This document shows, in pieces, positions 1 through 64,000 of a stretch of DNA of 64,000 bases. The stretch's first letter is position 1, and every line of letters begins with the position of its first letter. This stretch comes from Isoetes taiwanensis. Taxonomy: Eukaryota > Streptophyta > Lycopodiopsida > Isoetales > Isoetaceae. The notes under the pieces were generated by a model. That model was given only the letters and a program-made list of their open reading frames with translations, made no database searches and was not told the origin of the DNA. The stretch is taken from positions 186,001 through 250,000 of the forward strand of contig JAJEKV010000127.1 of assembly GCA_021234155.1 (NCBI GenBank). The letters run 5' to 3'. The position numbers and the translations under genes were made by a program.

Positions 1-396
1 AGACCTAACTAAAAAGCACCAAACATGTTTGCTTTTTAGTTAGTGTTTTCATTATTGGGATTGTATTTGAGTGAGACCAAGGGGCATTCCTAACCATGAC
101 TCAAATCAAGGTGACCCCTCTCAAAGGGATAAGAACTTTAGACTTCCATTCTATTGAAAATGCACAAAGATTTATAAACAAAGATCTTCAAAATGGAATA
201 TCCTCTTAAAAGCTCTCTCAAAATGAGGTTTAGTCTTCTTTCAATAATTGTATTGCTACTATTTTCAACGTGCATGAAAGGTTCAGTAATGCCCCTTGAA
301 AAGATAAATGAGAAAATAAAACAAGGTGCAAAGCACTGTGGATTGCCCCCAAAATGCTATTATGAATAAAGCTTTATAAATGTATCTTCATGCGTC
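1..396. other. no gene seen
   Basis: AT-rich sequence with no open reading frame or RNA gene that I can support. It lies directly upstream of the SINE-like element and may be ordinary intergenic DNA or decayed repeat. Confidence 0.5.
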
Positions 397-616
397 TGGT
401 CGTTTAGTCTAGTGGTAATACACTAGGTCTAGCAACTATAGGTCTCGAGTTTGAGACCGCCCAGAATCGCACTTTGAACTGTTGGGTGTCAAAACCCACA
501 GACGCAATGTAAAGTGGTTGGGGGCAGGGCCCAACAAAGCAATGTAGTGTGGTCACATGTCCAGTTGGATGCTGCCTAGTGGTGTGACGTTAAAATACTA
601 TCTATCTATCTATTAT
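397..616 (+). repeat. tRNA-derived SINE-like element with TATC tail
   Basis: The left end has a tRNA-like A box (TTAGTCTAGTGGTAAT, about 403-420) followed about 30 bases later by a degenerate B box (GGTCTCGAGTTTGAGACC, 441-458). This is the spacing of a pol III internal promoter. The body is about 130 bp and ends in GACGTTAAAATAC followed by a short (TATC)n run at 598-614. A tRNA-like head, an unrelated body and a simple-repeat tail are the hallmarks of a SINE. The same tail style recurs many times in this window. I could not define a target-site duplication, so the left boundary is approximate. Confidence 0.6.
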
Positions 617-1049
617 TTAAATTATTTAATTATTTTGAAAGTAGTATAGGAACATGGATGAATCATTTCGTTGCATATGTCTTTGTTTTTGCAAGGCAAA
701 GAGGTAAGTGGCCAATATCAATAAGATGTTGTTTTTCTATTTCGATCCCGTGTTGACAATTCATGTGTATTTTTTTTTGTTTTGTTAAGGGTGATGCGTA
801 TTTTTTTTTTGATGTTTAGATGTAGATTTTGAACATTATTTATTAGCATGTGTTTGTGTTGAATGGTTAAGTCCTTTGAGGTGTAGGGTTCGACTTAGTG
901 TTGAATAACATGAGTAACATATGGGATTTGAATTTTTAAAATCACGTAAAAGTAAATCATTTATATAAAAGTGTTTAGTTTTGCTTTAAAAGCAAAGATT
1001 TCTACAATTATTAAAACAGATTTAAAAGCTCATAGGCAGTGTTGATTGT
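617..1049. other. no gene seen
   Basis: AT-rich stretch with several T homopolymers (around 771 and 801). It lies downstream of the RPA-like remnant, whose reading direction is minus, so it may include its former 3' flank. Nothing else is supported. Confidence 0.4.
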
Positions 1050-1977
1050 CTAGTTGTTTTCGTACTCGATGATTACGTTTGCACAATTGATTTTGAATAT
1101 CCATGTTGGATTTTGTTGAGATACTCGTTCACGGAATTTTAGTGGCGACGTCATCATTTCATTATACAATTCTCCATCGTCCATTCCATATGCTTTGTCA
1201 AGGAGTTCATTTCGGAAGAGTGCTTAGTGGCGACGTCATCATTTCATTATACAATTCTCCATCGTCCATTCCATATGCTTTGTCAAGGAGTTCATTTCGG
1301 AAGAGTGCTTTGTATGCTTTGCCTGTATCGCTGTAGATGGAACGAGCAAGTGTTGGTACTGGCTTTGGATTTGCAGTTTCACATCGTGCGCAGTGTTCTT
1401 CTTCATACGTTTCAGCTGTGCAATGTGTACAAACGTATCGTATGCTATCAAAATTGTTAGTTTGTGCTTCAAATTTGTCTTTGATCTGCAGGCCATATGT
1501 CAGTACATACTGAAATTACTTGCATATATTTGTGATTGGTACAATTGTTTGCTTACCGTTACGTCCTTGCTGTTTTCGACATGACTTGGATACATAATGT
1601 CTTTCATGCGTCGAATTGTTAATGTGTCGTAATTTACAATTGTCGGGTGTGTTTCCTTCTTCGGGTCTTCTTCTGCGAAGAATGCTAGTGTTGCATTTGA
1701 TGTGGAGAGACTGCCAAATGCCTCAATGCGTGACCTGCAAATGCTTTTGAACAAAACTACTGGCTTGTCCCCTATGAAATCTAGATTAGTTTGTATTGTT
1801 GGCAATGACAAAATAAGAAATAGATTTTGTTACCTTTGAAGAATCTGTTTTGCAATCATGTATTGGTTCTTGTTCTTTCCAGAATGTCAAGTTTGCCATG
1901 TCCTCTTCTTGGTTGCCGCTTTCGGCGATTTTTAGCGAAGACGTCTTCCCCGCAAGATCTTGTGCTCGATGATGACA
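1050..1977 (-). pseudogene. RPA70-like (replication protein A large subunit) gene fragment, broken
   Basis: Three exon-like blocks read on the minus strand. Block a (about 1977-1834) ends in AAG before a GTAAC donor and reads MANLTFWKEQE. Block b (1771-1557) reads PVVLFKSICRSRIEAFGSLS, which resembles the DBD-B part of RPA70, and ends at a GTAAGC donor. Block c (1485-1050) follows a TGCAG acceptor. It carries a C-x2-C-x9-C-x2-C zinc ribbon (CTHC...CARC) and DTGKAYKALF, as in the C-terminal OB fold of RPA70. RPA binds single-stranded DNA in the nucleus; plant Helitrons also carry RPA-like genes. Breaks: blocks a and b join one base out of frame at the best splice sites, the intron between them would be only 62 bases, and an 85 bp tandem duplication inside block c brings in a stop. 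The 5' part of the gene is missing. I am fairly sure of the family and less sure whether it is a host relic or Helitron cargo. Confidence 0.6.
1141..1309. repeat. 85 bp perfect or near-perfect tandem duplication
   Basis: Two adjacent copies (1141-1225 and 1226-1309) begin AGTGGCGACGTCATCATTTC and are essentially identical. The duplication lies inside the last block of the RPA-like remnant. Because 85 is not a multiple of three, it shifts the frame and produces an early stop. The identity of the copies implies a recent event. Confidence 0.9.
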
Positions 1978-3312
1978 CTTTTAAGGGAAAAACTTAAAGG
2001 CGTAGCTACTTGCAACAACAATTGTATAGACAAGTCAAGAAGGAACAATCTTTAGATAAGAACAAACAGCTTTGGTTTCCACAACCAATGCATTTGGGCA
2101 TCCAGTCTCCACCCAACCGGATCCAAGACAAGAACTAAGGCAATTTCCAAGGGAAATGAATGAAAGGAATTGATCATAGCTTATTATCCCTTCGGCTTAT
2201 GATCAAACCAATCTTACAATAGTATGGGCTCAATTCAATCACCAAGGAATAGAACTCAATACAATCTTAGGCTTAACCGAAAAGTGCCGATATCCCTGGC
2301 CGATCCGAGGCTGCTGAACGAGAAAGGCAGAAGTCCCTACCGCAAGATCTTGGTAGGATCAAGGAGTTACAGGTCTGTCTTGGGCAACAGCGATCAGGAA
2401 CTCGGTTCACTGAAGCCGAGGCTGAAGGTTTGTTGGCTGCCGGATTCTGCAGGAGCCGCCAAACAAAGCTTGAGATCCCACAGCCGGATTCAAATCCAAT
2501 GATGTCCCTCTATCGGATTCTGCGCACCGCCAAGATTTGTAGACTCCGGGCGGCCGTTAACTCCTCGATTAAGCCCGGTAGGTACCTTTTGTTGGAGAAA
2601 AAGGTGGTCGCCCTTGCTATTTCGATCACCTCCCAAGCCTTTTTCCTCCAGATATGGCATTCGCTTCCTGTTATTTCGTTTGCTGTCGATTTCTCCCTTT
2701 TGCTGCAAAAATAGTTGGCCAAGGTTTGCACGAGGTACAAATCCTTTTCTATAAATACATTCCAATAAAAAAATAGTTTGTTTTAAAAATAAAAAACCCA
2801 AAGATAAATTCTAAAAAAAGGAATCTCTAGCCCAAAGGTTAAAAAAACCGATAGTTTTTCACAAAAAAAAAAAAACGAGTTTCCGATCGCCGGAAAAATA
2901 ATTTGGCGTCCAAAACACGGAAAACCTTAGCGTATATTCATACGCAAAAAAACCAAAAAGTTTTTCACCGCCGGAAAAACAATCAGTAATGACGGCCGTC
3001 AGATTATCAGATATACACCTGATATGCCAGAATATGCCAAAACCAACCCTCCCCCTAACGAATTGCCCCCTTAATAGGGGCAATCCAAAAATTCAAAGAA
3101 GAAAAGATTTTTCAATTAGATACACAAAATTGATCAAATAGTTTTTTATGAACGAAAACTAGTTCCAAATGGAAAGTTTTGTCATTATTACCAGCTCATG
3201 TCCTTGAATTACGATCTATGGTCCATTTAAGGTAAAATAATTAATCCGAATACAAATCTATCAAGTCAAGATGGCACGCATTCTGAACCTCAACTATGCA
3301 ATGGCCATGGGC
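1978..3312. other. intergenic, no recognisable gene; possible old repeat
   Basis: Reading frames of about 90-100 codons exist on both strands near 2224-2801, but I recognise no domain in them and they overlap each other, so none is called. From about 2860 to 3090 there are several CCGGAAAAA or TTTTTCCGGC words and a TGGCATATTCTGGCATATCA stretch. Related GGCATAT words recur at 41.4-41.7 kb, which suggests an old dispersed repeat. Confidence 0.4.
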
Positions 3313-3891
3313 TCACAACACCTTAAAGCCTGCTAGAAGGAGAAACGAGGCATCTAATTCTCCAGACGGAATGTGCAAGAACATGAGTGCGTACCGGTGC
3401 ATAATAATGAGGATCACGATTGCTTGAAACGGTATTTGGACACATGTTTCCTCAGTAAACTTTGAGATAGCAGTGCTTTGGAGTTGGTAATGGCATCCCA
3501 TAAAAACCATATTAATCCCACGCTTGCTAGAGGACCATAGCAATACTTGTTAATGCGTTTACCATGAAAAAGTACAGAGCAATTGCATCCGTTCGCATAG
3601 GAGCACATCGCCCAAGAATTGAAACAGGCAGATGGGCTCCTGAAGAGCGATAAGCAGGATCTACCAATGTTGTCAACTAGGAGAAGTTGAAGAAAATGCC
3701 ACACTCTATAGAAATACCTTGTGTTTGCATGGATTCCAGCATGCTATGATGGATTGGCTGCACCAACCAACTGCTACATGTAATACTGAACATGTCCTTA
3801 ACATTGTAAATTTGGGAGGTACTAGACATGCATTCTCAATTGTGCCCCTCTTAGCCACATTGACATATACAAATGTATAATTCACCGGCAA
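3313..3891 (-). other. unrecognised minus-strand open frames
   Basis: Three frames of 61-96 codons lie next to or over one another on the minus strand (3891-3706, 3704-3414 and 3543-3313). They contain many Cys, Trp and Phe residues, and I recognise no motif. They may be a decayed mobile-element protein or chance frames. No function is proposed. Confidence 0.2.
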
Positions 3892-4004
3892 GCTTATTAA
3901 TGCTAAGTTTTTCCCCTCAAAAACCCTTCAGGGCAAAGTTTTTTTAATCCTGGACGGGAATCGGTTGGATGTTCTTTGTTCACTTATTTTGGGTGCCATA
4001 GACC

Positions 4005-4042
4005 ATTATTGACTCCTGGACGATAAAAATAACTCAAATCAA
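4005..4042 (+). repeat. retroelement 3'-end motif (GGACGATAAAAAT type)
   Basis: The string CCTGGACGATAAAAATAACTC, preceded by GGGTGCCATAGACC, matches the 3' terminal motif seen before tetranucleotide tails elsewhere in the window (for example near 17680, 28425 and, inverted, 29875 and 32485). The tail here is a degenerate CAATTCAATTC run rather than TATC. Confidence 0.5.
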
Positions 4043-4714
4043 TTCAATTCTCAGTTGTCCTTAGATATAACGAATCCTCTATTCCTAAAAAAAACTATTC
4101 TATTCTATTCTATTTCCTAATTGCACAAGCTGCTCTTTTGGAAACTATGAAATGCAAGAAAATATCACACAAAGAATAAAGGGACTTCATGTTATTATTT
4201 TACCAATTATTTCATATCTTTCTAGAGTTGATACCAACCATACTTATATGTACCATATACGGATAGAGCCATGAGATAGGAAACCTATTCAACCTATTCT
4301 GTGTTGAATATAGTGTATGACTTATTTTATTTGCATATTATGTCTGGCGTATTATAAGCACTCCTTACACTTTTGTACTACTATCTATGTCTTGTTATGG
4401 GTTTTAGATTTGTTTTATTCATATTTTATCTTGATATTTTTTTGTTTACAAATATTTATGTTATATTTTCATTTGCTAAAGGTCATGCGGAATGGATGAA
4501 CCCTACTTCCGTTCCGCATTATAGGGACCTGCCACGTGGCGCGACAAGATTGCACGCCATGACAAAAGAGCGACCCTATTTCTATTATGTACTTTAGAAT
4601 TGAATTGAAGGCAAGCCTGCTAGACATGCATTATGATAGGGATAATTGATGCAGGTAGGCCCTTATGCAAGGTAAGGGCGTGGCGAGCTTGGCAAGGCGA
4701 GCCATGTCCAAACC
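4043..4714. other. intergenic, no gene seen
   Basis: AT-rich DNA with short open frames that look like chance (60-74 codons, hydrophobic, no recognised motif). The last 60 bases hold GGCGAGC words that sit in the 3' flank of the zinc-finger-like gene. Confidence 0.4.
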
Positions 4715-5600
4715 CTATGTATAGGTCTGCCTGCACCAATTACCCAACGTAATGTTTGGGTATTGCTTGGATGACCCCATTATGTTGTAAAATCTCCCGT
4801 GTAAATCCTCAACCTGCCATGCATGTCTCTCGTGTGGAGCCTCTCCCTCCTCTGCATCGATATGGCCGTCACGGGCCAAGAGTCTACTCTGGGTCTCACG
4901 AAAACGAGCCTCTGCATCCTCGTCTCGTATCTGCACTAGAGCCTGAATACGGTCTGCTATCCACTGTGAGCCCCCCTATGGGTATCTCTGAGCTAACTCC
5001 TGAGGAGAGTACACCCTCGTGTTCCTCTCCCATTCGGCCACGACCTGTCTCTGTAGCCTTGCCCTGTAGTGGCTATCCTGCTGGCAGATAAGATACTCTG
5101 GCCTAGCACACCTCGCCTGCCCGCGAGCTCGGCGCCTCTCCCTCTCCCTCTCCTGTGCAGCCTCATCCTCAAGATCAAGCGGTCGTACCCTGCGTGCACC
5201 TGGCCGACGAGCAACCCAAGGAACCTCAGGATGCTTGGTCTTCTGGTGCTTCTGCGCACCATTCAACAACAAACCAATATAACCCTCTCCACGACTGAGG
5301 GTGTGTGAACAACCCTCGTGCACACAAAACCACCTATCCTCTGATCTCGTTGGCAACCCAGGGATGGTTGTCAACAACCGTCTGATCCTCCAACGTCCGT
5401 GGAGCACATCCCTAAATTAATAAACTTGAGACCTAAGTCTATGTACCTAACATTATATTCTAGAAAATATATGCATGACGAACTCTAAGATCCTAGGTAC
5501 ACGACACTTACCCGTCAGGCGCAAAGGTCCTAATCTGTGGTGCGTGTGGTGGTGGTGGCATGACGCCCTCGGCCTCTCGAGGCACGTCCTCCCTATCCAT
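4715..5600 (-). CDS. two-exon zinc-finger-like protein with an in-frame TAG; unknown function
   Basis: Exon 1 is 5600-5512 (ATG at 5600, donor GTAAGT). Exon 2 begins at 5411 after TTTAG and runs to a TAG at 4978-4976. The splice joins in frame and gives 174 residues. The N-terminus is acidic and proline-rich (PPPPHAP). Residues C59, C64, H85 and H90 have the order of a C2H2-type finger, but the spacing (x4, x20, x4) is not classical. A basic, highly charged segment (about 107-140, with repeated Glu and Arg) could form a helix or coiled coil. After the TAG the same frame stays open for 86 more codons to 4715, with similarly charged, Glu/Arg-rich composition, so the TAG looks like a recent nonsense mutation or a readthrough point. 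I do not recognise the family; a DNA-binding protein from a mobile element is possible. Confidence 0.5.
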
Positions 5601-5912
5601 ACCTAAGGTAAGCCATAAGAAGAAGAAGCATTAGCATTGTAGAATATTAGCAATACTAAACGAAGTAGCATAACTAAACACAAAATCATAGGTCATTTAC
5701 CAATTTGCGACTATGATTTTAGAACTATCATGATAAACGATAAAGATAGTTTGAACTCAATGAAACATATAATGAGAATAGGAAATCTTCAAGCATCAAT
5801 TTGCATTCGTGAATTCGGGATAAACTAGTACTTTAGATCTTTGTTTCGACAAAAATACAAAAAGAGAGAAAGAAAGACAATACCCATTGGAACAAAATAA
5901 GGAAAAAAAAAA

Positions 5913-6051
5913 CACTATTCGTTTGCGCTTATGCGAACTTGTGGAAAGCACTATTCATTTGAGATTGAGAATAAACACTATTCATTAGGAATTGCGGAAA
6001 GCACTATTCATTTGGGATTGAGAATAAACATATTCATTACGGATTGCAAAA
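5913..6051. repeat. degenerate tandem repeat (CACTATTCATTTG units)
   Basis: Four units start with CACTATTC (5913, 5949, 5977 and 6002), followed by alternating GATTGAGAATAAA and GGAATTGCGGAAAG ends, with a fifth partial unit (TATTCATTACGGATTGC) after them. Unit length is about 25-36 bases. No coding function is seen. It lies just 5' of the zinc-finger-like gene, which reads away from it. Confidence 0.7.
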
Positions 6052-6627
6052 AACACTAGCAAAAGATAACTATTCACAAAATTTACAAGAATGCATAATT
6101 CCCTTTGTATTACAACTTTGGAAAGGTTTCTCAGAAATAAGAATAGGTAATTCCTGTGTATATAACAAATTTTGGATAAAACAAATCCCTGTTTACAGCA
6201 TTTTCAAGTGGGAAAGTTTCTTGAAATAAAAAATCCCTTTTTACAGAACAGTATTTCTAGGTATTTCCACATCAAACCCATCCAAACCATATCAAAAATC
6301 CACAAGATGAGGCAGGCACCTTCGTTTCGTTTGGCAAGCTTGCAACAGCAGAACTCAGAAATAAACAAGGACAGATTTCGGATCTCTAGATCTTCTTGGT
6401 TTGTTTTCTTGGCTTGTCCCTGCATATTCAAACTTGAATCAAAATGTTGAATAAAAAAGCAAGCAGAAACAAAAATTGTTTACGAAATATTATACCTGAG
6501 CATACAGTACACAAAATCCGGCCTTGGATTCTATGGCATAACCGCTGCATTCTAAAGGTTTGATCCTTCTGCTGTATTGACCCTCTGCTTTCCACAAAGT
6601 ATTAACCCTCTGATTCGGCTCTCCTAG
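6052..6627. other. intergenic, no gene seen
   Basis: AT-rich DNA with short frames on both strands (6172-6450 plus, 6431-6204 minus) that shadow one another and contain no recognised motif. It ends at a CTCCTAG that looks like a splice acceptor for the CHAT fragment. Confidence 0.4.
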
Positions 6628-6830
6628 TTGGAAACCCCGAAAATGCCCTATATAATCTTAGGAACTTGCCGTCTGCAGAAAAAGAGTTCAAATTCGTGGA
6701 AAAAAAGCTTCAAGATGCTGGCTTCGATCCTGTGCATGTGTTCAAATCAGCTGAAGCTTCTCATGAAGCGGTTCTCGAGCTACTACCAAGAAGCAATTGG
6801 ATTCACATAGCTAGCCATGGCAGAGGATGA
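6628..6830 (+). pseudogene. CHAT-domain protease-like exon fragment
   Basis: After a CTCCTAG acceptor the frame reads GNPENALYNLRNLPSAEKEF, then a segment ending IHIASHG, then a TGA at 6828-6830. A GNP start, a conserved LPSAEKE and a terminal His-Gly in a hydrophobic beta-strand context match the first half of the CHAT domain (caspase-like clan, often fused to TPR repeats). SHG holds the catalytic His. The Cys half of the active site is not found before the stop, and no joining exon is visible nearby. It is probably a gene fragment. It could be an exon of a live gene only if a donor just before the TGA were used, and I see no good one. Confidence 0.55.
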
Positions 6831-7271
6831 GAAATCTTGGTTAACAGCAGAAAGCTTTCCTGTAGGGCTACTCCGGACAGATTTTTCTGGAATCCAGGAT
6901 GAGTGTCCTGGTTCAGAGGAAACCCCAACAACTGGCGAGCTTGCCAAGCTCGATTTTAGCCTGCAAGCCGGATGGGCGCTGGATTCCCTCCTCAGCTTTC
7001 TAAGGGTTTGATCAGCAAGCGCTCGTAGGATCCGCTGGCATGAAAGAAACAAACAACAGTAGAGAAAATCGCTTCAAATTCGGCCTGATCTGTGCGCTCC
7101 TCCTCTAGCTTCAGTTCAAGAATGCCTGAAAAAGAAACATGCAACAGAAATAGAATGCATACGAAAAGAGAAAAGAAGGAAAGAATTAATTCTAGACGCT
7201 CACATTAATTTTAGGCTATTATGAATGGCTGTTATCGCATATCAAAAAATATCATAAAATAATAATAGATC

Positions 7272-7366
7272 TGGAAACCTCCCCAAGTTAGCAGAATTGG
7301 AAACCTCCCCAGGCTTTATAAGAAAGCTGGGGAGGTTTCCAAGTAAGAAAATTTGGGAGGTTTCCA
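7272..7366. repeat. nested inverted repeat (foldback)
   Basis: The inner arms TTGGAAACCTCCCCA (7297-7311) and TGGGGAGGTTTCCAA (7328-7342) are perfectly complementary. They continue inward through GCTTT/AAAGC with one bulged G and a 5-base loop. The outer arms TGGAAACCTCCCCAA (7272-7286) and TTGGGAGGTTTCCA (7353-7366) repeat the same sequence. This is four copies of one 14-15 bp word in a nested palindrome, as in a small foldback element or a hairpin RNA locus. Confidence 0.8.
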
Positions 7367-7893
7367 TTTCTTGGGACCCTAACCAAATTCGGGCGTATAT
7401 AATTTGAGCGTGAAAATGGTAGTGAATCGTTGTTAAACCCACCATAAAAAAAAATCTTCAAAGTTCATAAATGCCGAGATCCACTTTTTCAAGCTTTAGA
7501 CTAAATATATCATTGGGAGAAGTAACGTGCATCATGCAACCCCATAACCTAATGGCCACCAAACCTTGCACAACATAATAACCTTTTCGATTAGCAGTCT
7601 CTAGGCATAACATTCCCTTAAGCTCATATAGCAATCCAAACTGTTGATATCAAAATTAGTCTTCCGTAAAGGTCATCAAAGCATACAAAATGGAAAGTGG
7701 GTCGTCGTTGTTTTAATGGAGAGTTTTCATGATTCCACATGGCAGTTGCCAATACTACGGAATAGAATTTGGGTGTATGATTCTGCCCATCTGGTGAACA
7801 ACATGTCGATTCAAACAGAGCATTAGGTCGATTCAAGCGCAGAGCAGGTAAATTTCTCTGCTCCCTACTTTCCATTTTGTAGGGAAGGGAAGT

Positions 7894-7997
7894 AGGGGCT
7901 CCCTTTTCGCAACGGTTGCAGACCCACTCTTGCCATTGTTACAGCAAGGGAGCCCCTGACTCCTCCGTAGAAATACTATCTATCTATCTACCTATAC
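7894..7997 (+). repeat. SINE-like 3' end: hairpin plus TATC tail
   Basis: The arms AGGGGCTCCCTT (7894-7905) and AAGGGAGCCCCT (7946-7957) are complementary over 12 bases. They are followed by GACTCCTCCGTAGAAATAC and a (TATC)n/TACC tail at 7976-7995. The GACTCC...AAATAC ending matches other tails in the window, so this is probably the 3' end of a tRNA-like or LINE-mobilised short element. Its 5' end was not found. Confidence 0.55.
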
Positions 7998-9636
7998 AAA
8001 ATTCAAATATGTCCATTTAAACGCAAATAATAAATTTTCCCTAAATCTAGATGAACATCATAAGCTTGCCAATATAATAGCCTATCCCATTAGCTCTCCC
8101 CAAAATATACAAAATTCCAATAGATCACAACTCGCTACCCAACCCCAGTTTAGCATCCATATTGTTTTCCACTAATGTCCGACATAAACCAACAACATTT
8201 TCTTACTACAGAAACTACTTCTTCTTCTTGATGTATATTTGCAGTAAAACAAATACAATAATATTTGGTTAGAACTTAACATTGCACAACATTTGGAATG
8301 ATAGAAGGAGATAAATCCCATACATGTGGTATTATCTACAAGAAGACCATCAATACTCCACTCAACTCTATATGATGTGACATAGTACTCCCTTAAAACA
8401 CATGTTAGGACGTCACGATCCATAAGTCTTAGCATATACTCTTAATAATTGTAATATTACACTGGGTGAATGAAAACGATATGTGTGTTGCACGCACGAC
8501 GTTCGTCCCACCAATTGCAGAAATTGGCAAGAACATCATGTTTTTGAAATTTGGGCTCTTAAACAATAAACGTTGTGCTACTTTTCAACATGCAAAATAG
8601 TGGTTTCCTTGCATTGAAAGTTTCATCTAATCCAAATGCAAGTAAGAAAAAGCATAGAAATTCCAAAAACGATGAGGACTAGAAGTATACAATGTCTTCG
8701 AGTTGGCCAAAAAAGTACTTCCATTTCCAAAAGTACCAGATAAAAGAGGTGGCATCATGTTTGAAGAGTTAATACAAGAGGCGTGTTCAGGTTGAGTTGA
8801 ATGCAAGGATAGAAATACTTGATGGAAGCCAAGGGTGGTTTCCCATGAAACTGAAGACCTGGAAATATCTTGCAAGGTCCAAAACCTAAACGCTCAGAAA
8901 TGCATTGCAAGTACTTTCATTTCAGGTCAGAAACCTGGGTTCCTCAACGTGAGGCCGCCATGAGAACACTGCACGCCACAATCTGGACTCCAAAAAAACC
9001 TTGAGGCTGAAGGCCAATGGGAAACCGCCCTAACTAGAAGGATTGTTTTGCTAGGCAAGATCATGGAGAACACATTGGTAAAACAGACATTATTGGAAGC
9101 TAATTGGAAGGAGATCATAGAGAAAACATTAGTAAAACATTCGAATATAGATAGTATATACATAGCATGCATATGTGGGATCACGTATTCGTACATAAGT
9201 TATACCCTTAATATAATAATGAAGTGCAATCTAACGGTTGGTGATTTTATCTCACGGAATCTACGGACAGGATTCTGCCACGACACTAAGCTAAGGATTA
9301 AGGGTAAATTTAATTTCACCAGCGCAGGAAGACATAAAAATGAAATTATATAAAAATAATGTAGTAGAATAGTAAAATGTATGCCGTCATAGACCTGGCA
9401 AGGCAAGGTATGGGAAGTTGACGAGGGTGTGCATAGCTTGGTTAGAAACTTCCAATTCTGATTGCTGGTATTTTCTTTGCAACTCCCTCTCTCATTAATC
9501 CATGGTATGCCCAAACCCGCCCTGTTAGACTTGCATAATTCGGACTTTTTGCCCTGCCATGTCTTATCTTTTGTACCATCAAATGTAGCTCACATACAAT
9601 AACTTGGGCAAACATTCTGTTAGCTCAATTTGAAGA
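7998..9636. other. intergenic upstream of the ABCA gene
   Basis: No gene is supported. Frames of 82-104 codons occur on both strands but contain no recognised motif and overlap each other. The last few hundred bases (about 9350-9636) should hold the ABCA promoter and 5' leader, but I could not point to a convincing TATA box. Confidence 0.4.
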
Positions 9637-12600
9637 ATGGAGATGCTTCAAATGACAGAACCTGGTAGATCTTCGTTGGTCGTTGACCACCCAGAAGGTC
9701 ATCAGCAGCAGACCCAACCAGCGGCTTCTGCTACTTCTTTTTCTAGCCAAGCAAACGCGTTAATGCGGAAAAATGCTACTTTTCAGGTATGGAAATGGAT
9801 CTTTTTCCCAATTCGATTTAGCATGTTATGGTTGTTCCAAGTACAGAAATATCACATAATGATTTTTCCAGATTTTATTGGTTTTATCTTGTACTTTTGG
9901 AATTGGTCACGCTCCAGTAATTGGTTCTAGTAGGACTTTTAGACAAGTAGCAGATTTTCCTTGCTTGTTTGTAAAGCAAACCAGCACAGAGAACGCCGTA
10001 TGATAGGACCAGTAATGCAGAGTACAAGCTTCCTTAATTTAACTTCTTCATGGAGTTTATTCCTCATCCTGTCTTACATCTCAATCTGCTTTTGAAACTT
10101 ATTCTATGTAATTTAATTCAGTTGTTGATGTATTTTTACTAACTTCAATCAGTGTTGTATACCAGAAACGCAATTGGAAAACCAATGCATGCCTTATCTT
10201 CGTTCCATTATTCATCTGTATTCTCCTTGTTGTAATGCAAACTGTGGTTAACAATCTACTCAATGCATCAAAATATCGGTGTGGTTGCAAGTGTGTGTAT
10301 GTGAATTCTTCAACATGCACAAAACAATGTGGTTTGGAATATTCAACCCAGGATCAAGCTTCCGCTTGTCCCATATCATCCCCTACAAAATATCCAGCTG
10401 TTCTGCAAGTTCCCAGACCAGAATACCGTGCTGTCAATGACGACATGGGTTTTTCAGACTTGCCAGACAAGTCTTGTAGGAGCTCCAACTCTTGCCCTGT
10501 GACATTTCTCTACACTGGACAGAATCAGTCTTTGGCAGAGAGTAATGAGATTCTCAACCTGCAATATTATCAAACTAATGCGTTTCTGTAGAGAGTTGAT
10601 CCCGTTTTATTTGATATTTTGCAGCTATCACAGGCAATATGCTCAATAGCAAGGCCTCAGGAAATCTATCAGATGCACTCAATCTACTGTCGAAATATGT
10701 TCCTGTGAGTATAAGAAAATAGAGCATGTTTTAGTTCAAATTCTATACATTAAAGAAACATGTACCTCAAGTGGTATAGATATGTCTGTCCCTGTTCAAA
10801 AACTGCATTGGAGCAGTTGTATTTCCTTATACAGGTTAAATGTTCTAGAACAAATATATAACAGGAAAACTAAAGTATCAGAGGTTGCTACCCCAGACTT
10901 CAATGTTCAGATGTCAGCAATGTCTTGTACTCAGTGCTTTTTATGTTACAGACCCTGCTCTTCTGGCTGCTTAATAAATATATTTCTTGCACTTTTGGTT
11001 GCTTAAAAAAGCCATATACTTACAGATATGTTTTGATGGTTATAAATTTACATCGACTACATTCTGATCAATGTGGCATTAATCCTATTTTCCAGGGCAC
11101 AGATACATGGACTGCAAGTACTAATTTCCTTGAACCAGCATTTTTCTCTGATGCACCACTTTATTTACTACAATCAAATTGTTCAAGCTTTACCGCTGGG
11201 AGTCTTGCCAATCTTAGCAATTTGTATTCTAGGATAAGTTGTACGGCCCTTTTCTTATGTGCGCACTAAAAAGTGCTGCTTATATGATATGTTAATCCTT
11301 GTGGTTTCTTGCAGCAATAGAATGCCTTGCAACTGAAATTTTATGGCGAAACAGTTCTGCTATAATAGATGATGAAACTTATCATGGCTATCGGAAAAGC
11401 AATTCAAAAGGATATATTAATGAGATCTCTGCTGGTGCGTGAATGATCTTTTATATTATGCGGTTGACTCTATTGAGGATATTCACAATGGACCATCTTA
11501 TAATGGAATGCAGCATATGATTTTCAAGACACGACTGTGGACAAACTTAATGTCAAAATTTCATATAATGCAACCTTCCGAAATGACAGTTTTGGTTCTG
11601 CTCCTGCTTTAGTTCGGGCTTCAAGAAGCATGAATCTGGTAGTTCTTGCATTATTTTGAGGTGTATAGAAATAGGATGCCATTTGGCTGTCTATTATCAT
11701 GATTAGAAATATTTTCTGCCACTATGGTGGTCACATATCAGTTTTCCTTGCTTTTGCTGAACACTGGTATGGATGTTTTGCAGGTTGCTCAGGCATTTTT
11801 AAGGTCATTACAAGGGCCAGACGCAGAGTTGCCATTATGGTTTGTTAAGGAAATGCCAAAGCAAGAATCACGAACTCGATTAGACTTTACTAGTCTCTTA
11901 GGCCCGCTCTTTTTCATGTGGGTAATTCAACTTCTGTTTCCTGTAAGTGACCTCCTTTCTCATCCTTTTACTTTATTTCCTCCTCCATCTTGCAAGAGCA
12001 ATATCTTTTAGACTTGTGCTGCAACATAAGTGATGAATCTGCAAAAATTTGGACCAGATTCTATAAACGATTCCCTATTACTATACACGTAGACTATACA
12101 GTAATATGTCCAGATAACAAATAGAAAAATACCACCTGCTTTGTGACATCACTAACATGCACATGGAGGTACAAATGATTTTATGCTTTCTGTCTGCTAG
12201 TAGATTTAGTTCCAGCTTTGAACTGTGTTGTTACACGAGGCATAACCAATTAATTTTTTTTGCCCTTCACAGGTTGTCTTGACATCTCTAGTATATGAAA
12301 AGCAGAATAACCTTCGGATCATGATGAAAATGCATGGTCTTGGAGATGCTCCATACTGGGTGATTACTTATGGGTATTTTTTAGTGCTTTCCATATTCTA
12401 CATGTTCTGCTTTGTGCTATTCGGATCTGTTGTTGGTAAGAACATTTTTATTTATACATCTGTCCTTACTCCTTTTGTTCACCACTATACATGCTAATAC
12501 AAATGTAATGAGTACTGAACTATATTCCCTTGTTTCAGACTTGAAGATTTTCAGGCTCAATTCTTATGGAATACAACTTATTTTCTACTTGGTCACTGTG

Positions 12601-15165
12601 AACTTACAAATAACTTTCGGGTTTTTTGTAGCAACTCGTTTCTCAAGTGTGCGGACTGCAACAGGTATATTTCTTCAACATCTAGGTTGAGTGTAGGTGC
12701 ATGGCCACATGTAATGAGCTTTGGTTCTGTGTTTCCCGAAGTAGAAAAGTAATACAGGGATAGAATTTGCTTTGCGCTGCCACTTCAGTATGTAACAATT
12801 CTAGAAAGAGGGGCATCAGGGAAACAGCTGAAAATAATGATATTAAAGACTTCAGAGCCCACTTAAGTTTCCATTCGTTTTCCATATGAAAGTACTTTTC
12901 ATCGAATCAAAATGATATATGGGCATCTGATTTAGCCTGAGCACTTCACAAACTGTTCACTCAAGCAGCAGAATAGTCAATAGGGAGAATAAGCAAATTG
13001 GTTCTGGAAAATTTTCTAACCTTCTCTTCCATCATCTCACGACTCCTTGAGCTTAGGGCAGGCTTCAAGATATGACACAGGAATGAATCCTTGTTAGTTA
13101 CCTGATTTTTAGTTCTTCGGACACTAATGGTTGTGGAAAACTGCATACTTCTATTCCATAGTTTGTGGCTACCTTTATGTGTTCGGATCTGGACTTCTCG
13201 GCAGATTTCTCTTCCAGTTCTTTCTAGAGGACAAAGGCACCGGGAGTAAGTGTCCAATTTTGAGATATGAGTTCTACAAGAAACTTTCTTCTAAATGATT
13301 TCCAACCTTGCAGGGGGGTGGATATTTGCTATGGAGCTTATCCCTGCTTTTTCCTTGTATCGAGGGCTCTATGAATTTGGTCAATATGCATATATAGGGT
13401 ACTATCAAGGAACAGCTGGCATGCAGTGGAAGAACATGAATGATCATGAGAACGGAATGAGACAAATTTTGGGGATCATGTTGGTTGAATCGTTTCTTTT
13501 GCTTCCACTTGCATATTATCTAGATCAAGTTACTGGATCTGGAAATGGTTTAAAAAAGCATCCTCTTTTTTTCTTGAAAAGAAGATCAACCGTGCCCTTG
13601 TTGAGGCTACCCAGTTTTAGAAACCAGATTTCTCAAATAGATATGCACGTCGAGCATGCTGATGTTGCAGAAGAGGTATGTTCATCCTTGCAATGGGGTA
13701 GAAATGTACACATGTCTTACTTCCATGTCCTCACAGAGAGCAATAGTGGAGGGTTTAAGGGGAAAGAATGACGCATCATATGCCATCATATGTGATGACT
13801 TAAGAAAAAAATACCCGGGAAAAGATGGAAACACTGACAAGTTAGCTGTTAGTGGTCTATCACTGGCAATTAAACGTGGGGAGTGCTTTGGTATGCTGGG
13901 ACCTAATGGTGCTGGGAAGACAACAAGTATAAACATGGTAATGGTTCTCAGTTTCTTTCCCTCTCAAATTCACTGGCTTACTTTCTTACTTCTGCAGATG
14001 ATTGGATTTCTTACACCAACATCGGGAACAGCACGAATTGAGGGGTTGGACATTGCGAAGGAGCTTGATAAAATATATGCATGCATGGGTGTATGTCCTC
14101 AGCACGAGTAAGTACAGTTGATGAAAATAAATTGTCTCCATGTACCACAGCTTATAAGGTACAATTCTTAGTTTGATCTGGGAGACACTCACTGGCGAGG
14201 AACATCTTCTATTCTATGGACGGCTCAAAAATCTTAATGGCGCTGCACTTAAGAACGTACTATCCCTTCTAGTATCCATTACTTATCTTCCTGAGCGTAG
14301 GGCCACTTATCGAGCTTGAAATTTTCCAGGCTGTGGAGACATCATTAAAAAGTGTCAACCTCTACAAGAAGGGTGTGAGGGACAAACAAGCAGGGAAGTA
14401 CAGTGGAGGAATGAAGCGTCGATTGAGTGTAGCCATTTCATTGATTGGGAACCCCAAGGTAATGTGGCCTTAGTATGATATTACCTCTGCTGAATGACTT
14501 AACTATGAATAACTTAAATGTGGCTTTAGGTGGTATATATGGATGAGCCTAGTACGGGACTTGATCCAGCATCAAGGAATAACTTATGGAATGTGATAAA
14601 GCAAGCAAAACAAGAGCGTGCCATCATCCTGACAAGTAAACATAACTTAAATTACTTTCTTCAACAAATGATGAAATCAAATTCTAAATTCTACTTGATA
14701 TAATCTTCAGCACATTCAATGGAAGAGGCAGAAGCTCTTTGTGACCGTCTTGGAATCTTTGTCAATGGTCAATTACAATGTATTGGGAATGCGAAAGAGG
14801 TGAGTTTAAGCAGAAAATCGTCCAGAAATGCTGCTCAAATTGATACTTAATTGTTGGTTTTACAGCTAAGGGCAAGGTATGGGGGAACGTATGTCCTGAC
14901 TATAACAACACCTTCTTCCAAGGAAGAAACGGTTGTAGACCTTGTGAAATCTCTCTCTCCCGAATTTAAGAAAGTATATGGTCTTTCGGGTACCCAGAAA
15001 TTTGAAATGCCCAAATCAAACTTGAGGATAGCAGATGTATTCAGAGCCGTGGAGAGGAACAAAGAGGAGCTAATGATTCAGGCATGGGGCTTGACAGACA
15101 CCACCTTGGAGGATGTATTCATCAAAGTTGCTGTGCAATCTAGTGCTGAAACTTCATTACCTTGA
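9637..15165 (+). CDS. ABCA-subfamily (ATH-type) ABC transporter, 18 exons
   Basis: Exons as I read them: 9637-9786, 10166-10541, 10625-10704, 11096-11240 (or 11237), 11315-11434, 11514-11638, 11784-11942, 12273-12435, 12539-12664, 13162-13245, 13314-13675, 13737-13937, 13998-14107, 14172-14256, 14330-14458, 14530-14635, 14711-14799, 14866-15165. All use GT-AG and keep phase, giving about 969 residues, normal for plant half-size ABCA proteins. The N-terminus has SQANALMRKNATFQ, typical of the ATH group. The first membrane segment is near 60-80, followed by a Cys-rich extracytoplasmic loop, then a membrane block from about 365 to 600. The ATPase domain has Walker A GPNGAGKTT (about 685-693), Q-loop CPQHE, signature YSGGMKRRLS (about 786), Walker B VVYMDEPSTGLDP (806) and the H-loop His (THSMEEAE). 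The family moves lipids across membranes using ATP. It is convergent with the PPR gene. The exon 4 donor and the start are the least certain points. Confidence 0.9.
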
Positions 15166-15555
15166 TCGTTTATGATATATTAAACTCAGTGAAGGAATTT
15201 AATGATTTATATTCAAAAGGCTTATTGACCTATTTGTATACCTAGTTATAAATCCCGTTGCATGCCATATACTTACCAGATCAAACCTTACTAAGATTAC
15301 TTTTCTCAGAAGACTCATGGAGCGTGGCTGAAGAAGAGAAACAAATAGGCCTAACTTCTTTTGGCATTTCGCTTGCACGTATTTTAATTTCATTCTCCTG
15401 TTTCACAAACAATAAGTCTTGTGGAAGAAATGTTGCTGCTCATACTATTGTTTCTGATAAGCTGTACTTCAAGATGTATACTGACCTGATAGGTGCATTT
15501 GATGAAGTATTGTGAAGCATTGGTTCAATGACTGCCACGAAATGTCCACAGCTTG
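15166..15555. other. shared 3' region between convergent ABCA and PPR genes
   Basis: The ABCA gene ends at 15165 on plus and the PPR frame ends at 15556 on minus, so both 3' UTRs must lie in or overlap these 390 bases. No other feature is seen. Confidence 0.6.
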
Positions 15556-17283
15556 TCAAGTGAGAGCAGTTTTGCTAACATCATAATTTGTATTCTCCCT
15601 TTCTTCATTGGATGCATAAATATTAGACAATAAAACATATGACACATCTATATTTGGGTCAAGCTCAATAATATGATCTGCGGCACGCTTCCCTTGTTCT
15701 TTATTGCCATAAATTTGACATGCACCAAGCATTATTGTCCATATCATTGTACTATTTTGTAGTGGCATGCTGAGCATCAAGTCTTCGGCTTCCTCCAACA
15801 ATCCAGAAAGGCCAAGAATTTTGATTATACAACCATAATGTTCTGTCATTTGAATAATCTTATGATCTCTAATTGAAACAAAAAAATGATAAGGTTCTAG
15901 TACCAGACCTGCATGGCAACAGGCCGAAAGAACGATGACAAACATGATGCCATCAGGACTTGAGCCTTCTTGCTGCATTTTTGTGAGAATACATATGGCA
16001 TCTCTGCCTTGTCCATGCAAAGCATATGCTGCAGCCATGGCAGTCCAAGAAAGAACATTGTGCCTATGCATATTTTCGAACACCACTCTTGCATCTTCTA
16101 GGCTCCCACATTTTGCATACATATTTATAAGGGCAGTTGCAATAGCAACATCCTCAATATCATTTTTGATGATGTAATCATTAACTTGTCTGCCCTCTGC
16201 TAGATCCGCCAGGTTAGTACATGCATCTAGCACACCAATCAGAGTTATCCAATTTGGTCTAATAGCTTCATCTTTCATTTGTCTAAAGACCTCCAGAGCT
16301 TCTCTGCTATGCCCATTTTGAGAATATGCCCCTATCATGGCATTCCATGAAATTACATCGCGCTTTGATAATTTATCGAATATTGAGCGAGCACTATACA
16401 GACAACCAAACTTCCCCAACAAATTCACCAGCGATGTCCCAACAAAAACATCTGTTTCAAGTCCCACCTCCACAATGCGTTCATACAATTTTTCTAACAC
16501 ATTGACATGGCTGCAAGCATCAAGAACACTAATGTATGTGACTTTATTTGGTTTCATACCTTCAACCAACATTTGCTCAAACACGTCCAAAGCTTCTTTG
16601 TCGTCTCCAGATTGAGCATATGCTGCGATCATAGTATTCCATGAGACAAGATTCCGTTCTACCATTGCATCAAATAGCATCCTTCCACTTAGGACAGTCC
16701 CACACTTCCCATACATATTAACAATTGAAGTATCCAGTACAACATCTGACACTGACCCACAACGAATTACTTTTGCATGTATTAACTTACCCTGTGAAAG
16801 TGCTCCTGGATAAGAACAAGCTCCAAGGACCGCACTATATGTAAACCCATTGGGATCTACCCCCTCAAGCTGCATTTGCATGAACAATAAGAGTGCTTCT
16901 TTTTCATAACCTTGCTGAATATATATCACAATCATAACAGTCCAAGAAAAGACGTTTCTGTTACGTATACTTTGAAATGCCGAAATTGCATAATCTAGGG
17001 ATCCACACTTTCCATACATTTCCATAAGAAGGTTTCCCAAATAATCTCGAGTTCCACTACCATTTCTTAAGATTTGGGCATGAACCCATTTGCCTTCCCA
17101 TAATGCCGTGGCATTTCCATATTTTCGCAACAAAGATGGATAAGTTGCAGGGTCAAGTTTAGAGCTAAAGCTAGCTTGAAATTGAGGGACTTGATGATTG
17201 CTATTGCAACGTGTGCCTGAATCTTCTGGCCACCGAGCGGTGGATGTTGCTAGGACAGAAACCCTGCTTAAACCCGCCTCCAT
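15556..17283 (-). CDS. PLS-type pentatricopeptide repeat protein, truncated in E2
   Basis: A single uninterrupted 575-residue frame with ATG at 17283-17281. The first 35 or so residues are Ser/Arg-rich with few acids, compatible with an organelle targeting peptide. From about residue 42 to the end it is built of PPR motifs of the P, L and S types, such as LLMEMYGKCGSLDYA, VSWNTMIAAYAQSGD and ALINMYAKCGSLEDAR. After the last S motif an E1 motif (IWTIMLGACQIYGNKEQGKR) is complete, and E2 begins (YVLLSNIYAS) but then turns into unrelated sequence and stops. No DYW deaminase domain follows. Such proteins bind organelle RNA, often as specificity factors for C-to-U editing. With E2 broken, an editing role would need a partner, or the gene may be decaying. 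The long intact frame argues for selection until recently. Confidence 0.85.
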   Translation of the reverse strand: MEAGLSRVSVLATSTARWPEDSGTRCNSNHQVPQFQASFSSKLDPATYPSLLRKYGNATALWEGKWVHAQILRNGSGTRDYLGNLLMEMYGKCGSLDYAISAFQSIRNRNVFSWTVMIVIYIQQGYEKEALLLFMQMQLEGVDPNGFTYSAVLGACSYPGALSQGKLIHAKVIRCGSVSDVVLDTSIVNMYGKCGTVLSGRMLFDAMVERNLVSWNTMIAAYAQSGDDKEALDVFEQMLVEGMKPNKVTYISVLDACSHVNVLEKLYERIVEVGLETDVFVGTSLVNLLGKFGCLYSARSIFDKLSKRDVISWNAMIGAYSQNGHSREALEVFRQMKDEAIRPNWITLIGVLDACTNLADLAEGRQVNDYIIKNDIEDVAIATALINMYAKCGSLEDARVVFENMHRHNVLSWTAMAAAYALHGQGRDAICILTKMQQEGSSPDGIMFVIVLSACCHAGLVLEPYHFFVSIRDHKIIQMTEHYGCIIKILGLSGLLEEAEDLMLSMPLQNSTMIWTIMLGACQIYGNKEQGKRAADHIIELDPNIDVSYVLLSNIYASNEERENTNYDVSKTALT

Positions 17284-17790
17284 ATACGGCTATATGCTTC
17301 CCATTAGAAAACACATGTTCCTGACTTTCGAATAGGCCTTTCGAATATCGTATGTCGGAATATTCGAATATAAGCGTTTCTGGATTTACCCTCGGTTCGG
17401 GAAGTTCCCCGGAACCCTTGTAACCTGCTGGACAAAATCCAGATTTAGCTGGACAGATTTGAAACAGTAGGAAAAATTCTGGCTGAAAATAACAGATTTT
17501 CTTAGTATTTCCGTAGGAATCGTGACCCTGTGTTGGAGCTTGCCGAGATAGGTTCAAAACAGTCGGAAAGATGCTTCCTGAGGCTGAAAAATTTCCCGAA
17601 CCAAGGATTTACCTTGGTGAACTACTTTGACTAGGATTTTCCTAGAGTCCTAGAGTCAGTCCTGTCCCTATGGATCTGTGGACGACAAAAATAAACTTAA
17701 TGCAATTAAATTTTTGTTGCTTCTTATCGCTACTTTCGTTGGTCTTTGATGACCTTATTCGGTGCATTTATTGGCTCCCGATTTGGGCTT
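17284..17790. other. 5' flank of the PPR gene; retroelement end motif near 17680
   Basis: No separate gene is seen. A minus-strand frame crossing 17557-17201 is a shadow that includes the PPR leader. At about 17665-17710 the string CTATGGATCTGTGGACGACAAAAAT on plus is another copy of the retroelement 3'-end motif, with a degenerate AATT-type tail. Confidence 0.4.
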
Positions 17791-18160
17791 GGATTCCAGG
17801 GGGGTATTAGACTCATGGAATAGGGGGTATTAGACTCGTGGTTCGGCGTGCACACTTATTCCACAAGTCGAATACCCCTAATTTTGAATTAATGTTAGGC
17901 AAGTCAAATACCTCCAAAATGGAAAATCTCCTTGACCGGAACTATCCAAAAAAAATAATAGAATAAAATAGAATAGAATCCAAAGGGGTATCAGACTCGT
18001 CTAAACTCACACCTGCATTACACAAGTCGAATACCCAAGGGGTATTAGGCTCATCTAAACTTAGTTATGTATTGTGCAAGTCGAATACCCCCTTGGTTAT
18101 CCCACAAGTCGAATACCCCCTTTAATCCTTATACCCCTCACCTTGGGGTATTAGGCTCAA
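17791..18160. repeat. cluster of GGGGTATTAGACTC / GTCGAATACCCC inverted words
   Basis: At least five GGGGTATTAGACT-like words (around 17800, 17825, 17986, 18039 and 18145) alternate with at least four AAGTCGAATACCCC-like words (around 17866, 18020, 18078 and 18107). The second word is nearly the reverse complement of the first, so the region can fold in many ways. Other copies are diverged (GTCAAATACCTCC near 17905). It looks like an expanded small foldback repeat. No coding potential is seen. Confidence 0.75.
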
Positions 18161-18609
18161 TCATTAGATCCAATATTCATATGTCTTTTAACAACATGCA
18201 ACATGCACCATGTTGTGGTTATTGCTATAAAACAAAGTATAGAAGCAAAGTATAGTAGTGGGGTCATTTCATGTGTTAGATTGCCAAGTAGTCCAAAAAT
18301 TGTAAAAGTGGTACAATCAATGGGCATTCCTCACTTGAATTTAAAAAAGAAAGAAGTCGGACAATACATAAACAACAAACCACATATTGGAATTGGAAAG
18401 GAATTCTTTCCATTAACAACGGCCCGCATCCATCTCTGAAAGCGAACGCATTGTAAGCCATATACTCGACATATTTGCTGCAGCTGATGGGGGGCCAAAA
18501 TCAGCAATAATGAGGACCAACAGTTTTAACACTGTTCCTTCAACAATTCATTAAAGAAGCAGGAATTCTAAGAGAAGATGAATGCAATAGCTGACTGAAT
18601 CTGAATAAA

Positions 18610-19156
18610 TCAATAATTTTCCTGACTGATGATGGCAATAGGACGCTGAACAGATCTAGTTCCATCACTCCAAACAAGCAATCCAAAAATGGTTTCTGAT
18701 TTGCCAGACAAAAGAGGAATTTTGCTTGCAACAACATGGACTTTGAATCTCTTCTTCTGTGGAACACTAGAATTTCAGGCTCAACCTGGATCTGCACACC
18801 CATTGGAGATTCAACTCTAACTTTGTAGACTAATTGGCAGGACCAGCATTCGTAACAACCCTGCTCATGCTTTTCTGCAAAAGAGATCTAGCATTCGCCA
18901 GATCAAAAACAACTGAGAAAGAAGGATAATTAAAATCCAGAGTGCCAAAATTTGCCTTCTTTGAGTTAGAAGGGAATATCCCTCTAGTCACCAGAGACAA
19001 AGCCTTATTTGAGTAGTTCAAGGTGCAAAGAAAATCTGCATAATCCTTAACCTCTACATCATAAACATGGCCAGGAGCAAGAGCTCTTTCATGATCAACA
19101 TGTCCAGCTCCAAAATCAAAAGGAGTAGAAATATTGCATGTGGATTCATCAAGCAA
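18610..19156 (-). pseudogene. subtilisin-like protease (subtilase) C-terminal fragment, frameshifted
   Basis: From 19156 on minus the frame reads STPFDFGAGHVDHERALAPG, then YDVEVKDYADFLCTLNYSN, then LDFNYPSFSVV and SRVVTNAG. These are the signatures that follow the catalytic Ser region and start the fibronectin-like domain of plant subtilases. After VTNAGPAN the frame shifts (about 18830) to continue VYKVRVESPMGV, and shifts again (about 18735) to VHVVASKIPLLSGKSETIF and SVQRPIAIISQ, with a TGA at 18612-18610. The protease domain with the Asp, His and Ser active site is absent upstream; the similarity stops near 19156 at a short repeated sequence. This is a 5'-truncated, doubly frameshifted relic. 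Confidence 0.8.
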
Positions 19157-19173
19157 AACAGATTCTATGGATT

Positions 19174-19222
19174 CTGTTGAGCTTGCCTGTTGTTGCCGGC
19201 GGGAAATAAGGTCATGTGATGG
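19174..19222. repeat. dispersed 49 bp repeat, copy 1
   Basis: CTGTTGAGCTTGCCTGTTGT and the following 29 bases (with GCGGGAAA and ATGTGATGG) are repeated with a few changes at 19461-19509. Copy 1 sits at the truncated 5' edge of the subtilase relic, so the repeat may mark an insertion or rearrangement junction. Confidence 0.7.
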
Positions 19223-19460
19223 GAAATACTGAAGAAAATACCATCCATGAAGAATAAACTATTTGAGTTTAGTTGTTGAACACCTTTGGGAATCGAACAT
19301 TGAAGAACATAACATTGAAGAACAGATTCGACTGCTAGAACTAAAATAGACTCAAGAATTGTATAGAAGTGATAAGAAACAAAGCAACGCATAGTAGTTA
19401 TAACATCAAAGCATAAATGTGGGAATCAGTATGGAAGATTGAGCCAAAAAAAAAATACCT

Positions 19461-19509
19461 CTGTTGAGCTTGCCTACTGTTGTCAGCGGGAAACTGTGCC
19501 ATGCGATGG
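19461..19509. repeat. dispersed 49 bp repeat, copy 2
   Basis: The partner of 19174-19222, in the same orientation, 287 bases away. The sequence between the two copies (19223-19460) has no recognised content and could be an insertion. Confidence 0.7.
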
Positions 19510-20268
19510 ATTTATAGCTTGGTTTTGGGGGTATTCGGCCCAGATGATTGCATGCATGAGGTATTCGGCTTCCAAAATTTGATCGGACAAAAAAAAGAAA
19601 GAAAGATGCAGACCGAATACCACGAGAAGGCATTCAGCTTAGGGTTTACTGGAATCGAAGCTGAAATTCGGAGCCAATATTTCCTTCGGAACCTTATTGT
19701 TCATATATTTGGTTGTGGATATTCTACATTCTGACTTGGTAGTCACAAGCAATGTTCGAGTTCTTAGAAAGGGCGAAAAGAAGGCATGAAAAGTTTATAT
19801 CTTGCATTGTTAATATTATTTTTGGGTTGCCCGAAGAACAAACCCTTCAGAGTTGGGCTGGTGGTATATGCCATTTGATGTTGCTTGATGTGTCGTTTGG
19901 ACAGCCCAGGTTGAAAGTGGAGCCGTGTAAGGAAAGGTCTTCCTTGCCATCCACTAGCATGAATCGTCATTAGACGCCATCTAATTGCCCATTGTGCTTC
20001 TCCGTCCACTAACTCCCCAATTTCGTGTTATATCGCCAGCACATGGCTTCCTCGTGGGTGCCCAACTTCGAGTTCTTTTACTTGCTTTAGGAAGTCATAG
20101 CTGCCCCATTTGATTGGAGCTTTATAGTCTACGTTCTGGGAGCTTCACACTAAGTATAGCCACTGGGACAGATCGTTCAACCATCCTTGGAGTTGGGCTT
20201 TGCCCCATTCTGATGATACAATAGTAAAATAATATTAGGTTTAGTTGTAGTTTAGTTGCGTATATTCT
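19510..20268. other. intergenic, no gene seen
   Basis: Short frames (73-84 codons) overlap on both strands and lack known motifs. From about 20160 to 20268 the sequence reads into the tetranucleotide tail that follows and is probably the body of a short retroelement. Confidence 0.4.
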
Positions 20269-20270
20269 TC

Positions 20271-20289
20271 TACCTACCTACCTACCTAC

Positions 20290-20335
<46 letters not shown>
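20271..20335 (+). repeat. (TACC)n(TATC)n microsatellite tail
   Basis: About five TACC units followed by about eleven TATC units. It lies downstream of a CCCCATTCTGATGATACAATAG stretch like that seen before other tails, so it is read as the 3' tail of a retroelement on plus. Confidence 0.85.
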
Positions 20336-20336
<1 letters not shown>

Positions 20337-20627
20337 AAGATTTTTAGTTATCCATATTGAGCTTATTATTAACAAATCTATAACTTTCTTCACTGGAACT
20401 GGGTAAATAATTAGATTAATCTCGTTTTCATTTTATCATGCAATTAATCAGTAGACGGGATTTGGTTTTTTGTCTTCTGTGAAGAGTGGGTTCTGATAGT
20501 TGCTTAAGAAAGTACTGTAAATTTGAACCCTTGTTATAGTAGTATTCCAAGTCTAACATAAATGAACATATGGCGCTCCTAAAATAATGGCTAGGTTGGA
20601 AAAATGTTAAGACCCTATAATCATTAA

Positions 20628-20760
20628 GGGAAGGAAGGAAGGAAGGAAGGTTCTTTTATCGTCCGCGGAGGCCAATCGGCCTATGGGACCCAAATTACAC
20701 GGGTGCAGCAAGCCCGTTGCTATCCGGATTAAAAAACCCCCCCTTAGGAGGGAAAACCCG
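20628..20760 (-). repeat. retroelement 3' end with (GGAA)n tail
   Basis: Read on minus, a body ending in CCATAGGCCGATTGGCCTCC and GCGGACGATAAAAGAACC runs into (TTCC)n (20628-20650 on plus). The GGACGATAAAA ending identifies the family seen at 4005, 17680, 27815, 29875 and elsewhere; only the tetranucleotide differs. Confidence 0.7.
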
Positions 20761-21467
20761 TCACAGCAACAAACCTGCTGGCAGTTGTACAAATATACAT
20801 ATACAAGAATATAAATACACAAGAAATTTAATCCGTCCTACGATGCATGTTCCTACGTGCAAGTTCTTGTAAAAGAATCTCTTGAGAATGCTCTAAATTC
20901 ATAGATTCTCTAAGATTCTACCAAGGTTCTCTTAGAGGGTTCGTGAGCATTTCTCTAAATTTTATCTAGATTCCATTAAATTTCCCTAGATTCTCCAAGA
21001 TTCTATAAAGATCCCCTTAGATTCTCTTAGATTCATTTAGATTTTATTAGATTGCCCTTAGATTCAAAGAGATTCTATAAAGATTCCCTTAGATACTCTA
21101 AGATTTCATCAACATTTTCTTAGATTCCCTTAGATTTTATGAAGATTCCTTTAGATCCCCCAGATTTTAAGAGATTCCCTTAGGCTTGTAAATATTTTCC
21201 TAGATTCTCTTACATTTTATAAGATTTTCTTACATTCTATTAGATTCTTCTGGATTCCTTTACATTCTAGAACTTTTTAGAACATTCTAAGACTTCCTGG
21301 AACATTCTAAGACTTTCAATATATTCTAGAACTTTCTGGAAGTATTTCCCTAGATTTCCTTACATTCCCGTAAATTCCCCTACATTTTAGAACATTCTAA
21401 AACTTATTAGAACAATTTGGAACTTTCTGGAAGAATTTTCTTAGGTCCCCCCAGGTTCTCTTATGCT

Positions 21468-21539
21468 CTAGAACTTTCTAGAAGATTCTAGAACTTTCTA
21501 GAGCGTTCCAGAACATTCTAGAACCTTCTTGAACGAGCT
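21468..21539. promoter_or_regulatory. array of heat-shock-element-like half sites (copy 1)
   Basis: Read in steps of five, the sequence is almost wholly made of alternating TTCnn and GAAnn units: CTCTA GAACT TTCTA GAAGA, then TTCTA GAACT TTCTA GAGCG, then TTCCA GAACA TTCTA GAACC and TTCTT GAAC. The consensus heat-shock element is three such alternating units; here about fourteen are in register with very few mismatches. Whether heat-shock factors bind here is an inference. The array may instead be a by-product of expansion of a TTCTAGAA palindrome. Confidence 0.6.
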
Positions 21540-21617
21540 AGAATGTTATAGTCTATTTTATCTTAATGGGAACACTCCCCTTAAGTATATGTGAAACATA
21601 AATCACTCATAGAATTA

Positions 21618-21690
21618 ATGCTTGGTCTAGTGGTTAGAATGGGGGGCTGGGGGGTCAATGGCCAGGGTTCGAATCCCCTACACAACATAA
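21618..21690 (+). repeat. tRNA-like pol III promoter segment in copy 1
   Basis: TGGTCTAGTGG (21623-21633) fits the A box and GGTTCGAATCC (21666-21676) is a perfect B box, 32 bases apart, with a G-rich spacer in place of an anticodon arm. The sequence cannot fold as a full tRNA, so it is a tRNA-derived head rather than a tRNA gene. Confidence 0.7.
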
Positions 21691-21995
21691 AAATTTTAAG
21701 AGCCTTTTCCTAAGGGATGAGCATTCAACTTGGGCCGTAGGATCTTGGACCCGATCAAGGGTCGAGATCTCACACAACATGAGCCATACGATCTATTACA
21801 TATAATTTCCAAAGTCATGTGCACCGTCGGTCAGGATCAGATCAACCTGGACCGTAGGATCGTGTCTATATGGATTATATATAAACTCCCAAGCCATCTG
21901 GGCCGTAGGATACGTCCCAAAGCCACGTGAGCCGTCGGATCTCGAACGGACGGTCGGATAAGCGCGACAAACATAAGAACAGATATAGAGAGTAT

Positions 21996-23340
21996 ATATA
22001 TACAAGAAATTTAATGCGTCCTACGGTGCATGTTCGAGTTTTAGCATGTTCCTATCTCTTGATAGATTCTCTAAGGTTCTACCAAGCTTCTCTTAGAGGG
22101 TTCGTGAGCATTTCTCTAAATTTTATAAGATTCCCTCTAGATTCTATTAGATTTCCCTAGATTCTCCAAGATTCTACGAAGATCCCCTTAGATTCATTTG
22201 GATTTTATGATATTGCCCTAGGTTCCCTTACATTACATGAGATTCAAAGAGATTCTATAAAGATTCCCTTAGATACTCTAAGATTTCATCAACATTTTCT
22301 TAGATTCCCTTAGATTTTATGAAGATTCCTTTAGATCCCCCAGATTTTAAGAGATTCCCTTAGGCTTGTAAATATTACATTTTATAAGATTTTCTTACAT
22401 TCTATTAAATTCTTCTGGATTCCTTTACATTCTATAACTTTTTAGAACATTCTAAGACTTTCTAGAACATTCTAAGACTTTCAATATATTCTAGAACTTT
22501 CTGGAAGTATTTTCCTAGATTCTCTTACATTTTATAAGATTTTCTTACATTCTATTAAATTCTTCTGGATTCCTTTACATTCTATAACTTTTTAGAACAT
22601 TCTAAGGCTTTCTGGAATATTCTAAGACTTCCAATATATTCTAGAACTTTCTGGAAGTATTTCCCTAGATTTCCTTACATTCCCGTAGATTCCCCTACAT
22701 TCTAGAACATTCTAAAACTTATTAGAACAATTTGGAACTTTCTGGAAGAATTTTCTTAGATTCCTCCTAGATTCTCTTATGTTCTAGAACTTTCTAGAAG
22801 ATTCTAGAACTTTCTAGAGCCTTCCAGAACATTCTAGAACCTTCTTGAACTAGCTAGAATGTTATAGTCTATTTTATCTTAATGGGAACATTACCCTTAA
22901 GTATATTTGAAACATAAATTGTTCATGGAATTAATGCTTGGTCTAGTGGTTAGAATGGGGGGTTAGGGGGTTAATGTCTAGGGTTCGAATCCCCCACACA
23001 ACATAAAAATTTTAAAAGCCTTTTCCTAAGGGATGAGCATTCAACTTGGGCCGTAGGATCTTGGACTCGATCAAGGGTCGAGATCTCACGCAATATGAGC
23101 CATAGGATCTATTACATATAATTCCAAAGTCATGTACACCGTAGGATGTGTCCCAAAGCAACGTGAGCCATAGGATCTCGGACCGACGATCAGGATCAAA
23201 TCAACCTGGACCGTAGGATCACGTCTATACGAATTATATATAAACTCCCAGGCCATCTGGGCCGTAGGATACGTCCCAAAGCCATGTGAGCCGTCGGATC
23301 TCGAACGGACGGTCAGATAAGCGCGACAAACATAAGAACA
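21996..23340 (+). repeat. HSE/tRNA-like/G-box repeat, copy 2
   Basis: Same order as copy 1: start TATACAAGAAATTTAATGCG, degenerate TTAGATTC array, TTCnnGAA array at about 22781-22860, tRNA-like segment at about 22933-22997 (A box TTGGTCTAGTGG, B box GGTTCGAATCC), CCGTAGGATC words, and end GCGCGACAAACATAAGAACA followed by a (TA)n run. A block of about 120 bases (ACATTCTA...TCTGGAAGTATTT) is internally duplicated at about 22370-22520 and 22500-22660, which makes this copy longer than copy 1. Confidence 0.8.
22781..22860. promoter_or_regulatory. array of heat-shock-element-like half sites (copy 2)
   Basis: GTTCTAGAACTTTCTAGAAG continues as alternating TTCnn and GAAnn units through CTTCCAGAACATTCTAGAAC to GAACTAGCTAGAA. 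It keeps the 5-base register seen in copy 1 although the flanks of the two copies differ at many positions. Confidence 0.6.
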
Positions 23341-23384
23341 TATAATATATATATATATATATAGAGTATATCATAACATATATA

Positions 23385-24600
23385 TGTTCTTATGTTTGTC
23401 CTCTTGAATCCGACCGTTGATCCGAGATCCTACGGCTCACGTGGCTTTGGGACGTATCATGCGGTCCAGATGGCTTGGGAGTTTGTGTATAGACTATATA
23501 TGTAAGCGATCCTACGGTCCAGGTTGATTCGATCCTGATCGTCGATCCGAGATCCTACGGCTCACGTTGATTTGGGACACATCCTACGGTGCACATGACT
23601 TGGGAGTTATATGTAATCGATCTAACGGCCCAGGTTGCTCTTGATCCTGATCGTCGATCCGAGATCCTACGGCCCAGGTGGCTTGGCACATATTCTACGG
23701 TCCAGATGGCTTTGAGAATTATATGTAATAGATCCTACGGCTCATATTGCTTTTATATGGTGAAATCTTGATCATTGATCGAGTCTAACATCCTAAGGCT
23801 CATGTTGAATGCTCGTCCCTTAAGGGAAGGCTTTTAAAATTTTTTATGTTATTGGGGGGATTCGAACCCTGGACCTCAACCCCCCAAACCCCCCCACTCT
23901 AACCACTAGACCAAGCATTAGTTCTATGAATAATTTATGTTTCAAATATACTTAAGGGTAATGTTTTAATTAAGATAAAATAGAATATAACATTCTACAT
24001 AGTTCTAATAAGTTCTAGAATGGAATGTAGGGGAATCCTTCGGAAATGTAAGAGAATAGGGAAATACTTCCAGAAAGTTCTAGGATGTTTTGAAAGTTTC
24101 AGAATGTTCCAGAAAGTTCTAGAATGTTCTAGAAATTTCTAGAATGTAAGGGAATCCAGGAGAATTAAAGGAAATATAAGGAAATCTCATAAATTGTAAG
24201 AGAATGTAGGAAAATATTTACAAGTCTGACGGAATCGCTTAAAATCTAGTTGAATCTAAGGGGATCTTCATAATATCTAAGGGAATCTTAGAAAATCTTG
24301 ATGAAATCTTAGAGTTTTTTTTAAGATTTTGCAAAGAGCCACAATAGAATGTTCTAAAATGTTTCATAATAAAGGTGTACAATATAAATCTTGAAATGTT
24401 GCACATATCCAAAATAGATTATTTTGGAAGGTTCTAAATGCTCATGGGTAAGCACCTCAATCAAAATAGAAAATTCTAAGAGAATCTAGGGGAATCTTCA
24501 TGAATGCTAAATATAGTACATAAAATGTTGAAGAATATAGAGGAATCACAAGGGGCCTTGCACCATAAGAACATGCTAAAATTAGAACATGCAACGTATA
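23385..24600 (-). repeat. HSE/tRNA-like/G-box repeat, copy 3 (inverted)
   Basis: This copy runs opposite to copies 1 and 2. It begins on plus with TATATGTTCTTATGTTTGTC, then three to four units of a 112-127 base minisatellite containing GATCCTACGGCTCACGTGGC, then the inverted tRNA-like segment (B box GGATTCGAACCC near 23859, A box CCACTAGACCAAGC near 23905), then TTCnnGAA words (24070-24160) and the inverted GGAATCTT array. The far end is truncated compared with copies 1 and 2. An (AT)n run at about 23343-23362 separates it from copy 2. Confidence 0.8.
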
Positions 24601-24614
24601 TATATATCTGATCT

Positions 24615-25875
24615 TATATATGTTCTTATGTTTCGCGTTTATCCGACCGTCCGTTCGAGATCCGACGGCTCATGTAGGTTTGGGACGTATTCTACGGCCC
24701 AGATGACCTGGGAGTTTACATATAATATGTGTACCATGGTCCTACGGTCCAGATTGATCTGATCCTGACCGTCGGTCCGAGATCCGACGGCTCACGTGGC
24801 TTGGGGACACATCCTACGGTCCACGTGGCTTTGGGAATTATATGTAATAGATCTTACGGCTCATATTGCTTTTATATGGTGAGATCTTGATCATTGATCG
24901 AGTTTAAGATCCTAAGGCTCATATTGAATGCTCGTTCCTTAAGGAAAGGCTTTTAAAATTTTTTATGTTATTGGGGGGGATTCGAACCCTGGTCCTCAAG
25001 CCCCCAAACCCCCCACTCTAACCACTAGACCAAGCATTAACTCTATAAAAAAGTTATGTTTCAAATATACTTAAGGGTAATGTTCTAATTAAGATAAAAT
25101 AGACTATAATATTCTAGGATGTTTTGAAACTTTCAAAATGTTCCAGAAAGTTCTAAAATGTTCTAGAAATTTCTAGAATGTAAGGGAATCCAGAAGAATT
25201 AAAGGGAATATAAGGAAATCTCATAAGTTGTAAGAGAATCTAGGAAAATATATAAGTCTAACAGAATCTCTTAAAATCTAATTGAATCTAAGGGAATCTT
25301 CATAATATCTAAGGGAATGTAAGAAAATCTTGATGAAATCTTAGAGTTTTTTTAAGATTTTGCAAAACGCGACAATAGAATGTTCTAAAATGTTTCATAA
25401 TAAAGGTGTACAATATAAATCTTGAAAAAAAAATATTCTAGATGCTCAAGGCAAGCGCTTTAGTCTAAAAATAGAAAATGTTTTAAAAATGTTGCACAGA
25501 TCTAAATTAGATTATTTTAGAAGGTTTTAAATGCTCATGGGTTTTTAAGATCTTGAAAAGAGCGACAATAGAATGTTCTAAAATGTTTCATAATAAAGGT
25601 GTACAATATAGATCTTGAAAAAAAAATATTCTAGATGCTCAAGGTAAGCGCCTTAGTCTAAAAATAGAAAATGTTTTAAAAATGTTGCACAGATCCAAAA
25701 TAGATCATTTTAGAAGGTTTTAAATGCTCATGGGTAAGCACCTCAATCAAAATAGAAAAATCTAAGAGAATCTCAGTAGAATCATTGGTTATCTAGAGCA
25801 CTATAGGGCCTTACATCGTAAGAACATGCTAAAACTGGAACAATGCGCCATAGGACGTATTAATTTTCTTGTATA
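24615..25875 (-). repeat. HSE/tRNA-like/G-box repeat, copy 4 (inverted)
   Basis: Same order as copy 3: TATATGTTCTTATGTTTCGC, G-box minisatellite (GGCTCACGTGGCTTGGGGAC), inverted tRNA-like segment (about 24980-25036), short TTCnnGAA block (about 25135-25185), and GGAATCTT array. A block of about 190 bases (AGCGACAATAGAATGTTCTA to AAATGCTCATGGG) is tandemly duplicated at about 25368-25540 and 25560-25733. It ends ACGTATTAATTTTCTTGTAT, the complement of the copy 1-2 start. Confidence 0.8.
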
Positions 25876-25879
25876 TCTA

Positions 25880-26012
25880 ACATATATATGTTCTTATGTT
25901 TGTCCCACTCAATCCGACCGTCCGTTCGAGATCCTACGGCTCACGTGGCTTTGGGACGTATTCTATGGCCTAGATGGCTTGGGAGTTTGTATATAGATTA
26001 TATGTAAGCGTG
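25880..26012 (-). repeat. HSE/tRNA-like/G-box repeat, copy 5 (partial, inverted)
   Basis: Only the outer end is present: TATATATGTTCTTATGTTTG, then GAGATCCTACGGCTCACGTG and the GGCTTGGGAGTTTG segment. The similarity stops at about 26012, where an unrelated duplicated sequence starts. Confidence 0.75.
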
Positions 26013-26028
26013 CATTTGTTTGTGCATA

Positions 26029-26478
26029 TATTCTTTTGTTTGTACATTTGATACCACTTTCGAATTTGCCTCTAATAAAATTGGATATGCATCAAGAAGG
26101 AGATGCAATTTAACTTCACTGAGCCAAAGACACCCTGCACGTTGAAAAAAATGGGACACCCTTCACCAAGAATGGATGCTCGTCGAATAAAGCTGTACCC
26201 AATAGGATTATAGACAAAGTTTGCTTCGTTATCGTAGAGTCATCAGTTGAAATCTAATTTCAAGTCTCCATTCTAATAAACAATGATGAGCTCCATTGAA
26301 TGGCCATCAGGTAAAGGATTTAGCTTAAAACTTCATGACTTTGGACTGGATGCATGTTGCCATTCCTGCTATTCTTAATCTTGGATTTTGTTCCCAAATT
26401 TCGTAGACCATAGCTCATAGACCCATTTATCTTGGATTTCCATAGCTCATAGACCTTTTATTTTATCCCATTGATAGT
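26029..26478. repeat. 0.45 kb direct repeat, copy 1
   Basis: From TTTGTACATTTGATACCACT to CCCATTGATAGT the sequence is repeated at 26601-27051 with few changes (offset 572). Read on minus, both copies hold an open stretch of about 65 codons in more than one frame (for example DEHPFLVKG and FIRRASILGEG). I do not recognise either. Confidence 0.85.
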
Positions 26479-26600
26479 TCATAGACCCATTTATAGTACA
26501 GAATGACCTTTCAACTATAAATAGTGTATACTTTTACAAAAATGTCTATCATCAAGTGTTCCTGAGAAAGCCCAAACTAATTCATTCAGGACTCAAGGAC

Positions 26601-27051
26601 AAGCTTTTTGTTTGTACATTTGATACCACTTTCGAATTTGCCTCCAATAAAATTGGATATGCATCAAGAAGGAGATGCAATTTAACTTCACTGAGCCAAA
26701 GACACCCTGCACGTTGAAAAAAGTGGGGACACCCTTCACCAAGAATGGATGCTCGTCGAATAAAGCTGTACCCAATAGGATTATAGACAAAGTTTGCTTC
26801 GTTATCGTAGAGTCATCAGTTGAAATCTAATTGCAAGTCTCCATTCTAATAAACAATGATGAGCTCCATTGAATGGCCATCAGGCAAAGGGTTTAGCTTA
26901 AAACTTCATGACTTTGGACTGGATGCATGTTGCCATTCCTGCTGTTCTTAATCTTGGATTTTGTTCCCAAATTTCGTAGACCATAGCTCATAGACCCATT
27001 TATCTTGGATTTCCATAGCTCATAGACCTTTTATTTTATCCCATTGATAGT
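26601..27051. repeat. 0.45 kb direct repeat, copy 2
   Basis: Partner of 26029-26478. The two copies are separated by about 120 bases of unrelated sequence (26479-26600). High identity suggests a recent duplication. Confidence 0.85.
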
Positions 27052-27059
27052 ACAAAGAC

Positions 27060-27115
27060 TTGTATATAGATATAGATAAGATAGATATAGATAGATAGAT
27101 AGATATATATATACA
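27060..27115. repeat. GATA-rich microsatellite
   Basis: Interrupted (GATA)n and (TATA)n run (AGATAGATATAGATAGATAG). It lies at the end of the second 0.45 kb repeat and may be another retroelement tail on minus. Confidence 0.7.
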
Positions 27116-27400
27116 CATGAATTCTTGGCACCTCAGGTAGGCGCCCGGGGGCAGAGGTGATTCTGCAACTAAAATAAAAGGCCTTAGACACAGCCTACTT
27201 AAACATTATAATCCAAAATATAGGTTGTCTTGCCTAAATTGAAGACATATTTGTTGTTTGACATGCAGAATCTCGCTTCATCCACACTTACTAATGTGAA
27301 ATTTTCAAAATCTCATCATAACATCAAATAGAACAAAATAATGGAATCTAGAGAAGGCATAAGTCCAAATTTCATCTGCTACAAAAAGAATATTATGACG
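27116..27400. other. intergenic, no gene seen
   Basis: No recognised content. It immediately precedes the 2.58 kb segmental duplication. Confidence 0.4.
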
Positions 27401-27789
27401 TTTTGGTCCTAGGATAACCACAAGACATTACAATATGCCACATAGTTTAGTATAAGGGCCAAGTAGAATGTACCACATTATAATAGAATAGAATAAGAGT
27501 TGGGTAGTGGGTATCACATGGACATCACAAACAGCATGTCACATAGACACCAGAACATAGGGTAGAATTGCGGGTGCAAGCCTACATATCCAACCACAAA
27601 TTTTGCACCATTCAAATCGACACAAATCCATTGCTAAACACAAATCCATTGTTAAGAACACATTGCGTTATCAAACGCCCAACATCAATAATGGATCCAT
27701 CCTCATCAGTAGTTCGTACCGAGTATTTGATGCAGTCTTTGCTGCCGCAATAATTTCCTTGTATACATATTAAGTAAAGAATAAAATAA

Positions 27790-27832
27790 AGTAGAGTAGA
27801 ATTGATTTTTATCGTCCACCAAGGCCACAATA
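27790..27832 (-). repeat. retroelement 3'-end motif
   Basis: On minus the string GGTGGACGATAAAAATCAAT matches the shared 3'-end motif, followed by a degenerate TCTACTCTACTTTATTTTAT tail instead of TATC. The same sequence occurs in unit 2 at about 30375-30420. Confidence 0.55.
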
Positions 27833-28719
27833 ATAACGCAATATGCATATTACTGACAAAATTTAAAAACACCACGTCCCAAAGGGTTTTCGAAGGAAAA
27901 ACCTTGATAGTAATAAGCGTACGAGAAATTTGTACAAGTTATGACATCAATATCTTGGAGGCGGATATATATGGGTCGGGTGATCAAGAACTTCCATGAT
28001 ATACGATGTTAAAAGTGATTGATGTTGCATATGCTCCTTCCTTTTGCAGGTCGAATGCGAGTGTGAGAACTGAGGGTACTAACATCTTTAGACTTTGCAA
28101 GTCTTATGCTATGTTCCAACTTGCCTCTATGGAATCTAGCAGAGTCTAAGGAATCTATAAAAATCCTTGAGGATCTAAGGGAGACTTGAGTGGAACCAAA
28201 GGAATCTCAAGAGGATGAAGGAACCTTAGAAAATCTTGGGGAATCTAGAAAACTCATATTGAATATTGAAGAATATAAAGGAATCTTGAAGAATCTGGCT
28301 GGACCATAGGGGGATTCAAGATAACGAAGGTTGAACACACATTCGTTTAGGATGATTCTTTTTCTCGGCAGATAGGCTTGCTATCCCCTTTCTTGTATTG
28401 CATCCTATAGGCTTTTTGATCTGTGGATGATAAAATTCAATTCATTCTTCAATGCTGGATCTTTTCAGCATTGTCCTGACTTGATATGCCCCGATATCTT
28501 TTTGTCACAATTGTTATTATATCCTTGTGCCATAGCAAGTAACCAACTGTGTACATTACAAGACTGTGTTTATAGGTCATTTCAATTTGCAAAGGAATAC
28601 TACTACAAAATCTGCAATGAAAAGAGATTACACATTTCTTAACATATATTATCACCATTAATATATAATATACCAATACTATGCAAGCATTGTATTCGCA
28701 AACGTTGGAAATTATTAGT

Positions 28720-29142
28720 AAATCCAACTCCACAAATTTGAAACAACGCATCCTTTTGGCGTCCTATCCCAACGCTTGGCCCCCAGCTAAACAGAGGGCA
28801 TTCCATCTTGGTTCTAGTTGGCTCCAGTAGTCGATATGGGAGCGTCGCAGACACCACATCTTTCAGAGCATTTATTTGTCTACACGTGGTGTTATTACAG
28901 CCTACGAGTGTTCCACCCTTGAATCAGAAACGATGGAACGCATCTGGATTCAGTATCTTCGAATTGATTCTTATCGTTAGTCTCTTATTCTGGAGTAAGT
29001 ACATTGTGCTCCAGGCTCGTGGTCCTGTGACATCTTTTTGTGCTTATACAGTTAGATGAGACATGTAAATTTTGTACGTTTTATCTGATTAATAAACTTT
29101 TTGGCTTTCGTCCTTCAAAAAAAAAAAAAAAAAAAAAAAAAA
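28720..29142 (+). mobile_element. LINE-like 3' end with poly(A) tail, unit 1
   Basis: The segment ends GGCTTTCGTCCTTC followed by 26 A residues (29117-29142), with AATAAA at about 29091. The other two LINEs in the window also end CTTC(A)n (near 43727 inverted and 53901), so this is read as the 5'-truncated 3' end of the same LINE class. An open stretch upstream (28808-29059) has no recognised domain. The left edge is uncertain. Confidence 0.5.
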
Positions 29143-29368
29143 GGGGGTTGGGAACAAAAAAAAGTCGTTGCCATAAATTCCTTGTAGCTTTACATATAGA
29201 TATTCGAACATAACTTTGATAACATTTACAACGATGGTCGTCTTGCAAATTCCAGCTTTGCATAAGTAATAATAAAGTCGAGTCAAACATAAATTTTATC
29301 TTACTTGGAAACAAATATGTTCAAAGGTTTAGTCAAGAGTGAAAGGTACATTCTGTTGTTTCAAATAC

Positions 29369-29738
29369 CTATGCACTGAGTTTCATATTATCCATCTTTT
29401 TGCATAATGCAACAAGAACACACCTTGGTGGTTTGGATGGCTCTCTTGAGTGCAAGACCATCATGTTATCCAAAACCATAATATCTCCATCTTTCCATTC
29501 TATAGACACACATGCTTCATTCATGACTTTTTTAGCACTTTGAACCAATTCATTTGGTAGAATCGTTCCATCTCCAAGTTCCATGTTTGCAAGGCTTGGT
29601 ATCTTGGGACTACTTGAACAAATGCTGTTTAACCAAACATGGCATCCATTAATGTAATCAATTTCTTTGCAAGGGCCATATATGGCATTTGCTCCACCAT
29701 CTCGCAACCAAACTAATCTTTTTTGTTCACTCTTTGCC
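29369..29738 (-). pseudogene. duplicated last exon of the clavaminate-synthase-like dioxygenase
   Basis: This is a complete copy of exon 3 of the gene at 31974-37096, with the TGCAG acceptor before 29738, the same 370 base length and the same stop. It encodes DGGANAIYGPCK and VLHSREPSKPPRC, including the distal iron-binding His and the Arg that contacts 2-oxoglutarate. It differs from the upstream copy at a handful of residues (for example RDGG for PDGG and GCHVW for GRQVW) and has no stop codon. It can be a dead duplicate or a distal alternative last exon, since it lies downstream in the same orientation. Confidence 0.8.
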
Positions 29739-29814
29739 CTGCATTTGCAGAAATAAGTACATATAAATATGGGAATAAGATACGATAGACATAAATACTA
29801 ATATACTTAAGCAC

Positions 29815-29910
29815 TAGACAGACAGACAGGCAGGCAGGCAGGCAGGCAGACAAACAGACAGATGGATGGATAGGTTTTTTAATATCCACGGAGACCAAAT
29901 TGGCCATGGG
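29815..29910 (-). repeat. retroelement 3' end with (GACA/GGCA)n tail, unit 1
   Basis: On minus, CCATGGCCAATTTGGTCTCC then GTGGATATTAAAAAACC, then a (TCCA), (TGTC) and (TGCC) repeat. It is a member of the same 3'-end family, here with a mixed tetranucleotide tail. Confidence 0.7.
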
Positions 29911-31329
29911 ACTAGAATAGATAGCTCTTTGTGTTATACAACATCAACTTCAACTGTCAAAAAGTTAAAGAAAAAGGCCCCATGTTTTGGTCCTAGGATA
30001 ACCACAAGACATTACAATATGCCACATAGTTTAGTATAAGGGCCAAGTAGAATGTACCACATTATAATAGAATAGAATAAGAGTTGGGTAGTGGGTATCA
30101 CATGGACATCACAAACAGCATGTCACATAGACACCAGAACATAGGGTAGAATTGCGGGTGCAAGCCTACATATCCAACCACATATTTTGCACCATTCAAA
30201 TCGACACAAATCCATTGCTAACACAAATCCATTGTTAAGAACACATTGCATTATCAAACGCCCAACGTCAATAATGGATCCATCCTCATCAGTAGTTCGT
30301 ACCGAGTGTTTGATGCAGCAGTCTTTGCTGCCGCAATAATTTCCTTGTATACATATTAAGTAAAGAATAAAATAAAGTAGAGTAGAATTGATTTTTATCG
30401 TCCACCAAGGCCAAAATAGCCTTTGGGATCCAATACAATAATAACGCAATATGCATATTACTGACAAAATTTAAAAACACCACATCCCGAAGGGTTTTCG
30501 AAGGGAAAACCTTGATAGTAATAAGCGTACGAGAAATTTGTACAAGTTATGACATCAATATCTTGGAGGCGGATATATATGGGTCGGATGATCAAGAACT
30601 TCCATGATATACGATGTTAAAAGTGATTGATGTTGCATATGCTCCTTCCTTTTGCAGGTCGAATGCGAGTGTGAGAACTGAGGGTACTAACATCTTTAGA
30701 CTTTGCAAGTCTTATGCTATGTTCCAACTTGCCTCTATTGAATCTAGCAGAGTCTAAGGAATCTATAAAAATCCTTGAGGATCTAAGGGAGACTTGAGTG
30801 GAACCAAAGGAATCTCAAGAGGATGAAGGAACCTTAGAAAATCTTGGGGAATCTAGAAAACTCATATTGAATATTGAAGAATATAAAGGAATCTTGAAGA
30901 ATCTGGCTGGACCATAGGGGGATTCAAGATAACGAAGGTTGAACACACATTCGTTTAGGATATTTCTTTTTCTAGGCAGATAGGCTTGCTATGCCCTTTC
31001 TTGTATTGCATCCTATAGGCTTTTTGATATGTGGATGATAAAATTCAATTCATTCTTCAATGTTGGATCTTTTCAGCATTGTCCTGACTTGATATGCCCC
31101 GATATCTTTTTGTCACAATTGTTATTATATCCTTGTGCCATAGCAAGTAACCAACTGTGTACATTACAAGACTGTGTTTATAGGTCATTTCAATTTGCAA
31201 AGGAATACTACTGCAAAATCTGCAATGAAAAGAGATTACACATTTCTTAACATATATTATCACCATTAATATATAAAATATACCAATACTATGCAAGCAT
31301 TGTATTCGCAAACGTTGGAAATTATTAGT

Positions 31330-31721
31330 AAATCCAACTCCACAAATTTGAAACAACGCATCCTTTTGGCGTCCTATCCCAACGCTTGGCCCCCAGCTAA
31401 ATAGAGGGCATTCCATCTTGGTTCTAGTTGGCTCCTGTGATCGATATGGGAGCGTCACAGACACCACATCTTTTAGAGCATTTATTCGTCTACACGTGGT
31501 GTTATTACAGCCTACGAGTGTTCCACCCTTGAATCAGAAACGATGGAACGCATCTGGATTCAGTATCTTCGAATTGATTCTTATCGTTAGTCTCTTATTC
31601 TGGAGTAAGTACATTGTGCTCCAGGCTCGTGGTCCTGTGACATCTTTTTGTGCTTATCTGAGTTAGATGAGACATGTAAATTTTAACGCGTTTATCTCGA
31701 TTAATAAACTTTTTGGCTTTC

Positions 31722-31749
<28 letters not shown>
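31330..31749 (+). mobile_element. LINE-like 3' end with poly(A) tail, unit 2
   Basis: Copy of 28720-29142. Here the poly(A) follows GGCTTTC directly (31722-31749), so a few terminal bases (GTCCTTC) differ from unit 1. Confidence 0.5.
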
Positions 31750-31752
<3 letters not shown>

Positions 31753-31973
31753 TTGGGAACAAAATAAAGTCGTTGCCATAAATTCCTTGTAGCTTTACAT
31801 ATAGATATTCGAACATAACTTTGATAACATTTACAACGATGGTCGTCTTGCAAATTCCAGCTTTGCATAAGTAATAATAAAGTCGAGTCAAACATAAATT
31901 TTATCTTACTTGGAAACAAATATGTTCAAAGGTTTAGTCAAGAGTGAAAGGTACATTCTGTTGTTTCAAATAC

Positions 31974-37096
<5,123 letters not shown>

Positions 37097-38739
37097 CTCA
37101 CGGCTTGCATCTCCACTCCAATATGCCCTTCTATATAGATATTACCATTCTCTAACCACGTGTCCTCGCATATCATTGAATCAAATTATTCCCAACCGTC
37201 GATTAAGTTCAACCTATGTTTAAATTCCATAATATGCAATTATATCCATAACCTGACATATAGGAATTGGATGCATGCATCAACCACCAAATTTAAAAAG
37301 TATCGTGCCTTCTACGGTTCGTGGCATGATAAATTCATTTGAATGGATGCATTCTACAGAACATGATAATTCTGTAAATCCGGAAGATTTTATTCCTAAC
37401 TACCATGTTATTGGGATACTCTCGTCCAAGATCATGAGTCATGATACTAATAGTCTATTTGATCTAAGGTAGAAGCCTACTATGAAGAAAGGGATAGATG
37501 GATGTGAGAGGTGGGACCCCTGACCAATGGTCCCTATGAATGTTTTCGTCCAAATCTATGACATCATATGGGTTCCCACATGAAATAGGAACTTCTAAAC
37601 GTGAAGTTTATTTACCCTGTCCTTATACATTAGAAGCCATATCATCTACATCACTTCGGTTTATTGATTCATTAGTAACCTTTAGACAATACTAGTTTAA
37701 GGATTATTCAAGATTATTATTTTGTGTACCTATCATGTACTTTTGCTATGTCAGTGCGTGTGCTATGCTATTACACTCTCTCTCTATTACCGTGTGCTAT
37801 TCTAGTGAGGAACTTGCATAGTGATAGAACTTGTAGAATAATGTAGGCATTTCAGTCGCCATCATAGTGCACAAGTTTTTGTAAAAGAATATTGCTGAGG
37901 GCATCTGACTATAATCTCTATCACTTTATGTATTCTAGGAAGAGACATGCATGAAGCGACAAAACTGGTCAGCTTGCTATCATAGTTTTTGCATGTCGCT
38001 GGACATCATAGTTTTTGCAAGGGAATATTGTTGAAGAGAAAGAATGATGCACTACAATGAAGGATTCCTACAAAGCACATCATTAATGTACAAATAGCAA
38101 TACCTAATTCTCATTTCCAAACTACTCACCATTAGAGTCAACATAGTTTTAACGTGTCTGAAATCTATAAGGGTTGATTCTAAGCTTTGAGTCTTTTGTA
38201 GAAGAATGAGTTGTTTCTAGCATCTCATGACATGATGCATCATTTGGTTTCTAAATAAGGTGCATCATGAACTGTCTCAGTCGTCGGATCTGTCCTTCCT
38301 ATGGCCCAGATCGTATGTTGGGACCTCTTGGTGCCTTTTGTTTCGATTATGGTCATTTATGACTGGGGACGTCTACGCTTTTAAAATATGGAATACAAGT
38401 TCGCCTAAGGTTTTGGGATATGAAATACCTGGAACTCATCTCTATACGGGTTTCGCTAAGGTTTTAAATTTTGAGATATGGGAACCCGAACCTCTACCAA
38501 AAGAATTCAATATCTTATTAAGAATGCTTTAACCAATGCAACCAACAAACTGTTTATTCTATTGAATCTATATTTTTTTTTATTTAATAATAACCTATTC
38601 AATTGTTTTCGGGGTACGGTCTATGATCTCAAGGATAGTGATTTATGAATCCATATCAAACCCCCCTGGAACCGCCTCTTATTGTGTTGCATATTGTAGT
38701 AGTCATGTAATTAATAGGATCCCTCTTTTGATAATGTTG
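37097..38739. other. intergenic, upstream of the dioxygenase gene
   Basis: The dioxygenase promoter should lie just above 37097. No TATA box is certain. A 90 codon plus-strand frame at 38260-38532 has no recognised motif and is not called. Confidence 0.4.
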
Positions 38740-39330
38740 ACTCCCATAACCATTCCACAAGAATCTTCTCATACTGTGGATCATGATCAGATTCTAGATC
38801 CATGTATCTGGCCTAATCAAAAACATTTTCCTTTGTAACATGTTTATGTAGATCAAAGTCTTCCAAAGGCTTATCTTCTATTGGGCCAATTTCTACTCTC
38901 AGTTTTTATTCTAGTAGTCTAGGTAATTGGATGGATGGATGGATGGATGGATGAATAGATAGATAGATAGGATTTTTAACATGCATGGAGACCAAATTGA
39001 CCATGAGACCCAAACAACAAAAGGGCCATCGAAGCCCAAAAAGTACAAAGAATAGATAATGATAATGTTAATGGCAATGGAAGAGTACTTATGCTGATTC
39101 CCACAACCATTCCACAACCTTGTCATACTATGGATTATGATTAGGTTCCCAGACCCGATAATGATACTTGTCCTATGTGGTCTGTCAGTGCGAATGGCAA
39201 AAAACATACCATTTTTCACATGCCTGTGTAGATCAAACTCCTCTAAGGGCTTGGCCTCTATTAAGCCAATATAACAATGGTCTTTAATAGGAGGGACTTG
39301 GTTGACATCTATCAGTTCTCTTTCTAGCAT
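38740..39330 (-). other. two diverged copies of an unidentified exon-like piece
   Basis: On minus, about 39330-39100 reads YIGLIEAKPLEEFDLHRHV and about 38905-38740 reads IGPIEDKPLEDFDLHKHV. Both are followed, with frameshifts in the first, by a sequence ending in EWLWES (copy 2: DHDPQYEKILVEWLWES). The conserved protein pattern across diverged DNA suggests a once-real coding exon, duplicated and decayed. I do not recognise the family. A retroelement tail lies between them. Confidence 0.45.
38930..39045 (-). repeat. retroelement 3' end with (ATCC)n(TATC)n tail
   Basis: On minus, GGTCTCATGGTCAATTTGGT then CTCCATGCATGTTAAAAATC, then (TATC)n and (ATCC)n. It belongs to the same 3'-end family and lies between the two unidentified exon-like pieces. 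Confidence 0.7.
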
Positions 39331-39699
39331 GTTGGTGCCCTTCTAGCAATGCAGATGATATGAGCTTATATTATGAAGAGGTTCTAGAAGTTTCTAAGCT
39401 AATCTATTTATTATACAAAAATAGATTTTTGTCACATTTATCTCAACTTCTAAGTTGGGACATATGATGCTATAAATAAAACTAGACAGTTTAGATTTTA
39501 AGTAGTCCCTTTTTTTAATGGTCTTTTAGGAAATTGGTTAACCGATTATATAGTTATTGCACCTTCTGAATAAGGATGTCCAATATTAGAAATGGTGCAG
39601 TTCTATATACAGAATGCATAAAAGGCAAGCATGGAGGCTCAACGAAACAATATATGGAGCTAATTGATGTAGGTTGCGAGCAACAACATATGAAAATAG
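39331..39699. other. intergenic, no gene seen
   Basis: AT-rich. The first part of a plus-strand 100 codon frame (39576-39878) falls here, but it is a shadow of PPR remnants on minus. Confidence 0.4.
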
Positions 39700-41260
39700 A
39701 AAAAAAATTGAAGAAGAAGCTCTTAGTTATGGGAATGATTTATGCAGTCTGCTTAGCAAGCATGGCATTCCAAGAGACCATTCCACTAAACAATGCACAT
39801 GCATTTTCTAAGCAACCACACTATGCGTACGCTCCCAGCATGGTTGTCCATGTTATTCTGGCTTGGAATTTTTTTTGAATACAGCTTCTATGTTTTCTTT
39901 ACTCCCACACTTTCCATACATTGTAATGAGGGCATTTACCGCTGCAACATCACCACCAAATCCATTATTAACAATGAGTGTACATTCCTTTTAACCATCT
40001 CCAAATAATCTGGGTGATAATAAACAACAAGGATAGTCAAATAGGTCACACAGTTTGGGACATGGGATAATGTTTTGAGTTCTTGAAATAGCTAAAAGGC
40101 ACGCTCATCATGCCCACTCCTCATACAGGCAGCAAGCATGGCATTCCACATGAAGATGCTATGCATCGAGATAATCTTGCCTAGGATGAAGAAGAGGATG
40201 TTCAATCTCCTTGATCGCGAGGTAAGAGTGTGCATCCAAAGCAGTGCCTCATAATGTTCATAACCCATTGAATCCTATTGCCACTGAGAATACCCTATAC
40301 AGAGACGTTGCATGTAGACTACTGCAACTGCCACCACTAGGAGCAAATCTTTTGCATCTACAAACATCACCTCTTTCAACTAAACCTTTTCAAGTATATC
40401 TTGATCACTTTCCTGAAATCTTCCCCATTTAGAAAGTATAAGAAGTGAAATTGACATTAATATGAGTTGACTCCTGGCGCAATGACTCCTTGTGTTGTAC
40501 CTCTTAATGAGAGTACAAAGGCCCTGCACCAAAAGAAGCATACCTTAGCAAGCAAAACAATCTTCCTTGGATTAAGTATACTAGTTGTGATTGGCTTGCA
40601 ATGATTTCAGTTCATGAATTTCATGAACCACATTTATCCATTTGGAAAATGCAAAACATTACAGGGATATTTTCAGAATTTATCATGCATATACTTTTCT
40701 AATAAGGCATTTATTCTCTGCAACGTATTCTGATATGGTAGTCTTGCTGTCATAATGCTTTTTACCATTTGAGTGTTCATATTGCAAGCACAACATCATT
40801 GATCGACTTGAAATAGAATCTATGAGTAGGTCTGGCACTGGAAGTTAAAGAACATGTCTTCCTTCAACTCTAATTACTAGCAAACCACTCAGTTCATAAT
40901 CTGAAAATTTTTTCAAAAGATATTTTACAGCTGGTAAGAATGCTTACAAGCCTGATTCTGAGTTCCAAAGAGCAAGGCCTGCACAAGTTGACATTTCATC
41001 TGTCTCAACAGCATGTTCATTACATTGGTACAAAAGGCAATTATGCATGCTTTGCTACAAACTATCTTGTCAAATGTTGTCCATGCATTCTCTACACTTT
41101 ATATCTTCCAAAAATGGTAATAAGGGCATTACCTACGACTTCTGCTGACCCAAGCCATTCTATACAATGCAGTCATGCAATGATCTGGCCTCCTCTAATC
41201 TTTCACTGTTTTCACATGCTTCTAATATGGAAATACATGTGACCTTATCTGGGACCATCC
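39700..41260 (-). pseudogene. decayed PPR gene remnants
   Basis: Pieces of PLS-type PPR motifs are recognisable in several minus-strand frames: AEVVGNALITIFGRYKV (near 41140), IFMWNAMLAACMRSGHDERA with FQELKTLSHVPNCVTYL (about 40170-40050), and VSWNAMLAKQ (near 39770). Frameshifts and stops separate them, and 40200-41000 is barely readable. The P-L-S order is partly kept, so this is one or two dead PPR genes, not a live one. Confidence 0.65.
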
Positions 41261-41418
41261 TCAGAATTTGCATCTCCTATGCTCATGGACGTTCAAAACA
41301 GCAACCTACCTTTCCTCATCTGCAACAAATGATCAGCGAGCATGCAAACACAATCACGATGAAAAAGAAATCGCAGATAAAGATCTGCTCACGGCCAAAA
41401 TGTTCGCTCGAGCAAGCA

Positions 41419-41663
41419 GCACCAGTTAGCAGGTTTCCACAGACATAGGCAATCGATAGTTTACAGCGGATGATGGATTTGGAGCGGTTATTGGCATAGT
41501 CTGGGCATATACTAGCATATACTTGGAATATGCAGCACCAGTTACCCGGTTTCCAGGGTGGCTGCCCAAGCAGGGGCAATCGGTAGTTTACAGCCGGTGA
41601 TGGGTTTGGCGCGGTTTATTGGCATATTCTAGGCATATACTGGCATATACCTGGAATATGCCA
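41419..41663. repeat. two-copy diverged tandem repeat (GCACCAGTTA... units)
   Basis: Unit 1 (41419-41534) and unit 2 (41535-41663) share GCACCAGTTA, GGTTTCCA, GGCAATCG, TAGTTTACAG, TTGGCATA, GCATATAC and TGGAATATGC in the same order with insertions between. The GGCATAT words also occur near 3030, so this is part of a dispersed element. Confidence 0.75.
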
Positions 41664-42447
41664 CAAAATCTACATGAACGAGGGCTTCCCCCTCGGGGCA
41701 ACTCAAAAAACTGACAATATAAATTACATATGTTGTGATAAACATAATTGAGAATAAATTTAGGCTAATTGTTACTATGCATGTCTAAGTCAACTTAGAA
41801 GTAAAGTGAAGCAGGTGTGAATCGATGTTATTTCTACATGTCAATATCTTTTCCCCGATACATATTTCTACCCTTGGCTTCTTTGCCTCCACTATCTTTT
41901 TCTCATTCACCCTCTCACTTTCTCTTTGTTTTTCCCCACTTTCAAATAATAAATATACATAAACCTTTGTCCCAAGCATGCCTTATTGCTAACTTATAGT
42001 ATAGCCTTTGTGGTCATGATATAGAACTTCAAAGCTCCTACAATAGACAATTGTATCAAAATATTCAGGATGTTATATCATGACATCCACCATGTTTGAA
42101 GCAGGTGACCATCTACTCTAATTACCGCACAGTTTTGGAACAAAGCTGTTTATAAAATGCCATATCAATGAAGCGGCGTTACATTAGACCATAAAAGGAA
42201 GTGGCATTGTGCTAAAGCATGACATGAACAAAGTTGTTCTACTGGAAGGTCCTACTTTTTACCCAACTCGAGACCAAAAGAAAAGTATTGCATGACCTGC
42301 TCAAGGTAGTCTAGAACCATGAAACCTAATATAGATTGATTGCAACATATACAACTTCATTGGTGCAGAAATTATGTTCTTCTTCTTATCGATCAGAATT
42401 TGCTAAATCAATCCCTATTGGTTGGTTCAAAGCAATAGTGGAGCAAA
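41664..42447. other. intergenic, no gene seen
   Basis: Short overlapping frames (41785-41999) on both strands and no recognised motif. Confidence 0.4.
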
Positions 42448-42510
42448 GATAGATAGATGGTATTTTAACATCCATGGGAAGCCGTGCTTATGAAACAATT
42501 TATAAACCCC
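42448..42510 (-). repeat. retroelement 3' end with short GATA tail
   Basis: On minus, GCACGGCTTCCCATGGATGT then TAAAATACC and (ATCT)n. Same family as the other tails. Confidence 0.6.
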
Positions 42511-43230
42511 CAGATGGGCCCATCACTGTACGTGGCTGAAGTGGGTCCTTCCTCCACCAACTTTATAACGATGCATGACTAAATCTTTTTTATATTGCAT
42601 GGATATCCTAGGTTGCACTAAAGCAAACATAATGGAATGTAAGACAAAAATGACAACATAACTTATTTTGAGAGATTGTTTTTAGAATAAGATCTTGTAG
42701 GTCCCGATAAAGGAATGTAAAAACTATGCCTTCAGCACATACAATATGAGATCCTATCTTATTAGGATGCCCATGCTTTGGCCCCAACCTGGCATGCGAT
42801 AACCTCTCCTAGTTTACTCCTTTGAAACAAGGTGTTGACACATCAAGGGCCATTTTAATGTGCAAGCAGCAGGGCGCTCGAATTTGTGATGAGTCTATTT
42901 CTAAGAAAACGCTACATTAAAGTTGTGTTGTTGTAATATATAGCACAATAACATGGGATTTCCTTTGTGTTTTTTGTACGCTTTTCAATATGGTTTTGCT
43001 ATGATTTTGTTGATGTATTCGTTTGACTGTACTAAATAGTATTTCTAGAGTGCACCTTTTCTTGGCCGTTGATTTTCAAAAAAAAGAAGATAGATTGTGT
43101 GGTTGTATGTGAATATTAGATAAATACTAAAAAAAAAAAAGAGATTGTGTGGTTGTATATAAATATTAGATAAAGGCTTTGGTTGATTTGGTGATGGCGC
43201 AGCTCACGGGGGCTAGGGTTTTGGCGCTGC
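42511..43230. other. intergenic, no gene seen
   Basis: No supported feature. A short repeat of GATTGTGTGGTTGTAT followed by AAATACTA or AAAGGCTT occurs at about 43091 and 43143. Confidence 0.4.
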
Positions 43231-43564
43231 TTCAATCTCAGATATCTCCCTCCTTGAGTGTCCGTTTCGAGCGGTTTTTGGTGCTTTGAAAAGCTCTTGC
43301 AGTAAGCTTTTCAATGGTGTATGGCATCAGGTAATTTTCTCTCTACTTCAGTCCCGGAATTGGGATATTTTGGCCTTCATGGTTACTGATACTTCAATCT
43401 CAGATATCTCCCATTTCGGGTGTCCGTTTTGAGCGATTTTTGGTGTGTTGGAAACCTCTTATAGTAAGCTTTACAGTAAGCTTTCCGAAGATGTATAGCA
43501 TTAGGTGAATTTCTTTGTAATTCAGTCCCGTAATTGGGATCATGCATTTCGGCCTCCATGGTTA
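43231..43564. repeat. 162 bp-period diverged tandem duplication
   Basis: Copy 1 (about 43231-43386) and copy 2 (about 43393-43564) both run from TTCAATCTCAGATATCTCCC through GTCCGTTT, GAGCG, TTTTTGGTG and TTCAGTCCCG to a GGCCTYCATGGTTAC end. Only the order and key words are conserved, so the duplication is not recent. Confidence 0.8.
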
Positions 43565-43726
43565 CCACCGCCGACATGCAATCTTGCTCTCAGTTTCTTG
43601 CTCCCATGGCCTCTTCAGCACTGCCTCCTAACTGTCATCTCAATTTTCTTGCTCATGCCCCTGTTTCCATGGGTTTGTAGCGAACTGTATTATTACAATA
43701 TTTATTTTATTAGATGCTTCGTGTAT

Positions 43727-45720
43727 TTTATTTTTTGAAGGACGACAAACTCTTATTCAATATTCCAGAAGAAGTACACACATAGATGCAGAGACAGGAA
43801 TAAAATCTCAGCAGACAAAGATAATCCACTGAGTGCAGCCACCTGTCTATTCATAAGATAAGATACCCAAATATTCCTCAAAAATCAAACGTTTTTTTTT
43901 TCAGAAGCAAACTGAGAACATAGGTATGCCTTTACCAATCTGTCTTGCGCTTTGTGAAGAAGTTGGTCGACATTAATTGATAAGCCTTTGAAGATACACA
44001 TTCGCCTTCTTTTCCAAATAGACCACAACAACCAGCCTGAAGCTAAGTGGAAAGCCTGTTGCTGCAAGCTGTTCCAAGTGGAAGGATAAATGGAGAGAAG
44101 CACCTGCTGGCTAGTCAAGACCACATGGAAGAGAGATAGTAACCATGACCAAACTGGCTGAACTTGGTCACATAGAAAGAAGCAGTGCTCGATGCTCTCA
44201 ACTTGCCGATTACACAGTGGCAGTGTTGTTTACGTACCCATATTTTATGTTTACATACGTCCCGTACCTTCCTCACAGTATTATACGTATTATACCTATA
44301 AGTTGATAGGTCAAATTGAGCTCTTATTTTATTAATACAGTACTTAACGTATTAATACATACGGTACGTATGATACGTACTTTATAAAAAAAATGTTCAA
44401 ATGACATTAGACCAATAGAATTGGTAAAATTATATATTAGGAAAGTAACATTATTATATATTATAGAATAGGAGTAAAGAGCACATCAGGAGACTTTAGA
44501 CATTATTAGGGAAATTATAGAATTTTAGTTAAAAAAAAAAAAACCAAATTTCTTGCAAATAGAAACCCAAAACCTCTGTGTTTTCCCCCTCTTACTTCTT
44601 ACCATAGCCGCCGAATCGGAATGGATATGGAGATGCAGACCCATCTTTCTCCTTGCTTTGTCATGGCGAGAGGCAGACCTTCTCCCTAATACTTTAGTAG
44701 CTTGTATTCATGCCAGGAAAGAAATGCGGAGGTCAGCGGCGATTAATAGCTTCGGATGCAACAAATGAGCAACAATTGCTTAAATTTATTTGTCTGTGGG
44801 TGTAGATTGCAAACTAGAATATATAACTCTTAAATATACATATTTTGATTGAAAACTTTGAGAAATACTTAATTTTCTAGAGTAATATATTCTAGTTCAT
44901 TATTTAAAACTTGAAGTCCTTCATACTAGTTGTTATTGCAAGTATTTCAATTGCAATATAAGAAATAATAGTTCTAACAAATTACATGAAGTACTTAACG
45001 TACCGTACGTAAAGTACGTATTTTATGTATTTAATAAGCATTTTATAATTCCAAAAAACATATTTAAGTACTTTTTACATGAGAGTATACATACGGTATT
45101 AATACGTTAAGTACGTATAATACACGTACCATACTAAACGTACCCGACAACACTGCACAATGGGCAGAGTTCTGAAATGCGGGGATAAAACTTATGAACC
45201 AGCACATTAACCCGCAGACATCTGTGAAGGAGTTGCCACCATAAGGTAGAAACTTTGGGATGCAGCAATTTATTCCAGACCCAGGACCACATATGCTTCC
45301 ACTAAGGAGGGGGAATGCGGAGCTGCCAATTAGCCCGAGGGGGAACAATGTCAACATCAACCAGCTTTTGATATAACAAATGCACAAGACGTTGTGCATT
45401 GACAATTTAGGGACCAGTCCAAATAAGCACATCAACTGATTGTGAAGGAGCGTCTGGCAAAATATCAGCCAACTTTTGCCACAGAGCTCTGTCCCATCGA
45501 GATAGCATAAACTTAGTCTAAAAAGCATCCAAAGTCAACAAGTGTCATGCCTCATACCAAGCACCAACTGTGAGAATACCAGCACGCCTCCAACGCCGCT
45601 GAGTCAATGGATGTACAGTAGCACACAGAGGCATGTGATTATCCAGAGGAATCCACCAACACAGAGAACCTACCTGTGGACACACACCTGGATTAATCTT
45701 AGATGCTTCGTGTATGTCTC
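43727..45720 (-). mobile_element. LINE 3' half (minus), split by a hAT element
   Basis: On minus, the LINE C-terminal region can be followed in pieces: WWIPLDNHMPLCATVHPLTQ near 45650, a zinc-binding reverse-transcriptase region (LLHRCLRVNVLVHKF, then CPLC) near 45270-45160, and AFHLASGWLLWSIWKRRRMC near 44060-43985. The 3' UTR ends GTCGTCCTTC followed by AAAAAATAAAATA near 43730. The reverse transcriptase core lies further 5' and is absent, so the copy is 5'-truncated. A hAT element at 44221-45155 splits it inside the Cys/His region. Confidence 0.75.
44221..45155. mobile_element. non-autonomous hAT-type DNA transposon (935 bp)
   Basis: Both ends begin CAGTGTTGT when read inward (44221-44229 on plus; complement of 45147-45155), followed on each side by GTACGT-containing subterminal sequence. 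The flanks are CACAGTGG (44213-44220) and CACAATGG (45156-45163), an 8 bp target duplication with one mismatch, as hAT elements make. CAGTGTTG is a typical hAT terminus. No transposase frame is present, and subterminal repeats of ACGTA or TACGT (for example GTACGTATAATAC) occur at both ends. It interrupts a LINE, which fixes its boundaries. Confidence 0.85.
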
Positions 45721-46224
45721 AATGCTTTGTAGTTTCTAACCAAGAATGAAGGATTATAAAATATATGCAAGGTTCAAGGCATGATATCTGAAGCAGCCTT
45801 CAATTCTCACCCCTTTATTATAATCTCTACAGATTATGTAAGTCCATCTAAGTTGCTTGTCGCATTCAAATGTCTCAGAGTGATCAGGTTTGGCATGTGC
45901 AGTGCTAAATAAAGCTTGTTGGTTTAAAACTGTTTGTTTGCTTTGTTAAAATTTTAAAATTATTTGATGCAAATTAATGGCTGGCTTCTGCATGACACAT
46001 GATACTCGTTCCCATCATTGCGGTTTGCAAGGACTTCGTATACAAAGGAGATTTTTGCAATGGGAAGCTTATTGGTCAATGATGTCTCTTGTATCAAGCT
46101 TGTAAACTATGGAGGTTTTTAATGCCAATAGTTGTTATACTTTGACATTGATATTCAAATGTTATATTTCTGAATTTCGAAACCACGTGTGGACCTATTA
46201 TAATTTGAACCTTAAATACGGGCT
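45721..46224. other. spacer between two LINEs
   Basis: About 500 bases with no recognised feature, between the 5'-truncated ends of the minus LINE and the plus LINE. Confidence 0.4.
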
Positions 46225-48127
46225 GTGTAAAACTTCAATGTCAAACTTGCAAAACTATTTCTTATCCCTAAGGTCAAACAACCATCCACGATCAATGATT
46301 GGAGACCTATTTCTTTGCTCTCCTTTGTGTATAAGATTATTGCAAAAGCTTTGGCAGAAAAGCTTAAATTGGTTCTAGCATCCTCTATTAACAAGGTTCA
46401 GTCTGGGTTCATCCCAGGAAGAAACATCTTAACTAATGTTGCTGCAGCTTATGAGGGCTTGTATTGGGCTAGGAAAACAGGTCAGGAAGTTGTTTATCTT
46501 AAGCTCGATTTTGCGAAGGCATATGACAGTGTGCGCTGAGAGTTTTTGTCTAGTGTGCTTTCGGCTTTGGGTTGTGGTCCACGTTTTACAGAAACAGTTA
46601 TGAAGCTTCACACATCAGGACGAGCTATAGTTGTGTGCCAGGGGGAGCCCTCCCCGTTCTTTTTTGATAGGAAGAGGAGTTCGTCAGGGCTGCCCTCTGG
46701 CCCCATTTTTGTTTACCATGGTGGCGGAGGCATTATCACAATTGCTCTTGACTGCAGTAGATGAGGGAGTGGTAGATAGCCTTCGGATGCAGAATGACAG
46801 TCAGCAGATTTGTAATCAGTTTGCAGATGACACTTTCCTCTTTGTGGCAGCAGAAGAAAGCAATTTGTGTAATGTTAAGGGTTTGTTGGATACATTTTTC
46901 TTGGCTTCTGGTTGTCTTCTTAATTGGGGAAAGTGTTCGGCTCTGTGGGCTTTGGAGATGCCGCCTCCACCTTGTTTGTTTCTCTTCCCTTGGAAGGTAC
47001 TCCCAGTGAATGCATGTACCAGACTTCTGGGCATTCCTTTTGGGGGTGATATCTCTATGGGCGGTGTCTCGGATGAGATTTTGCAGGGACTACAGAACCT
47101 GAATTGGTGGAAGGGTAGTAAGTTGTTGATGGCAGGCAGGATTACTGTAGCTAAGTCAGTGCTTTGTAGCACCCACGTATACACAGTGTCTGTTATGTTA
47201 GCTCCAGAATGCAAGGTTCAGGAATTTGATAGAATTGTCCGAAACTTTGTTTGGGGAGGGGCTGCAGAAGGAGCAGTGGTTAAAGTAGCCTGATGGAAGT
47301 GCCTTCGCCCTCGAGAGGATGGGGGTTTGGCAATCCTAGATTTGGCTTTGCATTCTAAGGTGTTAGTCTCCAAGTTTGTTTGGAGTATTCTCCATGAAGA
47401 GGTGTTCTTTCCAGGTGCAGCATTGCTTTTACAGTCCCTCGAGAATTGTGTGGCTTTTCACAAGCCATCTGTCCCTGTGAAGTTGCCTTAGGCCTTGCTT
47501 TACTGTTTGAGGCCGTTCCCACACGTGTCACCTTTTCTCAAGGGTGTACTGCGGGCGTGGGAGCATGTGCAATTGCTTTTCCAGGTAGACTATGCATCAG
47601 TATTTCATCACACTTCTCCTTTTCTGTGGGTTCTTCTGCCTCCGACATACTTGCCTTTGGCTGCCAGCTTGCACGCTCGGACGTAGGCCCATTGGACTCG
47701 GGCTGCAGTCTCCACCTTAGAGGATTGGTATTGGCATGGCCAACTGGCTCCTTGGGAGTTTTTTCAGGCCCGCTTTCGGCTTAAGAGCAATGATCGAGCT
47801 ATCTGGCAGCAAGTGGTCTCCTGTATTCCACTGCATATTCTTGTCTCCTCCAGGGAAGGGTGGTCTTTCAGATTTGGAAGGTTCATTCGGGGATCGATGA
47901 ATCATGTTTTGTACGTTCTTGTTACCGGACGTTGGTTATTCATGATACTTTACCTCCTTCTGACAAGTGGGCACTAAAGCTTCAGGGTTCCTGTTGGCGC
48001 GCCGTTTGGACATGGACTTGGAACTCTCTTTCCCCACCAAAGTTTAGGGTTCTCTTGTGGCAAGTGGTGCACCGCTGCATTAGGGTAAATGTTCTTGTGC
48101 ATAGATTTAAGCCGGCTGTGAGTTTTC
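46225..48127 (+). mobile_element. LINE reverse transcriptase region (plus), 5' part
   Basis: The frame opens with LFLIPKVKQPSTINDWRPIS, then FIPGRNIL, DFAKAYDSVR, GVRQGCPLAPFLFTMVAEAL and QFADDTFLF (catalytic FADD at 46820-46831), then LLNWGKCSALW and LLGIPFGG. These are the ordered motifs of a plant L1-like LINE reverse transcriptase. Breaks: a TGA at 46537-46539 replaces the usual Trp after SVR, the frame shifts near 46675, a TGA occurs at 47291, and more stops lie between 47490 and 48010. It continues into a zinc-binding domain (WCTAALG..., near 48060). It is 5'-truncated at about 46225 and interrupted at 48127 by a copia element. Confidence 0.85.
48123..48127. other. target-site duplication of the copia element, left
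   Basis: TTTTC precedes the 5' LTR and is repeated exactly at 53386-53390 after the 3' LTR. Removing the element and one copy restores a continuous LINE sequence. Confidence 0.85.
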
Positions 48128-48474
48128 TGTTGGAATATAAATATGCTGACTAAGCATAATGTGCTGAAACAGCAGTGGTTCAGCACTTAGCACACAGGTG
48201 CTGAGAAGGTGCTGAAATGTACAGAAGACAGCACCTTGTCAGCACTGAGCACCGACCCTAAATCAGTGCCGTAATTAATGGGCGGTGGTTAAACGGTAGA
48301 CTACTATTCTTAGTCTCACCGGTTGTATATATTGATTGTACGTTATGTACTATGCAATGCTCAGAAGTAGAGATTGTATTTCCCATTGCTTTCTCAATAG
48401 AGTTATTCTTGTCTTGTATTCTATCTCTTGAGTCAATCTTGCGGGTTTGTGCTGGTTTTGCACTAGTTCTATCA
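48128..48474 (+). repeat. copia 5' LTR
   Basis: 347 bp, TGTTGGAATATAAATATGCT to TTCTATCA, with TG...CA ends. It is followed at once by a primer binding site. The block at about 48145-48250 differs strongly from the 3' LTR; the rest is nearly identical. Confidence 0.9.
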
Positions 48475-48487
48475 TGGTATCAGACGC
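48475..48487 (+). promoter_or_regulatory. primer binding site (initiator Met tRNA type)
   Basis: TGGTATCAGACGC follows the LTR directly. Plant copia elements use TGGTATCAGAGC, complementary to the 3' end of initiator Met tRNA; one base at the end differs. Confidence 0.8.
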
Positions 48488-48806
48488 TTTCTTGAGGGAA
48501 GAATAGTGCAAGCTATTGGAGAAGCATCCAAATTGGATTGGCCATTGTTTCCAGGAGATCTTTGGCTGAGATTTGGTGGTGGAAAATCTCATTTGCAGCA
48601 TTGGAGAAGATTCTTGCTTTTTGGCCTGGTGGAAGTGTTTTGGGAGAGCAATTCGGATTTTCCAGCAAGTTCTGGTGTGAGATTCGAGTTTTCCAATACC
48701 TTTTTGGCGACAAAATTCAAGATTCAACTTTTCTGGTGGGTGCTTTGTTTGGTGGCGAATTTGTTTTCTCAACCATCTTTTTGGCTGCTGAAAGCAGGAG
48801 AAATTC

Positions 48807-50687
48807 ATGGATCCATTCAAGTTTTCACAGAATGCAAAGCTCACTAATAATAATTACCATGCTTGGATGAAGTTCATGGTGAATTATTTGATATTTAGTG
48901 ACATGGGAGCGGTGTTTGATAAAGACTTTATCAGCACCAAGTCAGCAGATGCTAGCAGGGTAAACCAGAAAGCTTGTGCTCTTGTCAAAATGTTGGCTGA
49001 AGAGACAATTGGTCATGAAATCAACCATTTTACTGAGTTTAAGGAGATGTGGTCTCATTTGGAGAAGTCCCTTGATAGCAAGGGTATGGCTACTCAAATG
49101 CTGACCCAGAACAAAATGAGACATGCCCAATTAGGTGATTTCAAATCTGTCACGGCATACCTTACTCAGATGAAGCAATGGCGCTTGGATTACATGGCTG
49201 CTGGTGGAGTGCTGTCTGAAAAACAGCTGATTCAAGATATCTTGGTTGGTCTTCCTCCTTCGTATGATATTATCTCTTTGAAGATCAGGTACAAGGAGAA
49301 GATTGATATAGCCAAAGTAACCATTCTACTGCAACAAGAGGAGTTGGTGCAGAAGCAAAGGGATGGGAGAGTGGACCATGCTAATTTTGTGTCTACTTCT
49401 CGGGCTGACACCAAGAAGAAGTTTGCTGATAGCAAAGACTCTAGGAAGTCAGAAAATGTGAAGTCTGAAGGTAAGAAATCCAAGGAGTTCAAGTGCTGGA
49501 ATTGTGGTGAAAAGGGTCACTACAGTTCGAATTGTAAGAAGGAGAAGAAAAGCTCAAAGGATAGTGACACGAGAAGCACAGCAGTCAACTCTAAGGGAGA
49601 GACAAGTGCTGTTGCGTGTGCCACTTTTGATGCTGAATATCTGAATCTTGCAGCAGCAGCCAGCACCTTACATAAGGACTTGATTTTGGACTCAGGAGCC
49701 ACGGTTCATCTTACTGGAGATTCAGATGTGTTTTCTGAACTTGAACCTCGATCTGGAGGTGATGTGAAGATGGGTGATGGATATTCTCTTCCTATCACAG
49801 GAAAGGGGATTGTAGCTTTTCAATTGCATGGACGTGATGTAGTTAGTAAGGTGAGGAATGTCATGTTTGCTCCCGGATTACAGTCTAATATCATGTCTGC
49901 TGCTGAATTTGATAAAGCAAGCCATCACATTGTTCTCGGAAATGGCAAAGCCTATCTGCTGGGCAGGAATCCACTTGAAGGAATTGACTTGAAAAGTCTG
50001 CAGTTCATGGCACAGTGGACGTTGCAGAATGGCTTGTATGTCTTTGATGGTTCAGTTCATAAGACTGAACATGGTCTTGTATGTGCTGATTTGACTGCTG
50101 AGCATCTGTGGCATGCTCGTTTTGGTCATGTTGGAGGCACTGCTGTACATGCTTTGTACAAAAACAAGATGGTTACAGGTATTCCCTCTCTGAAATGTGT
50201 CAAGCTTGAGTGTGTTGCGTGCCATCTCGGAAAGCAACCTCAACAGCCTTTTCCACAGCAGGCTCTTCCTCGAGCAACTCAACCTCTTGAGCTGCTGCAT
50301 TCTGATTTGTGCTATATGCCTGATGTCTCGCTAGGTGGAAAGAGGTATTTCTTAACCCTGATTGATGATTTCAGTAGGTACACTTGGGTGTATACTTTGC
50401 ACTGCAAATCTGAGGTGCTTGGCAAGTTCAAGGCCTTCAAAGCAGCAGTCGAAAAGCAGACAGGGTTAGTAATAAAAAAGTTGAGAAGTGACAATGGAGG
50501 TGAATATGTTTCTAATGCCTTTGATGAGTTTCTCATGGAAGAAGGTATTGAAAGACAGTTAATCATTCCTTATGCTCATCCACAAAATGATGTAGCTGAA
50601 AGGAGGAATAGATCTTTGCTTGATTTGGCAAGATCTATGATGAGTCACAAGCAACTGCTGAATCTTTTGGGGAGAGGCGATGAGTGA
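48807..50687 (+). CDS. copia gag-protease-integrase polyprotein, truncated
   Basis: 626 codons from ATG at 48807. Gag runs from the start to about residue 225. A CCHC zinc knuckle (CWNCGEKGHYSSNC) is near residue 230, and an aspartic protease active site (LILDSGATVHLTGD) near 290. Integrase has an HHCC-type start (HLWHARFGHV, then CVAC), then catalytic Asp (LLHSDLCYM), SRYTWVY and SDNGGEY. The frame ends in a TGA at 50685-50687 after a local frameshift within the integrase (about 50660-50690). The same frame resumes at once and runs to 50954 with NRSPTKAVQDVTPYEAFW. The frame is long and undamaged up to this point. Confidence 0.88.
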   Translation: MDPFKFSQNAKLTNNNYHAWMKFMVNYLIFSDMGAVFDKDFISTKSADASRVNQKACALVKMLAEETIGHEINHFTEFKEMWSHLEKSLDSKGMATQMLTQNKMRHAQLGDFKSVTAYLTQMKQWRLDYMAAGGVLSEKQLIQDILVGLPPSYDIISLKIRYKEKIDIAKVTILLQQEELVQKQRDGRVDHANFVSTSRADTKKKFADSKDSRKSENVKSEGKKSKEFKCWNCGEKGHYSSNCKKEKKSSKDSDTRSTAVNSKGETSAVACATFDAEYLNLAAAASTLHKDLILDSGATVHLTGDSDVFSELEPRSGGDVKMGDGYSLPITGKGIVAFQLHGRDVVSKVRNVMFAPGLQSNIMSAAEFDKASHHIVLGNGKAYLLGRNPLEGIDLKSLQFMAQWTLQNGLYVFDGSVHKTEHGLVCADLTAEHLWHARFGHVGGTAVHALYKNKMVTGIPSLKCVKLECVACHLGKQPQQPFPQQALPRATQPLELLHSDLCYMPDVSLGGKRYFLTLIDDFSRYTWVYTLHCKSEVLGKFKAFKAAVEKQTGLVIKKLRSDNGGEYVSNAFDEFLMEEGIERQLIIPYAHPQNDVAERRNRSLLDLARSMMSHKQLLNLLGRGDE

Positions 50688-53039
50688 CAAAGAACATATT
50701 TGGCAAATAGATCGCCTACTAAGGCAGTCCAGGATGTGACTCCTTATGAAGCATTTTGGAGAATGAAACCAGATGTGTCTCATTTGAGGGTGTTTGGATG
50801 CTTGGCTTATGCTTCCATACCTGCTGAAGAAGCCGAAAAAAAGTATGGGAAGTTGCATGGTATGGCTGTCAAAGCCATCTTTATTGGGTATCGAGAGAAA
50901 ATCGAGAAAGGTTACAAGTTGTATGATCCTTCCAACAAAGCGAGGTTATTGTAGCGGTGTCGATTCAGGTTCATTGAAGATGCGTGTATGATGGCATATC
51001 TTCCGGTGATACTCCTGCAGTTCACAATGGCGGCAGACTTGGATGTTGGAGATCCGATAGCATTTCTTTGGTAAACCTTTCTCTCCCTCTCTAGTGGTTT
51101 CTCCGGTGAACTCACATTTGCACGAAGTAGTGGCGCGGGATGATCCCAATTCCACTCGCCCTATGGTCCATGAGCAGGTTGGTTCCTTTTGGGGAGTCCG
51201 GCACACATGAAGGTGCTCAGTAGCACCCGATCCAAAGACTGTTACGGCACCTATTGTAGCTTTTGCTATACCTCGTTGTTGAACCTAGGAGATCAAGACG
51301 TCTCAAGGAGAAACAAATTGTTGCGAGAACCGGTTCGCGGCTTTTGTTGTACTGTTGTTGTTGAACCTAGGAGATCAGCACGGCTGATGGAGAAACAGGA
51401 GAAGTCTAATGGATCATGTAACCTTGCCTTAATGGCAAAGGTCCAGGATCACGAACCTTTCATGAAGCAGCTAGTGATCCGCAGTGGCAGCATGCAATGG
51501 AAGACGAATACTCTCAATTGCTGAAGCAAGGCACATGGGAATTGGTTGAACTCCCAGCTGACAAGCACGTTATTGGCTGTAAGTGGGTGTTTAGAACCAA
51601 ATTTCATGCTGATGGGACAGTGTCAAAGCATAAAGCTAGACTTGTAGCTAAGGGTTTTGCACAGAAAAAAGGCTTAGATTATGATGAAGTCTTTGCTCCC
51701 GTAGCTAGAATGTCCACTATTAGATCCGTTATAGCTGTTGCTGCGATGAAAGGTTGGCCAATATTTCAAATGGACATTAAATCTGCTTTTTTGAATGGTG
51801 ATTTGGAGGAAGAGGTCTATATGACTCAACCTCCAGGATTTGTTGTTCAAGGGAAGGAGCAGCTGGTTTGTCATTTGAAGAAAAGCATTTATGGCTTGAA
51901 GCAGGCTCCAAGATGTTGGCATCACGAAAATTAATGCTTTCTTTTCTTGAGCGAGGGTTTCAGAAGTGCAGCAGACCCCAATCTTTATTACAAATCACAT
52001 GAAGGCGAATGTGCATTGTGGTTACGTATGTTGATGATTTGATCATCACGGGGAGATCTTGATGTCTTGATTTCTACACTGAAGTTGAAGTTATCTTAGC
52101 TCCTTGAGAGATGACCGACCTTGGCCTTATGCATTCTTGTTTAGGTGTAGAAGTGTGGCGGCACTTTTCGGATGGCATCTATCTTTCTCGTGAGAAATAT
52201 ATCAAAGAAATGTTACAAAGCGATATCGTATGCAAGATTGCAAGGTCGTGGCAAGTCCTTTTGATCCGTGCACAAGGCTTGAGCTTGATTTCGATGGTGA
52301 GGAGTGTGATCCCACACTCTATCGAAGCTTGGTAGGGGCGTTGATATATCTCACAGTCACTAGACACGATATCTCTTTTTCCGTGGGAGTCTTTGGCTGA
52401 TTCATGAGCAATCCCAGGCAATCGACTGGAAGGCTGCTAAAAGGCTGCCGATCCGAAGGGGAGTTCACGGGAAGGTCTCTTTTATCGAGGTCCCTCGATT
52501 TCGGTGAAAGTCTTTGTTGATGCAGATCATGCTAAGCTGTCATGATAGCGAGGAGGTCCACAAATGGGATGGTCACGTTCATAGGGCCCTAACGCGTTTC
52601 GACATGGTTGTCCAAAAGGCGGTCAAGTGTCAATCGGCACCACTGAGGCGTAATTCAAAGCACTCAGTGTTGGGATGCAGGAATTGTTGTGGCTTAAACA
52701 TTTGTGGACAGATCTGCAGGTACCTCCATCCTCATTTGTTATATTGTGTGACAACACAAGTACCATCCATCTTGCCAAGGATGCTAAGTACCACCCAAAG
52801 ACAAAACACCTTGACACCCACTTGTGTTTTGTCCGTGAGCGATCCAAATGGGATCTTCTCAACTTGTTCATTGCTCCTCACATGATCAGTTTGCTGATGG
52901 CTTTACCAAACCATTAGTTGGATCTAAGTTTGTCAATGTGAAGGAGAGCTTGGGCATGAAGAAATTGCAGCTGAAGGGAGAGAAGGATTACCTTAGTTTG
53001 CTGATTTTCTTCGCTTAGTCAACAACATTTAAGGGAGAG
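50688..53039 (+). pseudogene. copia integrase end, reverse transcriptase and RNase H, broken
   Basis: 50700-50954 holds the integrase C-terminal part (HLRVFGCLAYAS, then FIGY). 50955-51490 is scrambled, with stops in all frames. 51497-51934 is reverse transcriptase: [66 protein letters not shown]. The catalytic YVDD lies at 52027-52038 in another frame. RNase H traces (LLWLKHLWTDLQ, then ILCDNTSTIHLAKDAKYHPK) are at 52675-52850, and a C-terminal VGSKFVNVKESLG near 52925. At least four frameshifts separate the pieces. Confidence 0.85.
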
Positions 53040-53385
53040 TGTTGGAATATAAATATCTTGACTAAGCATAATGTCTTTAAAAGCAATGAATGGTTCAAAG
53101 ACTTAGCACACACAGTCTTTGAGAAGGTCTTGAAATGTATGAGAAGACAACACTTTGTCAAGATCGAGCCACCGACCCTAAATCAGTGCCGTAATTAATG
53201 GGCGGTGGTTAAACGGTAGACTACTATTCTTAGTCTCACCGGTTGTATATATTGATTGTACCATGCAATGCTTAGAAGTAGAGATTGTATTTCCCATTGC
53301 TTTCTCAATAGAGTTATTCTTGTCTTCTATTCTATCTCTTGAGTCGATCTTGCGGGTTTGTGCTGGTTTTGCACTAGTTCTATCA
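53040..53385 (+). repeat. copia 3' LTR
   Basis: 346 bp, preceded by the polypurine tract AAGGGAGAG. It differs from the 5' LTR mainly in one block (53055-53170) and lacks about nine bases (CGTTATGTA) found near 48339 in the 5' LTR. Confidence 0.9.
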
Positions 53386-53909
53386 TTTTCTTTGCCCTTG
53401 ATGTGGCTCTCATCGAGAGTCTATTGAACATTGTCTAGTCTTGTGCATGGGATTGGGTCAGAGCATTGTTCCGGATCAGGATGTGTAGCCAGAAGATACT
53501 TCTTCACGTGTTTCCAGCTTCATGGTCCTCTCCTAAGAGGCAGGCTTTCCATCTGTGTAAGGCATGGTTGGTTTTTGATTTGGAAACGACGTCGTTTATG
53601 GATTTTTCAAGGATTCAGCAACCTGCAGCCTCTCTAGTTCCACGACTCAGACATAAGCTATTCCAGAGTTTTCTTGAGTTTACTGGCCTAGATGAGACAA
53701 AGTTTTGCATTTGGCGAGATATTTTGCACCTTGTAAATGCGAATGGGGAGTTTGTACAGTAATTACTAGAGGTGATTGGAAGTTTATACACTAGTTCTTT
53801 AGTATGGAGTGCTGAGGTGTCTTTGTCCCTTCGGGGCATTCTTTTTCCTCACTACTCGTCTTGTATCATTGCCATTCTTTTATTATAAGTGTCTCAGTTC
53901 TTCAAAAAA
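53386..53909 (+). mobile_element. LINE 3' end (plus), continued after the copia insertion
   Basis: Starts with the second TTTTC and continues the LINE C-terminal region (LCMGLGQSIVPDQDVQPED, then HLCKAWLVF and WKRRRLWIFQG in neighbouring frames, then ASLVPRLRHKLFQSFLEF) to a stop near 53761. The AFHLxxxWLxxxIWKRRR pattern matches the minus LINE at 44060. The 3' UTR ends AGTTCTTC followed by six A residues near 53903-53909. Confidence 0.8.
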
Positions 53910-54426
53910 CTATTTCTTATTGCTCGAGATATCTTTCTTATATCTTTCTTATTGTTTCTTTCCTATATTTCATTATTTTTTTATAAGTTATATTGTTTCT
54001 TTGCTTATTCTAGTATTTTCATGGCTATTTTTGTATATCTATATGTACCCTTTTCTCTAATTTGTACACCACCTTTTCCTAGGCCCCAAAGGGTCAACCC
54101 CTTTGGTTTGGGTGCATATCCACATGGGGGTGATGTAGGGCAGCGAGAGCCTCTAAAATCATATAGTACGTATAAAATCAACACCATTTAGTACATTGCC
54201 TCAAGCCTTCGTTATACAGTATATCAAAATTTGTACAAGAATACCCCACATACCTATTCATTTTGTGCAAGAAGTAGAATTTTTTTTTTTTGTCTATTGT
54301 TTACCTTATAGATACAGTACATACTTTGTAGGTACAATACACGTATTTTATAGTTATTTTTCAAAAAATAAAGTTTTTTTTTGTTTTGTTTTTGGAGGTA
54401 TGTATTGTATCTATTTTATGGGACCT
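53910..54426. other. intergenic, no gene seen
   Basis: T-rich DNA. The 83-133 codon plus-strand frames are low-complexity, Phe/Tyr/Leu-rich and lack motifs, so they are taken as chance. CAGTACATAC-like words (54314-54345) resemble the ends of the hAT element. Confidence 0.4.
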
Positions 54427-54493
54427 TGCGTAACGTATGTGTACTTTAAAAAACAACGTAAAAATACTATCTACTATCTACTATCTATCTTTA
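54427..54493 (+). repeat. retroelement tail (ACTATC/TATC)
   Basis: AACGTAAAAATACTATCTAC, then (ACTATCT)n and TATC. It has the same CGTAAAAATACTATC ending as other tails; AACAACGT is repeated on both sides (about 54452 and 54499), a possible target duplication. Confidence 0.5.
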
Positions 54494-54926
54494 AAAAACA
54501 ACGTTTAACTTATGTTTGTACGTTAACTGGCCTCATGTGTTACCCCCTACTGTACATTGCATGCATATGTACACACATAGTAGGGGAAGTAAAGTAATGA
54601 ATAGTTTTGTAGGTTATTTTAATACAGTTTCCCTAGTGATGTGCCATCTAAATGAGGGTTAAATATGCACTCGCGATGGTCTTAGGTGCCAATCAAATGG
54701 AGGGTTAGATATGCACTTGCTAATGTCTTAGGTAGAAGAAGAGCGTTTCAACAGTCTCAACGACTCAACTGATCAAAGTTAAAAGTTAAAAGCTATATTA
54801 ATAGAGTTAAACTGGAGGTGAAAAGCTAGGTTATAAGCTATATCTAACACTCTTTCAATTGATCAAAATGAAGGTAAAATAAAGTACGGAACTTGAATTC
54901 TTTGTCGTCCTTACATACTTTTGATA

Positions 54927-55000
54927 AGTTTCATGGTGTAGTTGGTTATCACGCTAATCATACACACTGAAGTTTTCCACTTTGAACTTGGATGAAACCA
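54927..55000 (+). pseudogene. tRNA-Val-like pseudogene
   Basis: 74 bases align end to end with plant cytosolic tRNA-Val. The acceptor stem has six of seven pairs (GTTTCA with TGAAAC; position 1:72 is A:C). The D arm is intact (GGTGTAGTTGGTTATCAC), the T loop is TTTGAAC instead of TTCGAAC, and the discriminator is A. The anticodon position reads TAC, but base 33 is A where T is universal, the anticodon stem has two mismatches and the T stem one. This points to a decayed gene or a SINE head rather than a working tRNA. Confidence 0.75.
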
Positions 55001-55952
55001 TAATATTTCAAGCACGTTTCTTTCTCCATACTTGTCAATTATTCCCCAAAACATAGGCAACCGCTAACGTCTGTCAGCCAGGTCAATCCAATGGTCATAA
55101 TGGGTGAACAAACTAAGAATACATGAAGTTACAAAAACTAAAACTAATAGTTCAAAAGTAATTTATACCTTAAATTATCCCCATATGACCTAGGAATCAA
55201 GAATATATGCTCAACCCCACCATCAAACAATGGTTTGCCCCTTTGAGCAACCCAACGTGCTTGCAAAAGTAATACCCAAATGAAGAGATCTAGAAACTAA
55301 AAATAATTTGTGAGTTTTACAAATTCGAGCAATTTAAATATGTTTCAACAAATTAACAAAATGGCCAGAAAGTCAAACCATGGGGAAAAAGGGGAAAAAA
55401 CAGAAGGTCAACCGGTGCAACAAAACATCTTCATGAATGCACAAAAATATCAGCCCTCGCACAACTTGGAATGATTGAATTGGAATTAATTGAATAGACA
55501 CAAAGAGGAAAGGTCTATATGGGAACACTAATGCACAAGAAGCGTATACTTCTTGCCCTAAAATACCCAAAACGCAAAAGAATCGTGCCATCACATAAAA
55601 TATAGGCTCCATTGTAGCATGAGGTCAATAAATATAAGAATTGGTTTGGCATTTTTTATTGCCAAAACACGACTCCACCTTAGGGAAAAAATAATCAAAG
55701 AACTGCCGATTTAATAAAATACAATCGAAAAACTCAAATTAAAGTAAGATGGTAATTTAAAAGAGAAATCCAATGGTTAAATTAGATAGGGTCTTCATTC
55801 TCCATATTTATATAACTACTATCAAAACATATATAAAGCATTCACTTTGATTCTATTCTCCAAGATTCCTTGATGCTCCATTGCATGCCTGCCAAATGTC
55901 AAAATTTTTTTTCGGGGAACATTTTTGCAATTTTGCATTTTTCTAGTTCTTT
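55001..55952. other. intergenic, no gene seen
   Basis: AT-rich. A minus-strand frame (55612-55373) is hydrophobic with no recognised motif and is not called. Confidence 0.4.
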
Positions 55953-56074
55953 GTGGCTATGGCGGCCAGGGCAGCCACGGCGCCCTTCCAGCTCCGGCTT
56001 CTCAAGATGTTCCCGCTCCCCGGAAGCACCAGCAGGTCGGCCACAAAACCTTGCTGAAAGGTGACGATTTCTAC
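55953..56074 (+). other. possible exon, unidentified
   Basis: A GC-rich patch in AT-rich DNA. One frame from ATG 55960 reads MAARAATAPFQLRLLKMFPL, resembling an organelle targeting peptide, and stops at 56056-56058. Another frame reads through HKTLLKGDDFYK to a possible donor (AAG/GTTTGC at 56078). I do not recognise a family. Flanking sequence has two CTTGATGGGCCTCAAAATCG repeats (about 56101 and 56215). Confidence 0.25.
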
Positions 56075-58410
56075 AAGGTTTGCCCTAGATCTGCCGTTTC
56101 TTGATGGGCCTCAAAATCGGTCTCTAAACTCTAGTTTGCTTGCTATTTGCCATGCTATTGATGTGTCTACAGCCTAAAAACCACCAAATCGGGTCTGGTA
56201 GCCGCAAATTCAGCTTGATGGGCCTCAAAATCGGCCTCTGTATTCTGTTCTTCTTGATGGATCTCTAAATTCCAGCAAAGCCCCATTGGATAAAATCGTA
56301 TCACAGTTTCAAAGCCCATTGTTTAGAAATGTCAGTCTGTAATTGTCTTCTAGGAATTATTTGCAGGGAACATGCCCAGGGTGCCCACCTATGGCTCACA
56401 TATAGCAAAGATGGTCCGATCAAGGACCTCCACGGCTCAGATCCAGTTCAAAATTGGCTTGGTTAATGCCCAAGAGTGGCTCTATCCAACGACCCAAAAA
56501 CCGCCTCCTCCGGTGCCCTTGATCGCCCGCTACAACGCCTCAAAGTGGGACTGTTTTTGACCCCAAATGGCTCACCCGGGTACCCAAAAATGGTTTTTTG
56601 TCTTCACGTGGTCAAAACAGGGCATATGAGGTGTCATTTTAAAACTCTTGACCAAAGCATTCTCATGACACATGTCCGCTGGAATTTCGCCTCCTCTTAA
56701 AAAAGTTATAACAGCAACAAGAAAATGCGAAAAAGGCGGGAATTTTAAATCGGTTAATCCTGGCCGTTGGTTTGGGTGAGCCATTAAGGAATCTGAGCCA
56801 AAGTGGGGCACCCTCCCTTAGATAGACAACCCAGATCCTTTACCTGTAATTTTTCCCTCTTCGTTGTTAATAGATGAGTGTTTGAATCGACTCTGTATGA
56901 TTTTAGAAGCAACCCAAAGGGATTTTTTTATAGTAGAACCCAAAGGGATTTTTTATAGTAGAACTGCTCTGTCTACAACTGTGAGGTCGAATTTGCTGCA
57001 AATTCCTATGCTCTCTCGCTTCTGTGTTTACCCCTTCCCTTCTATGTCCCTCCCTTCTAAGGCTTGCCGTCCTTCTCCGCCAAACAAAGTACCTTGAAGG
57101 CTGTGAACCAAGTGACTCTTTTGCTTCATACACAGCCCTTACGGATTAATGCTTGAGAAATGGCCCCTGCACATAAAAAAGAGGAAGGATTCAGGGCTAA
57201 AAGGGCTGGGCCGACACCAATTTAGATAATATAAATACTGTCCTATTGGCTCAGGTTCTTGTGGTGCAAAAAACTAAACCTTACCCATGTTCTAATGGTC
57301 GCCCGAGGCATGCGAATCAGAGCTCTGCTCTGGGGATTAACAAGGCGTCTATTTTGGGGCCTGCAGATCCGGTGCATGGGGCTCACAAATCGTAGTAGCC
57401 AAGCTTCATCCCCAAGCATCTGGTTTGTGCTTCCTATAATGCCAAAGCAGGGGATAAAGCCAAAACGTGATAAGGCACAAACAAGAGGAAGTGCATAAGT
57501 TGAAAACACCTCTATTGCTTTGCGGGCAAATAGAGCGAATCGATGAGGTATCTTTTGATTCACGTGGCAGTGACGAGGCGTCAATCAAGGAAGGCTGCCA
57601 AATACACTACGTTCCAGCATGTTTTCCTCCCTAAATCGTGTGATGAACAAGCCACCCGCTTATCGGGTGCTCACACTTTTACTCTATGATATTTAAATCC
57701 TTAAAAGCTAAATTATTTCTACCCCATTAGATATCATTTTAATTTGCCCTAAGGCAACATGTTAGCTATTAGATTTCTGCACCTCAACCGAGGTGGATGC
57801 AAAATAAACAACATGGGGCAACAACCATACTTTGAGACCGATTTATATTTCAACTTTGAAATTTTAACTCTTAGATAAAGACTCAAAGTTTCATCAGATG
57901 ATTTTGTGCAATTCAAACAATTGGGGTATACACTCAATCACTTTATATTTGGTGCTAAAATGATATATAAGGACTTTTTCAACCATTTCTCAGTTCCCAA
58001 CTCAACAATTGGCGGTTTAACTACTACAAGTCTTCAATATTGTGCTCACATATTAGAACACCGTGAGAACACTCATTCTGGTTGCAACCTTGGACCTTGA
58101 CTCTACTAAAAGTACTCTACAATTTGCAATTTTAATGTTTGCAAATGCTCCGCATGTCGCTCATTAAAATTGGCTTGCCTACCAGGATTATTCCACATTC
58201 GCATCATAGGCCTTATCAACATACTAAATTCAGGTGTATTTGGAAGGCGAAACTATTGAGCAGACTTCTAATGAGCGTATTGTATGCTCACAGCAAAAAT
58301 AAGTATCATGATCAACTACGTCCCAATGCGGACTATAATAAATCCATTGCTATACAAAACTAGAACATAGACTCGGGCCAACTTTACAGGGTTAGGACTA
58401 AAGAAATGTT
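56075..58410. other. intergenic, no recognised gene
   Basis: Contains the direct repeat CTTGATGGGCCTCAAAATCG (about 56101 and 56215), and a short direct repeat AACCCAAAGGGATTTTTTAT near 56911 and 56938. Frames of up to 113 codons overlap on both strands at 57243-57584 without known motifs, so none is called. Confidence 0.4.
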
Positions 58411-58432
58411 CGCGGCGGCCTTGGCCGCCGCG
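58411..58432. repeat. GC-rich perfect hairpin
   Basis: CGCGGCGGCC TT GGCCGCCGCG is a perfect 10 bp stem with a 2-base loop in AT-rich DNA. The flanks AAGAAAT (58401-58407) and ATTTCTT (58437-58443) extend the symmetry. It may be the core of a small palindromic element; no poly-T follows to make a terminator. Confidence 0.8.
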
Positions 58433-58588
58433 ATAAATTTCTTGTAGTTTCTTTATTGATATAACTATAGTGGTTGCTTAGCTACAAATTCTATAGATAA
58501 ATTATTATTTTTCCAGTTCCCAAGAAAATACATAAAGCATAATTGATTAAGCTTTGAAATTATATGCAATTTTTGTGTTCCGTAAAGC

Positions 58589-58987
58589 CTAAATATGGCA
58601 GTCCAAAGGCAACAATTGTTGCTTATTACAAGAGGCAACATGATCGATCTTGGAAGGATTGTCCTTATTTTGTGGCAAGTCATGCTTAGACTGAAGAGAA
58701 AGAGGAGGTGCAGAGGGAAGAGAGACATCATTAGAATGGCTGGTGTCGAAGTTCTTTGACTTCTTGTAAGTCTCCCACTTTTTGCTGGAGATTATATATG
58801 CCCGGAACACTATGATGGCTAAGACCAATATGCATCCAACTACAACGAGACCTGCCCAGTGCCCACCTTGTGTTCCTACATGTGGACTAGATGTTGGGGA
58901 TGAGGCAGACTTTGGGGATGCTTTTGCAACACAATCTCTAGAACAATCTTCACTTAATAATCGATTAGGTGCCCAAGGAGTCTCCAT
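58589..58987 (-). CDS. small predicted single-pass membrane protein or exon
   Basis: 132 codons from ATG at 58987. The first 43 residues have two Cys (DCSRDC) and a Ser/Pro-rich stretch (SASSPTSSP), then one strong membrane segment at about 44-66 (WAGLVVVGCILVLAIIVF), a basic stop-transfer (SSKKWETYKK) and a polar tail of about 60 residues. This layout, a Cys/Ser/Pro stalk followed by a membrane segment, is common for the exon that ends the extracellular part of plant receptor-like proteins. No kinase or other domain follows, so it could be a last exon or a separate small gene. No family is recognised. Confidence 0.35.
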   Translation of the reverse strand: METPWAPNRLLSEDCSRDCVAKASPKSASSPTSSPHVGTQGGHWAGLVVVGCILVLAIIVFRAYIISSKKWETYKKSKNFDTSHSNDVSLPSAPPLSLQSKHDLPQNKDNPSKIDHVASCNKQQLLPLDCHI

Positions 58988-59599
58988 ACTTAGAAGACTT
59001 TGTATGGTCCTTCCCTCTTTGGCACAATCTTTCTATTTATTGTCAATTCCTTATTGTCAGTTCCTTATTGTCCTATTACATGCAGTCGAAAATTTTTCAC
59101 CAAACAACCTCCTTGATTTAGGCCTTTCAACCATCATGTTGGACTAGTTGCCCATCTCTTGTACCTTTCTTTAGTCCACACCTTGCATTTCAACAACCTC
59201 GACCATATCTTTCCTCTCACATCTCGACACGTATAGCATTGCATGATAGCTCAACCTATTTTACCCCACATTTCTACCCAAGTCAGATTGTCGTCCACAA
59301 TAATGCTTTTTTGACAATACATTATATCTCATCTCTAGTGTCAAGAAGCGTGCGTGTTGGCCTACATGGGCACCCATTTGATAAATATATTCATACTTGT
59401 CTTACAAGCTTAAATGCACCTTTTGCAATGAGAACATACCTTTTAAGGAACAATACAGAAGTTGGGTCGACATTTTCGTCTGGAATCATGACACGTGTCC
59501 TTCGCCTAGATCACGGAATAGAAGTTGGGACGACGATTCCGCGTTGCAGGTAAACAACCGGTAAACTCTGTTTTGGTCGATTGTCTTCTAATCCCTGTT
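58988..59599. other. intergenic, no gene seen
   Basis: No recognised feature. If the small membrane protein has upstream exons they would lie here or beyond on minus; I found none that I trust. Confidence 0.35.
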
Positions 59600-59960
59600 T
59601 CAGATTCAGATCAGGCCTTGCATGTTTCAGATCAAATGGAAACTGGGAAGGCCTTGCATGTTTCAGATCAGGCCTTGCATGTTTCAGATTCGGGGCTAGA
59701 AGGTCTGATCCATCTCAAATCGAGGCCTGATCCACCGCAAATCGAGGCCTGATCTCAAATTCTTGCTCTGCACAGGCCGGAAACATGCATTATCGGCTGC
59801 ATTATTGGCCTTGCATGCTCGCTCACAGGGCCGATTCATCTCAAATCGAGGCAAGCTTGCTCTGGACAGGCCGGATTTGGCCATATAAGAAGCCCACAAG
59901 CCTTCTTCATCTCATATCTACTCATGCTTGCTCTGCACAGGCCGGATTTGAGCATATAAA
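59600..59960. repeat. short interspersed words (GGCCTTGCATGTTTCAGATC; CTCAAATCGAGGC)
   Basis: GCCTTGCATGTTTCAGAT occurs three times (about 59614, 59652, 59673), CAAATCGAGGC three times (about 59718, 59740, 59841), and GCTCTGCACAGGCCGGA or GCTCTGGACAGGCCGGA three times (about 59765, 59859, 59931). The region is a patchwork of duplicated 15-20 base words, possibly an old tandem array. Confidence 0.65.
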
Positions 59961-61300
59961 TTTCTATAATTGCTTAATCACAGGTTTAAACTGCCGGATT
60001 TGCATGGAGCTCATTTCTAACATCTATAACAGGGCAGATCTGTGCAAAGCTGAACCGAATCATCAAAATGCCTCCCCAACTTCTGTATTGTAGGGGAATG
60101 GAAACTGGTCCAGCATTCCCAGTTTCCATTCCCCTATACATAGAAGCATAATGGCATGGACGTCTCAACTGCAATTTGTCTCTCGATAATATGTAAGACG
60201 TACAAAGTAATGTCTTATTGTGGTTTTCACAATCTTGTTTGAGTTTTATGTGTGGGGGCTTGAGAATATTATGGTATTATTTATTTACATTATTAGGGAA
60301 GTGGTACCTAATAATAGTTCCATTTCCACGGTCTGAAAGAATTACTAGCTGCTGGTCTGTTCAGAAGGGCTTTTCTTTTGATTGGAGCACACAGCTGCCA
60401 CCAAGGTTTGGCAATCCCATGGGAAAGCACCCTTATATGCCCGGCTTTCGGAGGTGATGCTTGTACAGTTGGTGAATGTCTTCTTTGGGATTGACATGTT
60501 TTGTGGTTCTGAATTTGGTTTTTTTATTTCATGGTTGTGTGATATAATGTATGTCATGATAAACAGGCTACATATTCAGATCATGCTAGGATCTAAAATC
60601 CTCAAGATTATTTATTGCCTTAAACCCAGCCACATATTTTCATGCTTGCATCTAAGAGCACACCCATGCTCGTTTGCAGATATGGCCACTTGCAGTTTTA
60701 TCCAACTTGAGTTTTAGATGCTACATTTCCTCAGTTTTCCATTTACATGAGGGTCTTTATTGATGATGTGAATCTTGCTTAGTTTAGGACTTGCTACTAC
60801 TTGCATTTTTTTATTTTTCACTCCCTTGTCTAAAGAGGCCTTACTGATTTGGAAACTTGTCATTGAAGCATGAGCGAGGGTTCCTTCTTTAGAGACTTCA
60901 TTGCTTTTGTTGCCTTTTCTTGAATGTTTCCGTTGTCCCTTCCAGTTTCAGATTGGCAACACCTCTATCTTAGTTAACTACATACAATTTTTAAGAAGGT
61001 ATACATACGCTGTATATTAAATTTCGTTCTTAGTTGAGTATAGAAGCTCATGTCTAGTTGTTATTGTGCACATCAAATATATTTTTAAGTCTGATGTTTG
61101 ATTTGGTGCTTAATTTGGTCTCCATGATTTAGCCTAGAGAGTAATGCAACTTATGAGATCTTACGCATCTTATGTTTAATGAATGTTTTTGGGATCGTTC
61201 CAATGTGCTTGTGCATGTGAGTCTATTTTTGCTAGTTCTACTCATTTCAGCATGTGTGACTGTGAACGCGCAAGGCATTCCAATCTGATGTTAGCACATT
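59961..61300. other. intergenic, no recognised gene
   Basis: Includes an imperfect palindrome around GGGGAATGGAAACTGG (60092) and CCAGTTTCCATTCCCC (60119). It can form a hairpin with 16 bp arms and an 11-base loop. Frames of 79-111 codons at 60218-60717 have no motif. Confidence 0.4.
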
Positions 61301-61483
61301 TTGCAGTGTGAAAATGACCTTTGTTCCCAGTGGAGGCCATTGTGTCATCCAATTGCCAAGACAATGAGTCTAGATTCTGGTAACTTGTTTTCAGGATCTT
61401 TGCAGCAACAAATTAATTGGGTTGATGAAGATTTGAACAATGAATTCGATTACTGCATTTCAAATAATTTAATACCTCTTTAG
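61301..61483 (+). other. possible exon, unidentified
   Basis: After TTTTGCAG a short open stretch reads CENDLCSQWRPLCHPIAKTM and continues SLQQQINWVDEDLNNEF to a stop at 61481-61483. A GTAACT donor is possible at 61380. Two Cys pairs are present but no family is recognised. Confidence 0.2.
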
Positions 61484-62333
61484 ATGTTTAATCTGACTCA
61501 ATATGTGCAGATTGGAAGCAACATAAACTGATTGTGCAGCGAAAAGGTTTTAATGCTAGATGTAAACTCACTTTTATTAACCCCTTGCAGAATCCTTATA
61601 TTTCTTCCAAATGTTTCTTAAATGTTCATCATTTCTTCTATCTCTTCTGCTAGCACAAATTAAGCAGCTTGGTCTGATTTGAATTTCCCAGCTTGATTTA
61701 GTTGAGCTCAGTTTGTCCAGCCTGATTTGATTATAATTTGGTTTAGCCATGGCCAATTTGGTTTACTTTAGATAAAGCCGTGGTTGTTGTAATGCTTCTA
61801 AGATCATGATGTTTTCGTACTTTCTTTATAAGATGTTAGATCTGAGACATTTAGAGTAACTATTTATGGTAGACTGGTTGAATCCTAAGTTTGTTTGCTA
61901 AATATTTCCTTCCAGATATAATGATACAAGCAGATACTTCTAGTGCTATTGCTATTGCTATTGCCGATGGCTTAGAAGTCTATGGCAGTCACAATATGTT
62001 TAAAACATCATGATTTTGAGAATATTAATTACACAGGCTCATTAGTTGATCCATTATGATGAAATATTTGAACATAGTTTGATAATAATTTCATAGCCTG
62101 ACATTAGATAAAAAATAACCTGTTTAAGATGGTAAATTATAAGCTTTATGTTCTAAACAAATAGATGAACTTAGATTTAATACCATATGTCTTGACGGTG
62201 CTTTTTGTTCATATTGCCTATTGCTAGATACCACATAACATGTCACTACAAGTCTATGTTTAGCTTGACTTTAAGCAGGTACTTGATTGAACGAGATGTA
62301 TTGGAAGTTTGATCATTATCAAACTAGCCAGCA
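61484..62333. other. intergenic, no gene seen
   Basis: T-rich DNA. GCTTGATTTAGTTGAGCTCA and nearby CTTGGTCTGATTTGAATTTC, CAGCCTGATTTGATTATAAT and GTTTAGCC words repeat loosely around 61660-61760. No coding evidence. Confidence 0.35.
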
Positions 62334-62549
62334 ATGATGGCATGCTCTTTCCAGAATGGTGGGAATGACTCTTTCCCCTTTTTGGGTTACAATGAAGAAC
62401 ATTCCTTGTTTGTTACCTGTGTTTCTTTCATTTATGGCACGGTCCACAAATCAGACTTACTTGCAATCAAAAGAAAGACATCAAAGCGAAAGCGCGTGAA
62501 AGACTTGACTGAAAAAAGAGATTCTACATCTGTTCCAACAGTAATTTGA
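62334..62549 (+). other. possible exon with a nuclear-localisation-like motif
   Basis: 71 codons ending in SDLLAIKRKTSKRKRVKDL and a stop at 62547-62549. The basic cluster KRKTSKRKRVK looks like a nuclear localisation signal. The rest is not conserved in any family I know. It could be the last exon of an unseen gene or chance. Confidence 0.2.
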
Positions 62550-62639
62550 AACACACAAGAAACATGAATTAAAACATAGGAGAATCTTCAATAAGTTTCC
62601 ATTCAAACACGAATTGAAAGACACAAATTAGGACAACTA

Positions 62640-64000
62640 AGATTTTGAATCCTCATTGATGCACCTTCTTGTTCTAAGTCCTCAAGGGTTTAATGCAGAT
62701 TTTCTTCTCTTCAATTTTCTCTCGAGTAAAATGAAATTGGACTTCAATATACTTGGTTGCTTCACTAAACTTACAGCTGCCATGCTGTCACTAAAGATGG
62801 TAGTGGGCCAATGTCACTTAGCAGCCTTCTAATCCCTATAGCCTCCTTTGAAGCTGCACATATAGCCTTGTACTTTGCTTCACATCCCTGTCCAGTTGAT
62901 AACTCCCCTTGCAGCTTGAAGGAGCAGCCAGACCTAGATTTCCTAGTGGCAGCGTCCCTTGCATAGTCTGCATCGATAAATCCCTCTTAACATAAATGTG
63001 GGTTCATGACCTTGGAAGCAAATTCCAAGTTTTGGAAGGCTCTTGAGATATCAGTGCATCTGTTTGAGGGCCTCCCAGGGAGTGGATTGTAGACTCTCCA
63101 TGACTTGGCTAGATGTAATAACACTTTTACATGTGTTTGGTCGAGTGCAAACCCTAAGATGCATTAATGAGGGCTTATGTAGGGCACTTCTAATCTCTCA
63201 TATGGCATGGGGATAATTAGGAGAACTGTCATAGATTAGCAAATTGGAGACAACAGGAGTGCTTACTTCTCTGCATTGCTGCATGTTGTATCTCTGAAGC
63301 AGTGACCTAATAGCCTTCGCTTGGGAAAAAATGATGATTTTTTCCTCCTTGTTTTGTATGATCTACATGCCTAAAAAGTATAGCAACTGGCCTAGATCTG
63401 TCATATGGAATCGCTTCATAAGAATTTTGTTTTTGTGTGCTGCATGTACACATGACAGTCAGAGGCTAGAACTAGGTCATCAACATACAAGACAACTATG
63501 ACAGTTTTTCCTTTTTTCTGTTCAGCATAGATATCCAAGTCTGCACTGCTCCCCTCGAATCCAAGGTTTGCAAAGAAAGCATGTATTGTTTTGTACCATA
63601 ACCTGGGGGATTGTCGCAGATCATGGATGGCTTTCTTAAGCCTGCAACACTTGCCTTCATTTCTAGGAGCCAAGAGGTAGATTTCTTCATCAATGGCTCC
63701 ATGCAAAAATGTTGACTTGACGTCTATTTGTTGGAGATCAAGGTCAAGAGCTGCTTCCACTGTCAATACAGTCCATACAAAAGATAACCTTGCCATTGGG
63801 GCAAATGTTTCATGGAAGTCAACTCCAGCTTTCTGAGAGCACCCAGCCTTGTAGCGAATAATTCCATTGTCTACATTATACTTAAGCTTGTATAGTCATT
63901 TTCAAGTAATGGCCTTACACCTTGGTGGTACTGTGTATAAGTCCTAAGTGTGATTCTCCATAAGGGACTCATATTCCTCATCCATTGCTATCTGCCATAG
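62640..64000 (-). pseudogene. copia pol fragment (reverse transcriptase and RNase H), runs off the edge
   Basis: On minus from the right edge, a reverse transcriptase is recognised: VPPRCKAIT near 63935, VDFHETFAPMARLSF near 63800, IDVKSTFLHGAIDEEIYLLA (63725-63660), LKKAIHDLRQSPRLWY (63640-63590) and catalytic YVDDLVLAS (63496-63470). Further on, RNase H shows FIDADYARDAATRKSRSG, then GQGCEAKYKAICAASKEAIG (about 62980-62830). Stops and frameshifts interrupt it, for example near 63415. It is a different copia family from the 48-53 kb element, by sequence. No LTR is seen inside the window. Confidence 0.85.

Follow-up and report, generated by a model that had tools for sequence, protein, structure and literature searches.

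Dense heat-shock-element-like arrays lie upstream of a tRNA-like promoter in an interspersed non-coding repeat of Isoetes taiwanensis

A stretch of 64,000 nucleotides from the genome of Isoetes taiwanensis, referred to here as the window, contains several runs in which TTC and GAA cores alternate at 5-bp pitch, as in heat-shock elements (HSEs). Such runs raise the question of what carries them, and whether they could serve as binding sites for heat-shock factor (HSF) or are the by-product of a short tandem repeat. The locus in which they lie consists of five units of one repeat, placed end to end in both orientations and separated by TA-rich joints:

20817..21980, + strand: unit U1, from head ACAAGAAATTTAAT to tail CAAACATAAGAACA, defined by the anchors, the U1-U4 alignment and the ends common to 38 genomic copies
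22000..23339, + strand: unit U2, 92% identical to U1 from array end to tail, with an internal tandem duplication of ~150 bp
23386..24597, - strand: unit U3, inverted, 5' head diverged or lost; the left limit is the tail anchor and the right limit is approximate
24622..25873, - strand: unit U4, inverted, placed by alignment and anchors
25890..26010, - strand: U5, a partial unit represented by its tail alone and broken off near 26010

The units are 84-92% identical from array end to tail, and the inverted arms at this locus are long. Read 5' to 3', a unit comprises a TA-rich start, the head ACAAGAAATTTAAT (not found in U3), a TTC-rich array and a dense HSE array, followed by a spacer of about 80 bp, an A box, a B box, TTTT, a body of CCGTAGGAT sub-repeats and a TA-rich end terminating in ...CATAAGAACATATATA. 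The terminal HSE cluster of U1 and U2 is absent from U3 and U4, and the middle cluster of U3 is denser. No open reading frame of at least 130 aa is present in 20800-26010. The dense arrays are located as follows:

21468..21545, + strand: dense HSE-register array of U1, with 13 cores in register and two perfect runs of 6 units each
22782..22861, + strand: dense HSE-register array of U2, with 14 cores in register and perfect runs of 7 units and of 6 units
24067..24147, - strand: dense HSE-register array of U3, 9-unit run, in the position of the middle cluster of U1 and U2; the terminal cluster is missing
25135..25181, - strand: HSE-register array of U4, perfect run of 4 units

The register of these arrays is strict. 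In U1 (21460-21560), 13 of 20 five-mers carry a TTC or GAA core in one register, and the other four registers have 0; in U2 (22775-22870) the count is 14 of 18 in one register and again 0 in the others. The original prediction, which had described about fourteen almost faultless units at 21468-21539 and 22781-22860, is borne out by these 13 and 14 in-register cores. Uninterrupted runs comprise 6 units at 21471-21498 and 6 at 21506-21533 in U1, with one broken unit (GAG) between them, 7 units at 22782-22814 and 6 at 22822-22849 in U2, 9 units at 24102-24144 in U3 and 4 units at 25161-25178 in U4. The inverted copies had been described as weaker, which is correct for 25135-25185 with its run of 4, but not for 24070-24160, where the longest run of the window without interruption is found. 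All four arrays have at least three alternating nTTCn/nGAAn units at 5-bp pitch, the sequence form of a heat-shock element.

Chance arrangement of the same letters does not account for this pattern. In dinucleotide-preserving shuffles (500 per array) the longest run reached at most 3-4 units, compared with the observed 6, 7, 9 and 4 for U1 to U4, and the best 14-unit score reached 5-6, compared with 12, 13, 11 and 10. Shuffles that preserve the TTCNNGAA words, which had been put forward beforehand as the comparison that could refute the observation, matched the longest run in 2, 0, 0 and 14 of 500 cases for U1 to U4; with only the terminal arrays taken, the numbers were 4 for U1 and 0 for U2, and the 14-unit score was matched in 0 of 500. 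The observation survives this comparison, least strongly in U4. The arrays also stand apart within the window, with 40 HSE triads in 20800-26010 and a single triad, with a longest run of 3, in the remaining sequence of about 58.8 kb.

Downstream of each array lies a pair of boxes of the tRNA-like type-2 Pol III kind:

21623..21676, + strand: A box TGGTCTAGTGG and B box GGTTCGAATCC of U1, tRNA-like Pol III type-2; first TTTT past the B box at 21694
22939..22992, + strand: A and B boxes of U2; first TTTT past the B box at 23010
23858..23913, - strand: A and B boxes of U3; TTTT 20 nt past the B box
24978..25032, - strand: A and B boxes of U4; TTTT 21 nt past the B box

In all four units the A box and B box are 43-45 bp apart, start to start, and a TTTT follows 19-21 nt past the B box, so that A box, B box, tRNA-like spacing and T-run, the sequence signature of a type-2 promoter, are present in 4 of 4. 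A general A+B consensus finds these four pairs and no others in the window, and 0 in 100 shuffles. Among 38 genomic copies of the repeat (see below), the exact A box is found in 33, GGTTCGA in 34, both in 30 and the T-run in 34. The columns invariant across U1-U4 number 17 of 17 in the A box and 13 of 13 in the B box, and 16 of 25 in the linker. When mismatches are counted over 40 rows, the A box is the best-kept part (6/639, 0.9%), and the B box (9/480, 1.9%) and the array (61/3198) are kept no better than the stretch past the B box (72/3774, 1.9%). The linker between the boxes differs at 63/1039 positions (6.1%), the spacer from array to A box at 131/3073 and the stretch before the array at 108/2502.

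The boxes do not belong to a tRNA gene, a candidate that was rejected. ARAGORN at default settings called no tRNA, and no tRNA match was found in Rfam. At relaxed settings ARAGORN returned about 50 weak calls in 6 kb and, among those listed, one lies over the U3 boxes. Folding of the four heads compared with shuffles gave no consistent gain (z 1.78, 0.75, -0.84, -1.24). The boxes are thus kept and the tRNA structure is not; use by Pol III is plausible, and Pol III activity of the repeat is only suggested.

Upstream of the boxes, a TTC-rich 10-bp repeat grades into the dense HSE array. Its more degenerate part is best seen in the two forward units:

20880..21467, + strand: TTC-rich array of U1 in degenerate form, patchy at 10-bp pitch with few GAA, and a 4-unit perfect run at 21324-21341
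22060..22781, + strand: TTC-rich array of U2, likewise patchy at 10-bp pitch, with two perfect runs of 4 units, at 22489-22506 and 22639-22656

The 10-bp pitch of TTC, the published spacing of step-type HSEs (PMC4552642, in the part available), is patchy and its phase drifts, being clearest within about 400 bp of the A box. Chains of at least three TTC at this pitch number 2, 7, 2 and 1 in U1 to U4, compared with 4 on the two strands of the remaining window. TRF reports periods of 10, 20 and 30 bp over the arrays. The gradient was measured in the 33 of 38 genomic copies that have an exact A box, the other 5 being left out. Here a second TTC stands at +10 for 0.32-0.95 of TTCs at 100-400 bp from the A box and for 0.02-0.38 beyond. 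GAA at +5 follows 0.97 of TTCs at 50-100 bp and 0.78 at 100-150 bp; past 150 bp the fraction is 0.41, 0.31, 0.36, 0.16 and 0.11, and beyond 400 bp it is ~0. In the array bins GAA stands at +4 or +6 for only 0-0.05 of TTCs. The 50 bp adjoining the A box lie outside the array and contain 0.67 TTC per copy, none with GAA at +5; the +4/+6 value there is 0.43. In 23 of the 33 copies, 97 bp separate the start of the last TTCnnGAA from the A box. It had been suggested that the flanking TTAGATTC words are the degenerate source of the array. The TTCs at 10-bp pitch, with GAA at +5 where it is present, agree in part with a kinship of these words to the array, of which either end may be the source.

The repeat is dispersed through the genome. 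A 300-bp query from U1, run against the 1,658,258,908-base genome (1110 contigs), gave 40 matches scored of 2544 candidates, on many contigs and, U1 itself apart, 93-96% identical to U1 over the 300 bp. Two of the 40 are U1 and U2, and the other 38 were retrieved for comparison. In an all-against-all comparison of these copies, homology ends close to common points of the element in almost every case, and a few look truncated by eye at the 5' or 3' end. Both end anchors were found in 34 of 38 copies, spaced 1162-1482 bp apart in 29 of the 34, with a range of 964-2253 bp in which the lengths of 964 and 1717-2253 may pair ends from different units, the head anchors allowing two errors. The head-anchor totals (25 loci with more than one unit, 19 with inverted units) were set aside because this two-error tolerance yields chance matches. 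Within 6.3 kb, the tail anchors show a single tail end at 26 of 38 loci, none at 2 and two or more at 10, so solitary copies are the rule. Inverted tail ends were found at L060, L071 and L081 only. The perfect 7-unit run has 1397 exact matches in the whole genome (705+692, with overlapping and two-strand matches counted apart), compared with 1 (0+1) for the reversed-pattern control, and the A-box head pattern has 1103, compared with 0 for its reversed control. No A-box head was found in viral contigs, and plasmid records gave no match. As to taxon by protein, a PPR search gave 4985 matches, of which the 120 listed are a mixture of lycophyte, gymnosperm, fern, moss and angiosperm proteins at about 30-45% identity, and searches with Copia and a dioxygenase found none at the cut-off. 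Together with the register counts and the shuffles, these copies uphold the claim that HSE-register arrays lie within a multi-copy repeat. The genome-wide dispersal, and the A and B boxes at near-constant distance from the array, were absent from the original prediction.

The family behaves like an interspersed, non-autonomous, non-coding element of about 1.2-1.5 kb that, as far as tested, lacks defining features of SINE, MULE, Helitron and LTR element. A foldback element, suggested by the inverted units of the window, was rejected as the general form, with one tail end at 26 of 38 loci and inverted tails at only 3. A tRNA-derived SINE does not fit, as about 0.8 kb of the element precedes the A box and no duplication of 9 bp or more was seen. 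Target-site duplications of at least 9 bp were found in 0 of 34 copies when TA-only repeats are not counted (the longest, at L091, is 8 bp), and mismatched flank pairs give such a duplication in 2.3%. In the 5 copies tested of 34, the match of head to reversed tail never rose above the best of 200 shuffles, as terminal inverted repeats would. A MULE or SaTar was rejected on these two grounds, no terminal inverted repeats and no 8-11-bp target-site duplication away from microsatellites. (TA)3 is found directly 5' in 18 of 34 copies, 3' in 24 and on both sides in 14, the element's own ends being TA-rich. Helitrons begin with 5' TC and end in a 3' hairpin plus CTRR; no such ends were seen by eye among the 36 starts and 38 ends of the 38 copies, and a Helitron was rejected. 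An LTR retrotransposon of the ONSEN type was also rejected, as 20800-26010 contains no open reading frame of at least 130 aa, and no head-to-tail direct repeat inside one unit was found among the listed self-matches longer than 100 bp. The suggestion that the repeat is of another kind than ONSEN is supported by the same lack of coding sequence and by arrays that exceed the four-unit HRE described for ONSEN (PMC5059998, in the part available).

Beyond the window, too, array and promoter boxes are linked in cis; their orientation is constant and their distance nearly so. Of the rows listed for the 7-unit run, the first 100 were collapsed by hand to 62 distinct arrays, of which 38 match the retrieved loci or the window region exactly, 16 within 2 mismatches and 8 at 3-4. 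Over the contig range common to both match lists, which were taken as contig-ordered, an exact A box lies within 700 bp of 37 of the 62 arrays, downstream in 37 of 37, and 25 have none. Conversely, of 93 A-box heads, 31 are preceded by a 7-unit array in the adjoining 700 bp and 62 lack a perfect one, so many heads clearly occur without a perfect long array. Both patterns demand exact matches, and the linkage counts are therefore lower bounds.

We tentatively favor the reading, to which we give somewhat less than an even chance, that the repeat carries a transposon-borne HSF-binding platform adjoining a Pol III-type promoter. Upon heat, HSF trimers would bind the array, and the chromatin thereby opened could make the adjacent tRNA-like promoter, the element or neighboring genes heat-responsive. 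Repeated insertion would have spread strong HSEs through the genome, which is what Helitrons did in Caenorhabditis. HSF binding, the heat response and the effect on the element or its neighbors are inferred here from the letters of the DNA. On the side of function, it is noted that the array has the sequence of the TTCtaGAAnnTTCt motif, that its placement is promoter-like and that genes with the HSF domain are present; the HSF DNA-binding domain has 16 matches over cut-off in this genome, 3 of them with an internal stop. TTCtaGAAnnTTCt is the motif enriched under the Arabidopsis HSFA2/HSFA3 peaks of memory clusters, as described in the available part of PMC10230730.

A second explanation, which is quite possible though we would not put it at even odds, is that the array is a neutral minisatellite, a 10-bp unit with the palindrome TTCTAGAA that was expanded by slippage inside the transposon; HSF may touch it, but nothing would depend on the binding. 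An HSE array follows automatically whenever TTCnnGAA is repeated in tandem at 10 bp, and the TRF periods of 10, 20 and 30 bp are those of such a repeat. Polar slippage predicts the observed gradient, with recent growth proximal to the A box and older repeats decayed at the far end, and the 62 of 93 A-box heads without a perfect 7-unit array also fit. Divergence gives no sign of selection for binding, since over the 40 copies cores are kept no better than spacers (38/1919 cells, 2.0%, off the majority in cores vs 23/1279, 1.8%, in spacers), and when the register was slid by one to four bases, some offsets gave differences as large or larger, of either sign. Columns that vary in the middle cluster, compared over 4-5 rows, number 13 of 48 for cores and 5 of 30 for spacers, as counted in a fixed register that is off by one base in the last columns. 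The equality of cores and spacers is weak evidence either way, because differences among transposon copies are mostly neutral changes after insertion. The two best arrays point in the other direction, deviating at 6/78 core compared with 15/52 spacer positions, and the U1 terminal array alone at 4/48 compared with 9/32, but both comparisons are biased, the arrays having been chosen by their cores. Retention of a dense cluster in both sub-families, terminal in U1/U2 and middle in U3/U4, also speaks against neutrality.

Similar runs in organisms of other kinds bear on the same point. The 7-unit pattern was found in 41 stretches of a prokaryote collection (84,980 species, 257 Gb) and also in viruses, with 9 stretches of which some are alike. 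A clear 10-bp spacer periodicity is present in 38 of the 50 stretches, and the runs reach up to 20 units. To our knowledge, prokaryotes have no HSF. A palindromic 10-bp minisatellite thus suffices to produce an HSE array, and the pattern alone is no proof of binding. The 1397 matches in 1.66 Gb of Isoetes, set against 41 stretches in 257 Gb of prokaryote sequence, would argue against a neutral origin, but copying inside the transposon can explain the high number.

An improbable alternative is that the 10-bp pitch serves DNA shape or nucleosomes and that the inverted units give hairpin RNA and siRNA, the HSE match being incidental. It draws on the TTC patches at 10-bp pitch (2, 7, 2 and 1 chains in U1 to U4) and on the long inverted arms at the window locus, but shape alone does not need GAA placed exactly at +5 and rarely at +4 or +6 in the array, and inverted pairs are a minority, at 3 of 38 loci. 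That the arrays act as an HSF sink, titrating the factor so as to damp or delay the heat-shock response while driving no transcription, is very improbable in spite of their number and length (1397 matches; a median of 12 triads per copy in 34 copies), since it requires an accessibility that silenced, methylated repeats usually do not have.

Within the HSF-platform reading, a more specific claim appears unlikely, namely that the repeat is a heat-switched Pol III unit in which HSF bound to the array would activate the tRNA-like Pol III promoter about 97 bp away so that, on heat, hundreds of loci would release a burst of short RNA of about 90 nt. If true, a mobile element would bring Pol III transcription under the control of HSF, and this repeat would be a main store of strong HSEs in a lycophyte genome. 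The near-constant spacing from array to A box makes a direct drive of Pol III by HSF testable.

We have compared the repeat with known systems, using the parts of the cited reports that were available. The closest functional parallel, by analogy, is provided by the HSE clusters of Caenorhabditis Helitrons, in which tandem overlapping HSEs form dense clusters, with more than 100 HSEs in eight copies of HelitronY4_CE (PMC6927752). In both cases a transposon family supplies clustered HSEs to a genome. However, binding of HSF-1 to the Helitron elements is known from ChIP, and the Isoetes repeat is known from its sequence; among the metazoan genomes examined, enrichment of HSEs in Helitrons was confined to Caenorhabditis (PMC6927752). 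The Isoetes element also differs in its TA-rich ends, ACAAGAAATTT... and ...CATAAGAACATATATA, which are no Helitron termini, and in having its array upstream of a tRNA-like promoter. In ONSEN/COPIA78, COPIA37 and other Brassicaceae COPIA elements, HSEs are described as having arisen by duplication of TTCnnGAA or, in COPIA37, from an nTTCn-rich region, a route of HSE gain similar to that suggested by the Isoetes gradient; these are LTR retrotransposons with elements of 3-4 units, whereas the Isoetes repeat is non-coding and has 13-14 in-register cores (PMC5059998).

In architecture the closest parallel, again by analogy, is with the end-to-end arrays of SaTars, which like the units in the window are not nested (PMC5907723). 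SaTars of guayule and rice, including Micron, and MuTAnT of Medicago are likewise non-autonomous and occupy TA-rich or microsatellite sites (PMC5907723, PMC4486113). They differ in having terminal inverted repeats and 9-10-bp duplications away from microsatellites, neither of which was found here, and SaTar arrays join unrelated elements whereas the window joins units of one family. The available portions of these two reports make no mention of an HSE array. HSF sites and heat-induced RNA are also described for Alu, a Pol III-type repeat (PMC3334603), and for the satellite SATIII (PMC9032817). In Alu, however, the site is positionally conserved inside the element, compared with a long array upstream of the boxes at near-constant distance in Isoetes, and SATIII consists of 5-bp satellites transcribed by Pol II. 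Among the matches listed in a literature search, no title or abstract opening dealt with repeat-borne HSE arrays in Isoetes or any other lycophyte, and the term "heat shock" has 0 occurrences in the main text of the Isoetes taiwanensis report as available (PMC8566536).

If HSF binds, heat-shock sites would have been multiplied and scattered by a transposon in a free-sporing plant, a second case beside the Caenorhabditis Helitrons in an unrelated element, and one that would show a possible origin of heat-responsive regulation in plants. With so many arrays, titration of HSF also becomes a real question. Should HSF not bind, caution is called for, as HSE motif scans of this genome would be dominated by one transposon.

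Two smaller points concern the 3' part of the units. Rfam microRNA matches at 23307-23414 were rejected, being far below the gathering scores and lying on the TA-rich joint of two inverted units. The body of U1 is located as follows:

21725..21966, + strand: 3' body of U1, CCGTAGGAT-type sub-repeats and a CACGTG G-box

Exact CCGTAGGAT/ATCCTACGG has 0 occurrences in the remaining window and 15 in 20800-26010.

In the same genome assembly, a span of about 73 kb on contig C102 (~95.9-168.3 kb) is a local cluster of the HSE-array repeat. Among the matches listed, 14 distinct perfect runs of seven alternating TTC/GAA units and 11 exact copies of the tRNA-like A-box head of the repeat fall in this span, and the cluster is possibly satellite-like. 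Elsewhere, two of the 38 fetched genomic copies outside units U1 and U2, L065 and L096, have an identical 35-bp 5' flank directly upstream of the element. This common flank suggests that both were inserted into one same other repeat, and it provides a handle for locating the empty site.

Within the window, the repeat units and their surroundings contain the following features.

Features of the window
21924, 23438, 24793, 24822, 25942: CACGTG G-box words, 3' body of the units
22375-22681: internal tandem duplication, ~150 bp, within single unit U2
25349-25735: internal tandem duplication, ~193 bp, within single unit U4
26034-26486 and 26606-27059: direct duplication, ~454 bp, 98% identity
29369-37141: TauD-type dioxygenase gene, several copies or exons (Pfam)
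35526-35665: perfect AGAT microsatellite, 140 bp
46631-47293: reverse transcriptase domain
48810-50684: Copia-type gag and integrase domains
51422-51934, 63416-63895: ORFs resembling Copia reverse transcriptase (by eye)

The G-box word occurs five times in the 5.2 kb of units, compared to 10 times in the remaining 58.8 kb. The ~454-bp direct duplication immediately adjoins U5, the broken partial unit. As for the dioxygenase region, the piece at 36647-37141 scores under the Pfam cut-off. Comparison by eye shows near-identity between two ORFs, 29369-29797 and 31974-32402, which points to a recent tandem duplication of 2.6 kb.
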